Of a stretch of 64,000 bases of DNA, positions 1 through 64,000 are shown piece by piece. Every line of letters begins with the position of its first letter. The stretch's first letter is position 1. The position numbers and the translations under genes are program-made. Origin of the DNA: Variovorax sp. RA8 (GTDB taxonomy: Bacteria; Pseudomonadota; Gammaproteobacteria; Burkholderiales; Burkholderiaceae_C); NCBI RefSeq assembly GCF_901827175.1, contig NZ_LR594662.1:5332001-5396000 (forward strand). The letters are read 5' to 3'. The notes beneath the pieces were generated by a model. That model was given only the letters and a program-made list of their open reading frames with translations. It did not search any database and was not told the DNA's origin.

Positions 1-1
1 C

Positions 2-91
2 GGCCACTGGGTGCACGCGGACCAGCCGGACGCCCTGCTGCGCGGATTGAACGACTGGCTGCGCGACGCCTGCGCGCTCGCCCAGAACTGA
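2..91 (+). CDS. alpha/beta hydrolase, C-terminal end (partial)
   Basis: The last 29 codons of a gene that begins before the window. The translation starts GHWVHADQPDALL and ends DACALAQN. The GHWVHADQP stretch is the usual catalytic-histidine region of small alpha/beta hydrolases of the YbfF type, where His follows Gly near the C terminus. Only this end is visible, so substrate and full domain structure cannot be judged. It is followed after 39 bases by maeB on the same strand. Confidence 0.6.
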   Translation, partial: GHWVHADQPDALLRGLNDWLRDACALAQN

Positions 92-130
92 TCTTCAGCC
101 ACGCCCCTACAGACGAACGGAGACCGCCCC

Positions 131-2413
<2,283 letters not shown>

Positions 2414-2450
2414 CGACACGGCCATGAACTGAATTTTCTAGGAGACCTTC

Positions 2451-3794
2451 GTGGACCACCAACCCGTATCCAAGCCCTTCTACAAGTCCCTGTACTTCCA
2501 GGTCATCACAGCCATCGTCATCGGCGTTCTGCTGGGCCATTTCTATCCACAGACCGGTGCGGCCATGAAGCCGCTGGGCGACGGCTTCATCAAGCTGATC
2601 AAGATGATCATCGCGCCGATCATCTTCTGCACGGTGGTGGTCGGCATCGCCGGGATGGAAGACATGAAGAAGGTCGGCAAGACCGGCGGCCTGGCGCTGC
2701 TGTACTTCGAGATCGTCAGCACCATCGCGCTGGTCGTCGGGCTGGTCATCATCAACGTCGTGCGGCCTGGGGCGGGCATGAACATCGATGTGAGCCAACT
2801 CGACACCAAGGCGATCGCCGCCTATACGGCGCCGGGACAGATGCAGGGCACGGTCGACTTCCTGCTGCATGTGATACCGAGCACGGTGGTCGATGCCTTC
2901 GCCAAGGGCGAAATCCTGCAGGTGCTGCTGTTCGCCGTGATGTTCGGCTTCGCGCTGCACAAGTTCGGCGGCCGCGGCACGCTGGTGTTCGACTTCATCG
3001 AGAAGTTCTCGCACGTCCTTTTCGTCATCGTCGGCTACATCATGAAGGTGGCGCCGATCGGCGCCTTCGGCGCGATGGCGTTCACGATCGGCAAGTACGG
3101 CGTCGGCTCGCTGCTGCAGCTCGGCCAACTGATGGCGACCTTCTACGCCACCTGCCTGCTCTTCATCTTCGTCATCCTCGGCGGCATCGCGCGGGCGCAC
3201 GGCTTCAGCATCTGGAAGTTCATCAAGTACATCAAGGAAGAGCTCCTGATCGTGCTGGGCACTTCCTCGAGCGAATCCGTGCTGCCGCGCATGATGGCCA
3301 AGCTTGAGAACCTGGGTGCCAAGAAGTCGGTGGTCGGCCTGGTCATCCCGACCGGCTACTCGTTCAACCTCGACGGCACCTCGATCTACCTGACGATGGC
3401 GGCCGTGTTCATCGCGCAGGCCACCAACACCGACATGACGCTGACGCAGCAGATCACCCTGCTGCTGGTGCTGCTCCTGACGTCCAAGGGCGCCGCCGGC
3501 GTGACCGGCAGCGGCTTCATCGTGCTGGCAGCCACCCTGTCGGCCGTGGGGCACGTGCCGGTGGCAGGCCTGGCGCTGATCCTGGGCATCGACCGCTTCA
3601 TGTCGGAGGCGCGCGCGCTGACCAACCTGATCGGCAATGGCGTCGCCACGGTCGTGGTCGCCAAGTGGACCAATGACCTGGACGCCGCCCGCATGAAGCG
3701 CATCCTGGACAACGAGACGCCGGCCGAGGCCGACGCTCCCGAGGCGGTGCTGGACCAGGTCGAGACCCACATGCCCGTGGCCCAGCCGCGCTGA
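2451..3794 (+). CDS. dctA: C4-dicarboxylate:cation symporter DctA
   Basis: Inner-membrane importer of succinate, fumarate and malate, of the DAACS (glutamate transporter) family. The 447-residue length fits. The protein is highly hydrophobic, with the serine-rich re-entrant loop [11 protein letters not shown] near residue 270 and the substrate-binding NLDGTSIY motif near residue 305. The start is GTG, placed 4 bases after a GGAGACC ribosome site, and gives the expected N terminus ([12 protein letters not shown]). It probably forms an operon with maeB. A DctB/DctD-like sensor-regulator pair lies about 4 kb downstream, but I see no clear sigma-54 promoter directly before dctA. Confidence 0.95.
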
Positions 3795-3826
3795 GTCGAT
3801 CGCATGCCCGGACGGAGCCCCGCACC

Positions 3827-5161
3827 ATGAGCAACCCTGTGCACAGGCACCGAGTCGTCATCGTGGGCGGCGGCGCCGGCGGCCTGGAGCTGGCCACGCG
3901 TCTCGGCGATTCACTGGGCAAGCGCGGCATGGCGGACATCACGCTGGTCGACATGCACCGCACCCACGTGTGGAAGCCCAAGCTGCACGAGATCGCCTCG
4001 GGCAGCATGGACATGAGCGCGCACGAGGTCGACTACCTGGCGCAGGCGCACTGGCACCGCTTCCGCTTCCGGCTCGGCGAGCTCACGGGCATCGACCGCG
4101 AGCGGCGCGAGGTGCACGTGGCGCCCTACATGGATGACGAAGGCCGGCTGGTCACGCCGGCGCGTGCCTTCGGCTACGACACGCTGGTGGTCGCCATCGG
4201 CAGCCTCAGCAACGACTTCGGCACGCCCGGCGTGCGCGAGCACGCGCTGCGGCTCGAGTCGAAGGCGGACGCCCAGCGCTTTCACCAGCGCATGGTCAAT
4301 GCCTGCATCCGCGCGCATGCGCAGACCGTGCCGCTGCGGCCCGAGCAGCTGCACGTGGCGATCATCGGCGCGGGCGCCACCGGCGTGGAGCTGGCCGCCG
4401 AGCTGCATCGCACCACGCGCGAGGTCGTCGCCTACGGACTGGACCGCGTGGACGCCGAGAAGGACATCCAGGTCAGCGTGATCGAGGCCGCCGACCGCGT
4501 GCTGCCTGCGCTGCCGCCGCGCATGTCGGCCGCCACCGAGGCGCTCCTGCGCAAGCTGGGTGTGGACGTGCACACCTCGGCCAAGGTGGCAGAGGTGCTG
4601 CCCGAGGGCGTGCGCCTGGCCGACGGCCGCACGCTGCCGGCCGAGCTGGTGGTGTGGGCCGCGGGCGTGAAGGCGGCCGACTTCATGAAGGACATCTCGG
4701 GACTCGAAACCAACCGCAGCAACCAGCTGGCGGTGCTGCCGACGCTGCAGACCACGCGCGATCCCGACATCTTCGCCATCGGCGACTGTGCGGCCTGCGA
4801 GTGGCCCGAGGCCAACGGCGGCAAGGGCGGCCTGGTGCCGCCGCGCGCGCAGGCAGCGCACCAGCAGGCCTCGCACGTCGCGGCGCAGATCCGCCGGCGC
4901 CTGGGCGGAAAGGCGCTGAAGCCCTACCGCTACCGCGACTTCGGCTCGCTCGTGTCGCTCGGCGAGTTCAGCACCGTGGGCAACATGATGGGCGGCCTGA
5001 TCGGCGGCAGCCTGATGATCGAAGGGCTGTTCGCGCGGCTCATGTACATGTCGCTCTACAAGATGCACGAGCTGGCGCTGCACGGTGTCGTCAAGGTCTC
5101 GCTCGACACGCTCGCCCGCCTGATCACGCGGCGCACCGAACCCCACGTCAAGCTGCACTGA
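3827..5161 (+). CDS. ndh: Type II NADH dehydrogenase (FAD-dependent, non-proton-pumping)
   Basis: Single-subunit NADH:quinone oxidoreductase on the inner face of the membrane, passing electrons to quinone without pumping protons. The first Rossmann motif GGGAGGLELA is near residue 11. The second nucleotide-binding motif GAGATGVELAAEL is near residue 180. The FAD-binding AIGDCAAC follows near residue 315, then the PPRAQAAHQQA stretch. The C-terminal region (LMYMSLYKMHELALHG) is amphipathic, as in membrane-attached NDH-2 proteins. At 444 residues it has the normal length. It sits 32 bases after dctA and may be co-transcribed. Confidence 0.88.
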   Translation: MSNPVHRHRVVIVGGGAGGLELATRLGDSLGKRGMADITLVDMHRTHVWKPKLHEIASGSMDMSAHEVDYLAQAHWHRFRFRLGELTGIDRERREVHVAPYMDDEGRLVTPARAFGYDTLVVAIGSLSNDFGTPGVREHALRLESKADAQRFHQRMVNACIRAHAQTVPLRPEQLHVAIIGAGATGVELAAELHRTTREVVAYGLDRVDAEKDIQVSVIEAADRVLPALPPRMSAATEALLRKLGVDVHTSAKVAEVLPEGVRLADGRTLPAELVVWAAGVKAADFMKDISGLETNRSNQLAVLPTLQTTRDPDIFAIGDCAACEWPEANGGKGGLVPPRAQAAHQQASHVAAQIRRRLGGKALKPYRYRDFGSLVSLGEFSTVGNMMGGLIGGSLMIEGLFARLMYMSLYKMHELALHGVVKVSLDTLARLITRRTEPHVKLH

Positions 5162-5172
5162 GAAGTCACGCC

Positions 5173-5356
5173 ATGACGCGACCTTCACCCGATTTCGCGG
5201 GCTCGTGGCTGCAAGCCTGGCAGCAGAGGCTGTCGCAAGGTCATCTGCACAAGCGCCCGCTGGTCATCTCTGGCCCTACGTGGTCAACGGCTACCTCCAA
5301 GAAGCAAGGCCTGGGCCGCTGCCATTTCCTTCACGTCAACCCCCAAGGAGATTCTC
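5173..5356 (+). pseudogene. Possible remnant of PHA synthase gene phaC
   Basis: This stretch lies where phaC normally sits, directly before phaA and phaB. It has no long ORF. Fragments look like class I PhaC pieces in the right order. An ATG at 5173 opens TRPSPDFAGSWLQAWQQ, like a comamonad PhaC N terminus. Next comes HLHKRPLVI, resembling the VHxRPLL segment. Then, in another frame at about 5256-5296, comes HLWPYVVNGYLQ, resembling the LVWNYVVxNYLKG segment. This suggests large internal deletions leaving under 200 bases of a roughly 1.7 kb gene. I recognise these pieces from memory of the family only. The tail includes the phaA ribosome site (AAGGAG near 5344). Confidence 0.4.
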
Positions 5357-6541
5357 ATGTCAGACGATATCGTGATCGTTGCCGCGCAACGCACGGCGGT
5401 CGGCAAGTTCGGCGGCTCGCTCGCCGGCACGTCCGCCCCCGAGCTGGGCGCGCACGTGGTGAAGGGCCTGCTCGCCAAGGCCGGCGTGCCGGGCGAAGCG
5501 GTGTCCGAGGTGATCATGGGCCAGGTACTGGCGGCCGGCTCGGGCCAGAACCCGGCGCGGCAGACGGTCGTCAAGGCGGGGCTGCCGATCGGCGTGCCGG
5601 GCCTCACCATCAACAAGGTCTGCGGTTCGGGCCTGAAGGCCGTGATGCTGGCGGCGCAGGCCGTGAAGTGCGGCGACGCCGAGATCGTGGTGGCCGGCGG
5701 CCAGGAGAACATGAGCGCCGCGCCGCACGTGCTGCCCAACTCGCGCAACGGCCAGCGAATGGGCGACTGGAAACTGGTCGACACCATGATCGTCGACGGC
5801 CTGTGGGACGTCTACAACCGGTACCACATGGGCACCACGGCCGAGAACGTGGCGAAGAAGTACGGCATCACCCGCGAGATGCAGGACGCGCTGGCGCTGG
5901 CCTCGCAGCAGAAGGCTGCCGCCGCGCAGGACGCGGGGCGCTTCGACGACGAGATCCTGCCCTTCAGCATTGCGCAGAAGAAAGGCGACCCGATCGTCTT
6001 CGCCGCCGACGAGTTCGTGAACCGCAAGACCAATGCCGATGCGCTCGCTGGCCTGCGCCCCGCCTTCGACAAGAGCGGCTCGGTCACGGCCGGCAATGCC
6101 TCGGGCCTGAACGACGGCGCGGCCGCGGTGCTGGTGATGTCGGCATCGCGCGCCGCCGCGCTCGGCCTGCAGCCGCTGGCCGTCATCCGCGCCTATGCGA
6201 GCGCGGGGCTGGACCCGTCGCTCATGGGCATGGGACCGGTGCCCGCTTCGCAGCTGGCGCTGAAGAAGGCCGGCTGGAAGGCGCAGGACCTCGACCTGAT
6301 GGAGATCAACGAGGCCTTCGCCGCACAGGCCTGCGCGGTCAACCGCGAGATGGACTGGGACACCAGCCGCATCAACGTCAACGGCGGCGCCATCGCCATC
6401 GGCCACCCGATCGGCGCATCCGGCTGCCGCGTGCTGGTGACGCTGCTGCACGAGATGCGCCGCCGCGGCGCGAACAAGGGCCTGGCCTCGCTGTGCATCG
6501 GCGGCGGCATGGGCGTGGCGCTGGCGGTAGAGCGGGGTTGA
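5357..6541 (+). CDS. phaA: Acetyl-CoA C-acetyltransferase (beta-ketothiolase)
   Basis: Condenses two acetyl-CoA to acetoacetyl-CoA, the first step of polyhydroxybutyrate synthesis, or the reverse in degradation. The 394 residues are typical for biosynthetic thiolases. The acylated cysteine is Cys89 in NKVCGSGLK. The catalytic His350 is in GHPIGASG and Cys380 in SLCIGGGMG. The ATG is preceded by CCAAGGAGATTCTC. It lies upstream of phaB on the same strand, separated by a repeat-containing spacer, and downstream of what looks like a decayed phaC. Confidence 0.93.
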
Positions 6542-6545
6542 CGCC

Positions 6546-6628
6546 CACCCCCGAAGCGCCTTCGGCGCCTCCCCCTCAAGGGGGCGACACCAGCGGCCGG
6601 GCGAAGCCGGTTCCGCGCTGTCTCCCGA
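6546..6628 (+). repeat. Dispersed extragenic hairpin repeat, copy 1
   Basis: Non-coding spacer between phaA and phaB made of nested inverted repeats: GAAGCGCCTTCGGCGCCTC, then CCCCCTCAAGGGGG, then CAGCGGCCGGGCGAAGCCGG. About 50 bases of it (from GGGGGCGACACCAGCGG onward) recur in inverted orientation at 33919-33968 with only a few differences. Repeats of this look are common between genes in Comamonadaceae genomes. It may act as a transcription attenuator or RNA-stability element between the two pha genes. Confidence 0.7.
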
Positions 6629-6717
6629 CCTGATTGCGACAGTTTCGCGCGTTGCAGAGCGCGCACAGCGCAGTGGTTCAAGCGGAATCTTTTTATTTCA
6701 TGTCAAGGAGAAAGCAG

Positions 6718-7470
6718 ATGAGCGAGAAGCAGCAGAAAGTGGTCCTGGTCACCGGCGGCATGGGCGGCCTGGGCGAGACGATCTCCACCAAGATGGTCGA
6801 TGCGGGCTACAAGCTCGCGGTGACCTATTCGCCGGGCAACAAGTCGCATGCCGACTGGGTGTCGCAGATGGCGCAGCGCGGCTACGAGATCCTGGCCGTG
6901 CCCTGCGACGTGGCGGACTTCGATTCGTGCGTGAGCGCGGTGTCGCAGGTGCAGGAGCGGCTGGGCCCGGTCGACGTCCTGGTCAACAACGCCGGCATCA
7001 CGCGCGACATGACCTTCAAGAAGATGGATCGCGTCAACTGGGACGCCGTGCTGCGCACCAATCTCGACAGTCTGTTCAACATGAGCAAGCAGGTGGCCGA
7101 CGGCATGGTGGACCGCGGCTGGGGCCGCATCATCAACGTGTCGTCGGTGAACGGCTCGAAGGGCGCCTTCGGCCAGACCAACTACTCGGCGGCCAAGGCC
7201 GGCGTGCATGGCTTCACCAAGGCGCTGGCGCTGGAGGTGGCGAAGAAGGGAGTCACCGTGAACACCATCTCGCCGGGCTACATCGGCACCAAGATGGTCA
7301 CGGCCATCCCGAAGGAGGTGCTGGACAGCAAGATCCTGCCGCACATTCCCGTGGGCCGCCTCGGCAAGCCCGAGGAAGTGGCGGGCCTGATCATCTACCT
7401 CGCCTCGGAAGAGGCGGCGTTCGTGACTGGCGCCAACATCGCCATCAATGGCGGCCAGCATATGCAATGA
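6718..7470 (+). CDS. phaB: Acetoacetyl-CoA reductase (SDR family)
   Basis: Reduces acetoacetyl-CoA to (R)-3-hydroxybutyryl-CoA with NADPH, the second step of PHB synthesis. It is a 250-residue short-chain dehydrogenase with the cofactor motif TGGMGGLG at residues 12-19, NNAG at 90-93, and catalytic Ser143, Tyr156 and Lys160. I chose the ATG at 6718 because AAGGAGA stands 7 bases upstream and the protein then starts MSEKQQKVVLVTGG, as in known PhaB. A longer in-frame start at 6634 would add an unlikely N-terminal segment. Confidence 0.92.
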   Translation: MSEKQQKVVLVTGGMGGLGETISTKMVDAGYKLAVTYSPGNKSHADWVSQMAQRGYEILAVPCDVADFDSCVSAVSQVQERLGPVDVLVNNAGITRDMTFKKMDRVNWDAVLRTNLDSLFNMSKQVADGMVDRGWGRIINVSSVNGSKGAFGQTNYSAAKAGVHGFTKALALEVAKKGVTVNTISPGYIGTKMVTAIPKEVLDSKILPHIPVGRLGKPEEVAGLIIYLASEEAAFVTGANIAINGGQHMQ

Positions 7471-7473
7471 GCC

Positions 7474-7690
7474 GACGACCATCGACAAGGACGGCGCGAT
7501 GGAGCAGGCGGTGCTGGCCAGCCAGCGCGCGCTGCAGCAGCTGGTCGACTGGGCGTGAGCCTGCGCGAGACGCAGCTCAAGAAGGCGCTCACGAGACCTG
7601 GCTGGCGCTGGGCGTGGGCATCCCGCTGGTCGCCATGGGTTGGCGGCTGGCTGAACTGACTGACACGCGCCACCGGGCAGCCACCGATGC
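7474..7690 (+). pseudogene. Possible decayed gene fragment between phaB and dctB
   Basis: No intact gene fits the 251 bases between phaB and the sensor kinase. Protein-like pieces appear in successive frames: MEQAVLASQRALQQLVDWA (7499-7558), then SLRETQLKKALT, then ETWLALGVGIPLVAMGWRL, a likely membrane segment. This frame-hopping pattern suggests a small gene with frameshifts. I do not recognise the family, and the reading could also be chance coding-like sequence in GC-rich DNA. Confidence 0.28.
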
Positions 7691-7721
7691 GGCCCACACG
7701 GCCTTGTGCAATAACGCCTTC

Positions 7722-9553
7722 ATGATTCCATGGGAGCCGGCCCGGCGCTTCGATGTGCCTTCTGAGACCGCAAGACGCTGGCGCGGGCTACCGCGGTGGT
7801 GCGGCGCGCTGGCACTGGTGGCGCTGGCCGCCGTTGCCGGCCATCAGCTCGCCATGCAGAACGGCCTGGCGCGGCTGCGCGAAGCGGCCGAGCATCGGCT
7901 CGACATGCTTGCGACCGGGCTCGATGCCGACCTGGCCCGTTTCGAGTACCTGCCCGCGCTGCTGGAGATGACGCCCATCGTCCCGGCGCTGCTCGGCGCG
8001 CCGTCGGATGTGGGCCTGCGCGATGCGGTCAACCGCTATCTCGACGGCGTCAATGCCACCGCGGGCGCCGAGATGCTCTACGTGCTGGACGCCGCCGGCA
8101 CCTCGCTGGCCGCCTCCGACTGGAACCGGCCGGGCACCACTGTCGGCCAGGACCTGTCGTTCCGGCCCTACGTGATCGATGCGCTGCGGCAAGGCAAGGG
8201 CCGCTTCTACGGCGTCGGCATCACCAGCCGCAAGCCCGGCTACTACCTTTCCTACGCCCTGCGCCGCGACCAACCGGCGCGCGGCGTGGTGGCAGTGAAG
8301 GTCAATCTCGAGGAGGCCGAGCGCGCCTGGCGCCTGCTGCCGGGCCATGTGATGCTGATCGACCAGCGCGGCGTGGTGATCTTGGCCACCCGCCAGGACC
8401 TGAAGTTCCGTCCGCTGCGAGCGCTCGAGTCATTGCAGCGCGCCGAGGTGCAGCGCTCGCGACCCTATGGCGAGGCCGGACTGGAGCCGCTGCAGTGGGT
8501 GCAGAAGGAGGCGCTGGCACGCGACGTGCAGATCATCGCGCTCGACGGCGTGGACCAGCTCGCCTCAACGCGCGCGCTGCGCGGGGCGCCCTGGCAGCTG
8601 GTGGTCCTGGACGACCTGGCGCCGGTGCGCGTGGGCGCGCGCTACACGGCCATCACGGCGAGCCTGGGCATGGCAGTGGTGCTGCTGATCGCCGTGACGC
8701 TGTGGCAGAGGCGCCGCGCCGTGCGCCAGAAGCTGGCCAACCAGGCCGCGCTGCAGGCGGCGCACGACAGCCTCGAATCGACCGTGGTCGCGCGCACCGC
8801 GCAGCTGCGCGCGGCCCAGGGCGAGCTGGTGCATGCCGGCAAGATGGCCGCGCTCGGCCAGATGTCGGCCGGCGTGGTGCACGAGCTGAACCAGCCGCTG
8901 ACGGCCATGCGCACGCTCTCGGAGAGCGCCGCCATCCTGCTCGACAAGAACCGCTTCGACGAGGTGCGCGGCAACCTGCGGCGTATCCGCGGCATGGTCG
9001 ACCGCCTGGCACGCCTGACCTCGCAGCTCAAGACCTTCGCGCACAAGAGCGAGCTGCAGCTCGCTCCGGTGGCGCTGGCGCAGGCGGTGGCCGATGCGCA
9101 GCTCATCGTCGCCGTGGCGGCCAAGAAGAACGCCATCGCCATCGAGCTCGATGTGCAGCCCGCCACCCTCGCCGTGGTGGCCGAGGAGGCGGCGCTGGGC
9201 AGCGTGCTTGTGAACCTGATGCGCAACGCCATCGACGCCATGCAGGACTCGCCGCGGCGCACGCTGCGGCTCGAGGCGAGGCAGCAGGAGGGCCGGGTGA
9301 CCCTGCGCGTGAGCGACACCGGGCCTGGCATTGCGCCGGACATCCTGGCGCGCCTGTTCGAGCCCTTCGTGACCAGCAAGCCGGCGGCCACCGGGCTGGG
9401 CCTGGGCCTCGTGATCTCGGCACAATTGGTGCGGGCCATGGACGGCGCGCTGCGTGCGGCCAACCTGCCGCAGGGCGGTGCCTGCTTCGTCGTCGACCTG
9501 CCGGTTGCCATCCACAAGGTTCCCAGTCACCGGTTGGAGGGAGTGATCAACAA

Positions 9554-9557
<4 letters not shown>
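7722..9557 (+). CDS. dctB: DctB-like sensor histidine kinase (C4-dicarboxylate sensing)
   Basis: Membrane sensor kinase that autophosphorylates and passes phosphate to the adjacent DctD-like regulator. In 611 residues it has a first membrane segment near residues 22-42 and a periplasmic double-PDC sensor region to about 305. A second membrane segment lies near 309-329, followed by a short coiled coil, then the H-box with His387 in VVHELNQPLTAM. The C-terminal ATPase has N, G1 and G2 boxes (NLMRNAID, DTGPGI, GLGLGLVIS). The GVVHELNQPLTAMR H-box is typical of DctB. The ATG at 7722 is the first plausible start before the first membrane helix. It overlaps dctD by 4 bases (GTGA). Confidence 0.85.
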
Positions 9558-10915
<1,358 letters not shown>

Positions 10916-10918
<3 letters not shown>

Positions 10919-10965
10919 TGTGCTGTTGCGTCAATAGCTGCAGCTATGTGCGGGACAGCACACTA
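10916..10965. terminator. Bidirectional terminator between dctD and pcp
   Basis: An 11-base perfect inverted repeat, TAGTGTGCTGT at 10916-10926 and ACAGCACACTA at 10955-10965, encloses a second palindrome (ATAGCTGCAGCTAT near 10934). The arms begin at the stop codon of dctD and end at the stop codon of the convergent pcp, so one structure serves both transcripts. No long T-run follows, so Rho-independent action is an inference. Confidence 0.6.
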
Positions 10966-11616
10966 GCTCAGTTGGCCACCGGTCTCGCGCACGTCCTCGC
11001 GCACCACGAGCGCCGTGGCCACCGCGATGCGCAGCGCAGCGATCACCGTGTCGAGCGCCATGCTCGGCGCGCCGGGAAAACGCGCCGCCTGCTCCGGCAG
11101 ATAGGGGATGTGAATGAATCCCCCACGCACGCCTGTTGCGACCGGCCGGGTCGCGATGCGATGCATGAGGCCGAAGAAGAGGTGGTTGCAGACGAAGGTG
11201 CCGGCGCTGTTCGACACCGCGGCCGGTATGCCGCCCGCGCGCAGGTCGCGCACCATCGCCTTGATCGGCAGCGTCGAGAAGTAGGCCGCCGGCGCGCCCG
11301 CCACCACTGGCACATCGATGGGCTGGCAGCCTGCGTTGTCGCAGATTCGGCCGTCGTCGACGTTGATCGCCACGCGCTCGGGCGTGATCTCGCTGCGCCC
11401 GCCGGCCTGGCCGATACCTATCACCAGTTGCGGCTGCAACTCGTCGATGGCCGCTCCGAGCTCCCGCAGCGCAGCGCCGAAGACGCAGGAGATGCGGCGG
11501 GCCTGCACCATGGCGCCTTCGCAGCGCCAGCCTTGGAGCGCGCGCACTGCTTCCCATGAGGGATTCAATGCGTCCTTGTCGAAGGGCTCGAAGCCCGTCA
11601 GCAGCACGTTCGGCAC
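10963..11616 (-). CDS. pcp: Pyrrolidone-carboxylate peptidase (pyroglutamyl peptidase I)
   Basis: Cytosolic cysteine peptidase of family C15 that removes N-terminal 5-oxoproline (pyroglutamate) from peptides. The 217 residues begin [21 protein letters not shown], the hallmark N terminus. The nucleophile region is [14 protein letters not shown] and the His/Glu partners are in the conserved [10 protein letters not shown] region. It is the last gene of the coaD-pxpB-pxpC-pxpA-pcp series, 15 bases after pxpA. Released 5-oxoproline is the substrate of PxpABC, which makes the gene order functionally coherent. Confidence 0.92.
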
Positions 11617-11631
11617 AGGCGGCCCGGACGC

Positions 11632-12372
11632 TCAGGCCGTCGCAGCGACCGCGATGCCTTCGCTCTCGAGCCGCTCGCGGATGCGGCGCGCAAAGGCCAG
11701 CGCATGCGCGCCGTCGCCATGCAGGCAGACGGTCTGTGCGTTGACGCTGACCACCGTGCCGTCGATCGCGGTCACGCGGTGATCGCGCACGAGCGACAGC
11801 GTCTGGGCCAGCGACTGCTCTTCGTCCTCTATCAGGGCGCCGGGCCGGCTGCGCGGCACCAGGCTGCCGTCGGGCATGTAGCCGCGGTCGGCGAACACCT
11901 CCTCGACCGGCTCCAGCCCCGCGCGCTCGGCGGCGCCGATCATGCCGCTGCCGGCGAGGCCGAAGAAGCGCAGGCCGGGGTCGAAGCGTCGCACCGCCTC
12001 GCACAGGGCGTCGGCCAGCACGGGGTCTTTCACCGCCTGGTTGTAGAGCGCGCCGTGCGGCTTGACATGCGCCAGCGTGCCGCCCTCGGCCTTGACGATG
12101 GCCGCCAGCGCGCCGACCTGGTAGAGCACGCCCGCGACGATCTCCTCGGGCGGCAGATGCATCTCGCTGCGGCCGAAGTTCTCGCGGTCGGGGAAGCTGG
12201 GGTGGGCCCCGATGGCAACGCCGTTGTCCAGCGCCCAGCGCACGCATTGGCGCATGGTCTTCGGGTCGCCCGCATGCCAGCCACAGGCGATGTTGGCGGA
12301 GCTCACGAGCTTGAGCAGCGCCTCGTCGTTGGCGCAGCCCTCGCCGAGGTCGGCGTTGAGGTCAATCCGCAT
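11632..12372 (-). CDS. pxpA: 5-oxoprolinase subunit A (LamB/YcsF family)
   Basis: With PxpB and PxpC it forms the ATP-dependent prokaryotic 5-oxoprolinase that opens 5-oxoproline to glutamate. The 246 residues start [16 protein letters not shown], the standard YcsF N terminus, followed by [10 protein letters not shown] and [10 protein letters not shown]. The ATG at 12372 is chosen over a longer frame because GAAGGAGAAAG lies just upstream and the family start is matched. It overlaps the end of pxpC by 11 bases. Confidence 0.93.
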
Positions 12373-13405
12373 GGTGGCTTTCTCCTTCGGCCGGATTGTG
12401 CGCCGGCACCGGCCACCCCGCAGCGGCCAGGGCTTGCCCGACCTGCGCGAGGTAACGCCGCTGCCCGGCCCAGGCCTGCAGGGCCGCTGCGGCATCGACT
12501 TCGGCGAGGCGCAGGCGGCCGTTGAGCGGCGCTCGGGCGAGCTTCCAGAGATCGGCGCGGATCACGACGCCGATGCGCGGATAGCCGCCGGTGGTCTGGG
12601 CATCGCCCATCAGGATGATGGGCTGCCCGGAGGGCGGCACCTGGATCGTGCCGGGAATCACGGCGGAGGACAGCATGTCCGCGTTGCGCTTGCGCTTGAG
12701 CTCGGGCCCGTCGAGCCGGTTGCCCATGCGGTTGCTCTGCGGCGTGATGCGCCAGGACGCACTCCACAGCTGCTCGCGCGCAGCGACGGTGAACTGTTCG
12801 AACTCGGGGCCCGGCATGACGCGCAGGACGACCGCGCCCTCGCTGTCCTGCTCCCACCCGGGCGCGCGCAGGCCGAAGGCACGCCGCGCCAGGTGCGTCG
12901 CATCCAGCTTCGACGCGCCCAGGGGCAGGCGGTCGCCCTTTTTCAACGCACGCCCCAGATGGCCGCCGAAGCCGGCCTTGAGATCGGTGCTGCGCGAGCC
13001 GATGACCTGCGGCACGTCGATGCCGCCGGCAACGGCGAGCCAGCTGCGCAGGCCCGCCTTCGCGCTCCATTCGTTCGCAGGTCCGAGCCGGAGCACCTGG
13101 CCGGCCTGCACCGGGACGCTCCAGCAGGGCCACAGCGGCGAGCCATCAAGACGGGCTCCGAAGTCGTCGCCCGTCAGCGCGATGCGGGTGGGCGTATCGA
13201 AGCGGATCTCGCAGCCGCCCAGGGTGAGCTCGAGGCCGGCCGCGCCGTCGCCGTTGCCCACCAGCCGATTGGCCAGCGCGAGCCCGAGCGCGTCGAGGGC
13301 GCCGCCGGGGCAGATGCCCTGCTGCCGGTGGCCATAGCGGCCCAGGTCCTGCACGGAAGCCAGCAGGCCGGGACGCAGCACGGTGAGAGCACCCGCGGCC
13401 CTCAC
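12362..13405 (-). CDS. pxpC: 5-oxoprolinase subunit C (biotin-dependent carboxyltransferase/KipA family)
   Basis: KipA/AHS2-domain subunit of 5-oxoprolinase, 347 residues. Landmarks are the start region [18 protein letters not shown], then [32 protein letters not shown] and the C-terminal [13 protein letters not shown]. The start is a GTG nested in the pxpB stop codon (GTGA, 13402-13405), which implies translational coupling. The frame stays open upstream, but that part reads as pxpB in another frame. The end overlaps pxpA. Confidence 0.9.
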
Positions 13406-14058
13406 AGCTCGGCACTTTCGACGACGAAGCGCACACGGTCGCCCGGACGCAGCAGCGTGGGCTCGGCCGCGCGCGGATCGAAGAGCTCGAGGGGGGTGCG
13501 GCCGATCAGCTGCCAGCCGCCGGGCGAGACCAGCGGATAGATGCCGGTCTGCGCCCCGCCGATGCCGACCGAGCGGGCCGGCACCGCCACCCGGGGTTCC
13601 GCACGCCGTGGGGTCGCCAGTTCCGGCGGCAAGCCGCCCAGGAAGGCGAAGCCCGGCAGGAAGCCCAGCAGGTAGACCACGTAGTCGGCGTCGCTGTGGC
13701 GCCGCACCACCTCGGCCGGCGCCAGCCCGGTGTGCGCCGCCACATCGGCCAGGTCGGGGCCGGCCTCGCCGCCGTAGGCCACGGGGATGCGGATGTCGCG
13801 CCCTTCGATCGCCATGCCGGCCAGTTGCGGCCAGGCCGACAGCACCTGCATCTCCAGCTCGGCGGCGTCGACCTCTTCGGGATCGAAAAGAAGGCTCAGG
13901 TTGTTCATGCCCGGCAGCACCTCGTGCACGCCGCGCCATTGCAGGGCTTCGTTCGCCAGCGCCCAGATCTGTTGCTGCTGCGCCAGCGTTGCTGGCGCCG
14001 GCAGCTCGCACAGCAATGCCGCATCGCCCAGGGCGTGCAGACGCGGCCCGTGCGTCAT
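13402..14058 (-). CDS. pxpB: 5-oxoprolinase subunit B (KipI/AHS1 family)
   Basis: KipI-type subunit of 5-oxoprolinase, 218 residues. Recognisable parts are GDAALLCELP near the N terminus, the PGMNNLSLLFDP segment, YLLGFLPGFAFLGGLP, and the C-terminal SPGGWQLIGRTPLELFDP. The ATG at 14058 overlaps the coaD stop (ATGA), so it is translated in the same operon as coaD. This is an unusual but tight link between coenzyme A synthesis and 5-oxoproline salvage. Confidence 0.9.
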   Translation of the reverse strand: MTHGPRLHALGDAALLCELPAPATLAQQQQIWALANEALQWRGVHEVLPGMNNLSLLFDPEEVDAAELEMQVLSAWPQLAGMAIEGRDIRIPVAYGGEAGPDLADVAAHTGLAPAEVVRRHSDADYVVYLLGFLPGFAFLGGLPPELATPRRAEPRVAVPARSVGIGGAQTGIYPLVSPGGWQLIGRTPLELFDPRAAEPTLLRPGDRVRFVVESAEL

Positions 14059-14558
14059 TCGCGGCCCAGGCTGCGCACCTTGGCCATCAGGCTGTTCTGC
14101 ACGTTGGGGGAGACGAACTTGTCGACCTCGCCACCGAGCATCGCGATCTCGCGCACGAAGGTGCTGGAGATGAACTGGTACTTGTCGCTGGGCGTGAGGA
14201 ACACGGTCTCGACATCGGGCATGAGCGAGCGGTTCATGCCGGCGAGCTGGAATTCGTAGTCGAAGTCGGTCACGGCGCGCAGGCCGCGCACCATGGCCTT
14301 GCCGCCCCGCGCCACGACGAAATCGCGCAACAGGCCCGAAAAACTCTCCACCGAGACCTGGTCGCTGAAAGGCGCCACCGCATTGCGCGCCATGTCCATG
14401 CGCTCCTGCAGCGTGAACAACGCCTTCTTGTGATGGCCGGCGGCCACCGCGACGATGACCTTGGAGAACAGCTGGGTCGCCCGGCGCACCACGTCCTCGT
14501 GGCCGAGCGTGATGGGGTCGAAAGTGCCGGGGTACACCGCGATCACGTTGCTGGACAT
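14055..14558 (-). CDS. coaD: Phosphopantetheine adenylyltransferase
   Basis: Makes dephospho-CoA from 4'-phosphopantetheine and ATP, the penultimate step of coenzyme A synthesis. The 167 residues include the nucleotidyltransferase motif YPGTFDPITLGHEDVV, MVRGLRAVTDFDYEF and the ISSTFVRE motif. The N-terminal MSSNVIAVYPGTFDP fixes the start, with an AGGAGGAAGC ribosome site upstream. It follows rsmD by 44 bases, the usual rsmD-coaD pairing, and overlaps pxpB. Confidence 0.95.
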   Translation of the reverse strand: MSSNVIAVYPGTFDPITLGHEDVVRRATQLFSKVIVAVAAGHHKKALFTLQERMDMARNAVAPFSDQVSVESFSGLLRDFVVARGGKAMVRGLRAVTDFDYEFQLAGMNRSLMPDVETVFLTPSDKYQFISSTFVREIAMLGGEVDKFVSPNVQNSLMAKVRSLGRE

Positions 14559-14602
14559 GGTTGCTTCCTCCTGGTGCAGCCGACGCGGCCGATTCCGGCG
14601 GA

Positions 14603-15256
14603 TTATGCAGCGGTGTCAGACGCAAGTATCAAGAGATGTGCATGCACCGCGCCGGCCTTGAGGTATCGGAACACGCCGAGGCCGAAGGCTGCGAGCTCTT
14701 CGTCGGGCCATCGACGCGCCGCTTCGAGGTAGACCACGCCCTGGGGCCGCAATGCGCGCGCGGCGGCGCGCAGGGCTGGCGCGTAGAGCGCCGTGCTCTC
14801 GAAGGGCGGATCGAGGAACACCGCATGCAGACTGCCCGACGCGGCGCGCTCGAGTGCGGTGACGCCGTTGCCGCGCTCGATGCGGACGGCATCGGCTTCC
14901 AGCTTTGCTTTCAGCGCCTGGAATTGCGCGACCAGCGCTGCGTCCTGCTCGCACAGCAGCACGGAGGCCGCGCCGCGCGAGGCAGCCTCGAAGCCGAGCG
15001 CGCCGGTGCCTGCGAACGCATCGACGCAGTGCCAGTCCGGCAACTCGCCGCCGCTGGCCCCGGCGAGACTGGCGAGCCAATTGAAGAGCGTCTCGCGCAC
15101 GCGGTCGGGCGTGGGGCGCAGGCCGGGCTTGTCGGCCACGGCCAGGCGCGTGCGTTTCCATCGGCCACCGATGATGCGGACCTCGTTGCGGCGCGCATCG
15201 GCCGGCCTGGGGGTCGGCTTCACGGCACGGCTGCGGGCAGGTGTCCGTTTACTCAT
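14603..15256 (-). CDS. rsmD: 16S rRNA (guanine966-N2)-methyltransferase
   Basis: Methylates G966 of 16S rRNA. The 217 residues include VRIIGGRWKRTRLAV, LRPTPDRVRETLFNWL, the SAM-binding DAFAGTGALGFEAASRGA and the catalytic LDPPFE motif. I take the ATG at 15256 (MSKRTPARSR). It overlaps the stop codon of a 22-codon ORF: the ATG lies within GATGAGTAA. No separate strong ribosome site is seen, so translation may depend on ribosomes finishing that small ORF. Confidence 0.92.
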   Translation of the reverse strand: MSKRTPARSRAVKPTPRPADARRNEVRIIGGRWKRTRLAVADKPGLRPTPDRVRETLFNWLASLAGASGGELPDWHCVDAFAGTGALGFEAASRGAASVLLCEQDAALVAQFQALKAKLEADAVRIERGNGVTALERAASGSLHAVFLDPPFESTALYAPALRAAARALRPQGVVYLEAARRWPDEELAAFGLGVFRYLKAGAVHAHLLILASDTAA

Positions 15257-15317
15257 CGTCGTCGACGCACTGCATCTCGGCTCCGTGGATCTCGCAGTCC
15301 ACCACATCCTTTGCCAT
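15249..15317 (-). CDS. 22-residue leader ORF resembling the N terminus of AIM24-family proteins
   Basis: A very short ORF, MAKDVVDCEIHGAEMQ followed by CVDDDE, preceded by a strong GAGGAGCGACAAA ribosome site. Its stop TAA overlaps the rsmD start. The VVDCEIHGAEMQ stretch resembles the beginning of AIM24/TIGR00266 proteins (typically EIHGSEMQFVE), which run to more than 200 residues. It may be a truncated remnant kept as a translational leader for rsmD, or a genuine micropeptide. The similarity is from memory and short, so it is suggestive only. Confidence 0.5.
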   Translation of the reverse strand: MAKDVVDCEIHGAEMQCVDDDE

Positions 15318-15376
15318 TTTGTCGCTCCTCGTTGCGCTGTGAGGCGAGGATGGTAGCCAAGCGGCGTGCGGCGCCT

Positions 15377-16726
15377 TCAAGGCCTTCCGCCGACCACCAC
15401 CGTGACCATGCGATCGGGCTGCAGCTTGCGCGCGAAGGCGGCCTTGACATCGGCCGCGGTGACCGCGTTCATGCGCGCGGTCCAGGTCTCGAGGTAGTCG
15501 AGCGGCAGGTCGTTCCACGCGATATTGGACACGTTGCCGAGCAGCTTGCGGTTGCTGTCGAGCAGCAGCGGGAAGCCGCCGATCAGGTTGTCCTTGGCGG
15601 CCTTGAGCTCGGCCGCGGTCGGCCCCTCCGCGACGAACCTGGCGAGCACCTCGCGTGAGACCTTCACCGCGTCGGCCGCCTGGTCGGGCCGGGTCTGGAA
15701 GCCGATGCGGAACGAGCCCGCGTGCAGGCCCGGCGAGAAGGTGCTGTAGACGCTGTAGGCCAGGCCGCGCTTCTCGCGCACTTCCTCGGTCAGGCGCGAG
15801 ACGAAGCCGCCGCCGCCGAGGATGTAGTTGCCGACGGTGAGCGCGAAATGGTCGGGGTCGCGGCGTGCGTAGCCCGGCTGGCCGATCCAGACATGGGCCT
15901 GGGCCGAGTCGAAAGGCAGGCGCACGTCCTTGGCGGCAGCCAGCGGCGCCACTTCTGCAACGGGGGGCAGCGCGGCGCAGCCGCCAGCCGGCGCTGGCAG
16001 GCGCGACAACAGCGTGTTCGCGATCGTCTCCGCCTGCGCGCGCGTGACCGCGCCGACGATGCTGAGCTTGGCGCGGCAGGGCTGGATCAGTTGCTCGTAG
16101 CGCTGGCGCATCGCAGCCGTGTCGATGCGCGCCAGCGTGGCCTCGGTCGTGTCCAGTCCGTAGGGGTGGTCGCCGTACACGTTCTGCGAGAAGGTGCGCG
16201 CCGCCAGGGTCGCGGGCTTGGTGTTGGCTTCGCGGATCGAGGCGTTGAGGCGCTCGCGCTCGCGCTGCCAAACGTCTTCGGGAAAGGCCGGCTCGCCGAT
16301 CTCGCGCGCCGCGAGATGCACCGCCTTTTGCAGCAGGGCCGGCTCGGACAGCGTGCGCAACGAGAAGCTCATGCGGTCGGAGCCGGCGCTGGCATCGAAG
16401 TCGGCGCCCAGATCGGCCCAGGCCTCGCCCAGCGCATTCTGATCCATGGCGGGATCGCTGCCATTGGCCCGGATTCCTTTCTCGACCATGCCGGCAGTCA
16501 CGCCGGCCAGCCCGGACTGCGCCGGCGGGTCGCGCCGACTGCCGGCGTCGAAATCGATCTGCACGTCGACGATGGGCAGGGCGTCGGTGGCAGCGAGGTA
16601 GACCTTGGCGCCGCTGGGCAATGTCCAGTGCTCGATGGGCACGGCCGCATGCGCTGCAGCGCCGGCCAGCGCCAGTGCCAGGTAGGCCAGGCACCGCAGG
16701 GTTCGGATGTTCTTGAAGCTCGACAT
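15377..16726 (-). CDS. M16 family peptidase homologue, non-catalytic partner type
   Basis: 449-residue exported protein with signal-peptide-like start (LRCLAYLALALAGAAAHA). It has the M16 fold, with SGAKVYLAATDALPIVDVQ at the N domain and a second half beginning near KDVRLPFDSAQAHVWIGQP. Where active M16 enzymes have HxxEH, this one reads SGLAGVTAGMVEKG, so the zinc site is missing. It is the usual partner of the active subunit encoded 20 bases upstream. Together they likely form a periplasmic heterodimer, like other paired bacterial M16 peptidases. Confidence 0.85.
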   Translation of the reverse strand: MSSFKNIRTLRCLAYLALALAGAAAHAAVPIEHWTLPSGAKVYLAATDALPIVDVQIDFDAGSRRDPPAQSGLAGVTAGMVEKGIRANGSDPAMDQNALGEAWADLGADFDASAGSDRMSFSLRTLSEPALLQKAVHLAAREIGEPAFPEDVWQRERERLNASIREANTKPATLAARTFSQNVYGDHPYGLDTTEATLARIDTAAMRQRYEQLIQPCRAKLSIVGAVTRAQAETIANTLLSRLPAPAGGCAALPPVAEVAPLAAAKDVRLPFDSAQAHVWIGQPGYARRDPDHFALTVGNYILGGGGFVSRLTEEVREKRGLAYSVYSTFSPGLHAGSFRIGFQTRPDQAADAVKVSREVLARFVAEGPTAAELKAAKDNLIGGFPLLLDSNRKLLGNVSNIAWNDLPLDYLETWTARMNAVTAADVKAAFARKLQPDRMVTVVVGGRP

Positions 16727-16746
16727 GGTGGGGCCGCTCCGGGTCT

Positions 16747-18210
16747 TCAACGCAGGTCGCCCGCCGGCGCCGCGAAGCCGCGCGCGCGGCGTTGGGGATC
16801 GGGCGGCAGCGGCCGCAGGGTGGCAGCCGTCAGCTGGTCGTCGCCGAAGTACTTGGCGGCGACCGCCTGCACCTCTTCGGCGGTCACCTTCTGCAGGCGC
16901 GCGATGATGCGCGCGCTGGCATCGAGCGGCAGGCCCTGGACCCAGTGGCTGCCGAGCTCGCGCGCCTGCGCCATGACGGAGTCGAGCTTGTAGGTTTCGC
17001 TGGCCGTCCACTGGGTCTTGACGCGCGCCAGCTCGGCCGCGCCGATGCCCTCGCGGGCGATCTTCGCCACCTGCTCGCGCAGCGCGGCCTCGACCGCTTC
17101 AGGCGTCTTGTCGGCGGCGGGCACGCCGTCGAGCACGAAGATCTGCGGGCCGCGGCCGACGAAGCCCGCGTACGCGCCGGCGGAGTCGGCCACGCGGCCC
17201 GGGCCCTGCGTGAGCGCGCGGTCGAGCCGCGCGCCGGGATAGCCGTCGAGCACGGCGGACAGCACCGTCAGTGCATAGGCATCGCTCGCGCCATCGAACT
17301 GGTCGGTGGCCGGGATCTGGGGCGCGCGGAAAGCGAGCGACACGTAGGCCTGCTCGGCCGGTGCCTTGAACTCGAGGCGCCGGATGCCGCGCTGCGGCGG
17401 CTCGATGCGCGGCTTGCGCTCGGGCATCGCGCGAGCGGGGATACGGCCGTAGTACTTCTCGGCCAGGGCGCGCACCCGCTCCACATCGACGTCGCCCACC
17501 ACCACGACCGCCGCATTGGCGGGCACGTACCAGCGCTCGAAGAAGGCACGCGCGTCGGCCGGCGTCATGGCGTCGAGGTCGCTCATCCAGCCGACAACGG
17601 GACGTCGGTAGGGCGAGGCCGTGAAGATGACGGCGTTCTGCTGCTCGCCGAGCAGGGCGCGCAGCTGGTCGTCGGTGCGCAGGCGGCGCTCTTCCTTGAC
17701 GACCTCGATCTCGCGCTTGAATTCTTCATCCGCCCACTGGTTGTTGGCGAAGCGGTCGGACTCGAGGGCCATCACCTGCTCCAGCTTGTCGGCCGGGATC
17801 TGCTGGTAGTAGCCGGTGTAGTCGCGCGTGGTGAAGGCGTTCTCGCGGCCGCCCAGCGCGGCGACCCGGCGCGAGAACTCGCCGGGCTTGAGCGTCCTGG
17901 TGCCCTTGAACATCATGTGCTCGAGCACATGCGCCACGCCCGAGGTGCCGTCGACCTCGTCGAAGGAACCGACCCGCAACCAGAGCATCTGGACCGCCGT
18001 CGGCGCGCGCCGGTCGGGCTTGACGATCAGGGTCATGCCATTGGCGAGGGTGAACTGGCGGGCCTGGACCGGCTGGGTGGCCGAGGCAACGGCGGCAGCG
18101 GGGGCGTCCGGCGGGGATGTCTGCGCCAAGGCGGCCCCGGCCCAGGGCGCCATCAGCACCGAGGCCAGCACCGCACCAGACGCAGCGCGGCGTGGCGAGG
18201 GGTGTTTCAT
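16747..18210 (-). CDS. M16 family zinc metallopeptidase, active subunit
   Basis: 487-residue periplasmic insulinase-type peptidase. A signal peptide covers about residues 1-29 (ending GAALAQ). The inverted zinc motif is HVLEH at residues 94-98, with the distal glutamate in the EIEVVKEERR region. The typical GRENAFTTRDYTGYYQ and YVPANAAVVVVGDVD follow. It is the first gene of a two-gene operon with the inactive homologue and is divergent from ftsY across only 29 bases. This M16-ftsY divergence, with rsmD and coaD downstream, is a common order in Burkholderiales. Confidence 0.9.
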   Translation of the reverse strand: MKHPSPRRAASGAVLASVLMAPWAGAALAQTSPPDAPAAAVASATQPVQARQFTLANGMTLIVKPDRRAPTAVQMLWLRVGSFDEVDGTSGVAHVLEHMMFKGTRTLKPGEFSRRVAALGGRENAFTTRDYTGYYQQIPADKLEQVMALESDRFANNQWADEEFKREIEVVKEERRLRTDDQLRALLGEQQNAVIFTASPYRRPVVGWMSDLDAMTPADARAFFERWYVPANAAVVVVGDVDVERVRALAEKYYGRIPARAMPERKPRIEPPQRGIRRLEFKAPAEQAYVSLAFRAPQIPATDQFDGASDAYALTVLSAVLDGYPGARLDRALTQGPGRVADSAGAYAGFVGRGPQIFVLDGVPAADKTPEAVEAALREQVAKIAREGIGAAELARVKTQWTASETYKLDSVMAQARELGSHWVQGLPLDASARIIARLQKVTAEEVQAVAAKYFGDDQLTAATLRPLPPDPQRRARGFAAPAGDLR

Positions 18211-18239
18211 AGAATGGGTCGGATTGTAAAAACGCCCCG
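18205..18239. promoter_or_regulatory. Compact divergent promoter region, M16 peptidase / ftsY
   Basis: Only 29 bases separate two divergent starts. A TAGAAT (18210-18215, plus strand, overlapping the peptidase ATG) and a TACAAT (minus strand, about 18224-18229) look like -10 boxes for ftsY and the peptidase. No convincing -35 boxes are seen, so this is a weak call. Confidence 0.3.
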
Positions 18240-19475
18240 ATGTTCAGTTTCTTCAAGAAAAAGCCGGCCCCCGACAGCTCTGCGCCGGCGCCTGCGCCTG
18301 TCGAGACGCCGGCCGAGCCGCCGGCGCCCGCCAGGTCCGTGTTCTCGCCGTCCAGCTGGTTCGGCACCAAGCCCGTCGAGCCGCCACCCGCGGTGGCCCC
18401 TCCCCCCGCTGCGCCTGCTGCCCCTGCAGCGCCCGCACCTTCGCCCAGTGCCGAGGCGCCCGCGCCGGTGCCGGTGCCGGTGCCGGTGCCGGTGCCGGTG
18501 CCGGTGCCGGTGCCTGTGCCTGTGCCTGTGCCGGTGCCGGTGCCCGCGGTGGTGCCCGCGGAAGCCGCGCCTCCGGAGCGCAGCGGCTGGCTCGGGAAGC
18601 TCAGGACGGGTTTGCGCAAGACCGGCAACAGCATCACCGCCGCCTTCGTCAACGCCCAGATCGACGACGCCCTCTACGAGGAACTCGAAGAAGCCCTGCT
18701 GATGGCCGACACGGGCGTGAAGGCCACGGAATACCTGCTGGACGACCTGCGCCGGCGCGTGCGCAGCAACATGGCGACCGAAGCCTCGCAGGTCAAGCTC
18801 CTGCTGGCCGACGCCATTGCGGACCTGCTGCGCCCGCTCGAGAAGGAACTGGTGATCGGCGAGCACACGCCCACCGTGATCATGGTGGCGGGCGTCAACG
18901 GCGCGGGCAAGACCACCTCGATCGGCAAGCTCACGAAGCACCTTTCCAACGAGGGCGCTTCGGTGCTACTGGCGGCGGCCGACACCTTCCGCGCTGCGGC
19001 GCGCGAGCAGCTGCTGGTCTGGGCCGACCGCAACACGGTCGAGATCGTGAGCCAGGAGGGCGGCGATCCGGCCGCCGTGAGCTTCGACGCGGTCAATGCC
19101 GGCAAGGCGCGCGGCAAGGACGTGGTGCTGGTCGACACCGCCGGCCGGCTGCCGACCCAGCTGCACCTGATGGACGAGCTCAAGAAGATCAAGCGCGTGG
19201 TGGCCCGGGCCGACGCCACGGCGCCGCACGAGGTGCTGCTCGTGATCGACGGCAACACCGGGCAGAACGCCCTGGCCCAGGTCCGGGCCTTCGACGAAGC
19301 GCTGGGCCTGACGGGCCTGGTCATCACCAAGCTGGACGGCACTGCCAAGGGCGGCGTGCTGTGCGCGATCGCGCGCGAGCGGCCGATCCCGGTGTATTTC
19401 ATCGGGGTGGGCGAGAAGCTGGAAGACCTGGAGACCTTCAAGGCCCGGGAGTTCGCGCAGGCCCTGGTGGGATAG
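18240..19475 (+). CDS. ftsY: Signal recognition particle receptor FtsY
   Basis: GTPase that docks SRP-ribosome complexes at the inner membrane for co-translational insertion. It has 411 residues. The N-terminal acidic/membrane-targeting region is replaced here by a Pro/Ala/Val-rich linker (about residues 15-115) that includes 13 Val-Pro pairs. The NG domain follows with GVNGAGKTTSIGKL (G1), DTFRAAAREQL, DTAGRLPTQ and TKLDGTAKGG. It starts MFSFFKKK, a short basic anchor. The DUF962 gene follows 61 bases downstream. Confidence 0.95.
   Translation: MFSFFKKKPAPDSSAPAPAPVETPAEPPAPARSVFSPSSWFGTKPVEPPPAVAPPPAAPAAPAAPAPSPSAEAPAPVPVPVPVPVPVPVPVPVPVPVPVPVPAVVPAEAAPPERSGWLGKLRTGLRKTGNSITAAFVNAQIDDALYEELEEALLMADTGVKATEYLLDDLRRRVRSNMATEASQVKLLLADAIADLLRPLEKELVIGEHTPTVIMVAGVNGAGKTTSIGKLTKHLSNEGASVLLAAADTFRAAAREQLLVWADRNTVEIVSQEGGDPAAVSFDAVNAGKARGKDVVLVDTAGRLPTQLHLMDELKKIKRVVARADATAPHEVLLVIDGNTGQNALAQVRAFDEALGLTGLVITKLDGTAKGGVLCAIARERPIPVYFIGVGEKLEDLETFKAREFAQALVG
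18465..18542 (+). repeat. In-frame hexanucleotide repeat in ftsY (13 units)
   Basis: Thirteen tandem hexamers: eight CCGGTG, three CCTGTG and two CCGGTG. Each encodes Pro-Val, giving a stiff PV-rod in the FtsY linker. Because the unit is 6 bases, slippage changes linker length without breaking the frame. Confidence 0.95.
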
Positions 19476-19536
19476 CCCGGGTGGTGGCGCTTCTGGCATC
19501 ATGCTCAGGGGCCGCAGAGCCCGCCAGGAGACCGCC

Positions 19537-19998
19537 ATGCACAGCGCTGCCACGCCCCTGCCGGGCACGGACCGCAAGGTCGACCGCCTGCTCGCCCACT
19601 ACGGCGAGAGCCACCAGAACCCGACGAACGAGGCGATCCACATGATCGCCATCCCGGCGATCATGCTGAGCATCGTCGGGCTGCTGTACGCCCTGCATCC
19701 GTGGGTGGCCTACGCCTTCGTGGCCGCCAGCGCGGTCTACTACCTGTTGCTGCGCTCCGCGAGCTTCGTGATCGCGATGGTCATCTGCATCGCGCTGGCG
19801 CTGGCCGCGGTGCATGCGATGGGGGACCTTGTGCTCCCGATTTCCGCCGCCATATTCGTCGTGGCCTGGATCTTCCAGTTCATCGGGCACAAGATCGAGG
19901 GCAAGAAGCCCTCCTTCTTCGAAGATATCCAGTACCTGTGGGTCGGCCCGCTGTTCGTGCTGTCCAGGCTCTTCCTGCGCCTGGGCGTCCGCTGGTAA
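19537..19998 (+). CDS. DUF962 (Mpo1/YGL010w-like) membrane protein
   Basis: 153-residue protein with the conserved N-terminal HYGESHQNPTNEAIHMIAIP motif (His-rich, before the first helix), then about four membrane helices and a GHKIEGKKPSFFED loop with a further His. The family includes yeast Mpo1, a membrane dioxygenase of fatty-acid alpha-oxidation. The bacterial role is not established. The ATG at 19537 follows CCAGGAGACCGCC. It stands between ftsY and rpoH without obvious functional link. Confidence 0.8.
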   Translation: MHSAATPLPGTDRKVDRLLAHYGESHQNPTNEAIHMIAIPAIMLSIVGLLYALHPWVAYAFVAASAVYYLLLRSASFVIAMVICIALALAAVHAMGDLVLPISAAIFVVAWIFQFIGHKIEGKKPSFFEDIQYLWVGPLFVLSRLFLRLGVRW

Positions 19999-20105
19999 CA
20001 GTTGATTTCCGGGGCGTCGAGAGGGCGCCGTCCTATTCACAAGGCTCGGCAGAGGGATAGGTTGTGCCTATCCACCCCATTGAAACCCTCGGGGGAACCC
20101 TTGGC

Positions 20106-20132
20106 TTAGCACTCCATCCAACCGAGTGCTAA
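20106..20132. promoter_or_regulatory. CIRCE operator (HrcA site) in front of rpoH
   Basis: Perfect inverted repeat TTAGCACTC - 9 bases - GAGTGCTAA, identical to the consensus CIRCE element bound by the heat-shock repressor HrcA. A likely -10 box TAATAT (20130-20135) overlaps its right arm and a TTAGCA at 20106-20111 could act as -35 with an 18-base spacer. HrcA binding should therefore block the promoter. The rpoH start codon is 28 bases downstream. Confidence 0.93.
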
Positions 20133-20160
20133 TATGTCCCTGAACGAAGGAGTTTGCCCA

Positions 20161-21096
20161 ATGACAGCAATGTCCGGAGCCCCCGCCAACCAGCTCGCCG
20201 TCGCCAATCCCTGGTCGATGGTGCCTTCGCTGGGTAACCTGGACGCCTATATTTCCGCGGCCAATCGCCTCCCCCTGCTGACGCAGGAGGAAGAGCAGCG
20301 CTACGCGCGCCAGCTGCGGGACCACAATGACCTGGAAGCCGCCGGTGCCCTGGTGCTTTCGCACCTGCGCCTGGTGATCTCGATTTCCCGCCAGTACCTG
20401 GGGTACGGGCTGCCGCACGGCGACCTGATCCAGGAAGGCAATGTCGGCCTGATGAAGGCGGTCAAGCGCTTCGACCCCGACCAGGGCGTGCGCCTGGTCA
20501 GCTATGCCATGCACTGGATCAAGGCCGAGATCCACGAGTACATCCTGAAGAACTGGCGCATGGTCAAGGTCGCGACGACCAAGGCCCAGCGCAAGCTGTT
20601 CTTCAACCTGCGCTCGATGAAGCAGGGCTTCAAGGCCGGCTCGGCCGACGGCGACACCCACCGCGACACGCTGAGCGCGGACGAGGTTTCCCAGATGGCG
20701 AGCCGCCTGAACGTCAAGCGCGAGGAAGTGCTCGAGATGGAAACCCGCATGTCGGGCGGCGACGTGCTGCTCGACCCCAGCCCCTCGGATGACGGCGAGG
20801 ACGGTTTCGGCCCCATCGCCTACCTTGCGGACGCCTCGCAGGAGCCCACGGCCCAGATCGAATCACGTCAACGCGACCGGCTATCGACCGACGGGATCTC
20901 GACAGCCCTGGCGACGCTGGACGATCGCAGCCGCCGCATCGTGGAAGAGCGCTGGCTCAAGGTCAACGACGATGGCTCGGGCGGAATGACCCTGCATGAC
21001 CTGGCCGCGGTATATGGGGTGAGTGCCGAGCGCATCCGCCAGATCGAATCGGCGGCCATGAAGAAGATGAAGAAGGCGCTGGCGGAATTCGCCTGA
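20161..21096 (+). CDS. rpoH: RNA polymerase sigma factor RpoH (sigma-32)
   Basis: Heat-shock sigma factor, 311 residues. Region 2 contains DLIQEGNVGLMKAVKRFDPD and YAMHWIKAEIHEYILKNW. The RpoH-specific box QRKLFFNLR follows, and region 4 ends AVYGVSAERIRQIESAAMKKM. The ATG at 20161 is preferred because GAAGGAG lies 8 bases upstream. An earlier in-frame ATG at 20134 directly abuts the CIRCE operator and falls near the predicted transcription start. Control by HrcA is indicated by the operator. Confidence 0.94.
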   Translation: MTAMSGAPANQLAVANPWSMVPSLGNLDAYISAANRLPLLTQEEEQRYARQLRDHNDLEAAGALVLSHLRLVISISRQYLGYGLPHGDLIQEGNVGLMKAVKRFDPDQGVRLVSYAMHWIKAEIHEYILKNWRMVKVATTKAQRKLFFNLRSMKQGFKAGSADGDTHRDTLSADEVSQMASRLNVKREEVLEMETRMSGGDVLLDPSPSDDGEDGFGPIAYLADASQEPTAQIESRQRDRLSTDGISTALATLDDRSRRIVEERWLKVNDDGSGGMTLHDLAAVYGVSAERIRQIESAAMKKMKKALAEFA

Positions 21097-21106
21097 GCAT
21101 CCATCG

Positions 21107-21132
21107 AAGCCCGGCACCGCCCGGGCTTTTTT
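21107..21132 (+). terminator. Rho-independent terminator of rpoH
   Basis: Stem AAGCCCGG / CCGGGCTT with a short loop (CACCGC), followed by a run of T. It lies 11 bases after the rpoH stop and before the convergent sco gene. Confidence 0.88.
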
Positions 21133-21181
21133 GTGGCCTGACCGACCCAACGCTTGGCCGACGCGGCAGCGCGCCTGCGCC

Positions 21182-21802
21182 TCAGGCGGACTTCAGCAGG
21201 GTCTTGAGATCCGACACCATCGCCGGCACGCCCGCGCCGTAGCGGGCGTAGAGCCGCAGCCGGCCCTCGGTGTCGTAGACGAAGCTGGCGGCAGAGTGGT
21301 CCATCGAATAGCTGGTCGGCGTCTTGCCCTCGACCTTCTTGTAGTAAACCTTGTAGTCCTTTGCCAGGGCGGGCAGTTGCTCCGGCGTCGGGATCAGCGC
21401 GACGAAGCCTGGATCGAAGGCACCCATGTAGGCCTTCATCACAGCCGGCGTATCGCGTTCGGGATCCACCGTGACGAACAGGACCTGCAGCTTGTCGCCG
21501 TCGCTACCCAGCTGCTGCTTGACTTGCGCCATCTCGCTCATGGTGGTCGGGCAGACATCGGGGCACTGCGCATAGCCGAAGAACATCACGACGACCTTGC
21601 CCTTGAAGTCGGCCAGCGTGCGCTGCTTGCCGTCGGCATCGCTGAGCGTGAAGCCCTTGGCGTAGTCGGCGCCGGTGATGTCGACGGCATTGAAGCTGGG
21701 CTTCTTTTCAGAGCAGGCCGCGAGGCCCGTGCCCGCGAGCGCCGCCAGCCCGGTCCAGGCCATCAGTCGAAGTGCGTGGCGCTTGTTCATGGATTGATTC
21801 AT
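21182..21802 (-). CDS. SCO1/SenC family copper chaperone for cytochrome oxidase
   Basis: Thioredoxin-fold protein delivering copper to the CuA site of subunit II. The 206 residues include a lipoprotein-like signal ([18 protein letters not shown], lipobox Cys), the CPDVCPTT copper motif and the distal His in [11 protein letters not shown]. The ATG overlaps the ctaB stop (ATGA), placing it last in the SURF1-ctaA-ctaB-sco operon. All assembly factors needed for the oxidase are in this locus. Confidence 0.92.
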
Positions 21803-22704
21803 CGCAGGTAGTGGTCGATCAGCAGCGCGGCAAAGAGCACGCTCAGGTGGATCAGCGAGAAGCGGAAGGTCTTGCGGGCCAGCGTGTCCGAGTAGCTGCG
21901 CCATAGTGCGAAGGCATAGCCGGTGAAGCCGATGCTTACGGCCACCGCGACTGCCAGGTAGAGCCAGCCGCTCATGCCGTAGACGAAGGGCATCAGGCAG
22001 GCAGCAAACAGGATGAAGGTATAGAGCAGCACCTGCAGCCGCGTGAACTCGTTGCCGTGTGTCACCGGAAGCATCGGCAGGCCCGCCTTGCGGTAATCTT
22101 CCACCCGATACAGGGCCAGCGCCCAGAAATGCGGAGGGGTCCACAGGAAGATGATGAGGAAGAGGATCAGCGCCTCGGGGCTCACCTCGCCCGTCATCGC
22201 GGCCCAACCCAGCACCGGCGGCATCGCGCCTGAGGCACCGCCGATCACGATGTTCTGCGGGGTCAACGGCTTGAGGATCACGGTATAGATCACCGCATAG
22301 CCGACGAAAGTCGCGAAGGTGAGCCACATGGTGAGCGGATTCACCGCGAACCACAGCAGGGCCGAGCCGGCCGCGCACAGCGCCCCGGAGAACAGCAGCG
22401 CTTGCCGGTCGCTCAGCTCCCCGCGGGCCGTGGGCCGCCAGGCGGTGCGCTTCATCTTGGCATCGATGCCCTTCTCGACCAGGCAATTGAAGGCCGCCGC
22501 AGCGCCGGCGACCAGCCAGATGCCGATGCAGGCCACCACGATGCGCTGCAGCTCGGCCAGGTCGGGCAGGCCTGGCACCGCCAGCACCATGCCGATCAGG
22601 GCGCAGAACACGATCAGCTGCACCACGCGCGGCTTCGTCAGCGCATAGAACTGGCGCAGCACGCTGGCCGCGCTGTGGCTGTGGATCGAGGCCGGCGTAC
22701 TCAT
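21799..22704 (-). CDS. ctaB: Protoheme IX farnesyltransferase (heme O synthase)
   Basis: UbiA-family membrane prenyltransferase that adds farnesyl to heme B to give heme O. The 301 residues have about nine membrane helices. Recognisable motifs are [24 protein letters not shown] (the Asp-bearing catalytic loop) and [15 protein letters not shown]. The ATG at 22704 overlaps the ctaA stop (ATGA). Heme O is the substrate of the adjacent CtaA. Confidence 0.94.
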
Positions 22705-23897
22705 TGGATAACCTCCACCCTGCGGACTGCGGTGCCACGAGCCTTCGTGGCGGCAGTCACGGCGCCTTGCGCGCGTCGGCTTTCGCACAGCGCCCACGTC
22801 AGCACCACCGCCAGCGCCGCGGCGCCCCCGGTATGCAGCACGGCAGCGACCAGCGGCCAGCCCAGGAGCACATTGCCGAGGCCGGTGGCAAGCTGCAGCA
22901 GCGCCAGCCCGGCCAACCATCGGGCCTGCGGATGCAGGGGTGCGACGCGCCGCAGTTGCCAGACCAGCAGGGCGATCGCGACGAACACCAGGTAGGCCAT
23001 GAGGCGATGCACGTAGTGAATGGCGGTGAGCGCCGCGAAGTCGATGGTCCCGCCGCCGGCGCCCTCGCCCAGCGAGCGCCAGATGTGGAAGGCCTGGGCG
23101 AAGTTCATCGGCGGCCACCAGCTGCCCTGGCAGGTCGGGAACTGGGTACACGCCAGGACCGCGTAGTTGGTGCTAACCCAGCCGCCGAGCGCGATCTGCA
23201 GCAGCAGCAATGCGCTCACCACGATCAGCAACGTGCGCAATGCCGAGGGAATGGGCGTGGGCTGCCGCTCGGCCGCTGCCTGCCGGTAGCGCACGGCCTG
23301 GATGCACAGCAGCGCCAGCAGCACCACGGCGCCGAGCAGGTGCAGCGTGACGATGGCCGGATACAGCTTCCAGGTCACGGTCAACGCTCCGAATGCTCCC
23401 TGCAGGCAGACCCACACCAGCGTGCCCGCCGGCCACCAGGCGCTGAGCGGGCGTTCGCGTGCATGTTCCGGATAGCGTTGGTTGCGCCTCGCCACCCAGG
23501 TGGCCACGGCCAGCACGAGGATCAGGAAGCCGACGCCCGTTGCCAGGTAGCGATGCACCATCTCCACCCAGGCCTTGCCGTGCGTCACCGGGCCGGTGGG
23601 CTGCGCCGCCTCCGCCATGGCAATGTCGTGGCGCGCACCGAAGGGGCTGGCGTTGCCGTAGCAGCCGGGCCAGTCGGGGCAGCCCAGGCCGGAATCGGTC
23701 AGGCGCGTGAAGGCGCCGAACAGGGTGAGGTCGAAGGTCAGGAACAGCGTGAGCACGGTCAGCACGTGCAGGCGCCGGGCAGCGCCATGGCCAGCGCCGC
23801 GGCGCCAGACCCAGATCAGCGGCCCGAGCGCCAGCAACACGCCGACCGCCAGGAGCCAGGCGATGGGCTTGAGGTCGTAGAGCGAGTTCGTATCCAT
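22701..23897 (-). CDS. ctaA: Heme A synthase (COX15/CtaA)
   Basis: Membrane protein oxidising heme O to heme A for the aa3 oxidase. The 398 residues have eight membrane helices in two four-helix halves. Heme-ligand histidines are in VHRYLATG and in [11 protein letters not shown], and conserved [14 protein letters not shown] and [13 protein letters not shown] loops carry the cysteine pairs typical of this family. It is followed by ctaB with a 4-base overlap and preceded by a small assembly-like protein. Confidence 0.94.
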
Positions 23898-23918
23898 GCT
23901 GTGCGGCGGCCGGCGCGT

Positions 23919-24593
23919 CTAGCGGCCCGGCTCGTCCCAGGAGGCCGAGGCGCGCAGGAGCCGCTCGAGGTCGCGCTTGGCGCGGCCCGCGCCGGCGGTG
24001 TCCATGCGGGCGGGGAAGCGCATCATCCAGTTGCCCATGGGGTCGATGACAAAGAAGTGCTCCGCCAGTGCATAACCGGGTGCGGGCGCGAGCCATTGAG
24101 CCAGCTGTGCCGCCGGCACCCGCAGCACGGTCGCGCCATGCAGGCCGTTGTCCAGGCGCGCGGGCACCGGCGCGGCGTCGCTCACCAGCCAGACGCGATC
24201 GAGCCGGTCCTTTTCGCGGCCCAGGCTTTCGCGCAGCTGGCGCTGCAGATAGAGCTGCTGTTCGCACAGCGCGTCGCAGCCGGCATCGGCCACCGCGACG
24301 AGCAACCACTGGCCCTTCAAGGTGGAGAGACGTACGGGCGCGCCCTCCCGGCTCGTGGCGATCAGCTCGGGCATGGTGCGCTGCGGGTCGATCAGTTCGC
24401 CGTAGACACGCCGCCCCTCCGGCCGGATCACGTAGTAGGTGAAGTAGGAGGCGATCACCGGCGCCGCGCAGCACAGCATGACCAGGATCATCTTCCAACG
24501 GCCGAAGACCGTGCGCCGGCCCTCGGCGCCATCGAGCGCCTGGCGCGGTGAGGGCATCGAATGCACCGTCAGCCCGAGCGGCTCATCGGCCAT
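23919..24593 (-). CDS. Membrane-anchored protein of the cytochrome oxidase assembly operon, unknown function
   Basis: 224-residue protein with one N-terminal membrane helix (MILVMLCCAAPVIASYFTYYV) and a periplasmic thioredoxin-like region (LKGQWLLVAVADAGCDALC), somewhat SCO-like but with a single CDALC motif. Homologues sit between SURF1 and COX15 in many Burkholderiales. The start is uncertain: ATG 24593 overlaps the SURF1 end by 11 bases, while ATG 24557 would give 212 residues. A role in oxidase assembly or copper/thiol chemistry is inferred from context. Confidence 0.75.
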   Translation of the reverse strand: MADEPLGLTVHSMPSPRQALDGAEGRRTVFGRWKMILVMLCCAAPVIASYFTYYVIRPEGRRVYGELIDPQRTMPELIATSREGAPVRLSTLKGQWLLVAVADAGCDALCEQQLYLQRQLRESLGREKDRLDRVWLVSDAAPVPARLDNGLHGATVLRVPAAQLAQWLAPAPGYALAEHFFVIDPMGNWMMRFPARMDTAGAGRAKRDLERLLRASASWDEPGR

Positions 24594-25374
24594 GGCGGAG
24601 GCGGCGCGCGCTGCGGTAGGGGGCGATGAATTGAAACCAGACATAGAGGATGACGACGAGGGCGGCGAGCCCGAACCACTGGAACGCATAGCCGTAGTGC
24701 TTTTCGATGCCCAGCGCGGGGGCCGGCCAGTCGCGCTGCAAGCCCTCGGAGGCCGGGCCGGTCTGCAGCAGCGAGACATCGGTCCGCAGCGGCAGCCCGG
24801 TCTGCTCGCGGAAAGCTTCGAGATCGAGATTCTGCCGGATGGGCGAAGACCCCGGCGCCGCGGCGGGCGGCGGGGCTTCCTTGCCCAGTTCGAGCAGGTG
24901 GGCCGGGGGCGGTGCGACCCGGGCAACCAGCTCGACCAGGCCGCTCGGCGTCTGGACGGGAGCGAGCTGCGTGCGATCGGTGAAGTTGCGCTGCACCCAG
25001 CCCCGCTGCACCAGCACGGTCTTGTTGCTGTCCTCGATGGCAAACGGTGTCAGCACGTAGAAGCCGGGCAGGCCATGCATCTGGCGGTTGTCCAGGTAGA
25101 CCGTGTGCGGCGCGAGCCACAGGCCGCGCAGCCGCACCGGCCGGTGCATGGCGGAAGTCGCCGGATCGAGCGCGAGGAAATCCTCCTGCTGGAGCGGCGG
25201 CAGGGTCTTCCGCATCTCGATTTCGGCCTGCAGCGCCTCCTTCTGCGCGGCGCGCGAAAGCTGCCACCGGCCCAGCGACACCGTGGCCGCGAGCATGATC
25301 AGGGCCGCCAGGGTGACCAGCCAGAAGCGCCCGGCGCGCGACTGCCCCGCAGCGGGCCTCGTTCCATCGTTCAA
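24583..25374 (-). CDS. SURF1 family cytochrome oxidase assembly protein
   Basis: Inner-membrane factor for heme A insertion into subunit I. It has N- and C-terminal membrane helices (FWLVTLAALIMLAATVSLG and FGLAALVVILYVWFQF) flanking a periplasmic domain with the family motifs LGRWQLSRAAQK, RPVRLRG, VLVQRGWVQR and KHYGYAFQWFGLA. No ATG fits in frame upstream of the first helix. The best start is TTG at 25374, giving 263 residues. It faces the divergent DUF2909 gene across 36 bases, so promoters must overlap. Confidence 0.88.
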   Translation of the reverse strand: MNDGTRPAAGQSRAGRFWLVTLAALIMLAATVSLGRWQLSRAAQKEALQAEIEMRKTLPPLQQEDFLALDPATSAMHRPVRLRGLWLAPHTVYLDNRQMHGLPGFYVLTPFAIEDSNKTVLVQRGWVQRNFTDRTQLAPVQTPSGLVELVARVAPPPAHLLELGKEAPPPAAAPGSSPIRQNLDLEAFREQTGLPLRTDVSLLQTGPASEGLQRDWPAPALGIEKHYGYAFQWFGLAALVVILYVWFQFIAPYRSARRLRHGR

Positions 25375-25410
25375 GCCGCGGGAGGGCCGGTGCGGCCGAT
25401 AATCGGAATC

Positions 25411-25632
25411 ATGAAATACCTTGTCGCCCTGGCCTTCATCGGCATCCTGGCGAGCCTCGGTGTCGCGCTGTTCTTCATGCTGAGGGATGGGCGCGAGGGC
25501 CGCGCCAAGAGCGGCGGAATGGTGCGCGCGCTCACCGTTCGGATCGGGCTCTCGGTGGTTTTGTTCCTGTGCCTGCTGCTGGCCTGGAAGCTCGGCTACA
25601 TCCAGCCGGGAGGGCTGCCCGTCGGCAAGTAG
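25411..25632 (+). CDS. Twin transmembrane protein (DUF2909)
   Basis: 73-residue protein made of two membrane helices (YLVALAFIGILASLGVALFF and LTVRIGLSVVLFLCLLLAW) joined by a short charged loop. Such proteins are a regular resident of cytochrome c oxidase loci in beta- and gammaproteobacteria, but their function is unknown. It is the only plus-strand gene in the oxidase locus and is followed by its own terminator. Confidence 0.85.
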   Translation: MKYLVALAFIGILASLGVALFFMLRDGREGRAKSGGMVRALTVRIGLSVVLFLCLLLAWKLGYIQPGGLPVGK

Positions 25633-25660
25633 GTCGTGCTCGTTCCACAAGCCCCATGAA

Positions 25661-25686
25661 AAAAGCGCCTTACGGCGCTTTCTTTT
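25661..25686. terminator. Bidirectional Rho-independent terminator, DUF2909 / ctaE
   Basis: AAAAGCGCC - TTA - CGGCGCTTT followed by CTTTTTG on the plus strand and preceded by a run of A, so a U-tract forms in either direction. It separates the convergent DUF2909 and cytochrome oxidase subunit III genes. Confidence 0.88.
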
Positions 25687-25700
25687 TGTGCCGTGCAAGC

Positions 25701-26582
25701 TCAAAGCCAGTAGACCAGGAAGTACAGGCCCAGCCAAACCACGTCGACGAAGTGCCAATACCACGCCGCACCCTCGAAGCCGAAGTGGCGCTCCGCCGTG
25801 AAATGGCCGGCGCGCAGGCGCAGGGTGATGAACAGCAGCATCAGCATGCCGATGAACACGTGCAGGCCGTGGAAGCCGGTCAGCATGAAGAAGGTAGAGC
25901 CGTACGCGCCGGAGCTGAGCTTGAGGTTCAGCTCGGTGTAGAGATGGAAGTACTCGTAGCCCTGCACGCCGAGGAAGATGGCGCCCAGCAGCACGGTCAG
26001 CCACATGAAACGGATCGCCTGGGCGCGATGGTTGGCGCGCAGCGCGTGGTGCGCGATGGTCAGCGTGACGCCCGAGCTCAGCAGCAGCGCGGTGTTGATG
26101 GTCGGCAGCCAGAAGGGCCCGACCGTCTGGAAGGGCTCGATGATGTCCGCCGGCGAACCGGTGGCGCCCGGCGCAAGCGTTGGCCAAACGGCCTTGAAGT
26201 CGGGCCACAGCAAGGCGTTGTCCAGGCTGCCGAGCGTAGGCAGCGCGTGGGTGCGCGCCCACCACAGCGCCGTGAAGAAGGCGCCAAAGAACATCACCTC
26301 GGAGAAGATGAACCAGCTCATGCTCCAGCGGAAGGAGAGATCCACCTTGTGGCCGTACTGGCCGCTCTCGCTCTCGCCGATGGCGCGGCGGAACCAGACA
26401 AAGAGCGTGGCCAGCCACCACACCATGCCCACCAGCAGCGACCAGGCGCCCCACTGGTGACCGTTGATCCATTGGGCGGCGCCGAAGATCACGAAGAGCA
26501 GGCCGATCGACGCCATGACCGGATACGGCGATGGCGAAGGCACGAAGTAGTAGGGCGTGGTGCCGTGGGTGCTTGAACTCAT
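25701..26582 (-). CDS. ctaE: Cytochrome c oxidase subunit III
   Basis: Structural subunit of the aa3 oxidase in the inner membrane, 293 residues with seven helices. Typical stretches are FSEVMFFGAFFTALWWAR, TGFHGLHVFIGM, and the final EGAAWYWHFVDVVWLGLY. It is the last gene of the ctaC-ctaD-small ORF-ctaG-DUF2970-ctaE operon. The ATG at 26582 (MSSSTHGTTPYYFVPSPSPYP) matches the family N terminus. Confidence 0.95.
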   Translation of the reverse strand: MSSSTHGTTPYYFVPSPSPYPVMASIGLLFVIFGAAQWINGHQWGAWSLLVGMVWWLATLFVWFRRAIGESESGQYGHKVDLSFRWSMSWFIFSEVMFFGAFFTALWWARTHALPTLGSLDNALLWPDFKAVWPTLAPGATGSPADIIEPFQTVGPFWLPTINTALLLSSGVTLTIAHHALRANHRAQAIRFMWLTVLLGAIFLGVQGYEYFHLYTELNLKLSSGAYGSTFFMLTGFHGLHVFIGMLMLLFITLRLRAGHFTAERHFGFEGAAWYWHFVDVVWLGLYFLVYWL

Positions 26583-26636
26583 ATCAGGTCCTGGTCTCTT
26601 CTCTCTCGATTCAAATCTGTGGGGCACTTGCCGCCG

Positions 26637-26852
26637 TCAGGGTGCGACGACGAACTTCACCAGCAGGATCAGGCCAACCACGAAGAGCACCGCCGCCACC
26701 AGCCCGACGACCACGATGTGCAGCGGCGTGAGCTTGGCGATGTCTTCCTGGTAGTCGCTGTTCTTGCGCACGCCAAAGAAGCCCCAGGCCACCGCCTTGA
26801 CGGTGCGCCACAGGGAGCCTTTCTTGGGCGGCGGTGTCTCGGCCATGATCAT
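26637..26852 (-). CDS. DUF2970 small membrane protein of the oxidase operon
   Basis: 71-residue protein with one C-terminal membrane helix (HIVVVGLVAAVLFVVGLILL) preceded by the KAVAWGFFGVRKNSDYQED motif. This is the DUF2970 signature seen between ctaG and ctaE across Betaproteobacteria. The ATG at 26852 overlaps the ctaG stop (ATGA), and a second ATG two codons later is also possible. Its precise role is unknown and assembly or stability of the oxidase is assumed from position. Confidence 0.85.
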   Translation of the reverse strand: MIMAETPPPKKGSLWRTVKAVAWGFFGVRKNSDYQEDIAKLTPLHIVVVGLVAAVLFVVGLILLVKFVVAP

Positions 26853-27481
26853 GAACGCGGCTCTGCGGCCGGGGCAGGCGTGGCGGCATTGGCCGCCACG
26901 GGCGCGGGCGGCGTCTTGCCGCCGACCTCGAAGAAGGTGTACGACAGCGTGATCGTCTTGACGTCCTTGGAGATCTTCGGGTCGATCACGAAGGCGACCG
27001 GCCACTGCTTCTTCTCGCCCGCGTCGAGCGTGTACTGGTTGAAGCAGAAGCACTCGAGCTTGTTGAAGTAAGGCGCGGCCTGCTGCGGCGCGTAGCTGGG
27101 GATGGCCTGCGCGGCCATGCGGCGGTTCTGCACGTTCTGGAACTCGTACATCACGGTGTTGAGCTCGCCCGGATGGACCTCCATCGAGCGCTGCGCCGGC
27201 TTGAAGTCCCAGAGGCCGCGCACGTTGGCGTCGAACTCGACGGTGATGGTGCGGCTGGTGTCGACCTGCGTGTTATCGGGCAGGCGCACGTTCTTGCCGC
27301 CGCTGGCGCCGCCCGGCACCTCGAGCTCGGAGAGCGCAAGGATGTTGATGCCGGTCATCTCGCAGATGGCGCGGTACAGCGGCACCAGCGCATAGCCGAA
27401 CGCGAACATGCCGGCCGCGACCACGGCCAGCTTGCCGACCATGCGGACGTTCTCGCGGCGGATGCGTTGACCGATGCTCAT
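26849..27481 (-). CDS. ctaG: Cytochrome c oxidase assembly protein CtaG (COX11, CuB insertion)
   Basis: Membrane-tethered copper chaperone for the CuB site of subunit I. The 210 residues have one N-terminal helix (VGKLAVVAAGMFAFGYALVP), the PLYRAICEMTGIN motif and the copper-binding CFCFNQ with downstream ISYTFF-like strand (LSYTFFEV). The C-terminal tail is Ala/Pro-rich. The ATG at 27481 gives the usual MSIGQRIRREN start. It follows a 36-residue membrane ORF by 7 bases. Confidence 0.94.
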   Translation of the reverse strand: MSIGQRIRRENVRMVGKLAVVAAGMFAFGYALVPLYRAICEMTGINILALSELEVPGGASGGKNVRLPDNTQVDTSRTITVEFDANVRGLWDFKPAQRSMEVHPGELNTVMYEFQNVQNRRMAAQAIPSYAPQQAAPYFNKLECFCFNQYTLDAGEKKQWPVAFVIDPKISKDVKTITLSYTFFEVGGKTPPAPVAANAATPAPAAEPRS

Positions 27482-27488
27482 GTGCGAT

Positions 27489-27599
27489 TCAGTGGCCGAT
27501 CCAGACCATCCGGACGACGAAGCCGATGAAGAACAGCACCGCAATGGAGGCAAGCGTAAGCCCCATGCGCCGGTTGTTCCTCTTCTGTTCAGGCGTCAT
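27489..27599 (-). CDS. Cytochrome oxidase small assembly protein (36 residues)
   Basis: Tiny single-helix membrane protein. It begins MTPEQKRNNRRMG and continues with a hydrophobic segment LTLASIAVLFFIGFVVRMV. ORFs of this size starting MTPEQ(K/R)RRN stand between ctaD and ctaG in many Burkholderiales. A GAGAG lies 8 bases upstream of the chosen ATG. An in-frame ATG three codons earlier (27608) is possible. Confidence 0.75.
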   Translation of the reverse strand: MTPEQKRNNRRMGLTLASIAVLFFIGFVVRMVWIGH

Positions 27600-27611
27600 C
27601 GCGCGCATCTC

Positions 27612-29249
27612 TCAGCCGATCACCTTGGTGGCGGTGGCGTCCAGCTTGGGCGGATTCTCGAACGTGTGGAACGGCGCGGGCGAGGGCACTTCCCACTCCA
27701 GCCCCTCGGCCGCTTCCCAGGGCTTCTGCGAAGCCTTCTCGCCCTTGCCCATCATCGTGGGCAGCACGACGAACAAGAAGAAATAGACCTGTGCCAGACC
27801 GAAGGCAAACGCGCCGACCGAGGCGACCGCGTTGAAGTCGGCGAACTGCATCGGGTAGTCGGCGTAGCGGCGCGGCATGCCGGCCAGGCCCAGGAAGTGC
27901 ATGGGGAAGAAGGTGATGTTGAAGGAGATCAGGGACCACCAGAAGTGGATCTTGCCGCGCGTCTCGTCGTACATCACGCCGGTCCACTTGGGCACCCAGT
28001 AGTAGAAGCCCGCGAACATCGCGTAGAGCGAGCCGGCCACCAGCACGTAGTGGAAATGGGCGACGACGTAGTAGGTGTCCTGCAGCTGCGTGTCGATGGG
28101 TGCGATGGCCAGGATCAGGCCCGTAAAGCCGCCCATGGTGAACACGAAGATGAAGCCCACGGCGAACAGCATCGGGGTCTCGAAGGTCATCGAGCCCTGC
28201 CACATGGTGGCGATCCAGTTGAAGATCTTCACCGCCGTCGGCACCGCGATCAGCATGGTCGCGTACATGAAGAACAGCTGGCCGGTCACCGGCATGCCGG
28301 TGGTGAACATGTGGTGCGCCCACACGATGAAGGACAGGATCGCGATCGACGAGGTCGCATACACCATCGATGCGTAGCCGAACAGGCGCTTGCGCGAGAA
28401 GGCCGGCACGATCTGGCTGATGATGCCGAAGGCCGGCAAGATCATGATGTAGACCTCGGGGTGGCCGAAGAACCAGAAGATGTGCTGGTACATCACCGGG
28501 TCGCCGCCGCCCGCGGGGCTGAAGAAGCTGGTGCCGAAGTGGCGGTCGGTCAGCGTCATGGTGATGGCGCCGGCGAGCACGGGCATCACGGCAATCAGCA
28601 GGTAGGCGGTGATGAGCCAAGTCCAGCAGAACATCGGCATCTTCATCAGCGTCATGCCTGGGGCGCGCATGTTGAGGATGGTCACGATGATGTTGATCGA
28701 GCCCATGATCGACGAGGCGCCCATGATGTGCATCGCGAAGATGCCGGCGTCCATCGAGGGGCCCATCTGCAGCGTGAGCGGCGCGTAGAGCGTCCAGCCT
28801 GCCGCGGGTGCGCCGCCGGGCATGAAGAAGGAACCCACCAGCATGATGGCTGCGGGGATGAGCAGCCAGAAGCTGAAGTTGTTCATCCGCGCGAAGGCCA
28901 TGTCGGAAGCACCGATCTGCAGCGGGATCATCCAGTTCGCGAAGCCTACGAAGGCCGGCATGATCGCGCCGAACACCATGATCAGGCCGTGCATGGTGGT
29001 GAACTGGTTGAACAGTTCGGGGTTCACGACCTGCAGGCCGGGCTGGAACAGCTCGGCGCGGATCAGCAGCGCGAGCACGCCGCCCACCATCAGCATGGTG
29101 AAGGAGAACAGCAGGTACAGCGTGCCGATGTCCTTGTGGTTGGTGGCGAACACCCAGCGCCGCCAGCCGGTCGGCGCGGCGTGATGTTCGTCGTGGGCAT
29201 GGTCGCCGTGGCCGGGTGCGTGGCCGTGGGGATCGATGACTGCGCTCAT
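27612..29249 (-). CDS. ctaD: Cytochrome c oxidase subunit I (aa3-type)
   Basis: Catalytic heme-copper subunit, 545 residues, with twelve helices. It carries the low-spin heme ligand His in FTTMHGLIMVFG and the CuB/proton-path segment IFWFFGHPEVYIMILPAFG. The K-channel region and the paired His of HFHYVLVAG are also present. D-channel residues are in the conserved FANWMIPLQIGA area. The N-terminal His-rich stretch (HGHAPGHGDHAHDEHH) is a feature of many betaproteobacterial homologues. Confidence 0.96.
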   Translation of the reverse strand: MSAVIDPHGHAPGHGDHAHDEHHAAPTGWRRWVFATNHKDIGTLYLLFSFTMLMVGGVLALLIRAELFQPGLQVVNPELFNQFTTMHGLIMVFGAIMPAFVGFANWMIPLQIGASDMAFARMNNFSFWLLIPAAIMLVGSFFMPGGAPAAGWTLYAPLTLQMGPSMDAGIFAMHIMGASSIMGSINIIVTILNMRAPGMTLMKMPMFCWTWLITAYLLIAVMPVLAGAITMTLTDRHFGTSFFSPAGGGDPVMYQHIFWFFGHPEVYIMILPAFGIISQIVPAFSRKRLFGYASMVYATSSIAILSFIVWAHHMFTTGMPVTGQLFFMYATMLIAVPTAVKIFNWIATMWQGSMTFETPMLFAVGFIFVFTMGGFTGLILAIAPIDTQLQDTYYVVAHFHYVLVAGSLYAMFAGFYYWVPKWTGVMYDETRGKIHFWWSLISFNITFFPMHFLGLAGMPRRYADYPMQFADFNAVASVGAFAFGLAQVYFFLFVVLPTMMGKGEKASQKPWEAAEGLEWEVPSPAPFHTFENPPKLDATATKVIG

Positions 29250-29300
29250 TGTGATATTCCTTGCAAACTCTTCGTCGTGGCGTCGTGGGGCAGCGCCGGC

Positions 29301-30479
29301 TTACTTGCCGCGCTGCGCCAGCACCTCGGCCGGCTGCACCAGCTGGCCCGTCTTGTTCGACCAGCTGTTCTTGGTGAAGCTCACCACGGCTGCGATGTCG
29401 GTGTCGCTCAGCTGCTTCCAGGCCGGCATGGCGCCGTTGTTCGCGCCGTTGAGCACGATGTGGATCTGCTTGTTGTGGTCGGGGTCGACCACGATCGCCG
29501 AGCCGTCCAGCGGCTTGATCGGACCAGCGCCCTTGCCGTTGGCCTGGTGGCAGGCCGCGCAGTTGGCCGCATAGACCTTCTCGCCGCGCGCCAGGATCTC
29601 GGGCAGGGTCCAGACCTTGCTCGGGTCGTCCTGCTTGGCGGCCGCCTCCTTGCGCTTGCCGTCGACCCACGCCGTGTAGTCGCCCTTCGAGACCACCTTC
29701 ACGTGGATCGGCATGTAGGCGTGCTCCTTGCCGCAGAGCTCCTGGCATTGGCCGTAGTAGTCGCCCACCTTCTCGGCGCGGAACCACGTGTCGCGCACGA
29801 AGCCGGGAATGGCGTCCTGCTTGACGCCCAGCTGCGGCACGGCGAAGGCGTGGATCACGTCGTTGGCGGTGGTGATGATGCGCACCTTGGTATCGACCGG
29901 CACCACCATCGGGTTGTCGACCTTCAGCAGATAGTCGTCCGGCACATCGCCCTTGGCGCCGGCGTCCGACATGGCCCGGTGCGAGCTGTCCAGCGTCGAG
30001 ATGAAGGCCAGGCCCTCGCCCTCGCCCTTGATGTAGTCGTAGCCCCACTTCCACTGGTAGCCGGTGGTCTTGATGGTGAGGTCGGCGTTGGTGGTGTCCT
30101 TCTGGGCCACCAGCACCTTGGTGGCCGGCAGCGCCATCAGGATCACGATGATGAACGGCACGATGGTCCAGAGGACTTCGACCACCACCGACTCATGGAA
30201 GTTGGCCGCCTTGTGGCCCACCGACTTGCGGTGCTTCCAGATCGAATAGAACATGACCGCGAAGACGGCGATGAAGATCACCGTGCACAGCACCAGCATC
30301 ACGGTGTGCAGGAAGTGCTGCTCTTCCGCGATCTTGGTGACGCCCACCGGCAGGTTCAGCTGGCGCACCGACGGGCCGCCGGCAAGATCGTTGACTGCAT
30401 GCGCCGCGCCGCCCCACATCGCGCCGGCCGCCAGCAGCAGATTCGCCGGCCACTTCTTGTTGCACCAATTGCTCTTCAT
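29301..30479 (-). CDS. ctaC: Cytochrome c oxidase subunit II with fused C-terminal cytochrome c domain
   Basis: 392-residue subunit carrying the CuA centre. It has a signal peptide (residues 1-28), two membrane helices, and a cupredoxin domain with YYGQCQELCGKEHAYMPI (CuA ligands). Beyond about residue 290 lies a c-type heme domain with CAACH and a MPAWKQLSD segment offering the Met ligand. This is a caa3-like fused layout usual in betaproteobacteria. The ATG at 30479 (MKSNWCNKKW) is chosen; an in-frame GTG lies three codons upstream. It heads the structural operon. Confidence 0.95.
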   Translation of the reverse strand: MKSNWCNKKWPANLLLAAGAMWGGAAHAVNDLAGGPSVRQLNLPVGVTKIAEEQHFLHTVMLVLCTVIFIAVFAVMFYSIWKHRKSVGHKAANFHESVVVEVLWTIVPFIIVILMALPATKVLVAQKDTTNADLTIKTTGYQWKWGYDYIKGEGEGLAFISTLDSSHRAMSDAGAKGDVPDDYLLKVDNPMVVPVDTKVRIITTANDVIHAFAVPQLGVKQDAIPGFVRDTWFRAEKVGDYYGQCQELCGKEHAYMPIHVKVVSKGDYTAWVDGKRKEAAAKQDDPSKVWTLPEILARGEKVYAANCAACHQANGKGAGPIKPLDGSAIVVDPDHNKQIHIVLNGANNGAMPAWKQLSDTDIAAVVSFTKNSWSNKTGQLVQPAEVLAQRGK

Positions 30480-30543
30480 CGTGTTCACTTCTTCAATTTT
30501 CAAGTAACCCACCGGTCCCCACGGTCCGCACTGCGCAACCCTT

Positions 30544-31020
30544 TCAGGCGCCACGCAATGCCATGCGAATCTCGCGCGCCAGCGCCGCTCGCAACTCCGG
30601 ACGCACATAGCGCCCCACCTTGACCGAACGACCCTGTCCCGAGACCTCGATCAGCGAGCGGTCGCCGAGCTGAGGTTCGACCCGCACCTGGTGCGGCAAG
30701 AATTCGGTGCGCTCGTAGTGCCCACCGTTTTCGAGCTCGACCACCAGCCGACCGCCCTGCAGCGCGATGCGCTCGCCGTCGGCGGCGTGGCGCGCATAGA
30801 GCAGAAAAGCGAAGCCGACCGCGCCCAACTCCAGCCAGGCGAAGGGCAGCACCAGAGGCGCGCCATGCACCCAGAAGATGGTTCCGATGCCCAGCGAGAT
30901 CACGCACAGGGACGCGTAGAGCCAGCCTAGCTGGCTCGGCGTCACCGAGCAGTTACGCTTCAGGAACCAGTGGATGTTCTGGCCTGAGACGGTGGCAAAA
31001 CGAAACACGGAATTCGACAC
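30544..31020 (-). CDS. DUF2244 membrane protein
   Basis: 158-residue protein with two adjacent membrane helices (LYASLCVISLGIGTIFWVHG and VLPFAWLELGAVGFAFLLY) and a C-terminal beta-rich part. It starts with the family motif FLKRNCSVTPSQLGW. DUF2244 genes commonly precede cytochrome oxidase subunit II genes. It lies 64 bases upstream of ctaC and may share its transcript. Function is not established. Confidence 0.82.
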   Translation of the reverse strand: MSNSVFRFATVSGQNIHWFLKRNCSVTPSQLGWLYASLCVISLGIGTIFWVHGAPLVLPFAWLELGAVGFAFLLYARHAADGERIALQGGRLVVELENGGHYERTEFLPHQVRVEPQLGDRSLIEVSGQGRSVKVGRYVRPELRAALAREIRMALRGA

Positions 31021-31203
31021 GGGCGAGCGAGTTCAGCAAATCGGTGCGTCGATCGCCGTCAAACCCATGTCCGACAGGCCTCGATCACGGGACAATACCC
31101 GGAGTTCACGCAACGGCGGATTGTAGCGGGTGAACAGAAGGGGCCATTCGATGGGCCCCATGCTGCGCACCACGGCATTCACCTTCAGGAGCAACCCGGC
31201 GGC
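31021..31203. other. Intergenic region upstream of DUF2244/oxidase operon, with hairpin
   Basis: 183 bases between two minus-strand genes. A hairpin GGGGCCATTCGATGGGCCCC at 31140-31159 could end the upstream methyltransferase transcript, although it lacks a T-run. Towards DUF2244, minus-strand TTGACG (31062-31057) and TACAAT (near 31127) look like isolated promoter elements, but I cannot pair them convincingly. Confidence 0.35.
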
Positions 31204-32154
31204 TCACTGAGTACCTTCGCCTTCGGAGCGGCCGTGCGGCTCAGCCCCCGGCCGTCCGCGCTGGAGCATCGAACGCATCTCGCGCAGCGAGACCGCGCTT
31301 TCGGCCGCCAGGGCCACCCGCGGCGCCGGCTTGAAGGCATGGCCGTAGATGATCTCGAAGGTCAGGGCAATCCGCCCCGCCCCTTCCGCGGACAAGGCCA
31401 CGTCGGGCAGCGCACGGCGCAGTGCGCGATGCCAGGTCCGGCCTCGCAGCCCGGGAAAGCGCGAGCGATGGAGGTTGCGCCCGAGCGTGCGCAGCTCGGC
31501 CAGCGCCGCCTCGGCGCTCGGCCAGGTGAGGACGATGCGCTCCATGTCCATCACCGGCTCCGCGAAGCCTGCGTGGACCAGCATGTCGCCCCAGTCGTGC
31601 ATGTCGGTGAATTCGTGGCTGGCGGGCGGCCAGCCCTGGCGTTCGTGCAGCACGCGCAGTTCGCGCACGGTGTCCGGGCCGAAGCAGGAGAACATCAGGA
31701 AGCCGTCGGTCGCCACCAGACGGTGCCAGCGGGCGATGAGCGCCTGCGGATCGGCCGCCATGTGCAGCGCCATGTTGGCCCACAGCAGGTCCACGCCCTC
31801 CTCGGGCGGCGCGTCGAAGCTCGGCCGGGCGCCCTGCCAGCGCCGCGCGCTCCACCAGGGCGCGGCGAGCGCCGCGCGGGTGGGCGCGAGCAGCGTCGGC
31901 TCCGGCTCGATCACGAAGGCGGCGGCGTCACGGTAGCGGTGCGCGAGCAATGCATGCGACTCCAGCCCGCCGCGCAACGGGGACCAGTCGGCCCAGTGGC
32001 GCGGCTGCGCCTTGATCCACTGGAGACGGTCCTCCATGCGGCGGCCGATCTCCTCGTGCAGCCAGGGCGAACCGCCGGCGGGCGCCAGACGGCCCCAGCG
32101 TGCGGCGGCCGCGGCATCGATGGTCGGCGGTCGCTGTGGGGGGGTGATGTCCAT
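31204..32154 (-). CDS. Class I SAM-dependent methyltransferase, BioC-like
   Basis: 316-residue protein resembling the malonyl-ACP methyltransferase BioC group found next to comF in Burkholderiales. It has LHEEIGRRMEDRLQWIKAQP near the start, DLLWANMALHMAADP (post-II motif region) and FLMFSCFGPDTVREL. The canonical glycine-rich motif I is poorly conserved (AFVIEPEPTLL), so activity is uncertain. Starts at 32178 or TTG 32184 are possible but would overlap comF. I chose ATG 32154 because the sequence before it is not conserved-looking. Confidence 0.75.
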   Translation of the reverse strand: MDITPPQRPPTIDAAAAARWGRLAPAGGSPWLHEEIGRRMEDRLQWIKAQPRHWADWSPLRGGLESHALLAHRYRDAAAFVIEPEPTLLAPTRAALAAPWWSARRWQGARPSFDAPPEEGVDLLWANMALHMAADPQALIARWHRLVATDGFLMFSCFGPDTVRELRVLHERQGWPPASHEFTDMHDWGDMLVHAGFAEPVMDMERIVLTWPSAEAALAELRTLGRNLHRSRFPGLRGRTWHRALRRALPDVALSAEGAGRIALTFEIIYGHAFKPAPRVALAAESAVSLREMRSMLQRGRPGAEPHGRSEGEGTQ

Positions 32155-32176
32155 CGGGCGCTCAGTATATTGAGGC

Positions 32177-32911
32177 ATGTCCAACCCTTGGCGCGAGCGC
32201 CCTTCTCGGCTCTCCTCCCTGCTCTCCTCCGTGCTCGAGCGCGTGCCGAGCCAGTGCGCGGTGTGCCGCGCCTGGCCCTCGCGTCCCGTGTGCGATGCCT
32301 GCGTGACGCGCTTCGCCCCGCCCGCCTCGCGCTGCGTCAGCTGTGCCCTGCCGGTGCCGCCGGGCGTGGCCCGGTGCGGCGAGTGCCTCGCCCATCCGCC
32401 CCCGCTGGACGCCTGCCTGGCGGCCTGCGCCTATGCCTGGCCCTGGCCCGACTGCATCGCGCAGTTCAAGTTCCAGGGCCGCGCGGGCTGGGCCGCACCG
32501 CTGGCGACCCTGCTGCGAAGCGCCCCCTGGGTCGAGCCGGCCCTGGAGCAGGCCGACCTGGTGCTGCCGATGCCGCTGGCGAAAAGCCGGCTGCGCGAGC
32601 GCGGCTTCAACCAGGCGCACGAGCTGGCGCGCCGGCTGGCCCCGCAGAAAACCGATCCAGGGCTGCTGTTGCGCACACGGGAAACGCCGCCGCAAAGCGG
32701 CCTCGCGCGCGCCGATCGCTTGCGCAACCTGCGTGGCGCCTTCGCGCTCGAGCCGCTGCGCGCAGAGGCCGTGCGCGCGCGGCGAGTCGTGCTGGTGGAC
32801 GATGTCATGACCAGCGGCGCATCGCTGTTCTCGGCGGCGCAGGTGCTGCGCACCGGCGGGGCCGCACAGGTCACCGCGATCGTGCTGGCAAGGACCGATC
32901 CGCCGTCTTGA
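32177..32911 (+). CDS. ComF family phosphoribosyltransferase-like protein
   Basis: 244 residues with an N-terminal zinc-finger-like region (CAVC, CDAC, CVSC, CGEC pairs) and a C-terminal PRTase domain with the PRPP loop [13 protein letters not shown]. ComF homologues support natural transformation in some bacteria, and in others they take part in purine/nucleobase handling. The gene is divergent from the BioC-like gene with start codons 22 bases apart, and is followed 13 bases later by trmL. Confidence 0.88.
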
Positions 32912-32924
32912 AGAGAATCGGCCC

Positions 32925-33386
32925 ATGTTCCACATCGTCCTGGTCGAACCCGAGATACCGCCCAACACCGGCAACGTGATCCGGCTGGCCGCCAACACCG
33001 GCTGCACCCTGCACCTGGTCGAGCCGCTGGGTTTCTCGATGGACGACCGGCTGCTGCGGCGCGCTGGCCTCGACTACCACGAGTACGCCGAGGTTCGGCG
33101 CCATGCCGGCTGGGAGGCGCTGCTGTCGGCCGAGCAGCCCGCGCCGGAGCGGCTGTTCGCGCTCACGACGCGGGGCACGCGCGCTGTCCACGAAGTCGGG
33201 TTCCGCCCCGGCGACTGGCTGGTCTTCGGCTCGGAGACGCGCGGCCTCGCGCCGGAACTGCGCGAGCGCTTCCCGGCGCCGCAGCGCCTGCGCCTGCCGA
33301 TGCGCGAAGGCCAGCGCAGCCTGAACCTGTCGAACGCGGTGGCGGTGACGGTGTTCGAGGCCTGGCGGCAGAACGGCTTCGCCTGA
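32925..33386 (+). CDS. trmL: tRNA (cytidine/uridine-34 2'-O)-methyltransferase
   Basis: SPOUT-class enzyme methylating the wobble nucleotide ribose of tRNA-Leu isoacceptors. The 153 residues begin [20 protein letters not shown], the family hallmark, then [11 protein letters not shown] and [16 protein letters not shown] (the trefoil knot SAM-binding motifs). Length is normal. It follows comF closely on the same strand. Confidence 0.94.
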
Positions 33387-33409
33387 GGAGCCCGGTTGCC
33401 GCGCCGCCC

Positions 33410-33868
33410 TCAGCGGAAGCGGCGCACCACCGATTCGGCGACGCAGGCCGGCTTGGGCGCGCCCTCGAGCTCGATGGTGGTCTCCCAGACCATCTGGACG
33501 CCCTCGCCCGCGATCGGCTCGCAGCTCAGCAGCTTCATGCGCCCACGCAGCCGGCCGCCGACCGGTACCGGCGTCATGAAGCGCACGCGGTTGAGCCCGT
33601 AGTTCACGCCCATGCGCGACTCGACCACCTCGAAGGCCGACTCGTAGAAGCGCGGCAGCAGCGACAGCGTCAGGAACCCGTGCGCGATCGGCGCGCCGAA
33701 GGGCCCGGCCTTGGCGCGTTCCACATCGACGTGGATCCACTGGTGGTCGCCGGTGGCCTCGGCGAACTGGTTGACCTGCTCCTGCGTGACCGTGATCCAG
33801 TCGCTCACCGCGACTTCCTGGCCGACGCAAGCGGCGAGGTCCTGCAGGGTCTGGAATGTCTTCTTCAT
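33410..33868 (-). CDS. MaoC family (R)-specific enoyl-CoA hydratase-like dehydratase
   Basis: 152-residue single hot-dog protein. The hydratase motif is present: FAEATGDHQWIHVDVERA (Asp/His dyad) and GPFGAPIAHGFLTLSL. Single-domain MaoC proteins hydrate trans-2-enoyl-CoA to (R)-3-hydroxyacyl-CoA and can feed PHA synthesis, but many have other roles. It is convergent with trmL and isolated from the pha genes. Confidence 0.85.
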   Translation of the reverse strand: MKKTFQTLQDLAACVGQEVAVSDWITVTQEQVNQFAEATGDHQWIHVDVERAKAGPFGAPIAHGFLTLSLLPRFYESAFEVVESRMGVNYGLNRVRFMTPVPVGGRLRGRMKLLSCEPIAGEGVQMVWETTIELEGAPKPACVAESVVRRFR

Positions 33869-33918
33869 GCTCTCACTCTATCTGGCCAGCGCTTGCGTCG
33901 CTGTAGCCGGCGTGACAG

Positions 33919-34012
33919 TTCGGGGAACACCGCGGAACCGGCTTCGCCGGCCGCTGGTGTTGCTCCCGGTAGGGGGTGGGCGGCTACACGAAGTGAGCCA
34001 ACCTGGGGGAGA
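33919..34012 (-). repeat. Dispersed extragenic hairpin repeat, copy 2
   Basis: Inverted-orientation copy of the repeat at 6546-6628. Read on the minus strand it carries CAACACCAGCGGCCGGCGAA and the GCCGGTTCCGCGG hairpin, differing from copy 1 at only a few of about 50 positions. It extends further (to the CTCCCCCAGGTTGGCTCAC segment), so it seems the more complete unit. It lies between the ParA-like gene and the MaoC gene and contains no ORF. Confidence 0.72.
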
Positions 34013-34013
34013 G

Positions 34014-34634
34014 CTAAGCCTCCAGCCACTGGCGGATGGGCTCCCACTGCTCCAGGTCGCGCTGCACCCGGCCCGGCGCGATGTCATAGAGCGTGAGCCC
34101 GCGCGCCGCCAGCTGCACGTAGTTCTGCGTGTCGCGCAGCTCGCCGAGCACCGGCACGCCCAGCCCGGCGACGAACTCCCGCAGGCGCTCGGCCGCCAGC
34201 GTGCGGCCGTCGACGCGCATGCCGACCACGCCGACCTGCGTCTTGCCGACATGGCGATTGGCCAGCAGCTTGTCCAGGAAGTCGCGCGTGGCATATATGT
34301 CGAAGATGCTGGGCTGCAGCGGCACGAGCACCTTGTCGGCCATCGGCACCACCTCTTTGAGCCGCGCCCCATGCAGGCCCGCCGGCGTGTCGATCACCGC
34401 GTGCGTGGTGCCGCGCGGCGGCCGCACCACCGCGCCGTCTTCCGAAGCCTCCCAGCTCCTGATCTCGCGCGCCGCCGGCGTGCGCAGGCCGAGCCACAGC
34501 CGGGAGGACTGCTGCCGGTCGATGTCACCCAGCATCACCGCATGGCCGCGGCTCGCGAAATAGCCCGCAATGTTGGTTGCGAGCGTGGATTTGCCGACCC
34601 CACCCTTGGGGTTGGCGACCAGGACCACCGGCAT
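34014..34634 (-). CDS. Orphan ParA/MinD-like ATPase
   Basis: 206-residue P-loop ATPase with a deviant Walker A PKGGVGKSTLATN at the N terminus, DIDRQQSSRLW (Walker A' region) and VIDTPAGLHG (Walker B). No ParB or parS partner is adjacent. Stand-alone ParA proteins often position protein complexes such as chemoreceptor clusters, carboxysomes or PHB granules, but nothing here identifies the cargo. The ATG at 34634 is supported by GGAAGGAGCC just upstream. A longer frame to 34754 is unlikely. Confidence 0.85.
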   Translation of the reverse strand: MPVVLVANPKGGVGKSTLATNIAGYFASRGHAVMLGDIDRQQSSRLWLGLRTPAAREIRSWEASEDGAVVRPPRGTTHAVIDTPAGLHGARLKEVVPMADKVLVPLQPSIFDIYATRDFLDKLLANRHVGKTQVGVVGMRVDGRTLAAERLREFVAGLGVPVLGELRDTQNYVQLAARGLTLYDIAPGRVQRDLEQWEPIRQWLEA

Positions 34635-34717
34635 GACAGGCTCCTTCCGGGCTGAAGAGACAGGCGCCATGGTAGCCGCGCCCGCCGGCCGTCCGAGTTG
34701 CGCTATGTTCGCGCACC

Positions 34718-35362
34718 ATGACCACGACAACACCAAGCCCGGCCCGTTCCGCACGCGGAATCTACCTGCTCGCCGCCCATCCCCATTGGCGCGATTCGCG
34801 CGTCAACTGGCAGTTGCTGCAGGCGGCCCGCAGCCTACCCGGCGTCGACGTCAACGACCTCTATTCCAGCTACCCCGACTACGCGATCGACGTCCAGGCC
34901 GAGCAGGCCCGCCTGGCCCGCGCCGAGTTGCTGGTGCTCCTGCACCCGATCCAGTGGTATTCGATGCCGGCGCTGCAGAAGCTCTGGCTCGACGATGTGC
35001 TGAGCTACGGCTGGGCCTACGGCGGCGGCGGCATGGCGCTGCAGGGCAAGGACTGCTGGCTGGTGGCCACCACCGGCGGGCCCGAGCACAGCTACCACCC
35101 GCAGAGCTACAACCGCTACTTCTTCGACGCCTTCCTGCCGCCCTACGAGCAGACCGCCGCCCTCTGCGGCATGCGCTTCCTGCCGCCGCTGCTGTTCCAC
35201 GGCGCGCGCAGCGCCAGCCCCGAGATGCTCGCGGCGCACATCGATGTCTTCAGGCAGCGCCTCTCGAGCTACCCCGACTGGCCGGAGATGGAGGACATCC
35301 CCGAATGCGCCGCCTGCGAAGTCCCGGCCACTGACCGGCCGCTGGAACACGAGGAGGCCTGA
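34718..35362 (+). CDS. KefF-like NAD(P)H:quinone oxidoreductase (flavodoxin fold)
   Basis: 214-residue FMN protein of the NQO/KefF family. It has HPHWRDSRVNWQLLQAAR near the N terminus, LVLLHPIQWYSMPALQKLW and the WLVATTGGPEHSY motif. In E. coli such proteins are the regulatory subunit of glutathione-gated K+ efflux systems. The stop overlaps the start of the antiporter gene by one base (TGATG), so the two are an operon and probably a complex. Confidence 0.88.
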   Translation: MTTTTPSPARSARGIYLLAAHPHWRDSRVNWQLLQAARSLPGVDVNDLYSSYPDYAIDVQAEQARLARAELLVLLHPIQWYSMPALQKLWLDDVLSYGWAYGGGGMALQGKDCWLVATTGGPEHSYHPQSYNRYFFDAFLPPYEQTAALCGMRFLPPLLFHGARSASPEMLAAHIDVFRQRLSSYPDWPEMEDIPECAACEVPATDRPLEHEEA

Positions 35363-37212
35363 TGGAACACGCACCGGTCTGGCTCGTCAATTCGCTGATC
35401 TACCTGGGCGCCGCCGTGCTGGTGGTGCCGCTGTCGAAGGCGCTCGGCCTCGGCTCGATCATCGGCTATCTCGCGGCCGGCATCGTCATCGGCCCCTGGG
35501 GTCTGGGCCTGGTGACCAACGTCACGGACATCCTGCATTTCGCCGAGTTCGGCGTGGTGCTGATGCTGTTCCTGGTCGGCCTCGAGCTGGAGCCCAAGCG
35601 CCTGTGGAGCCTGCGCCGGCCGATCTTCGGCTGGGGCACCGCGCAGGTCGTCGCGTGCGCGGCCGTGCTCTTCCTGGCCGGCTGGGCGGGCGGCGCGAGC
35701 TGGCGCGTGGCCCTGGTCGCGGCGCTGGGCCTGGCGCTGTCCTCGACCGCCATTGCGCTGCAGGTGCTGGGCGAACGCAACCTGCTGCCGACGCCGAGCG
35801 GCCAGGCCGGCTTCTCGATCCTGCTGTTCCAGGACGTGGCGGCGATCCCGATCCTAGCGCTCCTGCCCCTGCTGGCAGTGGGCTCCGAGACCGCGCCGGC
35901 CCTCACCGGCGCCGACCGCGCGCTGGAGGGCCTGAAGATCGTCGCGGTCGTCGGCGGCATCGTGCTGGGCGGCCGGCTGGTGCTGCGCCCGCTGCTGCGC
36001 TGGATCGCGCGCAGCGACACGCCCGAGATCTTCACCGCCGCCTCGCTGCTGCTGGTGGTGGCGATCGCCGCGCTGATGCAGTTCGCCGGCCTGTCGATGG
36101 CACTGGGCGCCTTCCTCGCCGGCGTGCTGCTGGCCGAGAGCGAGTACCGGCGCGAGCTGGAAACCGACATCGAGCCTTTCAAGGGCCTGCTGCTGGGTCT
36201 CTTCTTCATCGCGGTCGGCATGAGCATCGACTTCGCCGTGCTGCTGGACCAGCCAGGGCTGATGGCGCTGGTCGTCGTCGGCTTCATGCTGCTGAAGACC
36301 GTCGTGATCTTCACGCTCGCGAAGCTGATGGGACTGCCCTACCAGCAGCGGCCGGTGTTCACGCTTTTGCTGGCGCAGGGCGGCGAGTTCGCCTTCGTCG
36401 TCTTCCAGGCGGCCGGCCCGCAGGTCCTGCCGGCCGGCGTGGCTTCCTTCCTGATCGGCGCCGTGGCCTTGTCGATGCTGCTGTCGCCGCTGCTGCTGGT
36501 GGCGCTCGACAAGTGGGTGCTGCCGCGCTACAGCGACAGGGCGCCCGTCACGATGGAAGAGATCTCCGAGCAGCAGGATGCCAAGGTGCTGATCTGCGGC
36601 TTCGGGCGCTACGGCCAGATCCTGGGGCGCATGCTCAGCGCCCAGGGCCTGAAGCTGACCGTGCTGGACCACGACCCCGACACCATCGAGAGCCTGCGCG
36701 AGCTCGGCTTCCGCGTCTTCTACGGCGACGCCACCCGGCTCGACCTGCTGCGCACCGCCGGCGCCGGCACGGCCAAGGTGCTGGTGGTGGCGGTGGACGG
36801 CGTGGAGCAGTCGCTCGCCATCGTCGACATGGCGCGCGAGCATTTTCCCAACGCGCGCATCATCGCCCGCGCCCGCAACGTGGGCCATCTCTACCAGTTG
36901 CTGGACCGCAAGGTGGAATTCGTCGAGCGCGAGCTTTTCGAGTCCTCGCTGCGCAGCGCCCGCTCGGCGCTGGAAGGATTGGGCTGGCCGGCATACGAGG
37001 CGCGCGAGGCGGCGATGCGCTTCCGCCGCCGCAACATCGAGCTCATGCATGAGCTCTATCCGCACTACAAGGACCGCGCCAAGCTGATCGCGGTCTCGAA
37101 GGAAGGGCGCCAGCAGTTCCAGGAGCAGATCGCGCGCGAACGCGAGGAGCGCAAGCAGCGCTCGGGTCAGGACTGGAACCGGGCGACGGAAAAGGAGGAG
37201 CCCGTTCCGTGA
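35362..37212 (+). CDS. Glutathione-regulated K+/H+ efflux antiporter (KefB/KefC type)
   Basis: 616-residue CPA2 antiporter that acidifies the cytoplasm during electrophile stress. About twelve membrane helices cover residues 1-385, including FLVGLELEPKRLW and LLFQDVAAIPILALLPLL (Q-D in the transport core). A C-terminal KTN/RCK domain begins near residue 408 with VLICGFGRYGQILG and GDATRLDLLRTAG. It ends in a charged tail. Pairing with the KefF-like gene supports the assignment over a generic Na+/H+ antiporter. I cannot separate KefB from KefC. Confidence 0.88.
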   Translation: MEHAPVWLVNSLIYLGAAVLVVPLSKALGLGSIIGYLAAGIVIGPWGLGLVTNVTDILHFAEFGVVLMLFLVGLELEPKRLWSLRRPIFGWGTAQVVACAAVLFLAGWAGGASWRVALVAALGLALSSTAIALQVLGERNLLPTPSGQAGFSILLFQDVAAIPILALLPLLAVGSETAPALTGADRALEGLKIVAVVGGIVLGGRLVLRPLLRWIARSDTPEIFTAASLLLVVAIAALMQFAGLSMALGAFLAGVLLAESEYRRELETDIEPFKGLLLGLFFIAVGMSIDFAVLLDQPGLMALVVVGFMLLKTVVIFTLAKLMGLPYQQRPVFTLLLAQGGEFAFVVFQAAGPQVLPAGVASFLIGAVALSMLLSPLLLVALDKWVLPRYSDRAPVTMEEISEQQDAKVLICGFGRYGQILGRMLSAQGLKLTVLDHDPDTIESLRELGFRVFYGDATRLDLLRTAGAGTAKVLVVAVDGVEQSLAIVDMAREHFPNARIIARARNVGHLYQLLDRKVEFVERELFESSLRSARSALEGLGWPAYEAREAAMRFRRRNIELMHELYPHYKDRAKLIAVSKEGRQQFQEQIAREREERKQRSGQDWNRATEKEEPVP

Positions 37213-37268
37213 AGAATCTCAGCCGGTGCGATCAGCACTGAAAGCAGACATTCGGACCTTCGGCACCC

Positions 37269-38135
37269 TCAAGCGTCGAGCTTCAGCAGCCGCACCGCAT
37301 TGCCCTTGAGGATGCCGGGCATCACCTCCGGCTTGAAGCCGGCCTCCTCGAAGTCCTTCATCCACCGGTCGGGCGTGATCAGCGGATAGTCGCTGCCAAA
37401 AAGGATGCGGTCCTTCAGCAGCGTGTTGGCATACTGCACCAGTTGCTTCGGGAAGTACTTCGGGCTCCAGCCCGAGAGGTCGATCCAGACGTTGGGCTTG
37501 TGCGTCGCCACGCTGAGCGCTTCGTCCTGCCAGGGGAAGCTGGGATGCGCCATGATGATCTGCATGTCGGGGAAATCGATGGCCACGTCGTCCAGGTGCA
37601 TCGGGTTGCTGTATTCCAGCCTGAGGCCGCCGCCGCAGCGCATGCCCGAGCCGATGCCGCTGTGGCCCGTGTGGAACACCGCCGGCAGCCCGTGCTCGGC
37701 GATCACCTCGTAGATCGGCCAGGCCATCCGGTCGTAGGGGTGGTAGCCCTGCACCGTCGGATGGAACTTGAAGCCCTTGACGCCATGCTCCTCGATCAGG
37801 CGCCTCGCTTCGCGCGCGCCCATCTTCCCCTTGTGCGGATCGATGCTGGCGAAGGCAATCATGATGTCGCTGTTCTTCTGCGCCGCCTCGGCGATCTCCT
37901 CGTTCGGGATGCGGCGCCGGCCGAGGTTCGACTCGGCGTCGACCATGAACATCACCAGGCCGATCTTCCGCTCGCGGTAGTAATCGATGCTCTCCTGGAT
38001 GGTCGGGCGCCGGCTCGACCGGAAATACTTGTCGGCCGCGCGGTCGTACTCCTCGCCGTAATTGTCGAAAGGATTCCAGCAGCTCACCTCGGCGTGCGTG
38101 TGGGTGTCGATCGCGATCAGGTTGCGGTGGTCCAT
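37269..38135 (-). CDS. Amidohydrolase-2 family protein (ACMSD / resorcylate decarboxylase-like)
   Basis: 288-residue TIM-barrel metal enzyme. It has the HxH motif in IDTHTHAEV near the N terminus, the FKFHPTVQGYHPYD segment, VFHTGHSGIGSG, MAHPSFPW and the catalytic Asp in LFGSDYPLITP. The family includes non-oxidative decarboxylases and hydrolases of aromatic or dicarboxylic intermediates. It is divergent from the crotonase-fcs operon with a palindromic site between them, so it probably serves the same hydroxycinnamate cluster. Exact reaction unknown. Confidence 0.85.
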   Translation of the reverse strand: MDHRNLIAIDTHTHAEVSCWNPFDNYGEEYDRAADKYFRSSRRPTIQESIDYYRERKIGLVMFMVDAESNLGRRRIPNEEIAEAAQKNSDIMIAFASIDPHKGKMGAREARRLIEEHGVKGFKFHPTVQGYHPYDRMAWPIYEVIAEHGLPAVFHTGHSGIGSGMRCGGGLRLEYSNPMHLDDVAIDFPDMQIIMAHPSFPWQDEALSVATHKPNVWIDLSGWSPKYFPKQLVQYANTLLKDRILFGSDYPLITPDRWMKDFEEAGFKPEVMPGILKGNAVRLLKLDA

Positions 38136-38208
38136 GAGGCTTGTCTCCAGGCTGTGCAGCGACTAAGGGTAAATCCGGGTGCCGAGCCTGTCGACTCGGC
38201 TTGAATTA

Positions 38209-38223
38209 GTTATTTCCAATAAC
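38209..38223. promoter_or_regulatory. Palindromic operator candidate in the divergent amidohydrolase/crotonase promoter
   Basis: GTTATT-TCC-AATAAC, a perfect 6-base inverted repeat in an AT-rich stretch that stands out in this GC-rich DNA. Its position between divergent genes and its shape suit a dimeric winged-helix repressor. The MarR regulator at the end of the same cluster is the obvious candidate. A second inverted repeat, GCCGAG-N8-CTCGGC, lies at 38181-38200. Confidence 0.5.
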
Positions 38224-38252
38224 CATAATCGATCATGAAAGGGAGCGCAACC

Positions 38253-39029
38253 ATGACCACCACCACAGACCTGCAACTCGAGCTGCGCGACGAGATCGCC
38301 ATCATCCGCCTGACGCGCGCCGCCAAGCGCAACGCATTGTCAGATTCCCTCATCCTCGCCCTGCGCGACACCTTCCAGAACCTGCCTTCCACCGTGCGCG
38401 CGGCGGTGATCGACGGCGACGGCCCGCACTTCTGCGCCGGCCTCGATCTTTCCGAGCTGAAGGAGCGCGACGCCGGGCAGGGCATGCAGCACTCGCGCCT
38501 CTGGCACGCGGCCCTCGATGTCGTGCAAGGCGGGCCGGTGCCGGTGATCGCGGCGCTGCACGGCGCGGTGGTCGGCGGCGGACTCGAGCTCGCAAGCGCC
38601 TGCCACATCCGCGTGGCCGACACCACCACCTTCTATGCCCTGCCCGAGGGCTCGCGCGGCATCTTCGTCGGCGGCGGCGGCTCGGTGCGCATCCCCAAGC
38701 TGATCGGCACCGCACGCATGATGGACATGATGATGACCGGCCGCGTCTACGACGCCGAGTCGGGCGAGCGCGCCGGCTTCGCGCAGTACCTGGTGGCGGA
38801 AGGCGGCTCCTTCGAGAAGGCGTTGGAGCTCGCCCGCAAGGTGGCCGGCAACGCGCCGCTCACCAACTACGCGCTGATGCACGCGCTGCCGCGCATCAGC
38901 GAGCAGCCGGCGGACCACGGCTTCTTCACCGAGGCGCTGATCTCCGGCATCGTCCAGAGCGCGCCGGAGGCCAAGGAGCGCGTGCGCGCGTTCCTCGAAG
39001 GCCGTGCCGGCAAGGTGACGAAGGAATGA
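38253..39029 (+). CDS. Crotonase family enoyl-CoA hydratase/lyase (possible feruloyl-CoA hydratase)
   Basis: 258-residue crotonase. The CoA-oxyanion loop is FCAGLDLSELKE, followed by GAVVGGGLELASACHIRVAD. The general acid/base Glu132 is in LPEGSRGIFVGGGGS. Next to a feruloyl-CoA synthase-like gene it could hydrate, or hydrate and cleave, feruloyl-CoA. The start at 38253 has AAAGGGAG 8 bases upstream; an earlier ATG at 38235 lacks one. The stop overlaps the next gene (ATGA). Confidence 0.85.
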   Translation: MTTTTDLQLELRDEIAIIRLTRAAKRNALSDSLILALRDTFQNLPSTVRAAVIDGDGPHFCAGLDLSELKERDAGQGMQHSRLWHAALDVVQGGPVPVIAALHGAVVGGGLELASACHIRVADTTTFYALPEGSRGIFVGGGGSVRIPKLIGTARMMDMMMTGRVYDAESGERAGFAQYLVAEGGSFEKALELARKVAGNAPLTNYALMHALPRISEQPADHGFFTEALISGIVQSAPEAKERVRAFLEGRAGKVTKE

Positions 39030-40894
39030 GCACGATGGTCCGCTACCGGCCGCTCGACTTCGGCGTGACGCGCGCCGTGCTGCGCGAAGGCGCGCCCGGC
39101 ACCCGCTACCTGCGGGCCGACGCCGAACTCGCGCCCTATGCCGAGCGCATGACCGATCGCCTGCGCCACTGGGCCGAAGCCGCGCCCGATCGCACCTTCA
39201 TCGCCCGCCGCGAGCGCCTGCCCGGCGGCGGCACTGGCGACTGGATCCGCGTCAGCTACGCCGAGGCCCACCGCAAGGCCCGCAGCATCGGCCAGGGCCT
39301 GCTCGCGCGCGGCCTGGGCCCCGAGCGCCCCGTCGCGATCCTCAGCGAGAACGGCATCGAGCATGCACTCATGGCCCTGGGCTGCCTCTATGCCGGCGTC
39401 CCGTACTGCCCGGTTTCGCCGCCCTATTCGCTGGTGAGCCAGGACTTCGAGAAGCTGCGCCATGTGCTGGACACGCTGACGCCCGGCCTGGTGTTCGCCG
39501 CGGACGCCCAGCGCTTCGAACGCGCCATCACGGCCACCGTGCGGGCCGACATCGAGCTGGTGCTCGGCGACGGCGAGGTCGAGGGCCGTCCCGTCACGAG
39601 CCTTGCGGACCTGGCCGCCACGCCGGCGACGCCCGCGATCGACGCCGCGATGCAGGCCACCGGCCCCGACACCATCGCCAAGTTCCTCTTCACCTCGGGC
39701 TCGACCAAGCTGCCCAAGGCGGTGATCAACACGCACCGCATGTGGTGCGCCAACCAGCAGCAGCTGCGCCAGTCGATCCCGGCGCTGGGCGAGGAACCGC
39801 CCGTGCTGGTCGACTGGCTGCCCTGGAACCACACCTTCGGCGGCAATCACAACGTGGGTATCGTGCTGGACAACGGCGGCACGCTCTACATCGACGACGG
39901 CAAGCCCACCCCCAGCGGCATGGCGGAGACCCTGCGCAACCTGCGCGAGATCGCGCCCACCATCTACTTCAACGTGCCGACCGGCTTCGAGGCCATCGCC
40001 CACGCCATGGAAAGCGATGCGGTGCTGCGCCGCAACCTCCTGTCGCGCGTCAAGATGTTCTTCTACTCGGGCGCCGCGCTGGCGCAGCCGGTGTGGGACA
40101 GCCTGCACCGCACGCAGGAGGCCGAGGTCGGCGAACGCATCGTGATGGGCACCGGCCTGGGCATGACCGAATCGGGGCCGTTCGCGCTCTACGTCACCGG
40201 CCCCGAGGTCAAATCGGGCGACCTGGGCCTGCCGGCGGCCGGTATCGAGATCAAGCTGATCGACACCGACGGCAAGACCGAGGTGCGCTATCGCGGCCCC
40301 AACATCACGCCGGGCTACTGGCGCGCCCCCGAGGCCACGGCCGAGGCCTTCGACGAGGAGGGCTTCTTCTGCACCGGCGACGCAGTGACGTGGATCGACG
40401 AGAGCAACATCCACCGCGGCCTGCGCTTCGATGGCCGCATTGCGGAAGACTTCAAGCTCGCCACCGGCACCTTCGTGAGCGTGGGCCCGCTGCGCGCCAG
40501 GATCATTGCGGCGGGCGCACCGTACGTGCAGGATGCCGTGCTGACCGGGCTCAACCTCAAGGAGGTCGGCGCGCTGGTCTTCCCGACGCAGAAGGTCCGG
40601 GAGCTCGCGGGCCTAGCCGCCGATGCCGGCATGCGCGAGGTCGTCGAGAGCGCCCCGGTGCAGGCCCACTTCCAGCGCGTGCTGGACGAGCTCGCCAAGA
40701 CCGCCACCGGCAGCGCCAACCGCATCGCACGCCTGCACCTGGAGCACGAGCCGCCCTCCATCGATCGGGGCGAGGTCACCGACAAGGGCTCCATCAACCA
40801 GCGCTCCGTACTCAAGCACCGCGCCGATACCGTGGAAGCCTTCCACGCCGGCAGCCTGCCTTTCACGCTCAAACCGCAAGGAGACAAGCCATGA
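39026..40894 (+). CDS. fcs: Feruloyl-CoA synthase-like AMP-forming ligase
   Basis: Activates a hydroxycinnamic acid (ferulate, p-coumarate or caffeate) to its CoA ester with ATP. The 622 residues have the AMP-binding motif FTSGSTKLPKAVINTHRM near residue 222, a form characteristic of feruloyl-CoA synthases and unlike the usual TSGTTGxPKG. DWLPWNHTFGGNHN and GTGLGMTESGP follow, with the RFDGRIAEDFKLATGTFVSV hinge. It is translationally coupled on both sides (ATGA overlaps with the crotonase and the SDR). Confidence 0.88.
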   Translation: MSTMVRYRPLDFGVTRAVLREGAPGTRYLRADAELAPYAERMTDRLRHWAEAAPDRTFIARRERLPGGGTGDWIRVSYAEAHRKARSIGQGLLARGLGPERPVAILSENGIEHALMALGCLYAGVPYCPVSPPYSLVSQDFEKLRHVLDTLTPGLVFAADAQRFERAITATVRADIELVLGDGEVEGRPVTSLADLAATPATPAIDAAMQATGPDTIAKFLFTSGSTKLPKAVINTHRMWCANQQQLRQSIPALGEEPPVLVDWLPWNHTFGGNHNVGIVLDNGGTLYIDDGKPTPSGMAETLRNLREIAPTIYFNVPTGFEAIAHAMESDAVLRRNLLSRVKMFFYSGAALAQPVWDSLHRTQEAEVGERIVMGTGLGMTESGPFALYVTGPEVKSGDLGLPAAGIEIKLIDTDGKTEVRYRGPNITPGYWRAPEATAEAFDEEGFFCTGDAVTWIDESNIHRGLRFDGRIAEDFKLATGTFVSVGPLRARIIAAGAPYVQDAVLTGLNLKEVGALVFPTQKVRELAGLAADAGMREVVESAPVQAHFQRVLDELAKTATGSANRIARLHLEHEPPSIDRGEVTDKGSINQRSVLKHRADTVEAFHAGSLPFTLKPQGDKP

Positions 40895-41655
40895 AGATCG
40901 AAGCACAAGCCGCGCTGGTCACCGGCGGCGCATCCGGCCTGGGCGAGGCGACCGCGCGCGAGCTCGCCCGGCTGGGCGCCAAGGTCGCCGTACTGGACCT
41001 CAATGCCGCTCTTGCGGAGAAAGTGGCAGCCGAGATCGGCGGCGTCGCCTGCCCCTGCGACATCACCGACACCGACAGCGTGAACGCCGCGCTCGACAAG
41101 GCCGCCGCCGCGCACGGCCCGGCCCGCATCCTGATGAACGTGGCCGGCATCGGCAGCGCCAAGCGCATTGTCGGCAAGGACGGCAACCCCGCGCCGCTGG
41201 AAGACTTCGTGCGGGTCGTCAACGTCAACCTCGTCGGCGCCTACAACATCAGCCGCCTCTATGCGGTGCAGTGCGCGAAGCTCGACCCGCTGGAAGGCGG
41301 CGAGCGCGGCGTGATGATGTTCACCGCCTCGGTCGCGGCCTTCGACGGCCAGGTCGGCCAGCAGGCCTACAGCGCCTCGAAGGGCGGCCTGGTCGGCATG
41401 ACGCTGCCGATGGCGCGCGACCTCGCGCAGCACGGCATCCGCGTGTGCACCATCGCGCCCGGCCTGTTCGCAACGCCGCTGCTGAAGGAGCTGCCCGAGC
41501 CGGTGCAGCAATCGCTGGCTGCGTCGATCCCGTTCCCGCCGCGCCTGGGCAAGCCTTCGGAGTTCGCCGAGCTGGCCTGCCACATCGTCACCAACGGGCA
41601 CCTCAACGGGGAGGTGATCCGGCTCGACGGGGCGTTGCGGATGGCGCCGCGCTGA
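40891..41655 (+). CDS. Short-chain dehydrogenase/reductase (3-hydroxyacyl-CoA dehydrogenase type II-like)
   Basis: 254-residue NAD-dependent SDR with [15 protein letters not shown] at the N terminus, NVAGIG, catalytic Ser in FTASVAAF and YSASKGG with the active Tyr/Lys, then [11 protein letters not shown]. The [14 protein letters not shown] and [14 protein letters not shown] context resembles type II 3-hydroxyacyl-CoA dehydrogenases. It could oxidise the 3-hydroxy-3-aryl-propionyl-CoA made by the crotonase, which would fit a beta-oxidative route. The ATG at 40891 overlaps the fcs stop. Confidence 0.85.
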
Positions 41656-41705
41656 ATACCGGACATCCGGACTTGCGACCCCGAATTCACCAAGGAGACA
41701 TCGCC

Positions 41706-42695
41706 ATGCAACACCGTCGCCATTTCCTGCACGCCCTGGGCAGCGCTGCCATGCTGGGCAGCCTGTCGCCCCTCTCGGCACTGGCCCAGGCGCTGGACCA
41801 GGTCAAGATCATGTACGGGTTCCCGCCCGGCAGCGCCGGCGACAGCGTCGCGCGCCGAGTGGCCGAGAAGCTGGGCGGCACGCCCTACAGCAAGAACCCC
41901 GGCTTCGTGGAGAACAAGCCCGGCGCGGGCGGCCGCATCGCCGTGGAGACGCTGAAGAACTCGCCGGCCGATGGCTCGGTCCTCACGCTGGCGCCGGTCT
42001 CCGCGCTGGCGGTCTATCCCTACATCTATCCCAAGCTCGCCTACAAGCCAGAAGACGTCACCCAGGTGTCGATCGGCGCCATCATGTTCCACGGCCTGGC
42101 GGTGGGGCCGGCGGTGCCGGCCGAGGTGAAGACGCTGAAGGACTTCCTCGCCTGGGCCAAGGCCAACCCGGCGCAGGCCAGCTACGGCTCGCCCGGCGCG
42201 GGCTCGATGCCGCACCTGCTGGGCGCGCTGCTCGGCCTGCGCGCGGGCGTGGAACTCAAGCACGTGCCCTACCGCGGCACCGTGCCCAGCATCACCGACC
42301 TGGTGGGCGGCCAGATCGCCGCCGCCATGAACCCCAGCGGCGACTACCTGCAGTACATGAAGGCGGGCCGCGTGCGCGTGCTGGCCACCTCCGGCCGCAA
42401 GCGCTCGCCCTACCTGCCCGATGTGCCGACCTTCACCGAACTGGGCTACCCGGACGTGACCTCCGAAGAGTGGTTCGGCTTCTACGCCCCTGCGAAGACG
42501 CCGCCCGCCACCATCGCCGCCGCCAACGCCGCGATCACCGCGGCGCTGAAGGACAAGTCCGTGATTGACGCCCTGGCCCTCGTCGGCCTGGTGGCGAACG
42601 GCAGCACGCCGCAGGAGATGGCGGCCGACCAGAAGGCGGAGTACGAGCGCTGGGGGCCGCTGGTCAAGCAGATCGGCTTCACGGCGGAGTCGTGA
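41706..42695 (+). CDS. Bug/TctC family periplasmic substrate-binding protein
   Basis: 329-residue exported binding protein. A signal peptide ends about residue 28 (LSPLSALAQA), followed by YGFPPGSAGDSVARRVAEKL, a typical Bug ligand-loop region, and VENKPGAGGRIAVETLK. No TctA/TctB membrane genes are adjacent, as is common for Bug proteins. Probably it captures an aromatic acid released by the esterase encoded next. Its stop overlaps the tannase-family start (GTGA). Confidence 0.9.
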   Translation: MQHRRHFLHALGSAAMLGSLSPLSALAQALDQVKIMYGFPPGSAGDSVARRVAEKLGGTPYSKNPGFVENKPGAGGRIAVETLKNSPADGSVLTLAPVSALAVYPYIYPKLAYKPEDVTQVSIGAIMFHGLAVGPAVPAEVKTLKDFLAWAKANPAQASYGSPGAGSMPHLLGALLGLRAGVELKHVPYRGTVPSITDLVGGQIAAAMNPSGDYLQYMKAGRVRVLATSGRKRSPYLPDVPTFTELGYPDVTSEEWFGFYAPAKTPPATIAAANAAITAALKDKSVIDALALVGLVANGSTPQEMAADQKAEYERWGPLVKQIGFTAES

Positions 42696-44409
42696 GGAGC
42701 GCCCGGCCGCCCAGAGGCGGGCTGCGCCTCGGCCTGCTGAGCCTGGCCTCGGCGCTGGCGGCCTGCACTGCATCGGGCCCTGGCGCGCCGATGCCGCAGC
42801 TCTCGGCGGCACAGCCCGGTCCACTGCTGTCCTGCACCGACCTCGCAGCCAAGGCCGCGCGGCCGGGCACGGTCTACACCAGCGCGGTCGAAGTCGCTGC
42901 CGGTCCCGTCACCGTCGGCAACGCCAGCATCCCAGCGCCTGCGCATTGCCTGGTGCAGGGCCACATGAATGAGCGCCTCAGTACGGTCGATGGCCAGCGT
43001 TACGCCATCGGCTTCGAGCTGCGTCTGCCGCGCGCCTGGAACGGCCGCTTCTTCTACCAGGCCAATGGCGGGCTGGACGGCGTGGTGGTGCCGGCGATGG
43101 GCGGCATCGGTGGCGGCGGCCCTGCGAGCACCGCCCTGCAGATGGGCTTTGCCGTCATCAGCTCGGATGCCGGCCATGCGGGCTCGATGGGCCCGCGCTT
43201 CGGCCTTGATCCGCAGGCGCGGCAGGACTACGGCTACAACGCCGTCGCCCAGCTCACGCCCATGGCCAAGCACCTGATCGCGCAGGCCTATGGCCGCGGC
43301 CCGGACCGCTCCTATATCGGCGGCTGCTCCAACGGCGGCCGGCATGCGATGGTGGCGGCTGCCCGTTCGGCGGCGCAGTACGACGGCATCCTGGCCGGCA
43401 ATCCAGGCTTCCAGTTGCCGAAGGCAGCGGTCGCACAGCTCTACGGCGCGCAGCAGTACGCCAAGGTCGCAAGCGCCACCACGCCCACGGGCCAGCCGGA
43501 TCTCCAGAGCGCCTTCACGCCGGCGGAGCTGCAGCTGGTGGCCCGCCGCCTGGTCGCGCGCTGCGATGCGCTCGACGGGCTGGCCGACGGCATCGTCTCC
43601 GACGTGAAGGCCTGCCAGGCGAGCTTCAGGCTCGACGCCGACGTGCCCACCTGCAGCGGCGCGCGCGACGGCAGCTGCCTGGCACCGGCGCAGAAGACTG
43701 CACTTGCCAATGTCTTCGCCGGTGCCCGCAACACCGCCGGCCGAGCCATCTACAGCAGCTTCCCCTTCGACGCCGGCATCGCGGGTGCCAATTGGCGCGA
43801 ATGGAAATTCGCGAGCCCGGCGACGCGCGACGCCGGCGCCGTGGCCTTCATCTTCGCGACGCCTCCGCTGGCGGAACGGCCGGGCGGCCTGCCCTTCGCG
43901 CTGGGCTTCGGCATGGACCGCGATGCGCCGCTGATCGAGGCCACGTCCGGCATCTATCGCGAGTCGGCCATGGCCTTCATGGCCCCGCCGGAGGCCACGA
44001 AGCTCGACGCGCTGCGCGCACGCGGCGCCAAGATGATCGTCTACCACGGCACCAGCGATCCGGTCTTCTCTTCCGACGACACCGCCGCCTGGTACGAGCG
44101 ACTGCAGGCGAACCACGGCGGCAAAGCTTCATCCTTCGCGCGCTACTTCCCGGTCCCCGGCATGAACCATTGCGCAGGCGGCCCGGCCACGGACCAGTTC
44201 GACATGCTGAGCGCGTTGGTGGACTGGGTCGAGCAGGGCCGGGCGCCGCAGTTCGTCACCGCCAGCGCGCGCGGCCCGGGCGCCGCGGTGCCCAATGCAG
44301 AGATACCGGCCGACTGGTCGCCCCGGCGCACCCGTGCGCTGTGCCCCTATCCGCGCGTCGCGGTCTACACCGGCGGCGACCCCGAGATCGCTTCCAGCTT
44401 CGCCTGCCG

Positions 44410-44413
<4 letters not shown>
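42692..44413 (+). CDS. Exported tannase / feruloyl esterase family protein
   Basis: 573-residue alpha/beta hydrolase of the tannase family (PF07519 type), which releases phenolic acids from plant esters. The N terminus reads as a lipoprotein signal with Cys25 in LAACTAS, so it likely sits in the outer membrane or periplasm. The nucleophile Ser213 is in GGCSNGGRHA, the acid in HGTSDPVFSSDD and the histidine in PGMNHCAGGP. The start is GTG overlapping the binding-protein stop. It would supply the substrate for the CoA ligase of the same operon. Confidence 0.88.
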
Positions 44414-46137
<1,724 letters not shown>

Positions 46138-46185
46138 GGGGCACGCCCCCTACGTCTGCTGCGCAAAGGCAGTTACCCTCGGCCC

Positions 46186-46671
46186 ATGCCTGTCCCGCGC
46201 AAGAAAGCCGCCATCCCCGCAGCCTCCGCCCAGCCCTCGCGCCCGGACCGGCTCGACACCCGCGTGCTCGAAGCCCTGGTGGGCTACAACGCGCGGCGCG
46301 CCTGGCTGACGGTGAGCACCGTCTTCGCCGAACGCATGGCGGTCTACGGGCTCAAGCAGGTGGATTTCTCGGTGCTCTCGCTGCTCGCGCACAACCCCGG
46401 CGCCACCTCGCGGCAGCTCTGCGCCACCCTGGATATCCTGCCGCCCAACCTGGTGAGCCTGATCTCCGCCATGGACAGCCGTGGCCTCATCGAACGCCGC
46501 CCCCATCCCTACGATGGCCGCGCCATCGGCCTGTACCTGACCGCGGCCGGCGAGTCCCTGGTGCGCGACGCTGAGCGCACGGTGGTCGAGCTGGAAGCGG
46601 AAGCCAGCGCCAAGCTCACGGCGCGCGAGCGCGAGACGCTGATACGGCTGCTGCAGAAGATCTATCACTGA
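46186..46671 (+). CDS. MarR family transcriptional regulator
   Basis: 161-residue winged-helix regulator. The DNA-binding core covers about residues 65-125 with VDFSVLSLLAHNPGATSRQL and the wing segment RGLIERRPHPYDGRAIGLYLT. MarR proteins bound to hydroxycinnamoyl-CoA (FerC, CouR, HcaR types) are the usual repressors of ferulate/coumarate clusters, so it likely controls the upstream genes, perhaps via the palindrome at 38209-38223. It lies 48 bases after the acyl-CoA dehydrogenase gene. Confidence 0.88.
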   Translation: MPVPRKKAAIPAASAQPSRPDRLDTRVLEALVGYNARRAWLTVSTVFAERMAVYGLKQVDFSVLSLLAHNPGATSRQLCATLDILPPNLVSLISAMDSRGLIERRPHPYDGRAIGLYLTAAGESLVRDAERTVVELEAEASAKLTARERETLIRLLQKIYH

Positions 46672-46702
46672 AGGGGCGCCCCGCCGCGGGCAGCCCGGGG
46701 CG

Positions 46703-47071
46703 TCAGAAGCGCTCCGTCAGCATCAGCACCTGGTGCGCCGCGCCAGCCACCAAGGCGGGGTTCGGGTAATAGAGCTCGCCGTCGATCTCGTTGCGGGAAA
46801 AGGCCTTGCGCGCCTCGAAGTAGCGGGTGCGCGCGGCCTCGAACACCTGCCGCCGCCACGAGGGCTGCACCGCCTCCAGGCGAGCCCAGTGCTCGGGGCC
46901 GAGCGTCGGGCACAGCGGCACGGGCGCAGCGCGCTCGCGCAGCAGCAGCTCGCGCGCCTCGTGGGTGATCGGGTCGAACACCAGCGCCTTCTCGCGCCGG
47001 CGGGCGAGCATGTTGGAAAGAAGGGTTGCCAGGAAAAGGCTCGCCAGGGCCAGCGAGATCGCAAAGTCCAT
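46703..47071 (-). CDS. Hypothetical membrane-anchored protein
   Basis: 122 residues with one N-terminal helix (FAISLALASLFLATLLSNML), then a short basic stretch (ARRREKALVFDP) and a soluble part rich in Trp, Arg and Glu (WARLEAVQPSWRRQVFEAAR). I do not recognise the family. It is convergent with the marR gene and 29 bases downstream of another small unknown gene, with which it may form an operon. Confidence 0.6.
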   Translation of the reverse strand: MDFAISLALASLFLATLLSNMLARRREKALVFDPITHEARELLLRERAAPVPLCPTLGPEHWARLEAVQPSWRRQVFEAARTRYFEARKAFSRNEIDGELYYPNPALVAGAAHQVLMLTERF

Positions 47072-47100
47072 CGGCGGTCAGGAAAATCCGTGGGGCTGCG

Positions 47101-47319
47101 TCACCAGAATTTCCACCAGGGCGCCGAGGCGGAGGAACGTGCCGGAGGCAGCAGTTGCAGGCCGGAATCGCGAATGCGCCGGCGCTGCTCGGCCTCGAGG
47201 GCCTGCGCCATGCGGTGCGCCAGCTGGTCTCCCTGCATGGCGCGGATGCGCCACTCGGCAGCCAGGCTCTGCAGCTCGGAATCCTCGAGCTTGGCGGGCG
47301 TGGTCATCGATTCGGACAT
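47101..47319 (-). CDS. Hypothetical small protein
   Basis: 72 residues, mostly predicted helical and charged (LEDSELQSLAAEWRIRAMQG, then LAHRMAQALEAEQRRRIRD), ending APWWKFW. No membrane segment and no recognised family. Starts at 47319 or 47307 are both possible and neither has a clear ribosome site. The helical, Arg/Glu-rich pattern suggests a coiled-coil or adaptor protein, which is only an impression. Confidence 0.5.
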   Translation of the reverse strand: MSESMTTPAKLEDSELQSLAAEWRIRAMQGDQLAHRMAQALEAEQRRRIRDSGLQLLPPARSSASAPWWKFW

Positions 47320-47405
47320 GTGTGAAATTTTGCACACGCGGCGACGGCGCGGCAATCGTAGAGCTTTGCATTACATGGCCGATAAGGGCCTATGTCATAC
47401 GCTCC

Positions 47406-48167
47406 TCACGCTGCCAGGAATCCATCCCAGCTCAGCTTGATGCCGGTCAAAAGCATACCGAGGTACACAAAGCGGTAGAACCAGACCGCGTCGATCCGGC
47501 GCGCGATCCGGACGCCGAGCCGAACGCCCAACGGCGCGATCGGCAGCAGCACCAGCGAGGTCGCCATGTTGCGCCAGTCGAGCAGTCCGAGCCATGCGTA
47601 GGGGATCCACTTGCTCAGGTTCACCACGAAGAAGAAATAGGCCAGCGTCGCGGTATAGACCATCGGCCTTAGGCGCAGCGGAATCACGTAGGCATTCACC
47701 GGCGGGCCGCCCGCATGCGCAATGAAGCTGGTGAAGCCGCCGATGGCGGTCAGAACGGCACCCGTGACCTTCGACGGCGGCGGCGCATCCGCGCGCGGCG
47801 GGAAGAGCACACGCTGCGCCAGGAACAGCAGCGTGAAAACGCCGACGATGCCCGCCACCGCGTGCGCGGGCAGCACCCGGAACAGCACCGTGCCGACCAG
47901 CGTACCGACCAGGCCGAAGGGAATCAGGAAATACAGCAGCGAGCGATCGAAGTCGCGCCGGAAGGCGGCGATGCCCAGCAGGTCCATCAGCAGCAGCACC
48001 GGCATCAGGATCGCCGCCGCCTGCGGCACGGTGACCGCCAGGGCCAGCACGGGCACTGCCAGCGAACCGAAGCCGGCGCCGAAGCCGCTCTTGCTGACGC
48101 CGAGCATGAGCACGGCGGGAACCGCGACCGCATAGAAATACCAGTCGCTGATGATGAGGGATGCCAT
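47406..48167 (-). CDS. TauE/SafE family (TSUP) permease
   Basis: 253-residue membrane protein with about eight helices in two repeats. The first repeat has LMLGVSKSGFGAGFGSLAVP, a TSUP signature, and the second has GGFTSFIAHAGGPPVNAYVI. The family exports sulfite, sulfonates or sulfoacetate, or moves other organic anions. No sulfonate genes are adjacent, so substrate is unknown. The ATG at 48167 has no strong ribosome site. Confidence 0.85.
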   Translation of the reverse strand: MASLIISDWYFYAVAVPAVLMLGVSKSGFGAGFGSLAVPVLALAVTVPQAAAILMPVLLLMDLLGIAAFRRDFDRSLLYFLIPFGLVGTLVGTVLFRVLPAHAVAGIVGVFTLLFLAQRVLFPPRADAPPPSKVTGAVLTAIGGFTSFIAHAGGPPVNAYVIPLRLRPMVYTATLAYFFFVVNLSKWIPYAWLGLLDWRNMATSLVLLPIAPLGVRLGVRIARRIDAVWFYRFVYLGMLLTGIKLSWDGFLAA

Positions 48168-48308
48168 GAAGACGCAGGAAATGGAGGAAAGCCGCCTTGC
48201 GCGGCACCGGTGAGCGTAGCAGGCTGCTTTAGGGCGTCGACTCTTCAAACGACGTGAACTCGCGCAAATAGAGTTCCGTCTGCTTCAAGAGACCTTGCGG
48301 CAAATGCC

Positions 48309-49535
48309 CTACCCCTTGACACACACCACCTGCCTGAGTGTGTACACCACGTCCACCAGGTCCTTCTGCGCCTCCATCACAGCGTCAATGTCCTTGTAGG
48401 CCATCGGGATCTCGTCGATCACGTCGGCATCCTTGCGGCACTCGACGCCTTCAGTCGCGGCGATCTGGTCGGCCACGGTGTAGAGCTTCTTCGCCTTGGT
48501 TCGGCTCATCTTGCGACCCGCACCGTGGCTGCAGCTCATGAAGCTCTCCGGGTTGCCCTTGCCGCGCACGATGTAGCTCTTGGCGCCCATGCTGCCTGGG
48601 ATGATCCCCAGTTCGCCGGCCTTCGCGCTCACCGCGCCCTTGCGGGTCACGAGCACATCCTGGCCGAAGTGCGTCTCGCGCTGCACGTAGTTGTGGTGGC
48701 AGTTCACCGCTTCCACGTGGGCCTCGAAGGGCCTGCCGATCACCTTGCGCACGACCGCAACCACGCGCTGCATCATCACCTCCCGATTGGCACGCGCGAA
48801 CCTCTGGGCCCAGCCCACCGCACGCACATAGTCGCCGAAGTACCTCGCGCCTTCCTCGAAATACGCCAGGTCGACATCGGGCAGGTTGCGCTGGTGCTGC
48901 TCGGCGTCCTTCCTGGCGAGCTCGATGAAGTGCGTGCCGATGGCATTGCCCACGCCGCGCGAACCCGAGTGCAGCATGAACCACACCGAACCCGCCTCGT
49001 CGAGGCAGACCTCGATGAAGTGATTGCCCGTACCCAGCGTACCCAGGTGCTTGTGGTTGTTGGTGTTCTTCAGACGCGGGTAGTCCTCGCAGATCGCCTC
49101 GAACTCATCGACCAGCGTTGCCCAGGCGGCATCGGTCTCGTCCGGCGGCGTTTCCCATGCGCCCTTGTCGCGGCCCATGCGCTTGGGGTTGCTTCCGTGC
49201 GGCACGGCCTTCTCGATCGCCGAGCGCAGCGGGCCCAGGTTGTCGGGCAGGTCGTTGGCATGCAGCGTGGTCTTGCACGCCATCATTCCGCAGCCGATGT
49301 CCACGCCCACGGCGGCCGGGATGATGGCCTTGAAGGTCGGGATCACCGAACCGACGGTCGCGCCGATACCGTAGTGCACGTCGGGCATGGCCGCGATGTG
49401 CCTGAACACGATGGGCAGGCGCGCCGCGTTCTCGAGCTGCTTGCGCGCCTCGTCCTCGACGGGCACGCCCCGGGTCCACATCTTCACCGGCACGCCGTTC
49501 TCGACCGCGTGCTCTTCATAATTCTTCTGTTGCAT
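48309..49535 (-). CDS. rtcB: RNA-splicing ligase RtcB
   Basis: GTP- and Mn-dependent ligase joining 2',3'-cyclic-phosphate or 3'-phosphate RNA ends to 5'-OH ends, used in RNA repair. The 408 residues carry GVDIGCGMMACKT (metal-binding Cys), GTLGTGNHFIEV, NCHHNYVQRE and SCSHGAGRKMSR with the guanylylated His. Length is that of the shorter bacterial form. No RtcA cyclase, RtcR activator or archease is seen nearby, so regulation cannot be inferred. Confidence 0.94.
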   Translation of the reverse strand: MQQKNYEEHAVENGVPVKMWTRGVPVEDEARKQLENAARLPIVFRHIAAMPDVHYGIGATVGSVIPTFKAIIPAAVGVDIGCGMMACKTTLHANDLPDNLGPLRSAIEKAVPHGSNPKRMGRDKGAWETPPDETDAAWATLVDEFEAICEDYPRLKNTNNHKHLGTLGTGNHFIEVCLDEAGSVWFMLHSGSRGVGNAIGTHFIELARKDAEQHQRNLPDVDLAYFEEGARYFGDYVRAVGWAQRFARANREVMMQRVVAVVRKVIGRPFEAHVEAVNCHHNYVQRETHFGQDVLVTRKGAVSAKAGELGIIPGSMGAKSYIVRGKGNPESFMSCSHGAGRKMSRTKAKKLYTVADQIAATEGVECRKDADVIDEIPMAYKDIDAVMEAQKDLVDVVYTLRQVVCVKG

Positions 49536-49584
49536 GTCTTTCTCCCTTCAGGGCCTCTGCCATTGTCCGCGGCCCGGTTCTTCC

Positions 49585-50517
49585 ATGAAGCATCTCGACG
49601 CCCAGACCACGCGCTCCGCCTTGGATCTCGATCGGCTGATCCCGGCGCTGCGCACCGCCTTCGCGGGCGATACCACGGTGCCCGCCCGCCATGTCCACAC
49701 CGTCGAGGCCGGCGCCGACCGCGGCACGGTGCTGATCATGCCGGCCTGGAACGAGGCCGGCTACCTCGGCATCAAGACCATCAACATCTTTCCCGGCAAC
49801 GGCGCCCGCGGGCTGCCCGGGCTGCACGCCACCTATGTGCTCTACGACGCGCACACCGGCGTGCCGTTGGCGACGATGGACGGCAACGAAATCACCGCGC
49901 ACCGGACGGCGGGGGCGTCGGCGCTGGGCGCATCCTTTCTCGCGCGCACGGACGCGCGGCGCCTGCTGGTGCTGGGCACCGGCCGCGTCGCGCGCCTGCT
50001 GCCGGCAGCGCATGCGAGCGTGCGCGCGATCGAGGAGGTCCAGGTTTGGAACCACCGCCCCGAGGGGGCGCAAGCCCTGGCAACCCAATGGCGCAGCGAA
50101 GGCTGGAACGCGCAGCCCGCGGCCGATCTGGAAGCCGCCGTGCGCGCCGCGGACATCGTGAGCTGCGCCACCCTCGCGACTTCGCCCCTGGTGAAGGGAG
50201 AATGGCTCGCGCCGGGCTCGCACCTGGACCTGATCGGCAGCTTCACGCCTCAGATGCGCGAGGCCGACCCGGCCTGCTTTGCCGGCGCGCGGACCTTCGT
50301 CGATACCGAGGAGGCCTTGCTGAAGGCCGGCGACCTGCTCGAAGCGATGGCGGCCGGCACCCTGTCGCGCGACGCGGTGCAGGCCACGCTGGCCGACCTG
50401 TGCAAGGGCCGGCACGCGGGGCGCGCGAACGGCGCCGAGCGAACAGTCTTCAAGGCCGTCGGCAGCGCGCTCGAAGACCTCGCGGCCGCCACGCTGGTGT
50501 GGCAGGCCGCGTCCTAG
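49585..50517 (+). CDS. Ornithine cyclodeaminase / mu-crystallin family protein
   Basis: 310-residue NAD(P)-binding protein. It has PGLHATYVLYDAHTG, the MDGNEITAHRTAGASALGASF motif and the dinucleotide fold VLGTGRVARLL. The family includes ornithine cyclodeaminase, alanine dehydrogenase and ketimine reductases, so the substrate is open. The ATG at 49585 gives the typical start. It is divergent from rtcB with only 49 bases between and convergent with pcaF. Confidence 0.85.
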   Translation: MKHLDAQTTRSALDLDRLIPALRTAFAGDTTVPARHVHTVEAGADRGTVLIMPAWNEAGYLGIKTINIFPGNGARGLPGLHATYVLYDAHTGVPLATMDGNEITAHRTAGASALGASFLARTDARRLLVLGTGRVARLLPAAHASVRAIEEVQVWNHRPEGAQALATQWRSEGWNAQPAADLEAAVRAADIVSCATLATSPLVKGEWLAPGSHLDLIGSFTPQMREADPACFAGARTFVDTEEALLKAGDLLEAMAAGTLSRDAVQATLADLCKGRHAGRANGAERTVFKAVGSALEDLAAATLVWQAAS

Positions 50518-50583
50518 CACCCTCGCCCGCGAGCGCCACCTTCAGGCGGGCGACGCGTCAGCTCCCGCCCGGGGCGCGTCCGG

Positions 50584-51789
<1,206 letters not shown>

Positions 51790-51815
51790 GGTGTGTCTCT
51801 GGTTGAACGGGGGTG

Positions 51816-52466
51816 TCAGACAGCGATCGGCAGGCCGACCAGCTTCTCCAGCTCGGCATGCTCGAGGCCCTCGACCTTGTCGATGAGCTTCAGGCCCGCG
51901 GGCGTGCATTCGAGCGTGGCAAGGTCGGAATACACGCGCTTCACGCAGCCGATGCCGGTCAGCGGATAGGTGCACTGCGCGACGATCTTGCTCTCGCCCT
52001 TCTTGGTGAGCAAGTCCATCATGACCCAGGTCTGCCTGGCGCCGATGGCCAGGTCCATGGCGCCGCCCACCGCGGGGATCGCGCCCGCCTCGCCGGTGCT
52101 CCAGTTGGCCAGGTCGCCGGTGGCGGAGACCTGGAAGGCGCCCAGCACGCAGATGTCCAGGTGCCCGCCGCGCATCATGGCGAAGCTGTCGGCGTGGTGG
52201 AAGTACGCGCCGCCCGGAAGGAGCGTGACCGGCTGCTTCCCGGCGTTGATGAGGTCGTAGTCCTCCTCGCCCGCGGCCGGCGCGGGGCCCATGCCGAGGA
52301 TGCCGTTCTCGCTGTGCAGGATGACCTCGCGGCCGGCCGGCAGGTGGTTGGCCACCAGCGTGGGCTGGCCGATGCCGAGGTTGACGACGGCGCCGTCGAA
52401 GATGTCCTGCGCGACCCGCGCTGCGAGCTGGTCCTTGGTGCGGCGTTGGTAATTGCTCATGGTCAT
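51816..52466 (-). CDS. pcaJ: 3-oxoadipate CoA-transferase subunit B
   Basis: Beta subunit of the CoA transferase that activates 3-oxoadipate with succinyl-CoA. The 216 residues contain the active-site glutamate in the SENGILGMGPAP motif, VNLGIGQPTLVANHL near the start and GGHLDICVLGAFQVS. The first ATG (52466) overlaps the pcaI stop (ATGA), so the two subunits are coupled; a second ATG two codons later is possible. Succinyl-CoA:3-ketoacid (ScoB) proteins are very similar, but the pcaF neighbour favours pcaJ. Confidence 0.9.
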   Translation of the reverse strand: MTMSNYQRRTKDQLAARVAQDIFDGAVVNLGIGQPTLVANHLPAGREVILHSENGILGMGPAPAAGEEDYDLINAGKQPVTLLPGGAYFHHADSFAMMRGGHLDICVLGAFQVSATGDLANWSTGEAGAIPAVGGAMDLAIGARQTWVMMDLLTKKGESKIVAQCTYPLTGIGCVKRVYSDLATLECTPAGLKLIDKVEGLEHAELEKLVGLPIAV

Positions 52467-53164
52467 GCTGCCTTCTTGAAACCGCCGGCCTGGGTTGCCA
52501 CGCGGTCGATCTTGACGATGCTGCTGACGAAGATGCCCGGGGTGACGATAGCCTCGGGGTCCATCTCGCCGAGCTCCACGATCTCGTGCACCGTGGCAAT
52601 GGTGCGTTCGGAAGCCATCGCCATCACGGGCCCGAAGTTGCGCGCCGCCTTGCGGTACACCAGGTTGCCCCAGCGGTCGCCCTGCTCGGCCTTGATCAGC
52701 GCCACATCGCCGCGGATCGGGTACTCCAGCACGTACTGCTTGCCGTCGATCATGCGCGTCTCGCGCTCGCCGGCCAGCTCTGTGCCATAGCCCGTGGGGC
52801 AGAAGAAGGCACCGACGCCCGCGCCGGCCGCGCGGATGCGCTCGGCCAGGTTGCCCTGCGGCACCAGCTCCAGCTCCAGCTTGCCGGAGCGGTAGAGCTC
52901 GTCGAACACATAGCTGTCGGCCTGGCGCGGGAAGCTGCAGATGATCTTGCGCACCCGCCCGGCCTTGAGCAGCGCGGCCAGCCCGGTGTCGCCGTTGCCG
53001 GCGTTGTTGTTGACGACGGTGAGCTCCTTGGCGCCCTGCTCGATCAGGCCGTCGATCAGCTCGTTGGGAATGCCGGCGGTGCCGAAGCCGCCGATGAGGA
53101 CCGTGGCGCCGTCGGGGATGCCGGCCATGGCATCGGCGATCGAGCGGGCGATCTTGTTGATCAT
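52463..53164 (-). CDS. pcaI: 3-oxoadipate CoA-transferase subunit A
   Basis: Alpha subunit of the CoA transferase, 233 residues, with the CoA-binding GGFGTAGIPNELIDGL motif, NNNAGNGDTGLAALL and ETRMIDGKQYVLEYPI. It is first in the pcaI-pcaJ-pcaF operon. The ATG at 53164 matches the family N terminus. It is divergent from the IclR gene with a 125-base control region holding repeated GTTCG/CGAAC half-sites. Confidence 0.92.
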   Translation of the reverse strand: MINKIARSIADAMAGIPDGATVLIGGFGTAGIPNELIDGLIEQGAKELTVVNNNAGNGDTGLAALLKAGRVRKIICSFPRQADSYVFDELYRSGKLELELVPQGNLAERIRAAGAGVGAFFCPTGYGTELAGERETRMIDGKQYVLEYPIRGDVALIKAEQGDRWGNLVYRKAARNFGPVMAMASERTIATVHEIVELGEMDPEAIVTPGIFVSSIVKIDRVATQAGGFKKAA

Positions 53165-53229
53165 TGAATCTGTCTCCGGGGTAAGGGAAAAGCCGAAAGC
53201 CTCGGCTTCAGGCATGGAGCACAATGTTC

Positions 53230-53269
53230 CCGATTGTTCGCATATCGAACATGTGTTCGTATAATGAAT
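53230..53269. promoter_or_regulatory. IclR-type operator and promoter in the pcaI / regulator intergenic region
   Basis: A perfect palindrome GTTCG-CATAT-CGAAC (53236-53250) is followed in phase by a second, degenerate copy GTTCG-TATAA-TGAAT (53255-53269). A consensus TATAAT (53260-53265) with TTCGCA 17 bases upstream forms a promoter for the regulator, overlapping both copies. Binding would repress the regulator's own gene and could activate the divergent pca operon, the usual behaviour of PcaR/PobR-type proteins. Confidence 0.75.
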
Positions 53270-53289
53270 TCTAGAGAAGATCGCTCCAC

Positions 53290-54096
53290 ATGGCAACCCG
53301 CACGACAACCCACATGGCAACCCGGAAGAAGCCCGCCGCCCCCACGCCCGGCGACAGCTACGTGCAGTCCTTCGCCCGCGGGCTGCAGGTCATCCGCTCC
53401 TTCAGCGAGCGTGCGCCGCGCCAGACGCTCAGCGAGGTCGCGGCCGCCACCGGCCTCACCCGCGCCGGCGCTCGCCGCATCCTGCTCACGCTGCAGACCC
53501 TGGGCTACGTCCAGTCCGACGGCAAGCAGTTCGCGCTGACGCCGCGCATCCTCGACCTGGGCTTCGCCTACCTGTCGTCCATGCCGATCTGGAACCGCGC
53601 CGAGCCGGTGATGGAGGCGCTGGTGCAGCAGGTGCAGGAGTCGTGCTCGGCGGCGGTGCTCGACGACACCGACATCGTCTACGTGCTGCGCGTGCCCACG
53701 CACAAGATCATGCGCATCAGCCTGGGCATCGGCTCGCGCCTGCCGGCGTGGTGCACCTCCATGGGCCGGCTGCTGCTGGCCGACCTGGACGACGACGCGC
53801 TGCGCGCGCGCCTCGAGGCGTCGAGCATCGCCCCGCTCACGCGCCACACGCTGACCGACATCGACGCGCTCTTCGCCAAGGTGCAGCAGGCCCGGCGCCA
53901 GCGCTGGTGCCTGGTGAACCAGGAGCTGGAGGAAGGACTGGTCTCCATCGCCGCGCCCATCGTCGACCGCGGCGGACGCATGGTGGCCGCGCTCAACATC
54001 AGCGGGCAGGCCAATCGCACGAGCCCGAAGGTGATGCAGGAGACGATGCTGCCGGCGCTGATGGGGGCGGCGCAGGAAATCTCGCGGCTGCTCTAG
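53290..54096 (+). CDS. pcaR: IclR family regulator of the beta-ketoadipate pathway (PcaR-like)
   Basis: 268-residue regulator. The N-terminal winged helix has [22 protein letters not shown] and the C-terminal effector domain has [30 protein letters not shown], typical of the PcaR/PobR/PcaU group responding to aromatic catabolites. It is divergent from pcaIJF. The start region is a 24-base tandem duplication that creates two in-frame ATG codons (53290 and 53314), so the first eight residues may be dispensable. Confidence 0.88.
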
Positions 54097-54391
54097 TCGG
54101 GCACGGACTCCGCCCCTCGGGTGAACCCGCGCCAGCGCTGACCCTTTCGCGCCAGGAGGCGCGGACGATTCCGTTCGTGAGGCGAAGCACGCGCCGCAGA
54201 GAAGTAGTTGGCGCCCTCGTTCGCGCCCGAGACTTCTCTCGGCATTGCGTTCCGCGACCTCGCCACGCGGCTGTCGCCGCTCCTGATTCCCGAACGCCTC
54301 GGGAATACCCCGATCGCCGCATGCGCAGATAGCCAGAACCGCCGACGCCGCCGCGCCTCCAACTCTTTTTCACGGCAGAAAGGAGTTGATC

Positions 54392-54841
54392 ATGAAAGCG
54401 CTTTCCGTGACGAAACTCTGCAGCATGGCCTGCGTTGCGCTGGCCTGCGCATCGGCATCGGCGCTGACCCGCACGAGCTTCGGCGAGGGACGAGCCGCCG
54501 TCTCCGGCGGCGTTGGTGATCTCGAGCAAAGCAGGCTCAAGGACGAGCGCAATCAATACAGCCTGTGGGCCGTCACGGCTGCGCGCGGCTCGGGCGCCTA
54601 CTTGTCGGATGTCCGCATCCAGATCACCGACCGGACCGGTCGGACGGTTTACACCGGCACGCTTGACGGCCCCTGGCTGATGGTGGACCTTCCGCGCGGC
54701 AGCTATACCGTAGAAGCACGCTTCCAGAATCAAGCGCAGCGCAAGACCACCACGATCGATTCGGATCGGGACCGGCACCAGATGGTCTTCCATTTCGATG
54801 CGCCGGCAGAGAGACTGTCGGGCGCGCAAGCCTCCAAGTAG
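54392..54841 (+). CDS. Exported protein with carboxypeptidase-regulatory-like fold, unknown function
   Basis: 149 residues. The signal peptide covers about the first 25 (ending ACASASA). The mature part has short beta-strand motifs (VRIQITDRTGRTVYTGTLDG, LPRGSYTVEARFQ) typical of small Ig-like or CarboxypepD_reg domains found in periplasmic proteins. AAAGGAG stands 7 bases before the ATG. The 295 bases before it hold a small hairpin (ATTCCCGA...TCGGGAAT near 54283-54303) but no gene. Confidence 0.65.
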   Translation: MKALSVTKLCSMACVALACASASALTRTSFGEGRAAVSGGVGDLEQSRLKDERNQYSLWAVTAARGSGAYLSDVRIQITDRTGRTVYTGTLDGPWLMVDLPRGSYTVEARFQNQAQRKTTTIDSDRDRHQMVFHFDAPAERLSGAQASK

Positions 54842-55436
54842 CTTGAGGACATCCTGGGCGCAGGCACCTGGCCCGGCGACCGGCGGCAGTGCTGGTGCTG
54901 GTGCTGGTGCTGGTGCTGGTGCTGGTGCTGAGGCGAGCAGCCTCACCCTGATCGGGCCGGTGGAGATGCTGAAAATCAACATTCCCGGGGGCCTCTGGAT
55001 CAACTGGAGCAGCGCGGCGGTGGGCCCGAATGCGACGGCAACCACCTTCGACTACGAGCATTTCCAGAACCGCACCGCCGTGCTGCGTCCTGGCCGACAG
55101 GTCCCTGATCTCGACGACCGCAAGCTCGGCCAGTTCGAGGACATCCATTCAGCACGCATCGCATGCAAGTCATGATTCAGGGGTGGGTTTAACCTGCTGT
55201 GGCGACGCGGTGCGCGCAGGCAATCTCCCGCGGCTCCTCTTCGTCCTGTCACCACGATTGGCCGGAAGTGTGCTTCCACGGCATTGAACACCACGCGCAA
55301 ACGCCGCAGCGCCACAACCGGTGACTGGTGCCGAGGAGGCGTGATCTGTCCTACAGACCCAGGCTCGAAATGCCGACGAACTGGCGTTGAGCGCAAACCT
55401 CCAACAAGACCATCCACCCACTCCAAGGAGACTCAG
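54842..55436. other. 595-base region without a convincing gene
   Basis: No frame shows a ribosome site and a recognisable protein. A plus-strand frame ending at 55175 reads GPVEMLKINIPGGLWINWSS and later GRQVPDLDDRKLGQFEDIHS, which has a natural look, but its upstream part is the hexanucleotide repeat and a shadow of the previous gene. It could be a decayed gene. The final 20 bases carry the AAGGAG of the next gene. Confidence 0.5.
54891..54930 (+). repeat. Hexanucleotide tandem repeat (GCTGGT, about 6.7 units)
   Basis: Six full GCTGGT units and a partial seventh in non-coding DNA. On the minus strand it reads as alternating Ala-Pro codons. The unit resembles the Pro-Val hexamers in ftsY, so both may arise from the same slippage-prone GC-rich motif. 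Confidence 0.9.
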
Positions 55437-56441
55437 ATGAACCGCTTCTCTCTTGCCCTCCTTCACGCCGCGCTGGTGCCGGCACTCGCCGTCGGGCTGG
55501 CGGCCCCTGCATCTGCCCAGAGCGGCAAGAGCGACGCGCCCTCGGCGAGCGCCGCCGGTTCGACCCAGGCGACGCAAGGCTACCGCGCATTGCGCGCCAG
55601 CAAGCTGATTGACAAGAGCGTTCGCGGTGTCGATGGCAAGAACATCGGCCAGATCCGCGATCTGATCGTCAACATGAACACAGGCGACGTGCGCTACGCC
55701 ATGCTGGAATTCGACCCCGGCATCTTCAAGGCCGAGCAGTTGTTCGCAGTGCCGACCAAGGAGTTGCGACTGGCGGCCGACGGCGACGACCTGAGCTACA
55801 ACATGTCCAAGGAGCGCCTGGAGCGCGCCAGCGTCAACAAGGCTGACTGGAACACCGCGCTCAAGGATCGCCGCTACATCGACCGGGTCGACAAAGCCTA
55901 CGGCGTCATGCAGCCGTCGCGCGATGCCCGGGCGTTTCGCGCCAGCGAGCTGATCGGCAAGGACGTCATGAGCCGCGACGGCAAGGACATCGGCGACATC
56001 AAGGACCTTGTCATCAACATGGCGACAGGCAAGGTGCACTACGCCGCGCTCGCCTTCGACCCGTCTTGGGCGGCTCCCGAAGAACTCTATGCGTTTCCGC
56101 TGAAGGCCTTCAACCTGACCGCCGACAAGGACGAACTGGTGCTCGATGTGGACAAGTCGAAGATCCAGGCCATGAAGAAGTTCGATGCCCAGCGCTGGGC
56201 CAACCTGAACGATCGCGTGTGGGTGGCCGACGTGGATCACTACCTGATCACGGTCACCGGCACGGCCGATTCGCCCGCGACAGTGTTTGCCCGCCTGGAC
56301 GACGACAAGAACGGGGTCCTGAGCGAGACCGAAGCCAAGGGCAACACCGGCGTGCGCAGCGCGTGGACGCAGTTGGACAAGAACAGCGACGGCAAGGTCA
56401 GCCGCAGCGAGTTCACCTCCAACTACAAGATGGAGCGCTGA
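55437..56441 (+). CDS. Exported protein with two PRC-barrel domains and C-terminal EF-hands
   Basis: 334 residues. The signal peptide ends about residue 27 (APASAQ). Two PRC-barrel repeats follow (ASKLIDKSVRGVDGKNIGQI near residue 54 and ASELIGKDVMSRDGKDIGDI near 168). The C terminus has two calcium-binding EF-hand loops, DDDKNGVLSETE and DKNSDGKVSRSE. AAGGAG lies 6 bases before the ATG. PRC-barrel exported proteins are often stress-induced, but the function is unknown. PRC plus EF-hand suggests a Ca-dependent envelope protein. Confidence 0.82.
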   Translation: MNRFSLALLHAALVPALAVGLAAPASAQSGKSDAPSASAAGSTQATQGYRALRASKLIDKSVRGVDGKNIGQIRDLIVNMNTGDVRYAMLEFDPGIFKAEQLFAVPTKELRLAADGDDLSYNMSKERLERASVNKADWNTALKDRRYIDRVDKAYGVMQPSRDARAFRASELIGKDVMSRDGKDIGDIKDLVINMATGKVHYAALAFDPSWAAPEELYAFPLKAFNLTADKDELVLDVDKSKIQAMKKFDAQRWANLNDRVWVADVDHYLITVTGTADSPATVFARLDDDKNGVLSETEAKGNTGVRSAWTQLDKNSDGKVSRSEFTSNYKMER

Positions 56442-56650
56442 ACACGGGCTCGCCTTGAGCGGTGCCTGCCTCCGGCGTCTAACCATCAACGCCGCGCGTG
56501 CGCGACAAAGCAATCGGGCGCGGCGCGGTCTTTGGAGCGGGCTCCGCCTCCGACCATGCAGGCGACCAGCGCCTGCACGACCGGGGCGTGCCGCGCCGGA
56601 AGGCGGATGGAACCACTTCAGACTATTGCCGTACCAGAGGACGGAACACC

Positions 56651-57001
56651 ATGAAGACAGTACAACTCGTCAGGGCCGCCACCCTCGTCGCGCTGTGTCC
56701 CGGCTTGGCTGCTCAACCCGTGCCGCGGGCTCATGACCCTGCGCCGCCGGCGCCGGTGGCATCTGCTCCCGCTCCCGCTTCCGCTCCCTCAGGGGACCCC
56801 GGCATTGTGAAAACACCCCCGGCTCATGTCGACCCCGAATCCATCAATCGGCCACCGCCGCGAGTGGACCCCGGGATGATCGAGAAGCCGCCAACGGCCA
56901 GGAAGCCAGTGGATCGCGGCGCGATGCCGAAGGCGGGGCCGTCCGGTGGGCACGACTGCCCGGGCCCGGCCGAGCGCTGCAAACGGGACTCGGCGCGATA
57001 A
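56651..57001 (+). CDS. Proline-rich exported hypothetical protein
   Basis: 116 residues, with a short signal-like start (VRAATLVALCPGLAAQ) and then a Pro/Ala-rich low-complexity region. It contains a repeated motif (DPGIVKTPP, DPESINRPP, DPGMIEKPP) and ends with a Cys pair (CPGPAERC) that could form a disulfide. Such DPxxIxxPP repeat proteins appear in other Burkholderiales, but no function is known to me. The 209 bases before it hold no other gene. Confidence 0.6.
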   Translation: MKTVQLVRAATLVALCPGLAAQPVPRAHDPAPPAPVASAPAPASAPSGDPGIVKTPPAHVDPESINRPPPRVDPGMIEKPPTARKPVDRGAMPKAGPSGGHDCPGPAERCKRDSAR

Positions 57002-57047
57002 GGACACCTGCTGCTGCTGCGCACCCGGCAGATCGACGAGCCCCTGA

Positions 57048-58283
57048 TCAGAACCGCGATGGCAGGAATGCAGCCGGGTCGACGAGAGGCGTCGTCCCCT
57101 CGATCATCTCGGCAATCAGGCGACCACTGACCGGGCCCAGGGTGAAGCCTTGGTGCCCATGACCGAAGTTGAACCACAGCCCCGGATGCTTCGGCGCCGG
57201 CCCGATCACCGGCTTCATGTCCGCCGTGCAGGGGCGGTTGCCCAGCCACGGCTCGGCCTCGACCGGCTCCGGCAGGTCGATCAGCTCGCGCGCTGCCCGC
57301 TCGGCCTTGTCGAGCTGCACCGGCGTCGAAGGCGCCCCGATGCGGGCAAACTCCGCCCCCGTCGTGAGGCGCATGCCGCGCGACATCGGCACGATCACGA
57401 AGCCGCGTTCTGCGTCCAGCAGCGGGAGCCGCAAGCCCGGACCGCCCCGGTAGTGGCGGTGGTATCCGCGCTTGACGAAAAGCGGCAGCTTGTACCCGAG
57501 CGTGGAGGTCAACTCGCCAGCCCAGGGGCCCAGCGCGACGACGGCGTGGCGTGCGACCAGCGGACCGGCCGCGGACTGCACTTGCCATCCGCCCGCAATG
57601 CGCGTCAGGCTCGCGGCGTTGCCTTCGGCCAGGTGGCCGCCGAGCGCGATGAATCTATTGACGTAGTGTTCCACCAGCGCTCCGGGATCGCTCACCGACC
57701 ACGGGTCCAGCCAGTGCAGCGCGCCGGCCAGCCGTGCGCGAAGACCGGGCTCCGCCCGCGACAACGCCTCACCGTCCAGCAGTGCGTGCCGCACACCGTA
57801 GCGCTCTTGAAGTTGGACGGCCCGCGACGCAGCGCCGTCCATCGCCGCCTGGCTGTGAAAGGCCATCCGAAAGCCTTCCTTGCGCACGAGGGCGCCCGCG
57901 CCAGACTCGGTGATGAGCGCCTGGTGCTCGGTCAGGCAGTGTTCGATCAGGCGGCTGTAGTCGCGGGCGATGGGCGCGTAGCGCGGTGTGGCCGAGGCAT
58001 GCCAGTACCGCGCCAGTGGCGACATGACCGATGGCAGGGCGCCAAGGTGGTAGTTGACATCCATGCCTCGCTTGAAGGCGACGTTGAGAACCGCCAACCA
58101 GTCGCGAGGAAATGCGTAGGGTTCGACGGCCTCGCGCTGGATGATCCCCGCGTTGCCGTAGGACGTCTCGCGGCCAGGCGCTCGCCGGTCGACCAATGCG
58201 ACGGAATGCCCACGCAGGGCCAGTTGCAGGGCGGTGCTCGCGCCGACCATGCCCGCACCCAGTACCAATACATCAGTGACCAT
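57048..58283 (-). CDS. FAD-dependent D-amino-acid dehydrogenase-like oxidoreductase
   Basis: 411-residue DAO-family flavoprotein. The FAD motif is VLVLGAGMVGASTALQL at the N terminus, followed by DRRAPGRETSYGNAGIIQ, and the C-terminal FNFGHGHQGFTLGPVSGRL completes the FAD site. It resembles DadA (D-amino acid to keto acid and ammonia, electrons to quinone). No alanine racemase is adjacent, so the substrate may be another D-amino acid or amine. It sits downstream of the HU gene behind that gene's terminator. Confidence 0.85.
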   Translation of the reverse strand: MVTDVLVLGAGMVGASTALQLALRGHSVALVDRRAPGRETSYGNAGIIQREAVEPYAFPRDWLAVLNVAFKRGMDVNYHLGALPSVMSPLARYWHASATPRYAPIARDYSRLIEHCLTEHQALITESGAGALVRKEGFRMAFHSQAAMDGAASRAVQLQERYGVRHALLDGEALSRAEPGLRARLAGALHWLDPWSVSDPGALVEHYVNRFIALGGHLAEGNAASLTRIAGGWQVQSAAGPLVARHAVVALGPWAGELTSTLGYKLPLFVKRGYHRHYRGGPGLRLPLLDAERGFVIVPMSRGMRLTTGAEFARIGAPSTPVQLDKAERAARELIDLPEPVEAEPWLGNRPCTADMKPVIGPAPKHPGLWFNFGHGHQGFTLGPVSGRLIAEMIEGTTPLVDPAAFLPSRF

Positions 58284-58296
58284 TGCACGCGCCCCA

Positions 58297-58320
58297 GAAA
58301 AAAGCCGCCCGGTGGGCGGC
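58297..58320 (-). terminator. Rho-independent terminator of the HU gene
   Basis: Minus-strand stem GCCGCCC / GGGCGGC with a 3-base loop followed by six T residues (AAAAAA at 58298-58303 on the plus strand). It lies about 50 bases past the stop of the HU-like gene and 15 bases before the start codon of the flavoprotein gene. Confidence 0.88.
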
Positions 58321-58368
58321 TCCGGTACAGCATGGCCTGCCCTGCGCAGGACCGGCCATCGCCGTGGC

Positions 58369-58734
58369 TTACTTCTTCTTGGCTGCCGCCTTCTTCGCCG
58401 GCGCAGCCTTCTTCACCGCAGGTTTCGCTGCAGCCTTCTCGGCCTTGCGCTTGGCGGCCTTCGGGTCGATGGCGGCCTTGAAGGCGGCGCCGGCCACGAA
58501 CTTCGGCACCTTGGTCGCCGCGATCTTGATCTTCGTGCCTGCCTGGGGGTTGAAGCCGGAGCGCGCCGCGCGGGCGACCTGCTTGAAAGTGCCGAAGCCG
58601 ACGAGCTGGACAGGGTCGTCCTTCTTCACGGCATTGACGATGGAGCTGGTGACTGTTTCGAGCACGCGCGCGGCCTCGGCCTTGCTCAGGTTGTGGGCGG
58701 TGGCGATCTTCTCGACCAGTTCGATGCGATTCAT
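58369..58734 (-). CDS. HU-type nucleoid protein with lysine/alanine-rich C-terminal tail
   Basis: 121 residues. The first 90 are a standard HU/IHF domain (MNRIELVEKIATAHNLSKAE, VGFGTFKQVARAARSGFNPQ). The last 30 are an AKPAVKKAAPAKKAAAKKK tail like eukaryotic histone H1 or bacterial H1-like proteins. Such fusions occur in Comamonadaceae and would increase nonspecific DNA binding and compaction. The gene is monocistronic, with its own terminator. Confidence 0.92.
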   Translation of the reverse strand: MNRIELVEKIATAHNLSKAEAARVLETVTSSIVNAVKKDDPVQLVGFGTFKQVARAARSGFNPQAGTKIKIAATKVPKFVAGAAFKAAIDPKAAKRKAEKAAAKPAVKKAAPAKKAAAKKK

Positions 58735-58883
58735 TCAGATTCCTTGGATTTAGAGATGCGCCGCGTTGCCTGCGGCGACCCCGGCCGATGCCGGCGCCGG
58801 CGGAGTTTACCGGGTGTCCACTCCTGGGGGCACCAGCGGGAGCCGCCGACGCCTTGCGGAACTCCCGCCCTCGCCACGAAAGA

Positions 58884-59456
58884 TCAGGACTCCAGGGACT
58901 GCATGAATCGCTCCGCCAACGGCCACTCGCCATAGCCCGACGCCGGATTGATATGGCCCACCGCTCCCACGTTGACCAGTTCGCTGCCCCAGTCCTTCGC
59001 CATCTGGGTGACGCGGTCGAGGGTGCCGAGCGGATCGTTGGTGCTGGCGGCCACGATGCTGCGGAAGGGCAGCGGGCGCCGGGGTACCGGCAGCCAGCCA
59101 TTCGCCTGCAGGACATCCAGGGTCGGATAGCCCGCCGGAAGCGGCGACTCGAAATCCGGCGGCGCTGCCAACAACGCGCCCTCGAGCTTCCGGGTGTGCT
59201 TTTGCGCCCAATGCACCATCATGATGACGCCGGCGCTGTGCGCGACGACCATGAGGGGGCCTTCGATGGCCTCGATGGCCTGCTGGACCGCCGAAACGCG
59301 CGCCGTGCAACTCAGCTTGTCGGTCTCCAGCGGCGGCACGGAGACGACCTTGCGCACGGAAGACAGCTTGCGCTCCAGGCACGTTTGCCAGTGGTCCTCG
59401 ACATGGTCGCGCAGGCCGGGAACGATCAGGATCGTTGCTTGTCGCGTGGCGTTCAT
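58884..59456 (-). CDS. RBBP9/YdeN family alpha/beta hydrolase
   Basis: 190-residue small serine hydrolase with IVPGLRDHVEDHWQTCLE at the N terminus, the nucleophile in VAHSAGVIMMVHWA and the histidine in GHINPASGYGEWP. The RBBP9 family hydrolyses small esters or amides, with unknown natural substrates in bacteria. It is followed on the minus strand by HU and preceded by the TauD dioxygenase gene (46-base gap), with which it may be co-transcribed. Confidence 0.87.
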   Translation of the reverse strand: MNATRQATILIVPGLRDHVEDHWQTCLERKLSSVRKVVSVPPLETDKLSCTARVSAVQQAIEAIEGPLMVVAHSAGVIMMVHWAQKHTRKLEGALLAAPPDFESPLPAGYPTLDVLQANGWLPVPRRPLPFRSIVAASTNDPLGTLDRVTQMAKDWGSELVNVGAVGHINPASGYGEWPLAERFMQSLES

Positions 59457-59502
59457 CGGGTGGGTTCTTTCCTCGAAGTTCGTGTCGTTCGTGTCGGCCG
59501 TT

Positions 59503-60414
59503 TCAGTACGGCGCGTCACCGACGATGGCCGTGCGCTCCATCTTGCGGTGGCACGGCGGGTAGTCCATCACTGCGTAGTGCTGCGTGGAGCGGTTGTCCC
59601 AGAACGCCACGCTGTTCTTCTTCCAACGAAAGCGCACCTGGTACTCGGGGATGAGGGCCTGGCTGACAAGGAAGTTGAGCAGGTGACTGGCGCCCGGCGA
59701 CTTGTCCAGGCCGAAGCGCACGTTGTCCGGCGTATTGAAATTGGTGAAATGCGTGGTGAAGCTGCCATTGACGAACAGCACCTTCTCGCCGGTTTCGGGA
59801 TGGGTGCGGACCACCGGGTGCTCGGCGTCCGGGTACTGCGCCTTCAGCGCAAGGCGCTTATCGATCGGCATGGCCGCGCCAAAGCTCGACTCGATGCTGT
59901 GCCGCGCGCGCAGCGGCGCGATCTTCGCCTTGACGTCCTCGGGCAGCTGCCGATACGCCTCCACCATGTTGACCCACATGGTGTCGCCGCCCACAGGCGG
60001 GCATTCGACACAGCGCAGCACGCAGCCCAGCGGTGGCTTCTCGCGCCAGGTGGCATCGGTGTGCCAGGAATTCTCGTGACGTTCGGGCGGACTCTCGGGA
60101 GTCTTGTAGATCTGGACCAGCCCCGGATGGTCGGGATGGCTGCCCACCACCGGGTGGTCCTCCAGCTCGCCGAAGCGGCGCGCAAAGGCCACGTGCTGGG
60201 CGCGCGTGATGTCCTGGTCGCGAAAGAACACGACGCGATGCTCCAGCAGCAGCGCCCGGATCTCGGCCATCAGCAGGTCATCCTCCGCCGCCGCGCCCAG
60301 GTTGACGTTGCCGAGCTCGGCGCCGATCGAACAGGTGAGTGGCTCGACGTGGATCGAGTTGCCCAGGGAGGTCGCGCGGACCACGGCGGGCGCCGGTTTG
60401 ATCTCTTGCGTCAT
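59503..60414 (-). CDS. TauD/TfdA family 2-oxoglutarate-dependent dioxygenase
   Basis: 303-residue Fe(II)/2-oxoglutarate oxygenase. The metal-binding HxD is in NSWHTDATW, the distal His in WDNRSTQHYAV, and a conserved Arg for 2-oxoglutarate in the PCHRKMERT end. The ELEDHPVVGSHPDHP stretch is typical for the family. The substrate may be a sulfonate, sulfate ester, aryloxy acid or amine. CAGGAGACAAG lies before the ATG. It is divergent from an AraC regulator and near a BKACE enzyme, so it likely opens a catabolic route. Confidence 0.88.
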   Translation of the reverse strand: MTQEIKPAPAVVRATSLGNSIHVEPLTCSIGAELGNVNLGAAAEDDLLMAEIRALLLEHRVVFFRDQDITRAQHVAFARRFGELEDHPVVGSHPDHPGLVQIYKTPESPPERHENSWHTDATWREKPPLGCVLRCVECPPVGGDTMWVNMVEAYRQLPEDVKAKIAPLRARHSIESSFGAAMPIDKRLALKAQYPDAEHPVVRTHPETGEKVLFVNGSFTTHFTNFNTPDNVRFGLDKSPGASHLLNFLVSQALIPEYQVRFRWKKNSVAFWDNRSTQHYAVMDYPPCHRKMERTAIVGDAPY

Positions 60415-60482
60415 GAGGCTTGTCTCCTGTTGTCGAATGCGCGTTGATGCCTCGGAGTGTGGTTGTGTCGGGCTTCTCTCGC

Positions 60483-60511
60483 TTGACAATGCATGACTGG
60501 CACTTATCCTT
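60483..60511 (+). promoter_or_regulatory. Promoter of the AraC regulator gene
   Basis: Consensus -35 TTGACA at 60483-60488 and -10 TATCCT at 60505-60510 with a 16-base spacer. Transcription would start near 60517, which rules out the upstream ATG at 60489 and supports ATG 60540 as the translation start. Confidence 0.6.
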
Positions 60512-60539
60512 CGATGCCAATTCCCATCCCGCTTCTCCG

Positions 60540-61571
60540 ATGTCGTCACTGGTCCGCGCTGCGTGCCTCACCAACTACAGCGAGGTCGCGCGTGCCGGTG
60601 GCCTGGACCCCGCCCGGATGCTTCTTGACGCGGGCCTCAGCCCGAGCGTGCTGCACGAGCCGGACCTCATGATCCCGGTCGAGTGCGCCGGGCAACTGCT
60701 GCAGGCGTCCGCGATCATGTCGGGCAACGAGAGCTTCGGTCTGTGCATGGCCGAATCGCGACGGCTGTCCAACCTCGGCGCGGTCGGGATGCTGATCCGC
60801 GACCAGGCCACGTTGCGCGACTCGCTCGACGTGCTGATGCGCTACCAGCTCCTGCTCAATGGCTCGCTGTCGCTGATGATCGAGGAGCGCGCCGGCGTGG
60901 TCGTTCTCCGTGAGGAGGTCAAGGCCGGCAACGCGCAGCAGCCCACGCGCCAGAGAATCGAGCTGGCCCTCGGCGTGATGCTGCGGTTGATGCGCCAGTT
61001 TCTCGGGGCCGACTGGCAGCCGCGGCGCGTGTGCTTCGAGCACCCGGCACCGCGCGATGCCAGCGTGCATCACCGGCTGTTCGGCCATTGCGTCGAGTTC
61101 GACTCCGACTTCAACTGCATCGTCTGCGCGAAGACCGACCTCGATGCCCGCAACCCGTCCGCCGATCCGGCGATGGCGCGCTACGCGCAGCAGCTGCTCG
61201 ACGCCTCTGCCATGCCGCAGAGATCCACCATGCTCGAGGACGTGCGGCGGACGATCCTGCTGCTGCTGCCCAGTGGGCGCTGCACCATCGAACAGGTGGC
61301 CGAGCACCTGGGCGTGGCGGGCCGCACGGTCCAGCGCAGGCTCGCGGAACAGGGGCAGGACTTCTCCTCGATGGTGAACGGGATCCGCAAGGAGCTCGCC
61401 ACGCGCCATGTCATCGAGAGCGACCGTCCGTTGACCGAGGTGGCGATGCTCCTCGGCTTTTCCGCGCCGAGCGCACTCTCGCGCTGGTACCAGGCGCAGT
61501 TCGGTTGCAGCGCCAAGGAGAGCCGGGCTGCCCGCGCCGCCCGGCAGCGCGGGCAACGCGAAGCGCGATGA
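60540..61571 (+). CDS. AraC family transcriptional regulator
   Basis: 343-residue activator. The N-terminal part (MSSLVRAACLTNYSEVARAG) is the arabinose-binding-like PF12625 type sensor found in OruR/ArgR-like regulators. The C-terminal double helix-turn-helix has TIEQVAEHLGVAGRTVQRRL and the recognition segment LLGFSAPSALSRWYQAQFG. It is divergent from the TauD dioxygenase gene and upstream of the BKACE operon, so it probably controls one or both. A longer frame to 60420 exists but lies before the promoter. Confidence 0.87.
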   Translation: MSSLVRAACLTNYSEVARAGGLDPARMLLDAGLSPSVLHEPDLMIPVECAGQLLQASAIMSGNESFGLCMAESRRLSNLGAVGMLIRDQATLRDSLDVLMRYQLLLNGSLSLMIEERAGVVVLREEVKAGNAQQPTRQRIELALGVMLRLMRQFLGADWQPRRVCFEHPAPRDASVHHRLFGHCVEFDSDFNCIVCAKTDLDARNPSADPAMARYAQQLLDASAMPQRSTMLEDVRRTILLLLPSGRCTIEQVAEHLGVAGRTVQRRLAEQGQDFSSMVNGIRKELATRHVIESDRPLTEVAMLLGFSAPSALSRWYQAQFGCSAKESRAARAARQRGQREAR

Positions 61572-61743
61572 CTTTGCGCGTCGCGCAGGCGTAGCCGGCC
61601 GGCACCGCCCGGAAGGGGCGGACCGATGTCATGAAAAGCCAAGTACGAGGCATGCAATGTCAAGCATGGGCGCGATGACGGGGAGATGATTTGCCGCGTC
61701 GGTTCGCCCCCGTGCTCGCATTTCAACTTGGAGACCCATCAAC

Positions 61744-62802
61744 ATGAACTTCCTCGACGGCCACCTGTATCCCGAGAACCAGCAGCCGCTGATCATTACG
61801 GCCGCTCCCTATGCACCGGGCTGGATTCCCTCAGACTTCCCGGAAGATATCCCGGTCACGATGGAAGACCAGATCCAGAAGGCGGTGGACTGCTACGAAG
61901 CCGGCGCCACCGTGCTGCATCTGCATGTGCGGGAAGCCGACGGCAAGGGCAGCAAGCGCCTGTCCATGTTCAACGAGCTGATCGCCGGGGTGCGCGCCCG
62001 CGTGCCGGAAATGGTCATCCAGGTGGGGGGTTCCATCAGCTTCGCGCCGGAAGACGATGGCGCGGCTGCCAAGTGGCTGAGCGACGACACGCGGCACATG
62101 CTGGCCGAACTCACGCCCAAGCCCGACCAGGTGACGGTCACCGTCAACACGACGCAGATGAACGTGACGGAGCATGCAGGCATCGACGACTTCAAGGGCG
62201 TTTCGCGCGGCTTCCCGCACCTCTACAGCACCTACAGGGACATGATCGTTCCCTCGAACCCCAGCTGGGCCGAGGAACACATCCGGCGCCTGTCGGCCGC
62301 GGGAATCCAGAGTGCGTTCCAGTGCTACAACATCAACAGCTTCGAGACGATCGAGCGGATGATTCGCCGCGGCGTCTACAAGGGACCGCTGGTGATGAAC
62401 TGGGTGGCCATCAGCGGCGGCATGGACCAGGCGAACATCTACAACCTGGCCAACTTCCTGCGCGCCGCGCCCGATGGTTCGGTGATCACGGTGGAGAGCT
62501 CGGTGCTCAACGTGCTGCCCGTGAACATGATCGGCATGGCCCTGGGCCTGCATGTGCGCTGCGGCATCGAGGACGTGCTCTGGAACCAGACCCGCACCGG
62601 CAAGATGAGCTCCGTCGAGCAGATCAGGCAACTGGTGCGCATCGCCGGCGAACTCGGCCGCCCTATCGCGACAGCGCAGCAGGCACGGGACATCTTGAAG
62701 CTCGACGTCTTCTACGAGACTGCGGACGAGACGCTTCGGGAAAACGGCTTCGCGCCCAACCGCAACGGGGGCACCCAGGGCTTCCTGCGCAAGCCGATCT
62801 GA
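61744..62802 (+). CDS. 3-keto-5-aminohexanoate cleavage family protein (BKACE, DUF849)
   Basis: 352-residue TIM-barrel enzyme of the beta-keto acid cleavage family. These enzymes condense acetyl-CoA with a beta-keto acid to give acetoacetate and an acyl-CoA. The zinc-binding HLHVRE motif is near residue 60, with VIQVGGSISF and WVAISGGMD further on. Residues deciding substrate class cannot be judged by eye. The gene precedes a Bug binding protein by 18 bases, suggesting uptake and degradation of the same compound. Confidence 0.88.
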   Translation: MNFLDGHLYPENQQPLIITAAPYAPGWIPSDFPEDIPVTMEDQIQKAVDCYEAGATVLHLHVREADGKGSKRLSMFNELIAGVRARVPEMVIQVGGSISFAPEDDGAAAKWLSDDTRHMLAELTPKPDQVTVTVNTTQMNVTEHAGIDDFKGVSRGFPHLYSTYRDMIVPSNPSWAEEHIRRLSAAGIQSAFQCYNINSFETIERMIRRGVYKGPLVMNWVAISGGMDQANIYNLANFLRAAPDGSVITVESSVLNVLPVNMIGMALGLHVRCGIEDVLWNQTRTGKMSSVEQIRQLVRIAGELGRPIATAQQARDILKLDVFYETADETLRENGFAPNRNGGTQGFLRKPI

Positions 62803-62820
62803 ACCCCTGGGGGAATTGAC

Positions 62821-63813
62821 ATGGTTTCAAAGTTCCTGACACGGCGAACTCTCACGATCGCTGCCCTGTCCTGGGCGGCAGCACTTCCGCCTGCGCTGGC
62901 ACAGCAATGGCCCGACAAGCCCATCCGGCTCATCGTGCCCGCGCCGCCCGGCGGCGTCTCCGACCTGGTGGCTCGATTGCTCGCCGAACAGCTGCGGCCG
63001 AACCTGGGCCAGACCGTGCTGGTGGAGAACAAGCCAGGCGGCTCGGCCGTGGTGGCCGAGCGGGCCGTGATGGCGGCCCCCGCCGACGGCCACACCTGGA
63101 TGGTGGGGCCGTCGAGCATCATGTCCGACATCCCCCTGGTCGTGAAGACGCCGTACGACGTGTTCAAGACCTTCACCTACGTCGCAGAAGCCAGCAGCAT
63201 GATCCACGTGCTGGTCGCCAACGCGGGCTTTCCGCCCAACACCATCAAGGAAGTGCTCGACTACGCCAAGCACAACCCCCGATCGGTCAGCGTAGCGAAC
63301 CACGGTGCCGGCACACGCTCCAACCTCATGGGCGAAATGCTGAGGGAAAAGAGCGGCAACGACATGCTGATCGTTCCGTACAAGGGCTCGGCGCCCATCC
63401 TGGTCGACCTGCTGGGAAACCAGGTTCAGATGACCTTCGAAGTCGTGAGCAACGTCGTGCCGCACATCAGGAGCGGCAAGCTCAAGGCCTATGCGGTCGC
63501 CTCGTCGACGCGCTCCCAGCACCTGCCCGACGTGCCGAGTTTCGGCGAACTGGGGTTGCCCGATTTCGTCCTTCCTCACGCGAGCGTCGGTGTCTTCGTC
63601 TTGAGCAGCACGCCCAGGCCGATCGTCGATCGAATCCAGAGCGAGATGGCAAAAGTCGTACGCACACCGAAGTTCCGCGCAGCGCTGGCCGCCCAAGGCC
63701 TGGACTTTCCGCAGGATGCCTCGTTGGACCAGCTTCGGCAGACCTTGGATTCGACCACGGCGCACAACCAGGCCATCATCAGGAAGCTCCAGCTCAAGAT
63801 CGCGCCTGAGTGA
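62821..63813 (+). CDS. Bug/TctC family periplasmic substrate-binding protein
   Basis: 330-residue exported protein. A signal peptide ends near residue 28 (SWAAALPPALAQ). WPDKPIRLIVPAPPGGVSDLVARLLAE and VLVENKPGGSAVVAERAVM are Bug hallmarks. GGGGGAATTG before the ATG may serve as ribosome site. No TctA/TctB membrane genes follow in the window. Coupling with the BKACE gene suggests binding of a keto acid or its precursor. Confidence 0.9.
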   Translation: MVSKFLTRRTLTIAALSWAAALPPALAQQWPDKPIRLIVPAPPGGVSDLVARLLAEQLRPNLGQTVLVENKPGGSAVVAERAVMAAPADGHTWMVGPSSIMSDIPLVVKTPYDVFKTFTYVAEASSMIHVLVANAGFPPNTIKEVLDYAKHNPRSVSVANHGAGTRSNLMGEMLREKSGNDMLIVPYKGSAPILVDLLGNQVQMTFEVVSNVVPHIRSGKLKAYAVASSTRSQHLPDVPSFGELGLPDFVLPHASVGVFVLSSTPRPIVDRIQSEMAKVVRTPKFRAALAAQGLDFPQDASLDQLRQTLDSTTAHNQAIIRKLQLKIAPE

Positions 63814-63845
63814 GGCTTCCGCATCCGAATGCGAATCGTGACCGC

Positions 63846-64000
63846 TCAGCCTGTCGAACCGGCAAGCTTGGTGGTCTGGGCCGCGCTCGAGATTTCGGCG
63901 GCCGCGGCCTTCATCAGCTTGAGATAGCGCGACGCTGCTTCCTTTGGCGTCATCACCGACGCGATGAAGGTGATGTTGAGACACGCGATGACACGCTCAT
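63846..64000 (-). CDS. IclR family transcriptional regulator, C-terminal end (partial)
   Basis: The last 50 codons of a minus-strand gene running out of the window. The translation ERVIACLNITFIASVMTPKE and the following RYLKLMKAAAAEIS is the end of the IclR effector domain. It is convergent with the Bug gene and may regulate the BKACE cluster. Its stop lies in a short AGCCTGTCGA sequence that also occurs at 38185-38194. Confidence 0.72.
   Translation of the reverse strand, partial: ERVIACLNITFIASVMTPKEAASRYLKLMKAAAAEISSAAQTTKLAGSTG

Follow-up and report, generated by a model that had tools for sequence, protein, structure and literature searches.

In textbook accounts, HrcA/CIRCE and sigma-32 appear as heat-shock circuits that replace each other or run in parallel. 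The Bacillus-type CIRCE operator is located at the groESL and dnaK operons, and HrcA, which reads it, is kept active by free GroEL, according to work in Bacillus. A connection between this operator and rpoH, the gene for sigma-32, has been predicted previously in Geobacter sulfurreducens, where a perfect CIRCE lies at -51 from the start of rpoH; the portion of that report available to us describes neither a promoter overlap nor a sigma-E element at this site (PMC545781). A second input to rpoH is provided by RpoE-type factors. As stated in one study, the P3 promoter of Escherichia coli rpoH is sigma-E-dependent, and SigE of Bordetella bronchiseptica transcribes from the fam (rpoH) promoter region in vitro, so that an RpoE-family factor likewise drives rpoH in a betaproteobacterium; the word hrcA is absent from the text of this paper (PMC3490749). 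RpoE-type control of rpoH in Burkholderia pseudomallei is mentioned in two further papers, where it is cited as Vanaporn 2008 (PMC5994319, PMC5552950).

Here we describe the rpoH locus of the soil bacterium Variovorax sp. RA8 in a window of 64,000 nucleotides, the whole stretch of DNA that was analysed. As at groESL and dnaK, and as at groES of the same genome, the operator is a 9-9-9 CIRCE in a genome that carries hrcA. In contrast to those sites, it precedes the sigma-32 gene and appears to supply letters of the promoters themselves (Table 1).

Table 1. Features of the rpoH region, in window coordinates.
Feature	Position	Strand	Basis
ftsY, upstream neighbour	18240..19475	+	TIGR00064, over cut-off
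GGAACCC, proposed sigma-E -35	20094..20100	+	67/80 close relatives have GAAC at the same -11 offset
CIRCE, HrcA operator, 9-9-9 inverted repeat	20106..20132	.	Perfect match; conserved upstream of rpoH
TTAGCA, proposed sigma-70 -35 from left arm, 18 bp from -10	20106..20111	+	Suggested by 4/6 match
TCCAA, proposed sigma-E -10 in CIRCE spacer, 16 nt from -35	20117..20121	+	Comparative and register test
TGC-TAATAT, proposed extended -10, right arm plus TAT	20127..20135	+	Comparative conservation
AGGAG, Shine-Dalgarno	20148..20152	+	Read from sequence
rpoH (sigma-32), 311 aa	20161..21096	+	TIGR02392, over cut-off; QRKLFFNL stretch

A perfect CIRCE upstream of rpoH

The spacer ahead of rpoH contains TTAGCACTC-CATCCAACC-GAGTGCTAA (20106-20132), which fits the CIRCE pattern TTAGCACTC-N9-GAGTGCTAA with 0 mismatches, just as the original prediction had claimed, and the gene behind it is a genuine rpoH, its product scoring 395 bits against TIGR02392 (cut-off 323). 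With up to three mismatches allowed, this is the single CIRCE in the window (mean 0.02 in shuffled sequence) and one of only two in the 7.42 Mb genome, where a reversed-pattern control gave 0. The other site, at C1:1546323, precedes a 96-aa ORF that we take to be groES, having recognised it from its translation rather than by a family search. A search for hrcA, suggested along with the original prediction, returned one copy in the genome (PF01628, 225 bits, profile search), approximately 37 kb before the start of the window; since neither of the two CIRCEs adjoins it, hrcA has no CIRCE of its own.

The rpoH operator ends 28 bp before the start codon and lies over the proposed promoters, a placement that, judged by position, fits with the blocking of transcription of a heat-shock gene. 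The start of rpoH is likely the ATG at 20161, which follows AGGAG; the other in-frame ATG, upstream at 20134, falls within the proposed -10. Between ftsY and rpoH, a 165-aa ORF (19501-19998) had no NCBIfam match; in E. coli this place is occupied by ftsE-ftsX. Within ftsY itself, at about 18465-18545, Pro and Val codons alternate over a long stretch, a coding short repeat whose length may vary among strains.

Conservation of the operator and association with hrcA

The comparison of related rpoH upstream regions that had also been proposed at the outset favoured the predicted site: among 80 relatives retrieved from public genomes by RpoH, the nearest being Variovorax sp. JS1663 (95% identity), CIRCE precedes rpoH in all 80, perfect in 66, with one mismatch in 12 and with two in 2. 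In 61 genomes, comprising the source, members of its genus and members of further families within the order, CIRCE with at most two mismatches was found in 58, and exactly two in 51.

We assembled an order set of 180 Burkholderiales genomes from 36 families (150 of 250 genomes of the order and 30 of 150 of the source's own family), taking the upstream regions of the rows with the best RpoH scores, chosen without regard to CIRCE, and scoring sites with up to four mismatches, a spacer of 9 nt only and a distance of at most 500 nt from the RpoH match. CIRCE was present upstream of rpoH in 169 of 171 genomes with hrcA versus 0 of 9 without. All 150 genomes of the own-family sample have hrcA; with that family left out, the counts are 139/141 versus 0/9 (one-sided Fisher, 7e-13); seven of the nine hrcA-less genomes come from one family and are therefore not independent. 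Counted by family, the operator is found at rpoH in 34/34 groups with hrcA and in 0/3 groups without it, the own family being counted apart (30/30). The two hrcA-bearing misses are G193, with a CIRCE-like site of 10-nt spacer, and G285, in which the left arm has decayed.

A similar picture emerges across the class. In a sample of 110 of 140 class genomes, picked by hrcA status and list order rather than by CIRCE, and scored with up to four mismatches and with spacers of 8-10 nt allowed at a penalty, the operator was present at rpoH in 80 of 85 genomes with hrcA (the exceptions being G482, G518, G547, G448 and G544) versus 5 of 25 without (one-sided Fisher, 5e-13). In each set, hrcA-less genomes past the first 20 were assigned by difference (10 in the order, 17 in the class), and the totals agree. 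Among the five class genomes with CIRCE and no hrcA match, four have 0-1 mismatches and the fifth has 3. These four (L392, L393, L331 and L379, from G531, G440, G499 and G525, respectively) may reflect recent loss of hrcA, a gap in the assembly, or a different reader of the operator. Two further peculiarities were seen: at L402 (G434) the perfect CIRCE before rpoH seems to be immediately preceded by another CIRCE-like palindrome, and G453 carries two RpoH genes, on contigs C325 and C289, both over the family cut-off. CIRCE at rpoH is the rule among the Burkholderiales with hrcA that we examined, and most genomes with hrcA in the class-wide sample have it too.

These distributions bear on the possibility that CIRCE is a conserved HrcA site that merely fine-tunes rpoH, sigma-32 being set mainly by translation and proteolysis in the manner of E. 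coli. Such a division of labour would be in keeping with the QRKLFFNL stretch of RpoH, similar to the RpoH-box region, a region that we take to be linked to stability control. Against it, 35 families of the order set have a near-perfect operator at rpoH, and CIRCE is missing from the hrcA-less genomes of that set and from most of those in the class sample, which points to a strong role. We regard a fine-tuning role as unlikely, although it is the strongest of the competing explanations.

CIRCE arms as proposed sigma-70 promoter elements

The -10-like TAATAT that had been described as running into the right arm occupies 20130-20135, shares 3 bases with that arm and is preceded by TGC; comparative data support this reading. 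The trinucleotide NAT follows CIRCE directly at rpoH in 80/80 close relatives and in 144/169 sequences of the order set (161/169 when A or C is allowed at the second letter), and in 54/79 of the class sample, or 66/79 with CT included. At groES CIRCEs, by comparison, NAT occurs in 0 of 19, and CAA or CAG stands in its place in 19/19; these sites derive from 32 scanned loci, 18 of the 19 belong to this genus and are thus related, and the rpoH detector labelled 2 loci. That NAT might simply be part of the HrcA site is ruled out by its absence from all 19, including the 18 from the same genus. The groES CIRCEs differ upstream as well, where each follows a promoter of sigma-32-like form: CTTGAAA, with CCCTTAT next in 18 and CCCCTAC in 1.

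Furthermore, in the order set 58/169 operators depart from consensus at left-arm letter 3 and 2 at its mirror letter in the right arm, a tighter right arm being what would be expected if it doubles as a -10. An extended -10 of the form TGnTAnn[AC]T is also present in 20 of 29 rpoH upstream regions that have neither hrcA nor CIRCE (shuffles: mean 3.3, max 10), "CIRCE-less" here denoting more than four mismatches, with two of the 29 (G487 and G559) resembling decayed sites. In family f45 of the order set (L144, L157, L174, L179, L195, L207 and L215), hrcA and CIRCE are absent in 7/7; ahead of rpoH, five have TGnTATACT or TGTTATAAT, one has TGATAATAT, and one has no element of such form.

The sequence comparisons support a right arm that runs into a putative extended -10 (TGC-TA(A/G)-NAT). 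The case for TTAGCA of the left arm as -35 is weaker. The left-edge forms of CIRCE in the order set (n=169) are TTAGCA in 90, TTGGCA in 38, CTGGCA in 19 and CTAGCA in 17, and a strict sigma-70 scanner returned 0 promoters at the rpoH upstream region, where the two proposed hexamers match at 4/6 positions each, 18 bp apart.

A proposed sigma-E-like promoter interleaved with CIRCE

The RpoE (ECF02) promoter consensus combines a GGAACTT-like -35, a gap of 16-17 nt and a TCnnA -10. GGAACCC-N16-TCCAA in the window has this form, and the genome encodes RpoE (TIGR02939, 254 bits, over cut-off). Among the close relatives with the GAAC block (mostly GGAAC) 11 letters before CIRCE, TCnnA falls within the CIRCE spacer in 67/67, versus 2 of the 13 lacking it. 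In other families the block is found at -13, at -15/-16 or at about -30 relative to CIRCE, and the -10 shifts with it: with GAAC at -13 the spacer starts with TC in 17/17, and with GAAC at -27 to -31 TCnAA lies entirely upstream of CIRCE in 6/6 sequences. Even within the own family, a genus-diverse sample has GAAC at -11 to -13 in 11/30 only.

The pairing was examined in the 186 of 249 sequences that have GAAC in -40..-8. GAAC-N16-TCnnA occurs in 139 of the 186, while every other gap from N11 to N22 reaches at most 20; with registers permuted, the mean was 56 and the maximum 78, and 139 was reached in 0/2000. Because rows of one family are related, a version that keeps a single row for each family and register was added, giving 29/60 versus a permuted mean of 14.1 and maximum of 21 (0/5000). 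Leaving out cases in which a CIRCE arm supplies the TC, the pair holds in 90/131 (22/59 in the order set alone), and it is found in the majority of rows in 19/31 families. In class genomes with hrcA it occurs in 54/85, gaps of 13-15 and 17-19 giving 0 to 9. Finally, the pair is present in 7 of the 29 rpoH upstream regions without hrcA and CIRCE (null mean 0.42, max 3).

Upstream of rpoH in E. coli K-12 there is TGAACTT-N16-TCTGA, which we take to be P3. The pair is of the same type (GAACTT-N16-TCTGA), though not interleaved with CIRCE: the best CIRCE site at E. coli rpoH has 8 mismatches in 250 nt, and E. coli was not among the genomes matching in the hrcA control search.

These results make it well supported, at the level of comparative sequence, that the pair represents a conserved rpoH promoter in many lineages, this genus included; in the present strain it would be used by sigma-E. 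A genome-wide search with one strict pattern gave 1 forward and 3 reverse matches, against 5 on each strand with the pattern reversed, so without enrichment, and for that reason we term the rpoH element only a "sigma-E-like promoter". A genome-wide sigma-E regulon drawn from this pattern was discarded, nothing standing above the reversed control, and no autoregulatory sigma-E promoter was evident by eye before rpoE.

It could be argued that HrcA controls rpoH through the sigma-70 promoter only and that the GGAAC/TCnAA pair, though conserved, is unrelated. Indeed, NAT is conserved more widely than GAAC, being retained in 13/13 relatives without GAAC at -11, 63 of the 249 CIRCE-bearing upstream regions have no GAAC in -40..-8, and the lack of genome-wide enrichment points the same way. 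However, the GAAC/TCnnA pair holds its 16-nt gap while shifting relative to CIRCE, it occurs without CIRCE (7/29) and has a counterpart upstream of E. coli rpoH, and Bordetella SigE transcribes Bordetella rpoH in vitro (PMC3490749). An unrelated pair is in our estimation less likely still than mere fine-tuning. A chance palindrome or inert remnant can be dismissed as next to impossible, being contradicted by the conservation, the genome count, the shuffles and the association with hrcA. These explanations overlap, and their likelihoods need not sum to one.

A probable composite switch at rpoH

The reading that we consider likely is that the rpoH spacer forms a composite switch, in which one HrcA operator overlaps a sigma-70 and a sigma-E promoter and HrcA, coupled to GroEL, represses both. 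It builds on four observations: the sequence anatomy, its conservation, the association with hrcA and the moving -35/-10 pair. The -35 and extended -10 of the sigma-70 promoter would largely coincide with the two CIRCE arms, and the -10 of the sigma-E (RpoE/ECF02) promoter would lie within the CIRCE spacer. The predicted starts, ~20127-20129 for sigma-E and ~20141-20143 for sigma-70, fall within the operator or right next to it, and HrcA bound there would be expected to block both.

In unstressed cells, HrcA would cover both promoters and hold sigma-32 low. Misfolded protein would occupy GroEL, causing HrcA to release and rpoH and groESL to be derepressed together; sigma-32 would then drive its own regulon, groESL presumably included (in this genome the groES CIRCE is immediately preceded by a sigma-32-like promoter), and GroEL would restore HrcA, closing the loop. 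Envelope stress would add rpoH output through sigma-E. One heat-shock system would thus probably control the other instead of running in parallel, and the whole sigma-32 regulon may come under HrcA.

The presence of hrcA, the conservation and the hrcA association lend strong support to the original prediction that HrcA controls rpoH. Two points were missed or drawn too narrowly in that account: a sigma-E-type promoter appears to be intertwined with the operator, and this organism is not alone in having such a site, as the 169/171 and 80/85 hrcA-bearing genomes of the order set and class sample demonstrate.

Published expression data are mixed. In a consortium, Variovorax WDL1 showed rpoH, hrcA, groES and groEL up together and grpE down, a correlation only, in the excerpt consulted (PMC5911999). 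In Xylella under nitrogen starvation, hrcA is reported to rise four-fold at 2 h and rpoH two-fold at 8 h and at 12 h (PMC3224663); this is not what simple repression of rpoH by HrcA predicts, and counts against it.

Novelty and significance

Within the passages that our literature search covered, no paper combines CIRCE with a sigma-E promoter at rpoH or tells how the two interleave. The survey of Permina and Gelfand 2003 (J Mol Microbiol Biotechnol 6:174) may already name rpoH as a betaproteobacterial CIRCE target. The separate links are known already, HrcA-rpoH by prediction in Geobacter and sigma-E-rpoH by report in Bordetella and Burkholderia pseudomallei. The fused operator-promoter architecture and its reach look new.

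We give even odds to the broader proposal that joint gating of rpoH by HrcA and sigma-E at a fused operator-promoter is ancestral in the Gammaproteobacteria (in the GTDB sense, betaproteobacteria included) and that the E. coli state is derived. If true, sigma-32 without HrcA and a free-standing sigma-E P3, as in E. coli, would be what was left after loss of hrcA and CIRCE, and the "parallel" heat-shock systems would have been hierarchical from the start. On the composite-switch reading itself, GroEL load would set sigma-32 synthesis via transcription, and envelope stress would feed in at the same place through sigma-E. The arms and spacer of the 27-bp operator would serve also as promoter elements, with several registers fixed in different lineages, which would make the rpoH operator a clean case for the evolution of operators and promoters under shared letters.
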